Source: Bacteroidia bacterium
GTDB taxonomy: Bacteria; Bacteroidota; Bacteroidia; Bacteroidales; Marinilabiliaceae
DNA length: 34,468 nucleotides
Assembly (NCBI GenBank): GCA_030526155.1
Contig: JAUNDI010000014.1
Location: 1 to 34,468, forward strand
Direction of reading: 5' to 3'
Positions within the stretch are counted from its first letter, which is position 1. The number at the start of each line of letters is the position of its first letter. Of this stretch, positions 1-34,468 are shown piece after piece. A program made the translations under genes and the position numbers. A model generated the notes under the pieces. It did not search any database. It saw nothing but the letters and a program-made list of their open reading frames with translations, and was not told the origin of the DNA.

Positions 1-344
1 TATCCGTATATTTATGCATATTAGCGCTGCTTCTTAGTGTGTTATATTTGTATTTGTTTGAATCCCAATACGTTATATGTCCTTATATAAAAGGGTATTA
101 TATGGTGTTGTTGCTAAGTGGCTAAGTAATAGGTTATATGAGATTTGCCCCTATTTAGGGGTGAAATATTAATTAACAGTTGTTGATAATTCATATACAT
201 ATCAGTAACAGCTATTTACGAGGTTACGGTGGTGGTTATTAACTTGTAATCAACAAAGAGAAAGAGCGACTGTACCTCTTTCGTACAGTCGCTCTTTATG
301 TCTTGTCTGCTTACTTTTTTCTATGTCGTATACTATACTTTTCT
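1..344. other. Gene-poor left edge, possibly the tail of an upstream gene
   Basis: No convincing complete gene lies here. On the plus strand one frame is open from base 3 to a TAA at 123-125. It reads as a hydrophobic stretch followed by a short polar tail, so it could be the C-terminus of a membrane protein that begins outside the window, but the sample is too short to be sure. Bases 148-161 hold a very short CCCCTA/TAGGGG palindrome. The only strong structure is the 15-bp hairpin at 261-297, listed separately. Confidence 0.3.
261..297. terminator. 15-bp perfect hairpin, terminator of the XRE gene or of an upstream gene
   Basis: Bases 261-275 and 283-297 are perfect inverted repeats (AAAGAGCGACTGTAC and its complement) around a 7-base loop. 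T-rich sequence follows on both strands, although neither side has a long uninterrupted T run. It lies 47 bases beyond the stop codon of the minus-strand regulator. It could end that transcript, a plus-strand transcript entering from the left, or both. Confidence 0.7.
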
Positions 345-893
345 TTATTCTGGTCTGTAGTCTTTGAATGTTCCGTCTGAGTAGAAGATTACTATCTTGG
401 TAATCTGTTTCTCTTTGTGTGACTCTATTTGATTATCAGCTCTTTGCGTTGGGGGTACCTCTCTTGGGGCTGATTGGTACTCTATATCGCGTTGTGGTTG
501 GTTGTATGGTGCATACTCCTCATTACTAGCGATTAAGGTATTTGGACCGATTCCCAGTGGCCTAGTATTTGTATTGTCAACCTTCTCCTCGTCACTCTTG
601 GGCTGATCGTAAGGAGTGTGATTTGGCTCGTTTGATGGTTGGATAGGCTGACTAAATAGGGACGTCTCGTCTATGGGTAATGGAGCCGTTCCGACGCCTG
701 TAATCAGCCAGTTAATGTCTATCGTAGGGAAGGCGTGTTTTATGGCATCTATGGTCTCTTGTTTGAAGCCTCCTCCACGTCCGGTTTCTGACATTATATG
801 TGATATAGTCATCTTGGAAACGCCTATTTTTTGGGCTAATTCCGTCTGGTTGATGCTATATAGCTGCATTAAGGTTCTTAAACGTTCCTTCAT
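345..893 (-). CDS. XRE-family (phage CI-like) transcriptional repressor
   Basis: This 182-residue protein has an N-terminal helix-turn-helix of the XRE type at about residues 10-55 (TELAQKIGVSKMTISHIM). It is followed by INWLITGVG near residue 60, a hallmark of phage-repressor-like regulators ('NWLLTGEG' type). The middle, residues 75-155, is Pro/Asn/Gln-rich and probably disordered. The end, KIVIFYSDGTFKDYRPE, resembles the short conserved tail of Bacteroidales XRE proteins of this kind. There is no S24 peptidase domain, so RecA-induced self-cleavage is not expected. No phage structural genes or integrase lie nearby, so it is an orphan here. A good promoter and a cluster of GTAAAC hexamers lie directly upstream and may be its autoregulatory operators (inference). 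Confidence 0.88.
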   Translation of the reverse strand: MKERLRTLMQLYSINQTELAQKIGVSKMTISHIMSETGRGGGFKQETIDAIKHAFPTIDINWLITGVGTAPLPIDETSLFSQPIQPSNEPNHTPYDQPKSDEEKVDNTNTRPLGIGPNTLIASNEEYAPYNQPQRDIEYQSAPREVPPTQRADNQIESHKEKQITKIVIFYSDGTFKDYRPE

Positions 894-921
894 ATTTTTG
901 TCTTTTGATTGCTTGATATTG

Positions 922-953
922 CAAATGTAAACATTATTTCTTAGGTAAACAAC
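922..953 (-). promoter_or_regulatory. Promoter of the XRE repressor gene
   Basis: On the minus strand a perfect -7 box TACATTTG (929-922) is preceded, after a 20-bp spacer, by GTTG (953-950), close to the TTTG -33 consensus. GTAAAC hexamers at 927-932 and 945-950 overlap these two boxes, so a protein bound there would block transcription. Confidence 0.65.
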
Positions 954-1114
954 TGTTGGATAAACTATTTTGTATACATCTTTTGGTGTGTTTATTCGTT
1001 TACTACGTTGTATGTGTTTGTAGTTTACACTGTTTACTATATAATATTTTTATTGGTTGTAAACAAGAGTAAACGTACTCTTATATGCTTAATAAGATAC
1101 CATGTCTTGTAAAC
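927..1114. promoter_or_regulatory. Cluster of eight GTAAAC/GTTTAC hexamers, probable operator array
   Basis: Perfect GTAAAC hexamers start at 927, 945, 1059, 1069 and 1109. The reverse complement GTTTAC starts at 998, 1023 and 1032. Two pairs are spaced 9-10 bp (1023/1032 and 1059/1069), about one helical turn. Eight copies in 188 bp is far above chance, even in AT-rich DNA. The position just upstream of, and partly overlapping, the repressor's promoter suggests an autoregulatory operator set. Which protein binds is not shown by the sequence. Confidence 0.55.
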
Positions 1115-1230
1115 TTATATTACTAGGCCTCAATCTATATTGGACTATCTATATTTGCAATATCAATAATGTGATATATTTACTATGTTTTATTAAGAAT
1201 CAATCGGCTCTCTATCCTCTCTATTCTATG

Positions 1231-1274
1231 GGTGCACTATGGGTGCTCCCTTGGTGCAGCAAGGGTGCACACTT
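1231..1274 (+). repeat. Dispersed 11-bp-period GGTGC array, copy 1
   Basis: GGTGC starts at 1231, 1242, 1253 and 1264, exactly 11 bp apart. The first units read GGTGCACTATG and GGTGCTCCCTT. Related arrays with the same 11-bp step occur at 20216-20253 (inverted) and 34442-34468. All three are intergenic. Confidence 0.8.
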
Positions 1275-1418
1275 ATTATAAGTTTTACTTACCTTTTTAT
1301 CTCAGAGAATCTGTTGTAGAGTGGTAAACTACTCATACTACCTACAATATTGATAATTGGTAATAGCTCATTGATGTTTGTTATTTGTGAATTGTCAGTT
1401 AACCATATTCAATTATCA

Positions 1419-1448
1419 ATTGATTATGCAATAATCTTTGTATCTTTG
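1419..1448 (+). promoter_or_regulatory. Promoter of pyrK-pyrD
   Basis: A perfect -7 box TATCTTTG is at 1441-1448, with ATTG (1419-1422) 18 bp upstream as a -33 candidate. The start codon follows about 60 bp later. The leader contains only a small GCCTT/AAGGC hairpin at about 1457-1469, and I see no riboswitch. Confidence 0.6.
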
Positions 1449-1508
1449 CATGATAATGCCTTTCCAAGGCTTTGATAAGTATAATAAGTTGTTCAATCAA
1501 TATAGAAT

Positions 1509-2294
1509 ATGCATAAACGTTATTCTACAGATTTCAAAGTAGTAGACATACACTCGCTAAATGCGAGTTGCTATCAGATTGTACTCAAGCACCCAGAGTC
1601 GCTCCCTACAGTAGCACCTGGTCAGTTCGTGCAAGTACAGCTACCAGATAGCGCTACTTCGTACTTGCGTCGCCCTATCTCTATCCACGATGCAGATTTT
1701 GAGGCTAATACCCTTACATTATTGATTCGTAAGGCGGGCAAAGGCACAGAGCTACTATCACATGTTGAGGTAGGAGATACTATTAACTTGCTCTATCCTC
1801 TTGGCAATGGGTTTAATCTCAATTTAGAGCAGATAGGTAAACAACCTCTTCTAATAGGCGGTGGCGTAGGTATAGCACCTCTATTTATGGCAGCTAAGGC
1901 TCTTAAACAATCAGGAGCTAACCCTGTTGTCTTACTAGGTGCGCGTAATGAGGCTGACCTCCTAAAGAAGGACGAGTTTGCTAAGGTTACGGAGACACAA
2001 TGCACTACTGAGGATGCCTCTTTCGGTACAAAGGGTTTTGTTACTGACCATGTTTACATGAAGGAGAATATTCATCAGTTTACATCTATCATAGTATGCG
2101 GTCCGATGCCTATGATGCGAGCTATAGCACGTGTAGCAGAGGCCGAGAATATACCATGCCAAGTATCCCTTGAAAATAAGATGGCTTGTGGTATTGGCGC
2201 TTGTTTATGTTGTGTAACCGAGACTACAGATGGCCATAATACATGTGTATGTACACAAGGTCCTGTATTCGATTCAAAAGATGTGAAATGGTAA
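1509..2294 (+). CDS. pyrK: Dihydroorotate dehydrogenase B, electron transfer subunit PyrK
   Basis: PyrK is the iron-sulfur flavoprotein subunit of class 1B dihydroorotate dehydrogenase. It passes electrons from PyrD to NAD+ in pyrimidine synthesis in the cytoplasm. The 261-residue length is normal. An FAD-binding barrel carries LRRPISIHD near residue 55. The NAD-binding domain has [10 protein letters not shown] near residue 117. The C-terminus carries the cysteine cluster for the [2Fe-2S] centre ([10 protein letters not shown], then [11 protein letters not shown]). The ATG at 1509 lies behind a clear promoter. The stop codon overlaps the start of pyrD by 7 bases, so the two are co-transcribed and probably translationally coupled. 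Confidence 0.96.
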
Positions 2295-3205
2295 ATCTGA
2301 CAGTAAACCTAGGTAATAACCTAGTCCTAAATAACCCGGTAATGACCGCATCTGGTACCTTCGGATATGGTCTAGAGTACGACGACTTTACAGACGTGGA
2401 TCGTCTAGGCGGTATCATAGTCAAAGGTACCACACTTAACCTACGTGAAGGTAATGCCTACCCACGCCTTGCTGAGACGCGCCAAGGTATGATAAATGCA
2501 GTAGGCCTCCAAAATAAAGGCGTAGACTACTTCTGTAAGAACATCTACCCACAGCTACTTAAGTATACCAAAACAAAGGTAATAGTAAACGTATCAGGTA
2601 GCTCTATCGAAGACTATGTAGCATGCGCCGAGCGTGTAGCTGAGCTAGATCATATACCAGCTATCGAGCTCAATATCTCTTGCCCTAATGTAAAGCAAGG
2701 AGGTATGTCGTTTGGTACCAACCCTGATATGGCGGCCAAAGTAGTTGAGGCTGTACGTAAGGTTTACCCTAAACACCTTATAGTAAAGCTTACCCCAAAT
2801 GTTACTAGCGTAGTAGACATAGCTAAGGCCGCTGAAGGTGCTGGAGCTGATAGTGTTTCTCTAGTAAACACATTCTTATCAATGGCTATAGACATAAAGA
2901 CACGTCGCCCTGTTCTATCTACAGTTACAGGCGGTATGTCGGGAGCTGCCATCAAGCCAATCGCCCTACGAATGGTTTGGCAGGTAGCAAATGCTGTAAA
3001 GGTGCCAGTAGTGGGCTTGGGCGGTATAAGCAGCGCCGAAGACGCCATAGAGTTCATTATCGCTGGAGCTTCAGCCATAGAGATAGGCACAGCCAACTTC
3101 ATTAACCCAAATATAGGCAATGAGGTAGTAGACGGCATAGCTGCATATCTTGAGGCTAATAACATGAAGGATATAAGCGAACTCAGAGGTAGCCTTATCC
3201 TATAA
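2288..3205 (+). CDS. pyrD: Dihydroorotate dehydrogenase B, catalytic subunit PyrD
   Basis: PyrD oxidises dihydroorotate to orotate with FMN and hands electrons to PyrK. The ATG at 2288 gives a 305-residue protein beginning [19 protein letters not shown], which fits the family. A further in-frame ATG at 2243 would add 15 residues of unrelated sequence that merely read pyrK out of frame. The active-site cysteine of class 1 enzymes lies in [13 protein letters not shown] near residue 130, where class 1B and 1A enzymes have Cys and class 2 enzymes have Ser. FMN-binding segments include GTFGYGLEY near the start and [11 protein letters not shown] near residue 250. A strong terminator follows at 3250. 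Confidence 0.96.
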
Positions 3206-3249
3206 GTATACATAACGCATTAATACATTGCGTATATAGATATTATTAC

Positions 3250-3306
3250 ACCCATAATAGAGTCGTTCATTCTTTTCGTGAAGATTTCTATTATGGGTAT
3301 TTGTTT
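3250..3306 (+). terminator. Terminator of pyrK-pyrD
   Basis: ACCCATAATAGA at 3250-3261 pairs perfectly with TCTATTATGGGT at 3287-3298, followed by a T-rich run (ATTTGTTT). The 25-base loop can itself form a short GTTCA/TGAA-type pairing. Confidence 0.8.
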
Positions 3307-3335
3307 AATTGGTATTCCCTATAAAAGAGGTTAAC

Positions 3336-4499
3336 ATGAGGTATATTACTTGTTTATTTGCCCTCATTATATCTATAAGCGTGTTTACTATACACGCTCA
3401 AAACGACGTATACACTACTAGTAAACATACTAAATTTAGTTTACTAACATGCGGACCGGGTGAAGAGTTGTATACACGATTTGGTCATACCGCCCTACGT
3501 TTACATGACGACTCAGTAAACATAGACGTAGTATTCAACTATGGCCTATTCGACTTCAATACCCCCAACTTCTATCTCAAGTTCATGAACGGCGAACTTG
3601 ATTATCTACTAGGATACGGATCATACGGAAGATTCATAGCTTCGTATACTAGAGAAAATCGAGAAGTAAGAGAGGCCGAAATCATACTATCAGACAATGA
3701 GAAAGAGGTGCTATGGCGCCTACTATCCATAAACCTACAACCTGAGAATAGAGCCTACAGGTACGACTTCTTCTTTGATAATTGTGCAACAAGAGTTAGA
3801 GATTTACTATTTAAGGTAAAGAATATACCTCTACCATACCAACCTACAGGAGTAACATATAGACAACTACTACACGAAAAGAACACCTCCAATAGCTGGT
3901 CGGCCCAAGGCATAGATCTTCTCCTAGGTGCCAATACAGACTCCATAGCATCAGTAAGCGGAAGAGCCTTCTTACCCGACTACTTAGAGGCACTTTGTAA
4001 AGAAAACGGACTAATTACCACCCCAAAAATAGTAGTAAACCCCATAATAGAAGACGAAGAGAATATAGTAAACATACCAAACCTATTGTTTACCTTGCTA
4101 ATTCTCCTAACAGTATTGTTTACCATATACGAAAGTAAACAAAAACAACTAAACAAATGGTTTGACATAACATTACTAATACCATTCATACTACTCTCCC
4201 TCCTATTTATGTATATGTGGTTCATATCAAGCCATCTTATATGCAAATGGAACTGGAACCTACTTTGGGCATCACCAATACTAATAATACTCCTAATAAG
4301 CATACTTAAGGAGATTCCCGCGAAACGTATCATGATTCAGCTAGCTCTTGTAGACGCCACTCTCGTCGCGTTTATTATGTTAAGTATATTCGCAATAGAA
4401 TACTTCTCAAACATAGCCTACCTATCAGCTGCGACCCTAGCAATAAGAGTCAACTACCGACTATACTACACATACAACCTCACATTTAGGAAAAAATAA
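3336..4499 (+). CDS. lnb: DUF4105/Lnb-type membrane protein, candidate lipoprotein N-acyltransferase
   Basis: The ATG at 3336 follows an AAGAGG ribosome-binding-like sequence and opens a signal segment (MRYITCLFALIISISVFTIHA), giving 387 residues. An upstream TTG at 3309 would only spoil the signal. The periplasmic domain, roughly residues 25-240, has TCGPGEELYTRFGHTALRL and FFFDNCATRVRDLL. The His and Cys in these motifs look like a papain-like or NlpC/P60-like catalytic pair. About five membrane helices follow from residue 250, with a loop WFISSHLICKWNWNLLWASP. This is the layout of the DUF4105 family, reported to include the Bacteroides lipoprotein N-acyltransferase Lnb. That function comes from family knowledge and the exact substrate is inferred. 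It sits alone between the pyrimidine genes and aroQ. Confidence 0.8.
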   Translation: MRYITCLFALIISISVFTIHAQNDVYTTSKHTKFSLLTCGPGEELYTRFGHTALRLHDDSVNIDVVFNYGLFDFNTPNFYLKFMNGELDYLLGYGSYGRFIASYTRENREVREAEIILSDNEKEVLWRLLSINLQPENRAYRYDFFFDNCATRVRDLLFKVKNIPLPYQPTGVTYRQLLHEKNTSNSWSAQGIDLLLGANTDSIASVSGRAFLPDYLEALCKENGLITTPKIVVNPIIEDEENIVNIPNLLFTLLILLTVLFTIYESKQKQLNKWFDITLLIPFILLSLLFMYMWFISSHLICKWNWNLLWASPILIILLISILKEIPAKRIMIQLALVDATLVAFIMLSIFAIEYFSNIAYLSAATLAIRVNYRLYYTYNLTFRKK

Positions 4500-4509
4500 C
4501 AAAAGTGAC

Positions 4510-4541
4510 TTTGTATATAATATACGAGTGATGTAATTTTG
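4510..4541 (+). promoter_or_regulatory. Promoter of aroQ-pyk
   Basis: TTTG at 4510-4513, a 20-bp spacer and TAATTTTG at 4534-4541 match the Bacteroidota consensus (TTTG, 19-21 bp, TAnnTTTG) exactly. It lies 30 bp upstream of the aroQ start. Confidence 0.75.
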
Positions 4542-4570
4542 TAACAACGAAAATAAGATCTTTTACTTTG

Positions 4571-5011
4571 ATGAAAGTACTAATTATCAACGGTCCGAAC
4601 TTGAACCTACTAGGCGTTAGAGAGCCAGGCATATACGGTTCACGCGGCTTTGAGGAATACTTGACAGAGTTGCACAACAGATATTCGGGCGACATCGCTA
4701 TCGAATACTATCAGAGCAACCATGAAGGTAGCATAATAGACAAGCTACACGAGAACGGATTTGGTCAGGTAGACGGCATAGTACTTAACGCAGGGGCCTA
4801 CACCCACACATCAGTAGCCATAGCCGATGCCATATCAGCTATAAAGACACCCGTAATTGAGGTACACATAAGCAACGTCCATAAGAGAGAAGAGTTCCGC
4901 AGACACTCCTACATCTCGCCATCATGCGTAGGTGTAATAGCAGGCTTCGGGCTAGACTCTTACAGACTAGGCATAGAGGCACTAAAAGAGATAAATTCAA
5001 GAAACAAATAA
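4571..5011 (+). CDS. aroQ: Type II 3-dehydroquinate dehydratase AroQ
   Basis: AroQ converts 3-dehydroquinate to 3-dehydroshikimate, the third step of the shikimate pathway. The 146 residues from the ATG at 4571 are the normal length, and a TTG immediately before it is not needed. Family motifs appear in order: IINGPNLNLLG at the start, the loop YGSRGFEEY with the catalytic tyrosine, YQSNHEGSIIDKLHE, LNAGAYTHTSVAI, and EVHISNVHKREEFRRHSYIS with the catalytic histidine. It is 30 bp upstream of pyk with no terminator between them, so the pair probably shares the promoter at 4510. Confidence 0.96.
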   Translation: MKVLIINGPNLNLLGVREPGIYGSRGFEEYLTELHNRYSGDIAIEYYQSNHEGSIIDKLHENGFGQVDGIVLNAGAYTHTSVAIADAISAIKTPVIEVHISNVHKREEFRRHSYISPSCVGVIAGFGLDSYRLGIEALKEINSRNK

Positions 5012-5041
5012 TAGACAAATAAAGACTTTAAAGCATATAAG

Positions 5042-6475
5042 ATGACAAAGAAGTTAACCAAAATCGTTGCTACGATTGCAGATAACAAGTGTGACGTTGA
5101 ATTCATCAAGTCACTTTATGAGGCAGGTATGAACGTTGTTCGTATGAACACAGCACACCAGATGCCAGAGACATCAGAAGAGATCGTTAACAACGTTCGT
5201 AAGGTGTCTAACAAGATTGCTATTCTCGTTGATACAAAGGGTCCTGAGGTACGTACAGTAGCCGGCGACGGTCCTATCGAGTTCGTAGCAGGAAATTCAA
5301 TTCTCGTTAAGGGTGCACCAGACCAGAAGTCTACAAACGAGTGCCTCTGCGTATCATACGAAGGCTTCGTAAACGACCTCGAGGTAGGCAAGCGTATTCT
5401 TATCGACGATGGTGATGTTTCCCTCATGGTAGATGAGAAGACAGCAGATCACCTTGTATGTACAATTGAGAACTCAGGCTCAATCAACGGCCGTAAGTCA
5501 GTTAACGTACCTGGCGTATCAATTAAGCTCCCTTCATTGACAGAGAAGGACCGCAAGTTCGTAGAGTGGGCTATCAAGGTAAAGCTCGACTTCATTGCAC
5601 ACTCATTCGTACGTTCAGCAAAAGACGTAAAAGAGATTCAGGATATTCTCGACGCACACAACTCACCAATCAAGATCATCTCTAAGATCGAGAACCAAGA
5701 GGGTGTAGACAATATCGACGAGATTATCGAGGCATCATACGGTATCATGGTAGCTCGTGGTGATATGGGTATTGAGATTCCTTACCAAAAGGTACCATTC
5801 ATCCAGCGTGCACTCATCCGTAAGTGTATTGAGGCAAAGAAGCCAGTTATCGTTGCTACACAGATGCTTCACACAATGATCAAGAACCCACGTCCTACAC
5901 GTGCAGAGATCTCGGATATTGCAAACGCAATCTACGGTCGTACAGACGCTATCATGCTCTCAGGCGAGACAGCATACGGTAACTACCCAATCGAGGCCGT
6001 TACAGTAATGAACAACATCGCACGCGAGTCTGAGTCGTTCAAGGATACACGTAACGATATTCCAGTTCCATCATCAAAGAACGAGGTTACAACATACTTG
6101 GCAGAGACAGCAGTAGGTGCATCACGCAACCTTCCAATCAAAGCCATCTTGACAGACTCATTCACAGGTAAGACAGCACGTTACATCGCTGCATTCCGTT
6201 CAGCAGTTCCTGTATACGCACTTGCATACGAAGAGCGCGTAGCACGTGAGCTCTCATTGTCATACGGTGTATTCGCAGAGTACATTGGCGAGGGCCACAA
6301 CAAGAATGAGATGTTGAAGCAGACAATCGAGAACCTCCTTGCAAACAAAGAGTTGGAGAGCACTGACCTTGTAGCATACATCGGTGGTTCATACGGTATC
6401 GGTGGCGACACAACATTCGTTGAGATTCAGACTGTAGAGAACCTCTTGAAGAAGATCGACAGCTACATGAATTAA
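5042..6475 (+). CDS. pyk: Pyruvate kinase
   Basis: Pyruvate kinase transfers phosphate from phosphoenolpyruvate to ADP, the last step of glycolysis. The 477 residues cover the full family length. Visible landmarks are VDTKGPEVRT, the inserted B domain at about residues 75-165, KIISKIENQEGVDN with the catalytic lysine, GIMVARGDMGIEIP with the Mg-binding acids, and PVIVATQMLHTM. The regulatory C domain follows from about residue 345. Codon choice differs from its neighbours: it prefers CGT, AAG and ATC where pyrD and lnb use many AGA, ATA and CTA codons. This is typical of a highly expressed gene rather than of transfer. Confidence 0.97.
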   Translation: MTKKLTKIVATIADNKCDVEFIKSLYEAGMNVVRMNTAHQMPETSEEIVNNVRKVSNKIAILVDTKGPEVRTVAGDGPIEFVAGNSILVKGAPDQKSTNECLCVSYEGFVNDLEVGKRILIDDGDVSLMVDEKTADHLVCTIENSGSINGRKSVNVPGVSIKLPSLTEKDRKFVEWAIKVKLDFIAHSFVRSAKDVKEIQDILDAHNSPIKIISKIENQEGVDNIDEIIEASYGIMVARGDMGIEIPYQKVPFIQRALIRKCIEAKKPVIVATQMLHTMIKNPRPTRAEISDIANAIYGRTDAIMLSGETAYGNYPIEAVTVMNNIARESESFKDTRNDIPVPSSKNEVTTYLAETAVGASRNLPIKAILTDSFTGKTARYIAAFRSAVPVYALAYEERVARELSLSYGVFAEYIGEGHNKNEMLKQTIENLLANKELESTDLVAYIGGSYGIGGDTTFVEIQTVENLLKKIDSYMN

Positions 6476-6537
6476 TATTCATCCCGACCATTCTCCCACC
6501 CACAAAAAAGGAGAAAAGGGATAATATGACAAAATAT

Positions 6538-6580
6538 GAAAACCGTCTTAAGTATTATGCTCAAGGCGGTTTTCTACTTC
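6538..6580 (+). terminator. Terminator of pyk
   Basis: GAAAACCGTCTT (6538-6549) pairs with AAGGCGGTTTTC (6563-6574) with one G-T wobble around a 13-base loop. T-rich sequence follows. Confidence 0.75.
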
Positions 6581-6602
6581 ATCTCTGCCTATAGCCTGGT
6601 TA

Positions 6603-6631
6603 GAGCGAGGTATGAGCGAGCATATAGAGAG
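6603..6631 (+). repeat. Dispersed 11-bp-period GAGCGAG array, copy 1
   Basis: GAGCGAG starts at 6603 and 6614, and a decayed TAGAGAG unit at 6625, exactly 11 bp apart. An inverted, better-preserved array is at 22701-22740. This copy lies between the converging pyk and DUF4301 genes and encodes nothing recognisable. Confidence 0.7.
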
Positions 6632-6644
6632 GCTATATAATAAG

Positions 6645-6688
6645 AATAATAAAGGCGCCCCACAGACACGGAGCGCCTTATTATTATG
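6645..6688 (-). terminator. Terminator of the DUF4301 gene
   Basis: On the minus strand AATAATAAGGCGC pairs with GCGCC(T)TTATTATT, with a single bulged base, around a 14-base loop. T-rich sequence follows. It lies just past the stop codon at 6704. Confidence 0.7.
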
Positions 6689-6703
6689 CAATAAAGTAAT
6701 AAA

Positions 6704-8167
6704 TTATGCAGGCTGATGCTGAGGACGGAGAAGGTCCATAACCGTCTTAACCGGATTGAACGTCTCCACAGGAACCTCCACAAAGAAAGTAAGCCATTTA
6801 GCCATTGCTCCATTCCACAAACCAGGAAGCTCCATAGCCTTAAGCTCCTGACCATTAAGACTCTTGTACGAGATAAAGCCAGCATTAGGGTCGACAAAGT
6901 CGCGTAGATTATACCTCTTACCATTACGATCAGTAATACAACAGAAGAGATCGACAGGATTAAAGTGAGTACTCTGCTTCATAAGATCAGCATCCTTTGG
7001 ATCAATCTGCGCACTCTCGACAATCTGCAAAGAGACATTACCATCAGCCCCCATAGTCCAGAACGGACCACCACCAGGCTCACCCTCATTCTTCACCATA
7101 CCACATACACGCAAAGGACGATCAAGAATCTCGAACGCACCCTTAACGTCCAGATTAGGAATATCAAGCTTCAGTTCACGCTTAATAAACTCATCAGCAT
7201 CCTTAAGCGCCGACAAATCACCCTTATCCAATCTAGAGAGAATATCATCTATAGCCTTTTTACGCGAGATAGCGAAACCAGCAATAACCTTCTTATACTT
7301 AGACGTAATAGGCAAGAGATGCTGTTGAGCCACATTATCGATATTCTTGATAAAGACATAATCAGCATCAATATCCGCAAGATTCTCAATAAGCGCACCA
7401 TGACCACCAGGACGGAAGACAAGATTACCCTCGACATCACGGAAAGGCTCATTATCCATTGTAGCCGCTAAAGTATCAGTAGACGACTTCTGGAAAGAGA
7501 ACGATATATTAGTACGAATATCCATATGCTTCTCCACGAACTCCACAGTAGGCTTAAGCGCCTCCTTAAAAAGCTCAAGATGCTGAGGCGACACTGTGAA
7601 ATGCAGATTAACCTCATTATGGACACAAGCATAATAGACACCCTCCATAATATGCTCCTCGGCAGCAGTAAGATTCACACCCTTATAATGGTGGAAAAGA
7701 ATTACACCCTTAGGCTTCTGACCATAACCAAGCCCCTCAGGATCCAACATAAGACGAATCTTATCAGCCGTTTTAGCAGGCTCGAGAGCATCTAGAGCAT
7801 CGCCAAAAGCAAACTTATCAGTACTATTTAGGAATTTCGCATAAGGCAAAACCTTCTCTAGTTCCTTCTGCTTCTCAGGGTCAGCATTACGAAATTCAAA
7901 CATCTGCTTAAACATACGAGTAGCCGCACCCGAAGCCGGGATGAACTTAACCACCTTTTTACCATCCTGAGCGAGGCTAGTTTCATAAATTTCGGAAAGA
8001 GTAATAGCCCGTGCCTCATCTACCGCAGTAATGCCATCATCAATAGTAGCAGCTCGCTTTATGTTAGCGAAAGGGAAACCAGTTTTGAATTGTTCGAGTT
8101 GATATTCAACCTTATCTACGGAAATACCCTTCTTGTCTAATAGTGCTTTATCCTTATCTGTCAACAT
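6704..8167 (-). CDS. DUF4301 family protein
   Basis: From the ATG at 8167 this is a 487-residue soluble protein beginning MLTDKDKALLDKKGISVDKV. An upstream in-frame start at 8239 would add 24 residues that overlap the probable promoter, so I chose 8167. The whole sequence matches my recollection of DUF4301, a family of single-copy Bacteroidota proteins of unknown function. Recognisable segments are FIPASGAATRMFKQMFEF near residue 75, GVILFHHY near residue 158, and NLVFRPGGHGALIENL near residue 250. The GAATRMFK and PGGHGAL motifs recall nucleotide- or sugar-phosphate-binding loops of nucleotidyltransferase-like folds, but that is only a guess. It is transcribed alone, divergently from the HU gene. 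Confidence 0.88.
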   Translation of the reverse strand: MLTDKDKALLDKKGISVDKVEYQLEQFKTGFPFANIKRAATIDDGITAVDEARAITLSEIYETSLAQDGKKVVKFIPASGAATRMFKQMFEFRNADPEKQKELEKVLPYAKFLNSTDKFAFGDALDALEPAKTADKIRLMLDPEGLGYGQKPKGVILFHHYKGVNLTAAEEHIMEGVYYACVHNEVNLHFTVSPQHLELFKEALKPTVEFVEKHMDIRTNISFSFQKSSTDTLAATMDNEPFRDVEGNLVFRPGGHGALIENLADIDADYVFIKNIDNVAQQHLLPITSKYKKVIAGFAISRKKAIDDILSRLDKGDLSALKDADEFIKRELKLDIPNLDVKGAFEILDRPLRVCGMVKNEGEPGGGPFWTMGADGNVSLQIVESAQIDPKDADLMKQSTHFNPVDLFCCITDRNGKRYNLRDFVDPNAGFISYKSLNGQELKAMELPGLWNGAMAKWLTFFVEVPVETFNPVKTVMDLLRPQHQPA

Positions 8168-8268
8168 GCTTATATGATTATATTTCGTTTTAAACTTTGT
8201 TAAAGATACAAAATAAGTTGTTAACATGTTCGTTAACACACCATATTAACGAAAAAAACTTGAAAACG

Positions 8269-8299
8269 TTTCTTTTTTGAATAAAGGTTTGTAACTTTG
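8269..8299 (+). promoter_or_regulatory. Promoter of the HU gene
   Basis: A perfect -7 box TAACTTTG (8292-8299) is preceded by TTTC (8269-8272) with a 19-bp spacer. The start codon is 60 bp downstream of the -7 box. Confidence 0.7.
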
Positions 8300-8358
8300 T
8301 GCGCTCTTTCAGAGCAAACAAGGAAAGTATACACTTATTAAAAACAATATACATAGAG

Positions 8359-8655
8359 ATGACAAAAGCAGATATCGTTAACGAAGTTGCTAAGGGCACA
8401 GGTTTCGAGAAGGTAATGGTACAGAAGGTTATTGAGGCATTCATGGACTCGGTAAAGTCTTCTATGGAGAAGGGTAATGATGTATTTTTGCGTGGTTTTG
8501 GCAGTTTCGTTATTACAAAGCGTGCTGAGAAGACAGCTCGTAATATTTCTAAGAATACTACAATTATCATTCCAGAGCGTTACGTTCCTGTTTTCAAGCC
8601 TTCGAAGGAGTTCTCTGAAGAGGTTACAAAGAGTCTCGCTTTGATTAAGAAGTAA
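8359..8655 (+). CDS. HU/IHF family DNA-binding protein
   Basis: This is a 98-residue histone-like protein that bends and compacts DNA. It starts at the ATG at 8359 (MTKADIVNEVAKGTGF). A longer reading from 8299 would begin inside the promoter. Residues 1-45 form the helical dimerisation part. DVFLRGFGSFVITKRAEKTARN carries the family signature, and the beta-arm tip holds the usual intercalating proline (IIIPERYVPVFKPS). Codons are those of a highly expressed gene. The tiny COX24-like gene follows 128 bp later on the same strand. Whether it is HU proper or an IHF-like paralogue cannot be settled here. Confidence 0.95.
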   Translation: MTKADIVNEVAKGTGFEKVMVQKVIEAFMDSVKSSMEKGNDVFLRGFGSFVITKRAEKTARNISKNTTIIIPERYVPVFKPSKEFSEEVTKSLALIKK

Positions 8656-8783
8656 GAAAAGAAAAGGTTGTCCTACTAATAAATGTAACAAAAGATAGGG
8701 TAGAGCTCTATAAAGAGTTGTATTAATGAAGTAGGTCAAGATAATATTAACTGAATGTTTAACCCCATTAAAATCTAATTGTT

Positions 8784-8870
8784 ATGCCAAACGGTAAGAA
8801 GCATAAGAGACATAAGATGGCTACACACAAGCGTAAAAAGAGATTGAGATTGAATCGTCACAAGCACTAA
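8784..8870 (+). CDS. Tiny basic COX24/AURKAIP1-type ribosomal protein (bS22-like)
   Basis: This 28-residue ORF starts at the ATG at 8784 (MPNGKKHKRHKMATHKRK...) and ends LRLNRHKH. Sixteen of its residues are Lys, Arg or His. The K(K/R)xKRHKM...HKRKKRLR pattern is that of the COX24/AURKAIP1 domain, known as mitochondrial small-subunit protein mS38 and mycobacterial bS22. Bacteroidota genomes often carry such a 25-35-residue protein that automatic gene callers miss. It should bind 16S rRNA in the small subunit. It lies between HU and RNase G on the same strand, and a hairpin at 8919-8985 follows it. Confidence 0.85.
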   Translation: MPNGKKHKRHKMATHKRKKRLRLNRHKH

Positions 8871-8918
8871 TTGATCGATTAATCTTTTTTGCTTAAAGCA
8901 ATCTTATATAAAAGATTC

Positions 8919-8985
8919 AGAAGAGCTTCAAGGGGTGCTAGAGACGACAAAGAGTTGGGCATCATCGCTGAAGCTTTTCTTTTTT
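8919..8985 (+). terminator. Hairpin with T tract between the COX24-like gene and RNase G
   Basis: AGAAGAGCTTCA (8919-8930) pairs with TGAAGCTTTTCT (8969-8980) with one mismatch and is followed by TTTTTATT. The loop is long, 38 bases. It ends the COX24-like transcript or acts as an attenuator in the RNase G leader. It also argues against translation of RNase G from the GTG at 8935, which would lie inside the loop. Confidence 0.6.
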
Positions 8986-9018
8986 ATTAAAAAGTTCTTT
9001 GAAATAATTGAGATTAAC

Positions 9019-10551
9019 GTGAACGCAGAACTATTTATTCATGTTAGTCCTGAGGAGATGATGATAGCACTCCTTGAGGACAAGCGATTAGTGGAGTTGC
9101 GTAAAGAGAAACGTAATGTTCAGTTCGAAGTAGGAGACATATACGTTGGCAAGGTAAGGAAGCTAATGCCAGGCTTGAATGCAGCCTTTGTGAACGTAGG
9201 GTATGAGAAAGATGCCTTTTTGCACTACCTAGACTTAGGACAACAATTCCGCACGCAACAGAAGTTTCTAAAACAGGTCATAGACCAACGCAATCGCAAT
9301 CAGAATGAGTTGCCTCACGTTCGTCGTGAAAATGACATTGACAAAGGCGGTATAATTACCGATGTACTCCAACTAGGCGAGGAAGTATTGGTTCAAGTAG
9401 CAAAAGAGCCAATATCAACGAAGGGGCCAAGATTAACCTCTGAGATATCCCTCGCGGGCAGAAATTTAGTCCTCATGCCATTCTGTGACAAGATTTCTGT
9501 TAGTAAAAAGATAAAGTCTGGGGCGGAGCGCAATAGACTACGCAGCATTCTTCAACGAGTGAAAGCTAAAGATATGGGTATGATAATCCGTACGGTAGCT
9601 GAGAACTGCAGTGAAGAGGAGTTAGTAGCTGAGTATGAACTATTATATCAGCGTTGGGTTAAGTGCATTAACAAAGTTAGCGAGGTGAGACCTCCAGCAT
9701 TGGCACTTAGCGAGATGGAAAGAGCCAACGCCATGTTACGCGACCTATTAAGTCCTGACTTCAATACAATATATGTAGACGACGAAGAGGTGTATGAGCA
9801 GGTGAAAAGCTATGTAGCTCAGATAGCACCAGACCGTCTAGGTATCGTAAAGATGTACACTGGTAGCGTTTCGATGTTCGATGCTTTCAATATAGAGAAG
9901 CAGATACGACAATCTTGCGGCAAAGCCGTATCATTCAAGAGTGGAGCGTATTTGATAATTGAAACGACCGAAGCCCTTAACGTAATAGATGTCAATAGTG
10001 GTAATAAATCAAAGAGTGCCTCGGACCAAGAGAATAATGCGTTAGAGGTTAACTTAGCTGCAGCAGACGAGATAGCACGACAATTACGCCTAAGAGATAT
10101 GGGCGGCATTGTAGTGGTAGACTTTATAGACATGCAGTCGAGTGAAAATAGAACGAAGCTATACGAGCGAATGAAAACCGCTATGGCTTCAGACAAGACT
10201 AAACACAATATTTTACCACTAAGTAAGTTTGGTTTGATGCAGATAACCCGACAGAGGGTTAGACCTGTAATGAACATAGACACTACGGAAGTATGTCCGA
10301 CGTGCATGGGCAAAGGTCACATTGAGACATCAGTCAACCTACCAGAGATGATAGAGAATGCGCTAAAGCAGGAAGTTCATAAAGACGAGAAAGGCTCAAT
10401 AGTCCTAGTATGCAACCCATACATATATGCATACCTCAAGAAAGGCTTCCCAAGCACCATACTCAAATGGAAGTGGAAATACTCATGGAAACTTAGCGTA
10501 AGACAATCAGCATCACTAGGTATTGTAGAGTACAAGTTTTCACGACGTTAA
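9019..10551 (+). CDS. rng: Ribonuclease E/G family endoribonuclease
   Basis: RNase G cleaves single-stranded RNA and takes part in rRNA 5' maturation and mRNA decay. I start it at GTG 9019 (510 residues, V/MNAELFIHVSPEEMMIALLE), where family similarity begins. The upstream GTG at 8935 would add 28 unrelated residues encoded in a hairpin. Residues about 35-125 are the S1 RNA-binding domain (VGDIYVGKVRKLMPGLNAAF). The catalytic Mg-binding aspartates are visible in NVIDVNSGNKS (about D324) and VVVDFIDMQ (about D368). The Zn-link cysteines are in VCPTCMGKGH (about C426 and C429). It lacks the long C-terminal degradosome scaffold of RNase E. A strong terminator follows. Confidence 0.93.
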   Translation: MNAELFIHVSPEEMMIALLEDKRLVELRKEKRNVQFEVGDIYVGKVRKLMPGLNAAFVNVGYEKDAFLHYLDLGQQFRTQQKFLKQVIDQRNRNQNELPHVRRENDIDKGGIITDVLQLGEEVLVQVAKEPISTKGPRLTSEISLAGRNLVLMPFCDKISVSKKIKSGAERNRLRSILQRVKAKDMGMIIRTVAENCSEEELVAEYELLYQRWVKCINKVSEVRPPALALSEMERANAMLRDLLSPDFNTIYVDDEEVYEQVKSYVAQIAPDRLGIVKMYTGSVSMFDAFNIEKQIRQSCGKAVSFKSGAYLIIETTEALNVIDVNSGNKSKSASDQENNALEVNLAAADEIARQLRLRDMGGIVVVDFIDMQSSENRTKLYERMKTAMASDKTKHNILPLSKFGLMQITRQRVRPVMNIDTTEVCPTCMGKGHIETSVNLPEMIENALKQEVHKDEKGSIVLVCNPYIYAYLKKGFPSTILKWKWKYSWKLSVRQSASLGIVEYKFSRR

Positions 10552-10574
10552 CGTAAAGACTTACTTAAACTTAT

Positions 10575-10615
10575 ACGCATCATCGGTTATACAAATGCCG
10601 ATGATGCGTTTTTGT
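10575..10615 (+). terminator. Terminator of the RNase G gene
   Basis: ACGCATCATCGG (10575-10586) pairs perfectly with CCGATGATGCGT (10598-10609), followed by TTTTTGT. Confidence 0.9.
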
Positions 10616-10750
10616 ATTTACAGCACTCCCCTCTCGTTAGTATATATTCAAAGAATTTGTATTATGTTAAGTAAGCAATTCTAGACCATAGGGGAGAGGT
10701 ATACAAACAGAGACGATAGCCACTTTCATAGTTAAATAGTCTTAATAGTA

Positions 10751-10793
10751 CACAGAGAAAATACATCTTGTTTATTTTTGCACAGAGAATATA
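10751..10793 (+). promoter_or_regulatory. kdgK promoter flanked by a 13-bp direct repeat
   Basis: A -7 box TATTTTTG lies at 10773-10780. CACAGAGAAAATA (10751-10763) and CACAGAGAATATA (10781-10793) are direct repeats 30 bp apart with one difference. One lies near the -33 region and one directly after the -7 box, a layout expected of an operator. No TTTG -33 box is evident. Confidence 0.5.
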
Positions 10794-10814
10794 AAATAAC
10801 ATATACACACACAA

Positions 10815-11855
10815 ATGAAGACACGTATAGTGACATTTGGAGAAGTTCTCCTTCGCTTAACACCTCCAGGCTATTTGAAATTTCAGCAAAGTCAGATGCT
10901 AGCCGCCACATTTGGAGGAAGCGAGACAAACGTAGCTGTATCACTTGCACACTTTGGAATGGATTCATCCTTCGTGACCAGGCTACCAGAGAACGATATA
11001 GCAGAGTCGTGCATCTCAAACCTACGTTCACACAACGTAGATACAAGAGACATCATATTTGGTGGCGAACGCATAGGACTCTATTATATGGAGAGCACAG
11101 CCTCTATGCGTGCTGCTAAAGTTGTATATGACCGAGCCCATTCATCATTCTGCACATTAGAGCCAGGCATGATAGATTGGGAGAAAGTATTCCAAGGTGC
11201 GAAATGGTTCCATTGGTCGGGTATTGGTCCCTCATTATCTCAAAGCGCAGCCGACGTAGTAATGGAAGCCATAGAAAAAGCCAAATCTATGGGTATAAAG
11301 GTTTCGTCTGACCTAAACTTCCGAAAGAACCTTTGGAAATATGGCAAGAAAGCAGAGGAGGTAATGCCAGCACTCGCCAAGAGCTGTAATGTACTCTTCG
11401 GTACAGAAGGCGAGTATCAAAAAGCATTTGGCACTACCCCAATCGGATTTAATGTTGAGACAAAAGGCGACAAGCTAGATCCAGAACTATATCGTGCCAA
11501 CTGCGAGAAGATAATGTCCATGGCACCAGACTGTACACACATGTTCATAGCACTACGTAACGTACTAGATGCCGAGAGACATGTGCTAACAGGACTCCTC
11601 TATACAAGAGAGGGCAAGCTATACCACTCCCCTATCTACTTCATACAACACGTAGTAGACTGTGTAGGCGTAGGCGATGCATTCGCAGCAGGTATAATAT
11701 ATGGACTTGACACCTACGACGATCCACAAAAAGCATTAGATTTCGCCGTAGCAGCAGCAACATTGAAGAACACTGTAACGGGCGACTTCAACCTCATAAA
11801 AGCAGAAGAGGTAGTCACCCTTATGGAAGGTGAAGCAGGCAATATTTCTCGATAG
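10815..11855 (+). CDS. kdgK: 2-keto-3-deoxygluconate kinase, PfkB family
   Basis: This PfkB-fold sugar kinase probably phosphorylates 2-keto-3-deoxygluconate, linking uronic-acid (pectin, alginate) breakdown to the Entner-Doudoroff aldolase step. The 346 residues begin MKTRIVTFGEVLLRLTPPG. PfkB hallmarks are the N-terminal GGSETNVAVSLAHFG, the lid RIGLYYME, SSDLNFRKNLW in the middle, and the catalytic aspartate in CVGVGDAFAAGIIYGL near residue 285. The substrate call rests on resemblance to Bacteroides KdgK. The usual partner aldolase gene is not beside it, so another 2-keto sugar is possible. It is a single-gene unit bounded by terminators on both sides. Confidence 0.85.
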   Translation: MKTRIVTFGEVLLRLTPPGYLKFQQSQMLAATFGGSETNVAVSLAHFGMDSSFVTRLPENDIAESCISNLRSHNVDTRDIIFGGERIGLYYMESTASMRAAKVVYDRAHSSFCTLEPGMIDWEKVFQGAKWFHWSGIGPSLSQSAADVVMEAIEKAKSMGIKVSSDLNFRKNLWKYGKKAEEVMPALAKSCNVLFGTEGEYQKAFGTTPIGFNVETKGDKLDPELYRANCEKIMSMAPDCTHMFIALRNVLDAERHVLTGLLYTREGKLYHSPIYFIQHVVDCVGVGDAFAAGIIYGLDTYDDPQKALDFAVAAATLKNTVTGDFNLIKAEEVVTLMEGEAGNISR

Positions 11856-11877
11856 AGACATATTTATACGAAAAAAG

Positions 11878-11920
11878 CCCCTAAATGAAGAATAATACGA
11901 TTCATTTAGGGGGTTTTCTT
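11878..11920 (+). terminator. Terminator of kdgK
   Basis: CCCCTAAATGAA (11878-11889) pairs perfectly with TTCATTTAGGGG (11901-11912), preceded by an A run and followed by GTTTTCTT. Confidence 0.9.
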
Positions 11921-11953
11921 ATTGTTCTACAAGCATTATGTTGTTTTTCGCGT

Positions 11954-11961
11954 TATCTTTG
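11954..11961 (+). promoter_or_regulatory. -7 box upstream of the YbaK gene
   Basis: TATCTTTG matches the TAnnTTTG consensus and lies 25 bp before the start codon. I could not find a convincing -33 TTTG at the usual spacing. Confidence 0.5.
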
Positions 11962-11986
11962 TAAGTGAATTTATATAATTCGACAT

Positions 11987-12478
11987 ATGATGAAGATTAC
12001 TAAGACAAACGCAGCGCGTTTACTAGATAAAGCCAAAATAAAATATACACTAGTACCCTATGAGGTTGACGAAAGCAACCTTGCTGCCGACCATATAGCC
12101 AAAGAACTTGGAGAAGATATAAACCAAGTATTTAAGACCCTAACACTTAAGGGCGATAAAAGTGGAGTATTTGTATGCGTAGTACCAGGCAACAGAGAGG
12201 TTGACCTTAAGAAAGCTGCAAAAGCATCAGGCAATAAGAGTTGCGATATGCTACCTCTGAAAGAGCTTTTACCTACAACAGGTTATATCAGAGGAGGGTG
12301 CTCCCCTATTGGACTAAAAAAGCCATACCCAGTATATATAGACCAAACAGCATTGCAATACGAGAACATATATATATCAGCAGGACAGCGTGGACTACAA
12401 CTTTTCATGGCACCTACAGATATACAAAAAGCCGTCAATGCTACAATATCAGATGTATCAACGGATATAATAGGCTAA
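11987..12478 (+). CDS. ybaK: Cys-tRNA(Pro) deacylase, YbaK/EbsC family
   Basis: YbaK hydrolyses Cys-tRNA(Pro) mischarged by prolyl-tRNA synthetase, protecting translation fidelity in the cytoplasm. The 163 residues fit the family length. Characteristic segments are QVFKTLTLKGD with the conserved active-site lysine, VCVVPGNREVDLKKAAKA, and GYIRGGCSPIGLKK, the substrate-pocket loop. Two successive ATG codons (11987 and 11990) are possible starts. Only 4 bp separate its stop from the next gene, so the leucine-rich-repeat protein downstream must be co-transcribed with it. Confidence 0.92.
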   Translation: MMKITKTNAARLLDKAKIKYTLVPYEVDESNLAADHIAKELGEDINQVFKTLTLKGDKSGVFVCVVPGNREVDLKKAAKASGNKSCDMLPLKELLPTTGYIRGGCSPIGLKKPYPVYIDQTALQYENIYISAGQRGLQLFMAPTDIQKAVNATISDVSTDIIG

Positions 12479-12482
12479 TCGG

Positions 12483-13859
12483 ATGTTTGTAATAAAAGAC
12501 GGCGTATTACAGGAGTATAAAAACGACAACTCTGCATCAATCATCATCCCAGATGATGTAAAGATAATAGCAGAAGGTGTCTTTGCGGGCAATAAATATC
12601 TCAAGCGAGTTATCATACCTGAAGGGGTAATAGAGATAGGCAATGGCGCTTTTTATCACTGCACTAGCCTATCAGATATTGTTTTGCCCTCTACCCTATC
12701 TATTATTAATGAAGATGCTTTTGCCCACTGCTACAAGTTACGCAAGATAGATTTACCAGCAAGTCTCGTTAGCATTGGCAATAACGCATTTAGAGCATGC
12801 CATAATCTAGAGACACTATCTATCCCAGCACGATGCGATTTTGGTACTGGTATTATTGATGCATGTTGGTCCTTGCGTATTGTTAAGTTGCCATCCGATA
12901 TACCATTTATTAATGCTGACCTCTTTTCTGAGTGTTCTTCATTGGAGTGTATCGATATAGATGCAGACGAGAACTCTAAATACGTATCAGAGAATGGTGT
13001 ACTATATACGGCAGATAGACTAAGCATCGTAAGGATGCCTACAGCATTAGCTCAGGGCGACGTAGTAATACCAGAAGGCGTAATAGAGATAGGAGAGGGT
13101 GCATTCGCAGGATGTGACGAATTGGTTTCTCTCCATCTGCCATCCACAATAGAAGATATAGGTCAGGATGCCTTTAAAGATTGCTCTTCGCTTGCTAAGT
13201 TTGACGTTGATGGGGGGTATCTCACTACTATAGATGGTCTACTATTAAGAGGACACAAACTTTTGGCATGCCCTCCAAATTGGAATTCCAAAGATAATGT
13301 ATTGGTAGTTCCTGACTTCGTAGACGAACTTGCACCATATGCTTTTGCTAATTGCAAGAATATATCTCGCATAGTACTTCCTAAACACCTCATGGAGATA
13401 CCACAGGGCATGTGTGCAAGATGTTCTTCATTAACCGATATAAACATCCCAGAGCAATGTGACATCATACCTATTAGAGCATTCCTCGGGTGTAGGTCAT
13501 TAATGAATATCCATATCCCTAATGGAATAACCCGTATAGAGGATTCGGCATTCGAAGGGTGTAGCTCGCTATGTAATGTCGATATGCCGGATGATATTAC
13601 ACATATTGGCGCATTTGCCTTCGCAGATTGTACATCTATGATAATGATAGATCTACCAGCTTCCCTAACCAATCTTGGAGGAGGCGCATTTGCATATAGC
13701 GGACTAGTATCTGTAGCTATACCCTACTCGGTACAATCTATTGGGAAATGTGCATTTGCTTGTTGCCCTGATCTGACTACCGTGTCTATATCACCGCAAC
13801 TATCATCTTCTCCCGATTCCTCGTGGTTCTGGGAGTGCCCCAATATATTATTACCATAA
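12483..13859 (+). CDS. BspA-type leucine-rich-repeat protein without a signal peptide
   Basis: The 458 residues consist almost entirely of about 23-residue repeats of the LRR_5/BspA type. They recur as an 'IPEGVIEIGNGAFYHCTSL' pattern (for example residues 40-60, 185-210, 335-360). Many members of this family are exported adhesins, but this one begins MFVIKDGVLQEYKND with no signal peptide, lipobox or C-terminal sorting domain, so it looks cytoplasmic. A short stretch near residues 250-265 (GLLLRGHKLLACPPNW) breaks the repeats and resembles the KILLCPP-type spacer seen in related proteins. It starts 4 bp after ybaK. Its function is unknown, and protein-protein binding is the safe inference. 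Confidence 0.9.
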   Translation: MFVIKDGVLQEYKNDNSASIIIPDDVKIIAEGVFAGNKYLKRVIIPEGVIEIGNGAFYHCTSLSDIVLPSTLSIINEDAFAHCYKLRKIDLPASLVSIGNNAFRACHNLETLSIPARCDFGTGIIDACWSLRIVKLPSDIPFINADLFSECSSLECIDIDADENSKYVSENGVLYTADRLSIVRMPTALAQGDVVIPEGVIEIGEGAFAGCDELVSLHLPSTIEDIGQDAFKDCSSLAKFDVDGGYLTTIDGLLLRGHKLLACPPNWNSKDNVLVVPDFVDELAPYAFANCKNISRIVLPKHLMEIPQGMCARCSSLTDINIPEQCDIIPIRAFLGCRSLMNIHIPNGITRIEDSAFEGCSSLCNVDMPDDITHIGAFAFADCTSMIMIDLPASLTNLGGGAFAYSGLVSVAIPYSVQSIGKCAFACCPDLTTVSISPQLSSSPDSSWFWECPNILLP

Positions 13860-13865
13860 AAACGC

Positions 13866-13873
13866 TAAATTTG
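13866..13873 (+). promoter_or_regulatory. Possible -7 box for the metallo-hydrolase-rarA cluster
   Basis: TAAATTTG fits TAnnTTTG and lies 20 bp before the next start codon. No -33 match was found, so readthrough from the upstream genes is equally possible. Confidence 0.35.
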
Positions 13874-13893
13874 TATTATTAAACAATCGGCGT

Positions 13894-14661
13894 ATGAGAT
13901 TACTATTTCTTGGTACTGGAACATCTACAGGCATCCCAGTTATAGGCTGTAAATGCAAAACTTGTCAATCTACAGATAGACGAGACGATAGATTGCGTAC
14001 CTCTGCCCTATGGGAGGTTAATGGCTATAACATATTGATAGATGTAGGTCCAGATTTCCGTACGCAAATGGTAAGAGCTCATATAGATCGTGTAAATGCA
14101 ATACTCGTTACCCATCAACATTACGACCATGTAGGAGGACTAGATGATGTGCGTGGCTTGAACTACTCAATGAGGCAATCCATTAATGTATTTGCCGAAC
14201 CAAGAGTGGCTGCAGCATTTAAGCATAATCTCTCATATATCTTTGCCGAGAATAAATACCCTGGAGTGCCAGAGATAGGCCTTCATGAGATAGATATAAC
14301 TCAACCATTCGAGGCATGTCCTGGAGTAATGGTAACACCAATACGTGTGATGCACGGCAAATTGCCAATAGCAGGATTCCGAATAGCTAATTGGGCATAC
14401 ATTACAGATGCATCATATATAAGTGAAGAGAGCCTAGAGCAATTGAAAGATCTAGACGTACTAGTTCTCAATGCCCTAAGATACGAAGAGCATATGTCGC
14501 ACTTCTCCATTTCTCAAGCGCTTGAAGTAGTATCTAAGATAAAACCTAAACGTACATACTTCACCCATATAGCACACCACCTACCTCCACATGCAGATGT
14601 AGAGCCTACATTGCCAGAAAATGTATTCTTGGCATATGATGGATTAATAGTCAACGAATAG
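13894..14661 (+). CDS. PhnP-like metallo-beta-lactamase-fold hydrolase
   Basis: This 255-residue cytoplasmic metallo-hydrolase belongs to the PhnP-like branch, members of which cleave cyclic phosphodiesters. It opens MRLLFLGTGTSTGIPVIGC. A Cys cluster (CKCKTC, about residues 19-25) resembles the extra structural zinc site of PhnP. The metal motif THQHYDHVGGLDD lies near residue 70. Other metal ligands are in ITDASYIS (Asp) and FTHIAHHLPPH (His). The true substrate is unknown. It is 9 bp upstream of rarA, and with the downstream phosphatase the three genes form one tight unit. Confidence 0.88.
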   Translation: MRLLFLGTGTSTGIPVIGCKCKTCQSTDRRDDRLRTSALWEVNGYNILIDVGPDFRTQMVRAHIDRVNAILVTHQHYDHVGGLDDVRGLNYSMRQSINVFAEPRVAAAFKHNLSYIFAENKYPGVPEIGLHEIDITQPFEACPGVMVTPIRVMHGKLPIAGFRIANWAYITDASYISEESLEQLKDLDVLVLNALRYEEHMSHFSISQALEVVSKIKPKRTYFTHIAHHLPPHADVEPTLPENVFLAYDGLIVNE

Positions 14662-14670
14662 AAATTTGCG

Positions 14671-15945
14671 ATGAACCCATTAGCAGAACGTATGCGTCCC
14701 GATACGCTCGATAACTATATCGGGCAGAAACATCTTATTGGAGAGGGCGCTATTCTTCGTAAGATGATAGAGAGCGGACATATATCTTCTATCATCCTAT
14801 GGGGACCTCCTGGTGTAGGAAAGACAACCCTAGCGCATATTATATCTAAAACATTGGAGAGGCCTTTCTATACTCTATCGGCTATATCTTCGGGAGTTAA
14901 AGATGTGCGAGAGGTAATAGACCGTGCTGCAAAGGCTAGATTCTTCAATCCAGCTTCTCCTATTTTGTTCATCGACGAGATTCACCGTTTCTCAAAGGCG
15001 CAGCAAGACTCTCTTCTCGCTGCTGTTGAGGAGGGTACTGTTACACTTATTGGTGCAACCACAGAAAACCCATCTTTCGAGGTCATATCTCCTCTTCTCT
15101 CACGTTGCCAGGTATATGTGCTAAAGTCGCTAGAGCACGAAGATCTTGTCAATTTAGCTCATTTGGCTATTGAAAAGGATTCTGAGTTGTCTAAACTCAA
15201 TATCAAAATAGCAGAGGAGGCGGCTCTTGTACGTTATTCGGGTGGTGATGCGCGTAAGCTACTCAATATACTTGAGATGGTGTGCAATGCCCAATTAGGT
15301 GCTGATGAGATAATAATAGACGACAAACATATTACAGAGATACTCCAGCAATCGCCTGCTTTCTATGATAAGAATGGCGAGATGCACTATGATATAATAT
15401 CTGCATTTATTAAGTCTATTCGAGGTTCCGACCCAGATGCTGCTGTATATTGGCTTGCGCGTATGATTGAGGGCGGTGAGGATCCTAAATTTATCGCACG
15501 TCGTATCATTATCTCTGCGGCAGAGGATATAGGCCTAGCTAACCCGAATGCCCTCCTTATGGCAAACCAAGCTTTCGACGCTGTTAATAAGATAGGTTGG
15601 CCAGAGGGTCGTATTGTTCTCTCTGAAGCCGTAATATATTTAGCTACGTCGCCTAAGAGTAATTCGGCTTATAATGCTATAAATGATGCACTATCATTCG
15701 TAAAGCAAACGGGTAATCTCCCAGTACCTCTGCATCTACGTAATGCTCCTACCAAACTTATGGAGAAGCTAAATTATGGGCGCGACTATATGTATGCTCA
15801 TAATTACCCAGGTCATTTCGTTCAACAACAATATTTGCCAGATGCTATACCTAATCAGATGTTTTGGCATCCACAGGATAATCCTGCCGAGAATAATATG
15901 GGGGAGAGAATGAAGGCTCTTTGGCGTAATATAAAGATATACTAG
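14671..15945 (+). CDS. rarA: Replication-associated recombination protein A (MgsA/RarA)
   Basis: RarA is an AAA+ ATPase that acts at stalled replication forks, related to eukaryotic WRNIP1 and to the clamp loader. The 424 residues are full length. Visible features are the start MNPLAERMRPDTLDNYIGQKHL, Walker A GPPGVGKTT near residue 50, Walker B ILFIDEIHRF near residue 98, sensor 1 GATTENPSFE, and arginine-finger region SPLLSRCQVY. The tetramerisation domain follows from about residue 260. It is sandwiched between the metallo-hydrolase and the histidine phosphatase with gaps of 9 and 6 bp. Confidence 0.96.
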   Translation: MNPLAERMRPDTLDNYIGQKHLIGEGAILRKMIESGHISSIILWGPPGVGKTTLAHIISKTLERPFYTLSAISSGVKDVREVIDRAAKARFFNPASPILFIDEIHRFSKAQQDSLLAAVEEGTVTLIGATTENPSFEVISPLLSRCQVYVLKSLEHEDLVNLAHLAIEKDSELSKLNIKIAEEAALVRYSGGDARKLLNILEMVCNAQLGADEIIIDDKHITEILQQSPAFYDKNGEMHYDIISAFIKSIRGSDPDAAVYWLARMIEGGEDPKFIARRIIISAAEDIGLANPNALLMANQAFDAVNKIGWPEGRIVLSEAVIYLATSPKSNSAYNAINDALSFVKQTGNLPVPLHLRNAPTKLMEKLNYGRDYMYAHNYPGHFVQQQYLPDAIPNQMFWHPQDNPAENNMGERMKALWRNIKIY

Positions 15946-15951
15946 TAATAC

Positions 15952-16512
15952 ATGATTCACCTATACCTCTGTCGGCATGGTCAGACAGTAGAAAACCATA
16001 ATAGAATACTTCAGGGACAAATGCATGGTCACCTCAATGAAGAGGGGAAGCAACAAGCTATCTCTATGGGTGATAAATTACGCTCCATTAAGGCGGATGT
16101 TGTGATATGTAGCGACCTTCAGCGTTGTATAGACACCGCACATCTTGCACTTGGAGATAATCAAGAGTTAGTATTTGAGCCACTTCTAAGGGAGCGCGAT
16201 TGGGGACCTCTCACGGGAAAAACCATCGAAGAGGCTCGTTTGCACCCTGATATCGATAATTGTGGCGAAACAATAGCCGACCTATACAAAAGGGCAAAGA
16301 CACTACTTAGGAAGTGGGAGAATGAATATGATGGTCAGACTATCATTGCTTTCGGTCATGGTATGACTAATCGTGTCTTACAGGCAACATATTATGGCGT
16401 CTCTGTAAAAGAGATTGAGAAGATGGATAATGCTGAGGTACGCCAACTTGATATCCAAACACCTATAGTATTCAGATATCAAGTTGAGTCGTCTGAGGCA
16501 TCAGCTAATTAA
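15952..16512 (+). CDS. Histidine phosphatase family protein (phosphoglycerate mutase-like)
   Basis: This 186-residue protein of the histidine phosphatase superfamily has the phosphohistidine motif LCRHGQTVEN near residue 8. The second arginine lies in CSDLQRCIDTA, the acid in LRERDWGPLTG, and the second histidine in IAFGHGMTNR near residue 137. The substrate cannot be told, since CobC-like, GpmB-like and sugar-phosphatase members look alike at this level. It is the last gene of the metallo-hydrolase-rarA unit. Its stop overlaps the 3' end of the converging YhaN gene by 8 bp, with no terminator between them. Confidence 0.9.
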   Translation: MIHLYLCRHGQTVENHNRILQGQMHGHLNEEGKQQAISMGDKLRSIKADVVICSDLQRCIDTAHLALGDNQELVFEPLLRERDWGPLTGKTIEEARLHPDIDNCGETIADLYKRAKTLLRKWENEYDGQTIIAFGHGMTNRVLQATYYGVSVKEIEKMDNAEVRQLDIQTPIVFRYQVESSEASAN

Positions 16513-19018
16513 TAGTTCTACTAGGATGACAGCAGAAGTATACCACTTGGTAGTGTTCTGCTATCTTATGTACTAAGTCATTAGCTTTCTGCATATTATC
16601 GGAGTCTAGCTCTACAAAAGGATCATCCATTATCAAGAATGGCTTTTCCTCTTTGTACATGTTATCTATAATGGCAATCCTTAGAGCCATCTCTAGACAT
16701 CTCCTCTCTCCTTGTGAGAGGTGGTCGCAGTCGTGTAAAACATTATCATACTTCACTCTTACCCTATAATCAGTCCCCATCTCTATATCTTCAGCCCAAC
16801 GTGGCAATAGCTCGCTCATATATAGTCCATATTTATCTTTTATAGGGCCAACAAATCTATCTTTCAATGCTCTATCTGCCGACTCAATAAAAGCTTTTGT
16901 CTTTTTCAAGAGGGACAACTTTGATAATAGTATTGCTCTTCTCTCTTTAATGGCCTCTAGCCTAGTTTCATAATCATCTATCTTCTTTACCCTATCATCG
17001 TCATCCTCAATCTCTTCCGTTATCTTACCTATCTCTTTTATTACCATGTCATATCTCGCTTGTAGACTATTCTCGTCCTCGCTACCATCAATGTCCGTTG
17101 GTCTACTTGATAGTTGGTTTTCTCTCTTTATCTCCTCTATATTTCCCTCTATATCTTTTATCCTACTAGTAATGGTATGATAGGTAGATAGGTCGGTCTT
17201 GTAATCATCTATCCTCTTTGCAAGATTATCAGGTATCTCTAGCTCATATCTATCTAATATAGAAGTAATAAGCGCTTTATTATCTCTCATTATGCGCTCT
17301 TGCTCTGCGTGTCTAGCTTCTCTATGTGCTCTATCCTCTTTTTGCTTCTCGTAGAGTTTGAAGCCAGATTCAATATCTGTCAGCTCTTTGACACCATATC
17401 TCTCAATATATTCGGTTATCTTCTCCTGGTCTTTATTTAGATTCAACATTCTGACCTTTAGTTCATTATCTCTATTTGCCTTAGCCTCTAGATAAGAGTT
17501 GTACTCCTTTATCTTTTCGCTCAATGCTTCGGCATATTCTACAAAGGCAGTATCATAGTATCCCCAAGGGGCAAAAAAACGTTTAAGTTCGCGCTCTAGT
17601 CTACTATTCTCCTCATTTATCTCTATAGCTCTACTTTGAGATTGCTGGGTGCCTTTCTGCTTGTTTAGTACATATAGCATAGCAGCTAATATATGCATAC
17701 CAAAGGCAAATACCCCGCCCATAAAATTATATCCCATTGATATCAACGTAATACCAATAGCCAAACCTATGATGACTGATAAAACGGATGGCAGTATAGA
17801 GGTTTTATGCTGATTGCCCATAGTAGCCAATGATGATAGAGCATGTACATTGTCACTATATCTCAGCGCTTTAGTTTTGATCTCCTCTAGTTGTTCTTCT
17901 GATGGTATGCCATTAGAGAACAGGGCAATATGCTCCTCTCCTTTTATTGGGGTATTAGACTCTGCCTCTATCCTTATCCTCTTCTCCTCAATGCCCTTCT
18001 GGAGTATCTTGATATTCTCATACTCATTAGCATCATAGCCTACAGAGTATCTTCTCTCTAGTACTTCGTATGCTGCTTTAGACTCCTCGCTCTCTTGCAT
18101 TGCTGATAGTGCCGAGGTCGACCTCTCTATAGCTATATTGGCTTCTGAAAGGGCTGTTATATCAGTTTCGCTGACTAACCCCTTAGGGTATCTACTATTG
18201 AGTTGAGCAAGTGCCTCTTTGTTCTTATTGACACGTTCCGAAAGTTCGTCTATCTGTTTCCATAGGCTATGTTCGTGTAGTTTTTTACGAGCAACGGCTA
18301 ACTTCTCCTTTATCTCTCGCTGTTCGTCATAGTGTCTATTGAGTCTCTCATACTTACCAGAAAGGTTCTTGTCTATTTCGTTTAATTCTGATAGTGTATT
18401 ATTGATACTCTCCTCTTCGTCGTCTAGCTTGTTAAGCTCTCCCCTATTCTTTTTAGTCCTATTTGAAGTCTGCAGCTCACTGCAACGCTCGTCGAGAGTA
18501 TCTAATACCTTACTTAGGTTGACTGTATTGATATCTGTTACCATCATATCCATATTTCTATTTATGGAATCGGTAGCGCGAACCTCTTCATTATCATCTA
18601 TTTGAGAAGTTACGTATACAGTCCTCCTAAAGGCATCTTCATCAATATTGAAATACCTCTCCCCTATCGTTTGTTCCTCTTCGTTATCCTCTATGCCATT
18701 AATAGTAAGTGTATCCTTAGAATTGCTTTTGATATCAAAATGTCTAGTTATTACTACCTCTTTCTCTCCTACCATTATAGTCATACTTCCGCCAAACATA
18801 CCCACAGCATCAAATGGTAGGTACCTACGTCTATCGCCCATAGTACTATCTTTTACAGAGGTAGTCTTCATGCCGTATAGCATAACACGAATGAAGTCGG
18901 CCAAAGTAGTCTTACCAGCGCCATTGTTTTCTACCAAACAATTCACCCCCTTATCAAAGGTAAATGTCTTACCCTTTATACTACCAAAAGCCTTTAAATC
19001 ACAACTCTTAATCCACAT
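16505..19018 (-). CDS. YhaN-type SbcC-like ATPase with central membrane hairpin
   Basis: This 837-residue ABC-type ATPase is related to SbcC/Rad50 and most like YhaN. Walker A is ENNGAGKTT (residues 30-38). Long coiled-coil arms surround two central membrane helices at about residues 409-450 (SVIIGLAIGITLISMG, then GGVFAFGMHILAAMLYVL). The signature LSQGERRCLEMALR lies near residue 760, and Walker B FLIMDDPFVELD near 790. The Rad50-type zinc hook CxxC is absent, and membrane helices take its place at the apex. It starts 4 bp after its partner nuclease gene. The pair is expected to process DNA ends or hairpins at the membrane. That role is inferred from SbcCD, and the cellular function of YhaN/YhaO is poorly defined. 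Confidence 0.88.
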   Translation of the reverse strand: MWIKSCDLKAFGSIKGKTFTFDKGVNCLVENNGAGKTTLADFIRVMLYGMKTTSVKDSTMGDRRRYLPFDAVGMFGGSMTIMVGEKEVVITRHFDIKSNSKDTLTINGIEDNEEEQTIGERYFNIDEDAFRRTVYVTSQIDDNEEVRATDSINRNMDMMVTDINTVNLSKVLDTLDERCSELQTSNRTKKNRGELNKLDDEEESINNTLSELNEIDKNLSGKYERLNRHYDEQREIKEKLAVARKKLHEHSLWKQIDELSERVNKNKEALAQLNSRYPKGLVSETDITALSEANIAIERSTSALSAMQESEESKAAYEVLERRYSVGYDANEYENIKILQKGIEEKRIRIEAESNTPIKGEEHIALFSNGIPSEEQLEEIKTKALRYSDNVHALSSLATMGNQHKTSILPSVLSVIIGLAIGITLISMGYNFMGGVFAFGMHILAAMLYVLNKQKGTQQSQSRAIEINEENSRLERELKRFFAPWGYYDTAFVEYAEALSEKIKEYNSYLEAKANRDNELKVRMLNLNKDQEKITEYIERYGVKELTDIESGFKLYEKQKEDRAHREARHAEQERIMRDNKALITSILDRYELEIPDNLAKRIDDYKTDLSTYHTITSRIKDIEGNIEEIKRENQLSSRPTDIDGSEDENSLQARYDMVIKEIGKITEEIEDDDDRVKKIDDYETRLEAIKERRAILLSKLSLLKKTKAFIESADRALKDRFVGPIKDKYGLYMSELLPRWAEDIEMGTDYRVRVKYDNVLHDCDHLSQGERRCLEMALRIAIIDNMYKEEKPFLIMDDPFVELDSDNMQKANDLVHKIAEHYQVVYFCCHPSRTIN

Positions 19019-19022
19019 AGTA

Positions 19023-20066
19023 TCAACCTATTAATACTTCAATGCCCAATTCGTATATCTCTTGTTTTTCGTCATCGCTAAGGGTCTCGTCATCTCTCAC
19101 CTGACGGATAAATTCTCCCACTAAAGAGTTCTTCTTCTCATACTCATCAATGGAGACATATCTCTTAGTCATATCTTTTACTTTGAGATGGAAGAAACGC
19201 TTTACACGCCTTTTTACCCTCTCGTCGAAGCCCTCCATGTCAAACTTCACCTTTCCCTTTAGCTCCAATTTTACAATATTCCTCTCGTCAATCCCCTCCA
19301 ATACGCCATCTACCATCCTAAGGGCCTCTTGGTCGTCTGCAGCTGCCGATAGGTCGACCTGCTTTACCACTACCTCTCTACTACAACAAGGTATGAACGT
19401 ATGAGTCTGCTTATCTGTATCAATCTCTATAAATCCCTTCTCGCCTACCTCGTCGTATCCTCTTCCTTCAAGATTACCACTATATACCCATACGCCTCTT
19501 TTGTCTATTTCTCCCTCAGCACGCTTATGTATATGGCCTAATGCTAAGTAGTTGATATTCTTATTTTTAAACTTATCTATCTGTATCAAATCCTTAGAAT
19601 TACTCATCGTAGGTACGCTACCATGAAGCATTACTATATTGTAATTATCTTCGTCCAAGAGTAATCCTTCGTGAAGCGACTCAACATTCTCCTTTGTTAG
19701 TTCTCTGCCGGCAACTACCACCCCACCAAACTCATACTTTGTCCACTCGCTATCTGTGAAAGTTAGTAGGTTTGGTATATCTTCATGGTACGACTGCACG
19801 TAATCGTGATTTCCCCTAAGATAGAGGAATTGTATATTAGGGTAATCCTTAACTAGATTGTAGAATTGCTTCTTATCTTTCATAGTAGGACGAGGTTTAT
19901 CAAACACATCGCCACTAAATAGTATTACGCCAACCCCTTCAGAGTGAGCCCTCTTCACCACACCCTGAAGAGTAGTGAACACCTCCTGCCTACGCACCTC
20001 AGCCTTCTCCTCAAACTGCTCCATCTTAGAAGCCAAATGAATATCTGCTAAATGGTATATCTTCAT
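19023..20066 (-). CDS. SbcD/YhaO-like metallophosphoesterase nuclease
   Basis: The 347-residue calcineurin-like phosphoesterase is related to SbcD/Mre11. Metal-binding motifs occur in the usual order: MKIYHLADIHLASKM at the start, LFSGDVFDKPRPT near residue 52, YLRGNHDYV near residue 83, VMLHGS near 145, and LALGHIHKRAEGE near 175, followed by VYSGNLEGRG. The C-terminal 120 residues are the capping domain that contacts the ATPase partner. With the ATPase gene 4 bp downstream it forms a two-gene operon. It should be a Mn-dependent DNA exonuclease/endonuclease controlled by the ATPase (inference from family). Confidence 0.9.
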   Translation of the reverse strand: MKIYHLADIHLASKMEQFEEKAEVRRQEVFTTLQGVVKRAHSEGVGVILFSGDVFDKPRPTMKDKKQFYNLVKDYPNIQFLYLRGNHDYVQSYHEDIPNLLTFTDSEWTKYEFGGVVVAGRELTKENVESLHEGLLLDEDNYNIVMLHGSVPTMSNSKDLIQIDKFKNKNINYLALGHIHKRAEGEIDKRGVWVYSGNLEGRGYDEVGEKGFIEIDTDKQTHTFIPCCSREVVVKQVDLSAAADDQEALRMVDGVLEGIDERNIVKLELKGKVKFDMEGFDERVKRRVKRFFHLKVKDMTKRYVSIDEYEKKNSLVGEFIRQVRDDETLSDDEKQEIYELGIEVLIG

Positions 20067-20215
20067 ATTGTATAGATGTATTAGCTTTTCAAATGCGAAT
20101 GCTCCACAAAAACACCCAAATATAATAAAATATTACGATGAACAAGTATCCCACGTATCTCCACATGCTATCTAAACATAATTATCTATTATCCCCTTAG
20201 ACAAACACCCTCTCT

Positions 20216-20253
20216 GCACTCGGGGAGCACCCATAGTGCACCCATAGAGCACC
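20216..20253 (-). repeat. Dispersed 11-bp-period GGTGC array, copy 2 (inverted)
   Basis: Read on the plus strand, GCAC(T/C) starts at 20216, 20227, 20238 and 20249, an exact 11-bp step. On the minus strand it reads GGTGCTCTATG, GGTGCACTATG, GGTGCTCCCCG, AGTGC. This is nearly identical to copy 3 at the right edge of the window and close to copy 1 at 1231. It lies between the rubrerythrin terminator and the start of the YhaO gene. Confidence 0.8.
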
Positions 20254-20255
20254 AA

Positions 20256-20295
20256 TAAAAAAGTCCGCCATTGCAAATTAGCAATAGCGAACTAT
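20256..20295 (-). terminator. Terminator of the rubrerythrin gene
   Basis: On the minus strand AGTTCGCTATTGC pairs with GCAATGGCGGACT (11 of 13 positions, two mismatches) around a 6-base loop and is followed by TTTTTT. It lies 28 bp past the stop codon. Confidence 0.7.
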
Positions 20296-20322
20296 TTCTT
20301 AGTATAAATATCTTCTCAATGA

Positions 20323-20886
20323 TTACTTGCCGAAGTAACGTCTGAACAAGCCCTGGAAGCCTGCACCGTGGCGAGCCTCATCCTTAGCCATCTCGTGTAC
20401 TGAGTCGTGAATAGCATCGAGGTTCAACTGCTTAGCTACCTTAGCGATATCCATCTTGCTAGCGCAAGCACCCTCCTCAGCCATCATACGCTTCTCGAGG
20501 TTTGTCTTTGTATCCCATACTACCTCACCGAGCATCTCAGCGAAACGTGATGCGTGGTCTGCCTCCTCAAGTGCATATCTCTTGAATGCCTCAGCAATCT
20601 CTGGGTAGCCTTCACGATCTGCCTGACGGCTCATTGCCAAGTACATACCTACCTCTGTGCACTCGCCCATAAAGTGGTCCTTCAAACCTTGACGAACGAA
20701 GTCGCCTTGCTCACCTGCTGGAATAGCGCCTGCGATACCAACCTCATGCTCTGTTACGAATTGTAAACCCTTGCTCTCGTCCATCAACTTGAACTTATCA
20801 GCAGGAACCTTACATTGTGGGCACTGTGCTGGAGCGTTATCACCCTCATGAACATATCCACATACTGTACATATAAACTTAGCCAT
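20323..20886 (-). CDS. Reverse rubrerythrin (NADH peroxidase type)
   Basis: Rubrerythrins reduce hydrogen peroxide, and in this type also oxygen, in anaerobes. The 187-residue protein has its rubredoxin-like Fe(Cys)4 domain at the N-terminus ([10 protein letters not shown], then CPQCK, residues 6-26). The diiron four-helix bundle follows, giving the reversed domain order. Diiron ligands are visible in [29 protein letters not shown] and [13 protein letters not shown]. Codon use is that of a highly expressed gene. Its promoter has a perfect Bacteroidota consensus, and just upstream lies the ACCAT-N4-ATGCC element shared with the thioredoxin and flavodiiron genes. Confidence 0.93.
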
Positions 20887-20937
20887 AATCTTATCGTTTT
20901 AATTTGTTATTGTTATTCTTGTTTTTTATTTACACTG

Positions 20938-20991
20938 CAAAGATATGGCTGTTTCCGCACCCCACAAAAGACAAAACGGCATGTAAATGGT
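20938..20991 (-). promoter_or_regulatory. Rubrerythrin promoter with ACCAT-N4-ATGCC element
   Basis: On the minus strand TTTG (20968-20965), a 19-bp spacer and TATCTTTG (20945-20938) match the consensus perfectly. Immediately upstream, at 20991-20978, the minus strand reads ACCAT, 4 bases, ATGCC. The same arrangement and orientation precede the thioredoxin and flavodiiron genes. The upstream position would suit an activator (inference). Confidence 0.7.
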
Positions 20992-21089
20992 AGATTTCTG
21001 CATAGGGCTATAATATACTATCGCTATGCCGTAATTTACTATGGCATGGTGGGAGTGATGCGGTATTTTGATTATTCTTCTGCAATTTT

Positions 21090-21177
21090 TTTGTTATTTA
21101 AGATATATAAGGTATACTTGATCGTTAGTTCTGGCCGAGCCTCTTTACAATGCTTAAATAGGCTGGGCTTTTTCTTT
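21090..21177 (+). ncRNA. Candidate short RNA or attenuator: promoter plus intrinsic terminator
   Basis: TTTG (21090-21093), a 19-bp spacer and TATACTTG (21113-21120, one mismatch to TAnnTTTG) form a good promoter. About 14 bp after the -7 box a hairpin begins: GCC-G-AGCCT at 21134-21142 pairs with AGGCT-G-GGC at 21160-21168, with one G-G mismatch, followed by TTTTTCTTT. The predicted transcript would be only about 50 nt. I do not recognise the RNA. It could also be an abortive leader for sequence downstream. Confidence 0.35.
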
Positions 21178-21459
21178 ATAAGATTGGCGACAAGGAGTTA
21201 TACATGTCTAATAGGTGAAATCCGCTACCTCTTATCTCAAAAGGATGATGATGGTGAGTGTGGTATATACAGGACAGTATGGGAGACTGGTAATATAAGT
21301 GAGATGAAGATTGTATGTACTACTATTGCCGAGGTGATAGATTAGTTGTAGATACCCACCACATAGAGCAATGTATTGACAATATCAAAAAACTACTGAC
21401 AAAGTAATTGTTAGTACATCAGTATGAACTAACGAAAGGGAGCTTTTAATAAAAATATA

Positions 21460-21467
21460 TACCTTTG
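21460..21467 (+). promoter_or_regulatory. -7 box of the frameshifted membrane-protein gene
   Basis: TACCTTTG matches TAnnTTTG and lies 22 bp before the ATG at 21490. No clear TTTG -33 box is present. A near-palindrome at 21394-21416 (TACTGACAA, 5 bases, TTGTTAGTA) upstream could be an operator. Confidence 0.5.
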
Positions 21468-21489
21468 TAGACATATATGCAAAACAATT

Positions 21490-22654
21490 ATGAAAGGTAT
21501 CGATTTTTTCAAAAGAAACTCCAAAGCTAACATTCCAGATAAGTGCACTTGGATTTACTGGGCCGCATCTATCATATTGGCAATAATAGGATCTCTATTT
21601 ACAACAAAATATGCCCTAAGAGTCACGTCGTATTATCAGGTAATAAGCATATGCTATTTCTGCATTTACTTAATTACTATTTGGGCTATCCTAAAAAGAA
21701 AAATAGTAGATAGAGTAACAATCACACCTACACTATTATATGTAAGTTTGGCTCTATTTGCAGCTATAATGATAGCCGTTCAATACTACTTAGATCCAAT
21801 GCAACTAAAGGTAGACCGCTGGTCGGCATTGGCATTTCCTATTAGAAATTTGCTAAATGGCGAATTCCCATATACCGCAAAAACACACCTTGACGGATAT
21901 GGTTCGCCATTCCCTATTTGGCAATTATTTCACATACCATTTTACTTTTTGGGAAATGTCGGACTATCAGGAATAGTTACTTGTGTCTTATTCATCATAT
22001 CAATTAAATATCTGCTAGGATATAAGGATGCATTAATAGGAATGATAATTGTAGCATTATCTATTAGTGTCTGGTACGAAATAGCTGTTAGAAGTGATCT
22101 GATAACAAACTTTTTTTCTTCTTGCAATATTTATTATCGTACTTATCAAAAAAAACATCACATTTAAGGATCATCCTATCTCGCTCTCTATAATATGTGG
22201 TCTATGGCTATCAACACGAGTCTCCACAATGTTGCCACTCTATATACTATTCTTACCTGATTGGATAAAATTACCATGGAAATATAAGGTTCTTACACCA
22301 ATAATTGTAATATTAACGTTTATAGCAACATTCATACCTCTCGCAATTTGGGATATTGAAGCTTTATTTCATAAATACAATCCTTTTATTCTCCAATCGC
22401 GTCAGGGGCATATAGAGGATGTTGTCATTATGCTCGTAGTAACAACAATATTGGCATTAAGAACCAAAAACACATCACAATATTTCTTCTACTCTGGAAT
22501 AGTACTGATACTATTGCCAACTATAGCTTACGGCAACAAAATGATACAGAGTAGCGAACCATTAAACATTTTTGATAGCTGGTGCGACATTACATATCTC
22601 GATACATCTATTCCGTTCTTAGTAATGTCGATATTATTATACAACAGGAAATAA
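21490..22654 (+). pseudogene. Multi-pass membrane protein (GT-C-like) split by a T7-tract frameshift
   Basis: The first frame runs 225 codons from ATG 21490 to a stop at 22165-22167. From the T7 run at 22111-22117 the +1 frame continues without a stop to 22654 (frame starting at 22112). If the run were T6, one 387-residue protein with about 11 membrane helices would result. The joined sequence at the junction (NFFLLAIFIIVLIKKNI) is smoothly hydrophobic, while the unshifted reading ends in a polar tail. The first extracytoplasmic loop (LDPMQLKVDRWSALAFPIRN, then HLDGYGSPFPIWQLFHIPF) recalls GT-C or GT87-type polyprenol-sugar mannosyltransferases, but this is a weak resemblance. It could be a pseudogene, a phase-variable gene or a sequencing/assembly error. 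Confidence 0.75.
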
Positions 22655-22700
22655 GACTACCTACATCGGCCAAAACCTTTATAACAAAACTAATCATTCC

Positions 22701-22740
22701 TCCCCTCTCACTTCGCTCATATCTCGCTCATACCTCGCTC
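22701..22740 (-). repeat. Dispersed 11-bp-period GAGCGAG array, copy 2 (inverted)
   Basis: On the plus strand TTCGCTC, CTCGCTC and CTCGCTC start at 22712, 22723 and 22734, an exact 11-bp step. A decayed TCCCCTC sits one step earlier at 22701. It is the reverse complement of the array at 6603-6631. It lies between converging genes, like the first copy. Confidence 0.75.
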
Positions 22741-22809
22741 TATACAGACGCTACAAAACCAACCATCAATATAATATCAAAAATCTACACAATCCATAAT
22801 ATCGTGTAA

Positions 22810-22850
22810 AACACAAAAGCGCTCCAATTCTCCACGAATTGTGAGCGCTT
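22810..22850 (-). terminator. Terminator of the thioredoxin gene
   Basis: On the minus strand AAGCGCTCACAATTC pairs with GAATTGGAGCGCTT, with a single bulged base, around a 5-base loop. It is followed by TTGTGTTTT. Confidence 0.8.
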
Positions 22851-22876
22851 AACGTCCAAAATATGATCTATATCTA

Positions 22877-23170
22877 CTAATACTTACTAATCACCTCTTT
22901 CAAGTCTGCTAGCCTCATAGCACCACTCTGTCGCCATACTACCTCGCCTTTCCTGAATAGCATGAGGGTAGGCACCGACTGGATATTATACTCTATGCAC
23001 AATGGCTCATTTTTATCTACATCAATCTTGATAATGCGTATCTTGTCGCCCATCTCCTCTTTCAACTCTTCTAGTACAGGGTGCATCATCTTACAGGGTC
23101 CACACCATGTAGCAAAGAAGTCTACTAAGGTCAGTTGGTCGCTATTTATTATATTCTTGAAGTTTTCCAT
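22877..23170 (-). CDS. Thioredoxin
   Basis: This 97-residue thioredoxin is a small cytoplasmic disulfide reductase. The ATG at 23170 (MENFKNIINSDQLTLVDFFA) gives the normal N-terminus. A longer in-frame reading to 23365 would run through the promoter and the neighbouring gene's control region. The active site FFATWCGPCKMMHP is at about residues 18-31 and the cis-proline loop YNIQSVPTLMLF near residue 68. It diverges from the flavodiiron gene across 185 bp that hold paired ACCAT-N4-ATGCC elements. This arrangement suggests shared control in oxidative stress. It is slightly shorter than the usual 104-108 residues, mainly at the N-terminus. Confidence 0.94.
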   Translation of the reverse strand: MENFKNIINSDQLTLVDFFATWCGPCKMMHPVLEELKEEMGDKIRIIKIDVDKNEPLCIEYNIQSVPTLMLFRKGEVVWRQSGAMRLADLKEVISKY

Positions 23171-23231
23171 ATTGTTTATCCGTTTAATATTTAATTGCAG
23201 TACAAAATTATACCACCTATCTCTTATCGCC

Positions 23232-23257
23232 AAAGATAAAATGGCATACAAATGGTG
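23232..23257 (-). promoter_or_regulatory. Thioredoxin promoter with ACCAT-N4-ATGCC element
   Basis: On the minus strand a perfect -7 box TATCTTTG (23239-23232) is preceded, 4 bases upstream, by ATGCC (23248-23244) and, after TTGT, by ACCAT (23257-23253). There is no TTTG at the -33 position. The element occupies the spacer, so a bound protein would touch RNA polymerase directly. Confidence 0.6.
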
Positions 23258-23281
23258 TTTTTCGGTATCACATATTTTTCT

Positions 23282-23322
23282 ACCATACAAATGCCGTATT
23301 TTACCATTAATTTGTACATTTG
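23282..23322 (+). promoter_or_regulatory. Flavodiiron gene promoter with ACCAT-N4-ATGCC element
   Basis: ACCAT (23282-23286), ACAA, ATGCC (23291-23295), 7 bases, then a second ACCAT (23303-23307) are followed by a perfect -7 box TACATTTG (23315-23322). The expected -33 position falls on ATGCC instead of TTTG. Confidence 0.6.
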
Positions 23323-23355
23323 CATGATATTGAAAACAATTATTATTCCAAATAT

Positions 23356-24510
23356 ATGAAAGCAAACATCAAATACATTGGCTGTGACGACGCCGAGCAG
23401 AATCTCTTTGAGAGTCAGTACGTTACTCCAGAGGGTATGTGCTATAATAGCTACCTTATACTCGACGAAAAGGTAGCTGTAATGGATAGTGTAGATTGCC
23501 GTAAGACAAATGAGTGGCTAAATAACCTCAAGGCCGCTCTCGAGGGCCGTACTCCTGATTATATCGTTATTCAACATATGGAGCCAGACCACTCTGGTTC
23601 TCTCGCTGCTTTCCGTGCAGCATACCCAAATACTACCATTGTAGCCTCAGATAAGGCTCTCAAATTCATGGCTCAGTTCAATGAGGGTATGTCTCTTGAT
23701 AATACCATGACTGTTAAGGAGGGTGATACGCTTTCTCTTGGTGCTCGCACCTTGCGCTTCTTTACAGCTCCTATGGTGCACTGGCCAGAGGTTATCATGA
23801 CATACTGCCCTGAGGAGAAGACAATATTCTCTGCTGATGCTTTTGGTAAGTTTGGTGTAATAGATGCTGATGCAGACGACTGGGCTTGCGAGGCTCGTAG
23901 ATACTACTTCAATATCTGTGGTAAATATGGTGCTACCGTAACCTCTACCCTCAAGAAGCTATCTTCTCTTGAGATTCAAACAGTTTGTCCACTCCATGGC
24001 CCTATCCTCGAGGACGAGAAGCTAGCTGAGGCTCTACGTCTATATACTATTTGGGGTAGCTATGGCGTTGAAACCGATGGCGTACTCGTTGCTCATGCCT
24101 CAATACATGGCAATACCAAGAAGGCCGCAGAAAAGCTAGGTGAGATACTAAAGGCTAAGGGTGCTAATAAGGTGGTGGTAGCCGACCTATGTCGTGATGA
24201 TATGGCAGAGGTTATAGAGGATGCCTTCCGCATGAATCGCCTCATAGTATGCGCTGCTACTTATGATGCCGATGTTTTCCCTCCTATGCATACATTCCTT
24301 TGGAAGCTTGGTCTTAAGGCTTATCAAAATCGTACAGTAGGTATAGTAGAGAATGGTACATGGGCTCCTGCCGCAGCTAAGGCTATGAAGGCGCTCATAG
24401 AGCCTATGAAGAATGTGACTCTTGTAGAGCCTGTAGTATCTATCCAATCTTCTCTCAAGGAGTCTGATATTCCAGCTCTAGAGGCTCTCGCAGATGCTAT
24501 ACTAAAATAG
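23356..24510 (+). CDS. FprA-family flavodiiron protein (A-type flavoprotein)
   Basis: Flavodiiron proteins reduce oxygen to water or nitric oxide to nitrous oxide and protect anaerobes. I start at ATG 23356 (MKANIKYIGCDDAEQNLFE, 384 residues). An ATG at 23320 lies within the -7 box. The N-terminal metallo-beta-lactamase-like diiron domain has IQHMEPDHSGSL (the HxExDH ligand motif) near residue 80, MVHWPEVIMTY near 147, FSADAFGKFG near 165, and CPLHGPILE near 223. A flavodoxin domain with FMN loop ASIHGNTKKAAEKLG follows from about residue 250. There is no C-terminal rubredoxin. It is 4 bp upstream of the AraC-type regulator and diverges from thioredoxin. Confidence 0.93.
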   Translation: MKANIKYIGCDDAEQNLFESQYVTPEGMCYNSYLILDEKVAVMDSVDCRKTNEWLNNLKAALEGRTPDYIVIQHMEPDHSGSLAAFRAAYPNTTIVASDKALKFMAQFNEGMSLDNTMTVKEGDTLSLGARTLRFFTAPMVHWPEVIMTYCPEEKTIFSADAFGKFGVIDADADDWACEARRYYFNICGKYGATVTSTLKKLSSLEIQTVCPLHGPILEDEKLAEALRLYTIWGSYGVETDGVLVAHASIHGNTKKAAEKLGEILKAKGANKVVVADLCRDDMAEVIEDAFRMNRLIVCAATYDADVFPPMHTFLWKLGLKAYQNRTVGIVENGTWAPAAAKAMKALIEPMKNVTLVEPVVSIQSSLKESDIPALEALADAILK

Positions 24511-24514
24511 TAGT

Positions 24515-25465
24515 ATGATTGATAATCTGACAGATAGATATAATACGGTATGTGCTGCGCCAAGGGGTAACGGCTTCAGGGTGGAGCACATGCCTGATTT
24601 TCTTATGCAGAGCGATATCGACGATTGCTCGCCTCATGTTCACGCATTCTACGAGATTCTTTGGTTTCAGAATGGTAATGGCCACCATACTGTCGATTTC
24701 GTTGATTACGAGGTAACGCCTAATACTATATTCTTCCTCTCTCCAGGTCAGATACACCATTTCGATCATAATGTAGATAAGAGTAAGAATATATGTAATT
24801 ATCAGGGACTTACCATTAAGATGTGTACTGACTTCCTACGTGATGAGGACTGTAATGGTAATGCTCTTCTGAAATATAACGCTTTCCATACTTTCGATAC
24901 CCTCCCTTTCTATAAGGTAGATGACGCTACCGCACAAGAGCTACAGCTGCTTGTGAGGCAGATGGAGGATGAGGCTAAATGTCATGGCGAGTTTGGTAAT
25001 ATAGAGATTCTAAAGGCTCTATTGCGTATCTTCTTGGTAAAGATTCAGCGTCATGGTAAGCAAGACGACCAACTACATCTAGATAATATAAAGTCGTCTC
25101 ACCAACTATTCGTCAATTTCCGCCGAATGGTCGACCTTGAGTATCGTCGCCTTCATACCGTACAGGAGTATGCCGATGGCCTTAATGTAGCCGTTCGTAC
25201 ACTTAACAAATGCGTTAATGAGTGCTCTCAGCAATCGCCACTATCCTTCATTAACGATCGTATCATACTCGAGGCCAAAAGAATGGTGCGTTATACCAAT
25301 ATGATGATAAAGGAGATAGCCTTTGAGCTAGGGTACGAAGATCCTTCGTATTTCGTCAAACTATTCAAACGCCAAACGGGGTACCTCCCATCTGATTTTC
25401 GCGAATTGGATACGGTGACAAAGACCTACTCTAAGTTACCATGCCCTTGTGAAACTTCAAATTAG
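24515..25465 (+). CDS. AraC-family transcriptional regulator
   Basis: The 316-residue regulator has a cupin-like sensor half (SPHVHAFYEILWFQNGNGHH and FFLSPGQIHHFD near residues 40-90). It ends in a C-terminal AraC double helix-turn-helix (QEYADGLNVAVRTLNKCVNE, then IKEIAFELGYEDPSYFVKLF, residues 220-290). The gene begins 4 bp after the flavodiiron gene stop, so it is co-transcribed with it. It could control that operon, the thioredoxin gene, or a distant target. Its ligand is unknown. A strong bidirectional terminator follows. Confidence 0.92.
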   Translation: MIDNLTDRYNTVCAAPRGNGFRVEHMPDFLMQSDIDDCSPHVHAFYEILWFQNGNGHHTVDFVDYEVTPNTIFFLSPGQIHHFDHNVDKSKNICNYQGLTIKMCTDFLRDEDCNGNALLKYNAFHTFDTLPFYKVDDATAQELQLLVRQMEDEAKCHGEFGNIEILKALLRIFLVKIQRHGKQDDQLHLDNIKSSHQLFVNFRRMVDLEYRRLHTVQEYADGLNVAVRTLNKCVNECSQQSPLSFINDRIILEAKRMVRYTNMMIKEIAFELGYEDPSYFVKLFKRQTGYLPSDFRELDTVTKTYSKLPCPCETSN

Positions 25466-25475
25466 CTATATCACA

Positions 25476-25515
25476 AAAAGAGCCGTTTCGTAAAATCTGA
25501 AACGGCTCTTTTGTT
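25476..25515. terminator. Bidirectional terminator between the AraC gene and the acetylesterase gene
   Basis: AAAAGAGCCGTTTC (25476-25489) pairs perfectly with GAAACGGCTCTTTT (25499-25512) around a 9-base loop. There are A runs before and T runs after, so it works for both converging genes. Confidence 0.9.
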
Positions 25516-25532
25516 ATGTGTAATTATACATA

Positions 25533-26423
25533 TTACCTCTTCATAAAGGCGGGAATCTCTGGTGCAGGGGCATAGAGGTCGTCTATCCAAATCTGCAAAT
25601 CCTTGAGCATTTGCTCTTTATACTTAAACCAGTTACCGCAGCCCCAACCATGACCGCCTCTAGGGTATACATGCATTGAGGCTTTCACATTGGCCTTCTT
25701 AAGTGCCAAATAATACTCTGCCGAATTTCTTGGCGATACAAGGAAATCGTCATCAGACAATAATAGTATAGCAGGAGGGGTAGTCTCTGTCACGTGTAGC
25801 TGATTGCTATATGCATCCTCCTCCTCTTTCGTAGCGTTCTCACCTACAAAACAGTTGTGCGAATCTAGATGAGTATACTCCTTGTCCATCGAGATAACAG
25901 GATAGAAGAGTATCTGGAAGTTAGGTCTTGTTGACTCATCATTATGTGTAGATATAGTAGAAGCAAGATGTCCACCTGCAGACGAGCCTAATATACCTAC
26001 TTTCTCTGCTTCTATACCCCACTCCTTAGCATTCTCACGAATCAATCGCATAGCCTCTGTAGCATCGCTCATTGGTACCTCTTTATGCCCCATTGGCATA
26101 CGATAACTAAGTACAATAGTGGCAATGCCATTTGGTACAAAGTAGTTGGCCCAATCATAACCCTCTTGTCCTATGGAAAGCATTCTATAGCCGCCACCAG
26201 GGACTACTAATATCGCCATACCATTACGCTGACTCTCTTCTGGTAGATAGACGCGTATGCTAGGCTTGAAATTACGCTTCTCATTATCATATGGCTCATT
26301 ATCTATACCATTGCTATTTGGTAGACCATTTTGCCATAAATCAATGTCGAACGACTTTATCTCTTGTGCAGTACTGCATAATGCTACACAAAGTAGAGAC
26401 AATAGAAAAATTACCTTACTCAT
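25533..26423 (-). CDS. Secreted alpha/beta-hydrolase, acetylesterase-like
   Basis: From the ATG at 26423 this is a 296-residue exported esterase with the signal peptide MSKVIFLLSLLCVALCSTAQ. Longer readings begin before the signal and overlap the upstream gene. The oxyanion loop is VVPGGGYRML near residue 85. The nucleophile serine lies in GILGSSAGGHLAS near 150, and the acid and histidine in LLSDDDFLV and PRGGHGWG. This is the layout of acetylxylan-esterase/BD-FAE-type enzymes that remove acetyl groups from plant polysaccharides. The substrate is inferred. It lies 14 bp after the DUF418 gene on the same strand, forming a two-gene unit. Confidence 0.88.
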   Translation of the reverse strand: MSKVIFLLSLLCVALCSTAQEIKSFDIDLWQNGLPNSNGIDNEPYDNEKRNFKPSIRVYLPEESQRNGMAILVVPGGGYRMLSIGQEGYDWANYFVPNGIATIVLSYRMPMGHKEVPMSDATEAMRLIRENAKEWGIEAEKVGILGSSAGGHLASTISTHNDESTRPNFQILFYPVISMDKEYTHLDSHNCFVGENATKEEEDAYSNQLHVTETTPPAILLLSDDDFLVSPRNSAEYYLALKKANVKASMHVYPRGGHGWGCGNWFKYKEQMLKDLQIWIDDLYAPAPEIPAFMKR

Positions 26424-26437
26424 ATTTATATGATTTA

Positions 26438-27574
26438 TTACTTTTTGCCAATCCAAGTTAGTCTTCGCCATATCTCCTCAAGCGGACCTCTTTGAAATCT
26501 GCTAGTCCACATTCTACAGAAGAAATACAAACAGATACAAAATACTATACCTAGTACAAAGCTCATAGCATGACCGCTTACTGTATGTAGATTCAATCCC
26601 CAATTATAGAATATGAATCCACCAATTATCGACTGTAAAAGATAGTCTGTCAGACTCATCTTACCTATGCAAGCAAGGTGGTTGATTACTTTCTGAACCG
26701 ATGTACGATAGTATAATAGAGTAATACCCGAGACATAGAAGGCCATCATAGCAAAGTTTCTCCATGAGCTAACCATTATCTCGGCGCTCTTGCCTATCGT
26801 AGCATGCATATCACCGAATGGCAATACAAGGAGTAATGTCTGCATAACTACATAGCCAATAACTGAAGATACCATCACCATCTTCCAGATTCTCATATGG
26901 TTACCTTCGTCAATAAATAGGCGAGTTCTACCCACAAACATGCCTACTATAAATAGGAATAGTGTCTGTGTAAGTCTACCATTCTCAAGAGCCCAACCAA
27001 AATTTATCTGTAGTCCGCACTCCAAATTAGTCTTAGCTACATCTATTATACTGCCATTTGCGCAAGCATCAAAGGCCTTACCCCAAAGAGCCCCCATGCC
27101 TAAATCCATAGACGAGACAGATGGGTCTATTACTGCCGCTATCAAATAGGCCAATTCAATAGGTTGCAAGAAGAGAAGTAATGCTACCCCTACTAGCACC
27201 TTATTAGAGGCCTTAACCAAGGGGATAAGGAATAGTCCCAATACTGCGTATGTGCATAGTATATCACCGTTAAAGAACATTAAGTCTACCATACCCCAAC
27301 CCAAAAGAAGCAACATACGCCAGGCAAAGCGCCCCCTAAAGTCGTTCCCCTTCACCTCTTGGTTATGGTGTTGTATATAACAACTTAACCCGAATAGCAA
27401 CGCAAATATTGCATACATCTTATTTGAGCCAAGGTAGAATACCGTATCCCAAAGCCCTTGCTCAAAGGCTGTAGGTTCAGGGAAAGAGTAGAAATTCAAA
27501 TGTTCTAGAAAGTGAATAATGATAATGCCTACTACGGCAAAGCCTCTGAGGCTGTCAACTACATTAATTCTCAT
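26438..27574 (-). CDS. DUF418/YeiB-like multi-pass membrane protein
   Basis: The 378-residue inner-membrane protein has about ten hydrophobic helices. It starts MRINVVDSLRGFAVVGIIII, the DSLRGFA opening typical of membrane acyltransferase-like (HGSNAT/YeiB) proteins. The C-terminal half fits DUF418 (SLTDYLLQSIIGGFIFYNW, then GPLEEIWRRLTW). The GPLEexWR ending is a DUF418 hallmark. Function is unproven, and acyl-group transfer or transport across the membrane is a family-level guess. The coupling with a secreted esterase gene 14 bp downstream may reflect a shared role in acylated glycans. It has a perfect promoter. Confidence 0.88.
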   Translation of the reverse strand: MRINVVDSLRGFAVVGIIIIHFLEHLNFYSFPEPTAFEQGLWDTVFYLGSNKMYAIFALLFGLSCYIQHHNQEVKGNDFRGRFAWRMLLLLGWGMVDLMFFNGDILCTYAVLGLFLIPLVKASNKVLVGVALLLFLQPIELAYLIAAVIDPSVSSMDLGMGALWGKAFDACANGSIIDVAKTNLECGLQINFGWALENGRLTQTLFLFIVGMFVGRTRLFIDEGNHMRIWKMVMVSSVIGYVVMQTLLLVLPFGDMHATIGKSAEIMVSSWRNFAMMAFYVSGITLLYYRTSVQKVINHLACIGKMSLTDYLLQSIIGGFIFYNWGLNLHTVSGHAMSFVLGIVFCICLYFFCRMWTSRFQRGPLEEIWRRLTWIGKK

Positions 27575-27622
27575 CTCGTTTAGTAATAATAATTAATACC
27601 AAAAAGTTTGACGATTTGCTTA

Positions 27623-27653
27623 CAAATATATACCTATTATCCTCTCAATCAAA
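27623..27653 (-). promoter_or_regulatory. Promoter of the DUF418-acetylesterase unit
   Basis: On the minus strand TTTG (27653-27650), a 19-bp spacer and TATATTTG (27630-27623) match the Bacteroidota consensus exactly. Confidence 0.75.
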
Positions 27654-27689
27654 CAAAAATCTATTATTTCACCCCCAAATGCCACCTTA

Positions 27690-27735
27690 ATACAAAAAAA
27701 AGAACTCCATAGCATCATCTAGACACTATGGAGCA
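27690..27735 (-). terminator. Terminator of the META-domain lipoprotein gene
   Basis: On the minus strand CTCCATAG (27733-27726) pairs with CTATGGAG (27712-27705), followed by TTCTTTTTTTTGTA. Confidence 0.85.
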
Positions 27736-27757
27736 AATTATGAAAAAGATCTCTAAA

Positions 27758-28180
27758 TTACTTCTTCTTAAGAGTCATAACAGCGTTATTCTCAGCATCT
27801 TTCAATACCAATACGCTGTCGTTTACAGATGCGCTCTTTACAGCAGCCAAAGCACTTACAAAGTTCTGCTCTACTACCATTGAGATAGAGTCGCCCATTA
27901 CGCGAGTCATAGGACCATCAGAGAATGATACGCTATCGCCATCTACCTTCAAGTCACCGTTGTACAAATTAACACCTGTAACACCGTAGAATGCCATAGA
28001 ATCCATGTTGATTGTCAACGCTGGCTCTCTGAACAATGAATCAGGAAGCTCTGTCTCGTTAATCTTTACTACCTTCCAATCTCCGCCAAGATCAAGAGCC
28101 GACTTCTTTGCTGTCTCTGCACATGACGACATTCCAACCATTACTGCTGCTGCAGATAAAATAGTGTAAACTGATTTCAT
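27758..28180 (-). CDS. META-domain lipoprotein
   Basis: This 140-residue lipoprotein has a lipobox ending at Cys20 (VGMSSC). The mature part is a single META-like domain: LGGDWKVVKINETELP near residue 31, LTINMDSMAFYGVTGVNLYNG near 54, and LKDAENNAVMTLKKK at the end. The family includes HslJ-type envelope proteins of unclear function, some linked to stress or drug resistance. The residues after the lipid-bearing cysteine (AETAKKS) do not form an obvious acidic surface-export signal, so it may face the periplasm. It has its own terminator and diverges from the Nim-like gene. Confidence 0.85.
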   Translation of the reverse strand: MKSVYTILSAAAVMVGMSSCAETAKKSALDLGGDWKVVKINETELPDSLFREPALTINMDSMAFYGVTGVNLYNGDLKVDGDSVSFSDGPMTRVMGDSISMVVEQNFVSALAAVKSASVNDSVLVLKDAENNAVMTLKKK

Positions 28181-28289
28181 TTCTTTCTCTAATAATATAT
28201 TTTGCTATCTATTACGGAATGAGTATCGTCTTGTTTCAATAAGTAACTATTGTTAACTAATATATAGTATATTTTAAGCATACACGCAC

Positions 28290-28297
28290 TATCTTTG
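28290..28297 (+). promoter_or_regulatory. -7 box of the Nim-like gene
   Basis: TATCTTTG matches TAnnTTTG exactly and lies 20 bp before ATG 28318. It rules out a possible GTG start at 28297. No -33 TTTG is clear. Confidence 0.55.
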
Positions 28298-28317
28298 TGA
28301 ATAAATCATACATAACT

Positions 28318-28833
28318 ATGAGAAAAGAGAGCAGACAGATGAGTGCCGAGTGGGCTTTAGATGTCCTAGATCGCGCTCCATATATTACAGTAGGTATGAC
28401 AGATACAGATGGTCTACCCTACGCATTGCCATTGTCTTTGGCAAGAACAGACGATAAGACATTCTATTTCCATTGTGCTTTGGAGGGTAAAAAGATGGAT
28501 GCCCTAATAAAGAACCCAAATGTCTGTTTGAGTGCCGTAACTAAATGCAAACCTACAGTAGGCCCGCTAGACAATAGCTTTACCCTTGAATTTCAATCAG
28601 CCATAGCTTTTGGAAGAGCTAAGATTATTACCGACGAAACCGAGAAGATAGCTGCTCTACGTGCTATATGTGAACGTTTCTTACCAAAACATATGGACCA
28701 TTTCGACGAGGCTATATCAAGAAGTCTCTCACGTACAGCCGTAGTACGTATTACCCTAACAGAGCCACCCGTCGGCAAGCGCAAACAATACGATTCAAAG
28801 GGAGAAGAGATGAAATGGGGGCGCATGGAATAG
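28318..28833 (+). CDS. Pyridoxamine 5'-phosphate oxidase-family flavoprotein (Nim-like)
   Basis: From the ATG at 28318 the protein has 171 residues (MRKESRQMSAEWALDVLDRA). It has the split-barrel FMN-binding fold of the pyridoxamine-phosphate-oxidase superfamily: PYITVGMTDTDGLPYALPLS near residue 22, FYFHCALEGKKMDAL near 52, and SAIAFGRAKIITDETEK near 95. The overall layout and the FHCALEGKK segment match the 5-nitroimidazole-reductase (NimA-like) branch common in Bacteroidales. It probably uses FMN or a related cofactor. Whether it inactivates nitroimidazoles cannot be said, since most chromosomal members have unknown substrates. Its stop codon lies inside a terminator hairpin. Confidence 0.87.
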   Translation: MRKESRQMSAEWALDVLDRAPYITVGMTDTDGLPYALPLSLARTDDKTFYFHCALEGKKMDALIKNPNVCLSAVTKCKPTVGPLDNSFTLEFQSAIAFGRAKIITDETEKIAALRAICERFLPKHMDHFDEAISRSLSRTAVVRITLTEPPVGKRKQYDSKGEEMKWGRME

Positions 28834-28848
28834 CCCCCATTTATTTTT
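28815..28848 (+). terminator. Terminator overlapping the end of the Nim-like gene
   Basis: ATGGGGGC (28815-28822) pairs perfectly with GCCCCCAT (28833-28840) around a 10-base loop that contains most of the last codons. TTATTTTTC follows. Confidence 0.8.
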
Positions 28849-29694
28849 CTAACGTATATTCCCCTCTCCAAATCTCACCCTTATACCATTACCATCAACA
28901 TAGTATCTCAACCTCTCATTATCTTTATCTATCTCTTTCTCAATACTTCCGTCTAATACACCCTCACAGAGTCGCATTATCTCTCTAATCCTCTCAGGCG
29001 TCTCAATATTCTTACCCCCAAAATGACCAGGGTAAAAATGTGTCAATCCCCATTTTTCAACAAAACGTAGCGCCCTAGCACACGAAGCAGCCTCTGTCGA
29101 CAAGTCGGTAAATATTAGCAAGTTAGAAGAACCAAATGCATCACTACTAAAGCCATATTTTGCCTTCTTATCTACAAATAATGTAGAGCCTGGTGTATGC
29201 CCAGGGCAAAAGACTACCTCTATCTCTCGACCTCCCAAATCGAATATCTGCCCCTCGGTCAAATACCTCTTCTCTCCTTGATAGTTCTCCATATTATAAG
29301 GGGCCAACACCTCGTCGGCAGCATTCATCCAAATACTATCCCACTCCCCAATGGCCATACCCGTATGGTCAGGGTGCACATGTGTTGCTACCAAAGTAAC
29401 AGGCTTCTCAACAATACTCTCAACTATCTTTCTTAATCCAGGCATAACAGTTCCAGCATCTATCAATAGTGCCTCTCTCTCTCCCTCTATAAGGTAGACC
29501 GACTCATTAAACATCTTATTGCCCCTACCATGCCAAGTGTGCTCATCTAACTGCACAAACTCAACATTATCATCTTTATAAACAAAGCCATCCGTAGCCA
29601 CTACCCTTTCAGCTACCTGCTTTTCCTCTTTAGCCTGTGTACAAGAAGCCAACGCTAAGGCTCCCACAACGCCAACAAAAAATAGTCTCTTCAT
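28849..29694 (-). CDS. Metallo-beta-lactamase-fold lipoprotein
   Basis: The 281-residue exported protein has a lipoprotein signal with Cys18 (ALASC). TQAKEEK follows the cysteine, and the Gln-Ala-x-acidic run resembles a Bacteroidota surface-export signal, so it may sit on the cell surface (inference). The catalytic fold has THVHPDHTGMA (HxHxDH) near residue 105, FCPGHTPGSTLF near 163, SSDAFGSSN near 182, and FYPGHFGGKN near 217, a complete set of zinc ligands. It resembles general MBL hydrolases such as lactonases or glyoxalase-II-like enzymes rather than a classical beta-lactamase. The substrate is unknown. It converges on the Nim-like gene. Confidence 0.88.
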   Translation of the reverse strand: MKRLFFVGVVGALALASCTQAKEEKQVAERVVATDGFVYKDDNVEFVQLDEHTWHGRGNKMFNESVYLIEGEREALLIDAGTVMPGLRKIVESIVEKPVTLVATHVHPDHTGMAIGEWDSIWMNAADEVLAPYNMENYQGEKRYLTEGQIFDLGGREIEVVFCPGHTPGSTLFVDKKAKYGFSSDAFGSSNLLIFTDLSTEAASCARALRFVEKWGLTHFYPGHFGGKNIETPERIREIMRLCEGVLDGSIEKEIDKDNERLRYYVDGNGIRVRFGEGNIR

Positions 29695-29717
29695 AATTGT
29701 AAGGTTAAATTAGTTTC

Positions 29718-29725
29718 CAAATATA
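29718..29725 (-). promoter_or_regulatory. -7 box of the metallo-hydrolase lipoprotein gene
   Basis: On the minus strand TATATTTG fits TAnnTTTG and lies 23 bp before the start codon. No -33 TTTG at standard spacing. Confidence 0.45.
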
Positions 29726-29802
29726 GCAAACATTCCAATAATATATAGCTTTCATCTGAGTAAGATTATTTATATCCTTATCCACATTCTCAAAAAATAC
29801 CA

Positions 29803-29810
29803 TATATTTG
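29803..29810 (+). promoter_or_regulatory. -7 box of the CE1-like esterase gene
   Basis: TATATTTG fits TAnnTTTG and lies 33 bp before ATG 29844. No -33 TTTG at standard spacing. Confidence 0.45.
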
Positions 29811-29843
29811 CCCTCACTAGTATAACATAACACATCACATATC

Positions 29844-31025
29844 ATGAACAAAAAACAACTACTAGCAGCCATGGCTTGCGCTACATTAGCTCAATTTGCC
29901 TACGCGCAGCAATCTAATGTCAACCTGACCCACTGCCCTCAAAAGGATACCGAGGGTCTCATCCCTTTCAGTGCTAATCTTAATTCGCCTGATGTACAAG
30001 ACGACCATACCGTTATTTTCCGCATACGCGCCCCTAAGGCTGAGTCGGTTAAGCTTTCTGGTGCTATGCTTACCGTAATGGATATCAAAGAGCCTATCCC
30101 TTTCACAAAGGGCGAGGATGGTATATGGACTCTTAAAATAGGTCCTCTCCCAGTGGATATGTATCAATATAATATCATCGTGGATGGTGTCTCTATGGCC
30201 GACCCTAATAACCAATATGCTGCTTTCACAGCTATGCCTCCTTATAGCGAACTAATAGTACATGGCGACGGCCCTCAGTGGTATGACGCTAAGCCAGAGG
30301 TAGAGCATGGTACAGTTACTCGTCAGTTCTACTATAGTACCGTTACAGAGGGTATGCGCGATATGTATATCTATCTCCCTCCAAAATATAACCCTAATGA
30401 GGAGTACCCTGTACTCTATCTCATGGGTGGATCGGGCGAACTTCCTTCTAACTGGATGTATGATGGTCGCGTGAATTTCATAATGGATAACCTCTTGGCC
30501 GAGGGGCTAGCAAAGCCTATGATTATTGCTATCGTAAATAATCAAGTTATCCACCGCAATCACCCTAAGCATGTAGAACTATCTTTCGATATCTTCAATC
30601 GCGAATTGCGCGAGTGTATCATTCCTTTCGTAGATAAGAATTATAAGACTATCGCTAATCCCGAGGGTCGTGCTATATCTGGTCTTTCTATGGGTGGCCG
30701 CCATACTATGTTCGTCGGACTTAACTCGCTCGACCTCTTCGCCAACTTTGGTATCCTCTCTGCCGGCGATACCGAATGCGAGAAAACTATAGGTAAATTC
30801 CTCAACGATCCTAATGTCCATACTAAGTGCCATTACCTCTTCGTCGGACAAGGTGCTAAGGAGCAATCTTCTTTCTTCAATGTACGCGTAAATGGCTTAA
30901 TAGATGCCCTAAAGGCACATAATATCAAGCACGAGTATTATATCGGCGGCTACGCAGGTCACGATTGGTCTACATGGCGCCATCTTCTATACTTCCGCTT
31001 CCTCCGCCAATTATGGCAAGAGTAA
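29844..31025 (+). CDS. Secreted CE1-like esterase with N-terminal E-set domain
   Basis: The 393-residue exported enzyme has a signal peptide (MNKKQLLAAMACATLAQFAYA). Residues about 45-140 form an Ig-like E-set/CBM48-type domain (DDHTVIFRIRAPKAESVKLS, then YQYNIIVDGVSMADPNN). The C-terminal alpha/beta hydrolase is of the esterase D/feruloyl-esterase type: YLPPKYNPNEEYPVLYLMGG near 178 and the nucleophile serine in AISGLSMGGRHTMF near 280. The terminal histidine is in GGYAGHDWSTWRHLLY. Such proteins release feruloyl or acetyl groups from plant cell-wall polysaccharide. The exact substrate is inferred. Codon use favours GCT, CTC and CGC, unlike the minus-strand genes nearby. It is monocistronic. 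Confidence 0.9.
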   Translation: MNKKQLLAAMACATLAQFAYAQQSNVNLTHCPQKDTEGLIPFSANLNSPDVQDDHTVIFRIRAPKAESVKLSGAMLTVMDIKEPIPFTKGEDGIWTLKIGPLPVDMYQYNIIVDGVSMADPNNQYAAFTAMPPYSELIVHGDGPQWYDAKPEVEHGTVTRQFYYSTVTEGMRDMYIYLPPKYNPNEEYPVLYLMGGSGELPSNWMYDGRVNFIMDNLLAEGLAKPMIIAIVNNQVIHRNHPKHVELSFDIFNRELRECIIPFVDKNYKTIANPEGRAISGLSMGGRHTMFVGLNSLDLFANFGILSAGDTECEKTIGKFLNDPNVHTKCHYLFVGQGAKEQSSFFNVRVNGLIDALKAHNIKHEYYIGGYAGHDWSTWRHLLYFRFLRQLWQE

Positions 31026-31049
31026 TTCTCTCATACTCCTAATAATAAC

Positions 31050-31079
31050 AAAGGGTGGCCTATGGCTACCCTTTTGTTG
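31050..31079 (+). terminator. Terminator of the esterase gene, overlapping the converging fragment's end
   Basis: AAAGGGTGGCC (31050-31060) pairs with GGCTACCCTTT (31064-31074) with one G-T wobble and a 3-base loop, followed by TGTTGT. It overlaps the last codons and stop of the minus-strand HigA-like fragment. Confidence 0.8.
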
Positions 31080-31272
31080 TATCTAAAAACGCTCCAAATG
31101 GTTGATTTATAGAATATTCTTCCTCTTCAAACTCTTCTACCATTGATGACAATAAATCAAGTTCTATTGCATTTTTATCTGTTGCAGGAGTATCATCACA
31201 AACCAACGGGAGCAATTCCTCAATACGCTCCATGGCTGCATCGTAAGCTAGTTTTGTCGTAATCTTTGCCAT
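31066..31272 (-). pseudogene. Truncated HigA-like antitoxin (N-terminal domain only)
   Basis: The 68-residue reading (MAKITTKLAYDAAMERIEEL, then DKNAIELDLLSSMVEEFEEE) closely follows the N-terminal part of HigA-type antitoxins, which continue as 'YPI...P' into an XRE helix-turn-helix of about 50 residues. Here that DNA-binding domain is missing. After SINQPFGAFLDTTKG the frame stops inside the terminator hairpin of the converging esterase gene. No HigB-type toxin gene is adjacent. It lies 42 bp after the hemerythrin-LuxR gene on the same strand and may be co-transcribed. It looks like a remnant, though a free-standing short protein of this fold is possible. Confidence 0.65.
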
Positions 31273-31314
31273 TTCGTATATATTATTGCGTCTATTTTAT
31301 CCTACTCAGTACGC

Positions 31315-32271
31315 TTATCTCTTCAAACTATCAATCTCCACCAACCCATTAACTATCGCATATATCGTCAATCCAGCCGCACTATGTATCTGTAACTTCC
31401 TAGTTATATTCTTCCTATGTGTAATAACTGTATTAATAGTAATGCACAAATGCTCAGCTATCTCTTTGTTGCTCATCCCTTGTACAATGGCAACTATCAC
31501 ATCTTTTTCTCTGGCCGATAACAGATCTGCATCCTCCGCTCCCTCTGCATTGGCAAATGCTGATATAGCACTGCTTATCCTCTCTGTCTTTAATGTCTCT
31601 TCTAATCGCCTTACCAATGGTACAAATATACTGTCCTCTACATTCTGATGGTTGCCAAGCCACTCCTCATTATTATGTATTAGAAATAGTGTCGAGGTAA
31701 GCTTATTACTATTGTGAATATCACTTGGTAGATACTTTATCATGAGGCTCTTCAACTCCTTGAGGCTCTTGTCTGCTTCTGTATGGTGCTTCACAAAGGT
31801 ATCTATATTGTACGTGGCTGAGTATTTCCCTTGTATCAAATTCCTAACGTACGGAAAGAGCATCCTCTCTTCGTACTGCATATGTCTATTAATCTCTTTG
31901 GCATACTCGTCATACATCTGTAGTATGAGCTTGCCTAACTTGTCGTTGATATATATCGACTCAGATAGCTCTCGTCTTACAAATGGTAATTGGTAATCTG
32001 CATAATAATGGTGACAAGCTTCCAAGTATTTCAATAGCGTCTCTATAGATAGTGTCTCAATATCGTAGTTCGTTGCCCCATTAATCGTAAGATTCACTAC
32101 GGCCAAGAATGTCTTAGTATCTACTTTGTTAGATAAGCAGGTCTCCTCCACTGTCTTGTCGCCAAAACCAAGCGAAATGCCAAAGGCACTCAATGTCTGT
32201 AGTATATTGTAGTTGTCGTTAATGAGGTTTATCATCTTGTCCGACGCCTCATATATCTTTAGGGCTTTCAT
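31315..32271 (-). CDS. Hemerythrin-like sensor fused to a LuxR-type DNA-binding domain
   Basis: From the ATG at 32271 this is a 318-residue single-protein regulator. Residues about 75-225 look like a hemerythrin/RIC-type four-helix bundle with candidate diiron ligands. These are His in ACHHYYADYQLPFVRRE, H and E in INRHMQYEERMLFPYV, His in FVKHHTEADKSL, and H, H and E/D in FLIHNNEEWLGNHQNVEDSI. The C-terminal 65 residues are a LuxR helix-turn-helix (LSAREKDVIVAIVQGMSNKE, then TVITHRKNITRKL). It is not a two-component receiver. The fusion suggests oxygen, NO or redox sensing through a diiron site (inference). It has its own promoter 19 bp upstream. Confidence 0.85.
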   Translation of the reverse strand: MKALKIYEASDKMINLINDNYNILQTLSAFGISLGFGDKTVEETCLSNKVDTKTFLAVVNLTINGATNYDIETLSIETLLKYLEACHHYYADYQLPFVRRELSESIYINDKLGKLILQMYDEYAKEINRHMQYEERMLFPYVRNLIQGKYSATYNIDTFVKHHTEADKSLKELKSLMIKYLPSDIHNSNKLTSTLFLIHNNEEWLGNHQNVEDSIFVPLVRRLEETLKTERISSAISAFANAEGAEDADLLSAREKDVIVAIVQGMSNKEIAEHLCITINTVITHRKNITRKLQIHSAAGLTIYAIVNGLVEIDSLKR

Positions 32272-32289
32272 CGTATATCTATTTTCTTG

Positions 32290-32297
32290 CAAAAGTA
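32290..32297 (-). promoter_or_regulatory. -7 box of the hemerythrin-LuxR gene
   Basis: On the minus strand TACTTTTG fits TAnnTTTG and lies 18 bp before the start codon. No -33 TTTG was found. Confidence 0.5.
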
Positions 32298-32322
32298 ATA
32301 CTATCTCTCTTCCTATAAATAC

Positions 32323-33645
32323 CTATTTGTTGGTATTTTTTACAATACTCTTAATGCTTGGTATTAGCAGCACACCTCTCATTATCATAAATACTCCAAA
32401 TCCGCCCCACAAGGCCCACATCACATCATAACTCCACAATATCGCACCTGTCCCCACTCCTAATACACCAGAAATCCATACCGTTACCACCATCGCTCTT
32501 GTATTTGCAGCGCCAAGCATTATGCCGTCTTCTACAAATGCCATAAAGCTAAGTGATGTTATAATAATAATCCAATATATATACTCCTTTGCGTCTTCTA
32601 CTACCTCTATTGAGGCTCCTAACATTTGCAAAAATTGCGACCAACCTATAAGATAACATATAGCAACCACTATGCTCATCGCTCCACTCCACTTACCTAG
32701 TTTTACCATCATAGCTCTTAACTCTCCTCCCGAATCTCGTCCTATGTATTTCCCAGTAAGTGCCTCTGCTGCATAGGCTAATGCGTCTGATATATACGAG
32801 AATAGCATAAAGAATTGCATCAAACATGCTGTTGTAGCAAGCTCTGTTTGCCCCTCTTTGGCTGCAAATATGGTCATTGCACAATGTACCGCAACCAAGA
32901 CTATTGTCCTAAGGAAAATATCTACGTTTTTCTTTATAAAGTTATAGTAGCTTATATCTTCTGCCTCTCTCTCTTTTTCAATTCTCTGTTTTATAGCGGA
33001 TACCAACACCTTATCGCTCATCATACCTACCAACCATATACTTGTCCCTAAGTATTGCGCTACTACCGTTCCTAATGCTATCCCGTCTATTCCCATCCCC
33101 ATATTAATGGCAAATAGATAACTAAAAACAATATTGAAGATGTTCGATGCTATGGAGACTACCATGGGCAATTTTGCTTTCTGCATGCCTACCATCCATC
33201 CTTGCATGGCATAGCCTATTAATACTGCTGGTGCTGCCCAAATTCTAATCGAGACGTACGAGGCTGTTGCTGTAGTAAGCTGAAATACGTTGTCAGAACT
33301 TAATACCCAAACGGCAATATTCGTAATGTCTTCTCTAAATAGTAGAAATAATAGGCTAATCGCAACGGCTAGGTACACTCCTCTTAATAGTAGTTTCCTG
33401 CATACCGCCCAGTCTGCCCTACCATATGCCTGTCCCACCAATCCACTGGTAGCCATACGCAAAAAGGAGCAGTTCCAATACAAAAGATTGAAAACTGCTC
33501 CTCCTAATGCTATCGCGCCTATTCCTGAATCGCCTGCTACATGTCCAGCTATCGCTGTGTCTATAAGTCCCAATAGGGGTACCGTAATATTCGCTACGGC
33601 ATTGGGTATCGCTAGGCGAAGTATGGAACGACTTATATTACTCAA
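32323..33645 (-). CDS. MATE-family efflux transporter, DinF-like
   Basis: The 440-residue inner-membrane protein has about 12 helices and belongs to the MATE family, which exports drugs or metabolites using Na+ or H+ gradients. The family opening SRSILRLAIPNAVANITVPL, then GLIDTAIAGHV, is clear. The second half repeats the fold (about residues 230-430). The start codon is TTG at 33645-33643, overlapping the TGA stop of the upstream lipoprotein gene by 4 bases (TTGA). This implies translational coupling. No in-frame ATG would preserve the conserved N-terminus. The substrate is unknown. Confidence 0.9.
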   Translation of the reverse strand: MSNISRSILRLAIPNAVANITVPLLGLIDTAIAGHVAGDSGIGAIALGGAVFNLLYWNCSFLRMATSGLVGQAYGRADWAVCRKLLLRGVYLAVAISLLFLLFREDITNIAVWVLSSDNVFQLTTATASYVSIRIWAAPAVLIGYAMQGWMVGMQKAKLPMVVSIASNIFNIVFSYLFAINMGMGIDGIALGTVVAQYLGTSIWLVGMMSDKVLVSAIKQRIEKEREAEDISYYNFIKKNVDIFLRTIVLVAVHCAMTIFAAKEGQTELATTACLMQFFMLFSYISDALAYAAEALTGKYIGRDSGGELRAMMVKLGKWSGAMSIVVAICYLIGWSQFLQMLGASIEVVEDAKEYIYWIIIITSLSFMAFVEDGIMLGAANTRAMVVTVWISGVLGVGTGAILWSYDVMWALWGGFGVFMIMRGVLLIPSIKSIVKNTNK

Positions 33646-34229
33646 TTCTGTAGTCTTACTAACTTATACTCGTTTACTCTATCTGTCACAGTAAGTGTGT
33701 TTGCATCAACCCTTACTACTTTATACTTATATACGTTCGATGTAAGTCCGCTTCCGTATATCACATTCTTGCCTCTTAACATCCAGTCTATACTGTTCAT
33801 CAAGCCATCACAGGTCTTAATATAGCCTTTCAATGAGCTATCAAAGTGCATCTGACTAAATGGGGCGTTTTTAGTCTCTTTTGTGTCTATCTCCCACTTG
33901 CCTATTAACATTGCTGTTACATTGTTGAGCACTGGCTCATTATGGTTTAGGATGATTACATCTTCTATATGCAACTGTCCGTCGTTGTCCATAACATAAT
34001 ATAGAACAACAGAATCTTTTACAAATGGCATATCTGCCGATTTAGCAGTACGATGCATAGCTATAGTATCTGTGCCATCCACAACTACCAACATCGAATC
34101 ACCATCTGCATGTATTACTTGTCCCAACATCTGTTTAATCGACTTCTCTTCCGAAGATGTGCAACTTACTACAGCAAGGGCTACAAGTGCTACAATGTTA
34201 ATATTTATCAGTTGTTTTAATAGTCTCAT
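33642..34229 (-). CDS. Lipoprotein of unknown function coupled to the MATE transporter
   Basis: The 195-residue protein has a lipoprotein signal with Cys23 (LAVVSC) followed by TSSEEKS. The Ser-Ser-Glu-Glu run resembles a Bacteroidota surface-export signal, so it could be surface-exposed (inference). The mature part has two beta-rich segments: residues 35-95, where MLVVVDGTDTIAMHRTAKSA recalls an OB-like 'lipoprotein' fold, and residues 105-195, ending VTDRVNEYKLVRLQN, lipocalin-like in pattern. I do not recognise the family. Its stop overlaps the MATE start by 4 bp, so the two work as one transcript. Confidence 0.85.
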   Translation of the reverse strand: MRLLKQLININIVALVALAVVSCTSSEEKSIKQMLGQVIHADGDSMLVVVDGTDTIAMHRTAKSADMPFVKDSVVLYYVMDNDGQLHIEDVIILNHNEPVLNNVTAMLIGKWEIDTKETKNAPFSQMHFDSSLKGYIKTCDGLMNSIDWMLRGKNVIYGSGLTSNVYKYKVVRVDANTLTVTDRVNEYKLVRLQN

Positions 34230-34257
34230 CTACTCTTAGTGTTTAACTTTCTGCTTG

Positions 34258-34289
34258 CAAAGTTGCATACTCATATTGATTATCCCAAT
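34258..34289 (-). promoter_or_regulatory. Promoter of the lipoprotein-MATE unit
   Basis: On the minus strand ATTG (34289-34286), a 20-bp spacer and CAACTTTG (34265-34258, one mismatch to TAnnTTTG) fit the Bacteroidota pattern. The start codon is 29 bp downstream. Confidence 0.5.
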
Positions 34290-34441
34290 CTTATTATCTT
34301 TTATTAACAACAAGCGGGAGTTAAGCCAATAAAATAATAGTTTTTTAAGGGCTAAAAGAATAAAAACGTTATAATATTTCTCCTATCGCCCTAAATTTCT
34401 CTCCGTCTAGTAGTGTAAATCTGCCGTCTACTATCTCTATA

Positions 34442-34468
34442 GGTGCTCTATGGGTGCTCCCCGAGTGC
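34442..34468 (+). repeat. Dispersed 11-bp-period GGTGC array, copy 3 (cut by window end)
   Basis: GGTGC at 34442 and 34453 and AGTGC at 34464 are exactly 11 bp apart. The sequence (GGTGCTCTATG, GGTGCTCCCCG, AGTGC) matches copy 2 at 20216-20253 almost perfectly, with one unit fewer. The array runs off the right edge of the window. Confidence 0.8.

Follow-up and report, generated by a model that had tools for sequence, protein, structure and literature searches.

A predicted two-way operator-promoter module occurring twice in an oxygen-defence gene cluster of a Bacteroidetes bacterium

Described operators and the gene cluster

At their operators, AraC-type proteins touch two boxes spaced by roughly one helical turn; they also often use half-sites repeated at 21 bp. 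The E. coli araI1-araI2 half-sites are direct repeats at this distance beside the promoter, and the RhaS layout consists of 17-bp arms 16-17 bp apart. The control regions described here resemble the RhaS/RhaR operators of the E. coli rhamnose genes in having an AraC/XylS-type regulator with a cupin-like sensor part and a site that overlaps or sits just upstream of the -35 zone; the RhaS site extends 4 bp into the -35 at rhaBAD and, at rhaT, stops 1 bp upstream of it (PMC9429829). Unlike the RhaS/RhaR operators, they have another sequence, a 25-bp gap between the arms, Bacteroidetes promoter boxes and oxygen-defence targets. Their elements have weak repeats at 21 bp, the distance seen at araI1-araI2, but these partners agree in just 5-7 of 10 positions, and the strong copies form inverted pairs whose centres are 39 bp apart. 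With regard to the genes concerned, the PerR regulon of Bacteroides thetaiotaomicron (PMC12596196) includes rubrerythrin and, by co-expression, thioredoxins, and the genes dealt with here likewise include a rubrerythrin and a thioredoxin; unlike in that regulon, the two control regions contain no PerR-like box and the motif is confined to one neighbourhood.

The window, by which we mean the whole stretch of 34,468 nucleotides that was analysed, carries genes for a rubrerythrin (rbr), a thioredoxin (trx), a flavodiiron-type protein (fprA) and an AraC-type regulator (Table 1). Since araC starts 4 bp after fprA and a terminator-like hairpin of 15 pairs (25476-25512) lies behind it, araC probably belongs to the operon faced by the site E3; three such hairpin sites occur in the region against 3.3 expected. 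Between rbr and trx (21490-22654), a membrane-type protein is split into ORFs of 225 and 141 aa in different frames, for which no Pfam match was obtained, and the gene is possibly broken. At 28297-28833 there is a pyridoxamine-oxidase-fold gene that is Nim-like (NimABCDEF 86.5 bits, below the cut-off of 260), and in the congener G010 a very similar gene (L173, 1967-2482) is divergent from the trx ortholog.

Table 1. Coordinates of genes, elements and promoter boxes in the window
Feature	Position	Strand	Remarks
rbr, rubrerythrin, 187 aa	20323..20886	-	Pfam PF02915, PF21349
rbr -7 box TATCTTTG	20938..20945	-	TTTG at 20965-20968, 19 bp upstream
Module copy 1, paired site	20978..21030		19/20 specified positions
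E1 ACCATTTACATGCC	20978..20991	-	Faces rbr; exact match; one of three exact intergenic sites genome-wide
E4 ACTATCGCTATGCC	21017..21030	+	One mismatch; oriented opposite to the rbr-facing site; gap of 25 bp to E1
trx, thioredoxin, 97 aa from its ATG	22877..23170	-	Pfam PF00085; TIGR01068 above cut-off
trx -7 box TAATTTTG	23203..23210	-	In register with rbr box; TTTG at 23231-23234, 20 bp upstream
Rival trx -7 box TATCTTTG	23231..23238	-	Box assumed in the preliminary description; contains TTTG 23231-23234
Module copy 2, paired site	23243..23295		20/20 specified positions
E2 ACCATTTGTATGCC	23243..23256	-	Faces trx; exact match
E3 ACCATACAAATGCC	23282..23295	+	Faces fprA; exact match; 25 bp from E2
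Weak repeat ACCATTAATTTGTA	23303..23316	+	21 bp past E3 start, fprA -33 zone; 7/10 positions
fprA -7 box TACATTTG	23315..23322	+	No TTTG at -33; 19 bp from E3
fprA, flavodiiron-type protein, 384 aa	23356..24510	+	Pfam PF19583; flavorubredoxin models below cut-offs
araC-type regulator, 316 aa, candidate binder	24515..25465	+	Pfam PF12833, PF02311; 4 bp after fprA stop
Hemerythrin domain fused to LuxR-type DNA-binding domain	31315-32292		About 7 kb beyond araC

Layout of the paired sites and their promoters

A preliminary description of this DNA had proposed a shared regulatory element, ACCAT and ATGCC separated by four bases, in the promoters of three oxygen-defence genes, rbr, trx and fprA. 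Our analysis supports this proposal. Exact occurrences of ACCATNNNNATGCC in the window are found at all three places (E1, E2 and E3), although the trx site, formerly given as 23244-23257, had to be moved by one base. A fourth copy with one mismatch, E4, had been missed and pairs with the rbr site E1. The asymmetry of the element is identical in all four sites, with the starts of ACCAT and ATGCC 9 bp apart, and its CAT-N4-ATG core is palindromic.

Both intergenic regions hold two sites that read outward across the same gap, and the geometry of E4 to E1 equals that of E3 to E2. The best match to the pair pattern GGCATN4ATGGT-N25-ACCATN4ATGCC in 2000 shuffles of the rbr region reached 15 of 20 specified positions, against the 19 and 20 observed. 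When up to three mismatches are allowed, the pair occurs only at these two places in its own genome, and the reversed control at one. We predict with considerable confidence that this is a real operator pair. Folding of the trx/fprA copy was no better than that of shuffles (z -0.09), and the rbr copy gave a z of -2.47, with 1 of 200 shuffles as good; a hairpin may thus form in the rbr copy, and is not common to both.

Bacteroides promoters have a consensus of TAnnTTTG at -7 and TTTG near -33, as given in PMC7366714, and the rbr and trx boxes with their TTTG fit it. The element ends 9 bp (rbr) and 8 bp (trx) upstream of the TTTG. Two trx -7 boxes are possible, TAATTTTG, which is in register with the rbr box, and its rival TATCTTTG. 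Element-to-box distances of about 4, 19 and 32 bp had been reported; those of 19 bp (fprA) and 32 bp (rbr) are retained, whereas that of trx, 4 bp, depends on the rival box and becomes 32 bp with the one in register. With the latter box, moreover, fprA is the only promoter that lacks a TTTG at -33, in place of the two promoters proposed before.

Aligning the two intergenic regions without gaps gave as best result a match over 118 bp with 72 identities and a score of 26, which was reached in none of 1000 shuffles (mean 11.5, maximum 18), and it holds the rbr and trx promoter boxes (-7 and TTTG) in register. Positions assigned to elements, flanks and boxes, parts that were assigned after the alignment had been viewed, are identical between the copies in 43 of 51 cases. 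Outside the assigned parts the identity is 29 of 67 (43%), against a mean of 28% and a maximum of 40% at 118 other offsets, an excess that points to the descent of both copies from one region. Given that the four-base gaps and the spacer taken alone show no significant identity (12 of 33, p = 0.18), the case for duplication rests mainly on the promoter flank. Judging from this comparison, the control region was rather probably duplicated within the cluster and its sites have been kept since. An alignment that runs ungapped over 118 bp, and outside the assigned parts as well, would also suit a recently duplicated promoter region that contains no operator, with the ACCAT and ATGCC blocks as leftovers; we regard this as improbable, since conservation is uneven between the assigned parts (assigned, again, after alignment) and the gaps and spacer, and since copying leaves the mirror image within each copy (E2 against E3, E1 against E4) unexplained.

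Occurrence in the genome and among relatives

The genome-wide scan proposed in the preliminary description was carried out on the source genome (2,595,310 bases in 85 contigs, 91% complete) and favours the claim of a shared motif. ACCAT-N4-ATGCC is matched exactly at 14 places and the reversed control pattern at 5; of the 14, 11 lie within ORFs of 260-829 codons, and the only three between genes are the rbr, trx and fprA sites, E1-E3 themselves being spanned by mechanically called ORFs that are upstream or out-of-frame extensions across the three gene starts. Since coding DNA in general contains this motif often, outnumbering the control is no proof by itself, and it is the intergenic place, the clustering and the pairing that carry the case. 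Extended by its flank (ACCATN4ATGCCRTTTT, up to two mismatches), the motif has 16 matches, in which the three sites score 0, 0 and 1 and the other 13 score 2; 12 of these 13 fall inside ORFs that were called mechanically with a minimum length of 70 codons, and the flank-extended reversed control gave 20 matches under the same limit. Within the window, 50 matches to the unextended motif with up to two mismatches were counted, against a mean of 29.6 in shuffles. A one-mismatch site at 29799-29812, which overlaps the -7-like box TATATTTG, was set aside.

The comparison of orthologous promoters, proposed alongside the scan, was negative for the fprA, rbr and trx upstream regions examined. No exact site was present upstream of 90 fprA homologs (350 bp where available; 10 plus the best 80 of 135, the window's own excluded). 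Three one-mismatch matches among these stretches (L021, L040, L067) lie 240-320 bp upstream and not at the place of E2/E3; for 31 of the 90 homologs the last 170 bases before fprA were inspected by eye. Neither exact nor one-mismatch sites were found in the 350 bp upstream of 14 other rbr copies (13 from congeners and the genome's own second copy, L120), which include those 91% and 87% identical, nor in the 350 bp upstream of two trx orthologs, from G010 (72%) and G012 (62%), the only two congeners with close ones.

Similar results were obtained with longer patterns. Among 393 sampled genomes of the order, the source included, the paired module with up to two mismatches occurs in four others, with one match each and always at two mismatches. 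In 70 other genomes of the family, ACCATN4ATGCCRTNTT has 23 matches, against 5 for the control; 21 are inside ORFs and two between genes, neither of which precedes rbr, trx or fprA as judged by ORF starts. A sequence model of the 123-bp module, scanned over the window, 58 of 193 loci and 15 genomes of the genus, gives 111 and 107 bits for the two copies. The highest score after these, 20.4 bits in G001, belongs to a match beside a tRNA-Met gene and was set aside. The rbr copy in reverse reading reached 19.7 bits; a further place in the source genome, which does not have the element, scored 15.2 bits, and the stretch upstream of the G010 trx, where no element is clearly present, 13.3 bits. Given the favourable genome-wide test and the negative ortholog comparison, the control region is local and lineage-restricted, and not a general oxygen-defence motif. 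That unrelated promoters resemble each other by chance is very unlikely: the frequency of the motif in coding DNA and the lack of sites at the orthologs examined (exact for fprA; exact or one-mismatch for rbr and trx) would agree with it, and the shuffle tests of pair and alignment, together with the uniqueness in the genome, speak against it.

The genes themselves are unevenly distributed. At a threshold of 1e-80, fprA was found in 8 of 14 congeners with 47-65% identity, and the best 80 of 135 homologs include some up to 83% identical in genomes named Prevotella and kin. The patchy occurrence of fprA and trx in congeners, along with the second rbr of the genome (C58, 77%), suggests that genes of the cluster may have been acquired laterally.

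Several other arrangements were observed in relatives. In L031 (3089-5155), rbr (87%) and fprA (79% identical) are divergent neighbours, a simpler arrangement than that of the window. A different mirrored motif, CTGAATTAA, about 26 bp and TTAATTCGG, was seen by eye before the fprA -7 box in five loci (L028, L029, L030, L032, L041). Also by eye, AATCCAAANATAAAAYGG-like units were seen in an array about 38 bp apart beside an ATPase-like gene of G011 (L198, about 1530-1690); reversed, every unit contains TATnTTTG, which looks like a -7 box, and is similar to the stretch CCATTTTATCTTTGG of the trx promoter. Neither the spelling ACCATNNNNATGCC nor the motif by topic was found in the open-licence PMC papers searched.

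Candidate binders and the proposed module

The AraC-type protein encoded after fprA appears to be the likeliest binder, a circumstantial assignment to which we would give an even chance. The protein combines a cupin-like sensor part with a DNA-binding part of the AraC type, and its nearest named models, HpaA and RhaS, are both far below cut-off (RhaS, the second-best NCBIfam match, at 63.6 bits against 288). None of the four sites is more than about 4 kb from araC, which encodes an AraC/XylS regulator next to them, and the site is asymmetric with two boxes about one helical turn apart, as is typical of this class. Weak partners 21 bp from each element match at 6, 5, 7 and 6 of 10 positions when the better side is taken; this spacing is joint first of 107 repeat distances, equal to 65 and near 81, 54 and 39, the module copies not being independent. 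The operon position and the weak repeats at this spacing fit the AraC-type protein as the likeliest binder.

Close homologs of this protein are rare and were detected in 2 of 14 congeners at E 1e-20, and at E 1e-70 in at least 2 of 392 other genomes of the order, with up to five candidates scored per genome. Homologs at 41-45% identity are found in G009, G010, G147 and G250. In G250 (L170), whose araC is 44-45% identical, the promoter contains two copies of ACCAT with a spacing of 21 bp, the latter in the form ACCATTTACAATCC, a pair that was noticed before being tested. This promoter has four ACCATT words in 503 bp against 0.54 expected, with as many in 1 of 1000 shuffles. The top site score in it is 11.4 (by shuffles, 33 in 1000), against a control maximum of 12.5, seen in at least 1 of 90 fprA upstream stretches, and we treat the resemblance as a lead only. 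Upstream of the G147 and G009 homologs no similar site was found, and the best site of the G010 homolog, with a score of 11.3, falls inside a neighbouring reading frame. In G009 the homologous gene lies behind one for a GH43 glycosidase rather than behind oxygen-defence genes. In a comparison that omitted the G010 homolog, the window's AraC stood apart from its homologs in the first recognition helix.

A real operator pair could also be bound by another regulator, the hemerythrin-LuxR protein, PerR, OxyR or a MarR-type protein, which we consider possible but unlikely. The palindromic core would suit a symmetric dimer, the hemerythrin-LuxR fusion gene lies about 7 kb past araC, and PerR is described as the rubrerythrin regulator in B. 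thetaiotaomicron (PMC12596196). Against this, sites of a global regulator would be expected in more than one neighbourhood, and they were found in this one alone; neither control region has a PerR-, OxyR- or NarL-like site. The PerR box is a TTATAATNATTATAA-like palindrome, the OxyR site ATAG-N7-CTAT, and the NarL-type LuxR site two TACYNMT heptamers in a 7-2-7 arrangement. The two control regions contain none of the 7 matches to the PerR-like palindrome (up to three mismatches; a consensus from Bacillus, which may not be the Bacteroidetes motif), none of the 3 exact matches to the OxyR consensus, and none of the 24 NarL-like matches (up to two mismatches), NarL-type sites alone representing the LuxR type. 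A CRP/FNR reading, with the same 5-4-5 layout, was dropped, as no HTH_Crp_2 domain in the 91% complete genome is above cut-off (best match 20.6 bits against 27). Among the binders named in the preliminary description, the adjacent AraC is favoured circumstantially, and nothing was found for OxyR or for the hemerythrin-LuxR protein, which is a conceivable binder.

The latter protein resembles the iron-sulfur repair RIC proteins, below cut-off. Just upstream of its gene, at 32317-32338, lies a palindrome AAATACC-N8-GGTATTT, NarL-like at one mismatch (TACCTATTTGTTGGTA), which is a possible operator of the hemerythrin-LuxR regulator or the possible end of a MATE gene.

Taking the AraC-type protein as the binder, the best explanation, for which we see the chances as balanced, would be a single operator-promoter module that is present twice and controls rbr, trx and fprA-araC. 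The module would consist of two 14-bp sites separated by 25 bp, in each of which ACCATN4ATGCC reads outward, and of Bacteroidetes-type promoter boxes on their outer sides. One copy, between trx and fprA-araC, would serve both directions, the other would act upstream of rbr, and the two probably arose by copying within the cluster. At each site the AraC-type protein would contact two 5-bp boxes about one helical turn apart, and it would thereby control trx, rbr and the operon in which it is itself encoded. At fprA, the site and the weak repeat 21 bp on fill the -33 zone, an arrangement that would suit an activator substituting for the contact at -33; activation is in this sense a prediction, as would be any response to oxygen. 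An AraC-type operator pair is a mechanism of a known kind, of which the module is most likely a lineage-restricted member. More tentatively, the cluster might form a self-contained oxygen-defence switch, in which an AraC-type sensor coupled to fprA and a copied two-way operator would provide joint control of fprA, trx and rbr and replace PerR/OxyR in one lineage.

If another protein binds the pair, this would be an ordinary local operator. Two regions, four sites and one candidate protein make up a small and precise test system. If the AraC-type protein binds it, the cluster would represent a case, from a bacterium of the Bacteroidetes, of an AraC regulator linked to oxygen or redox state, with a small regulon built by copying a two-way control region between neighbouring genes.
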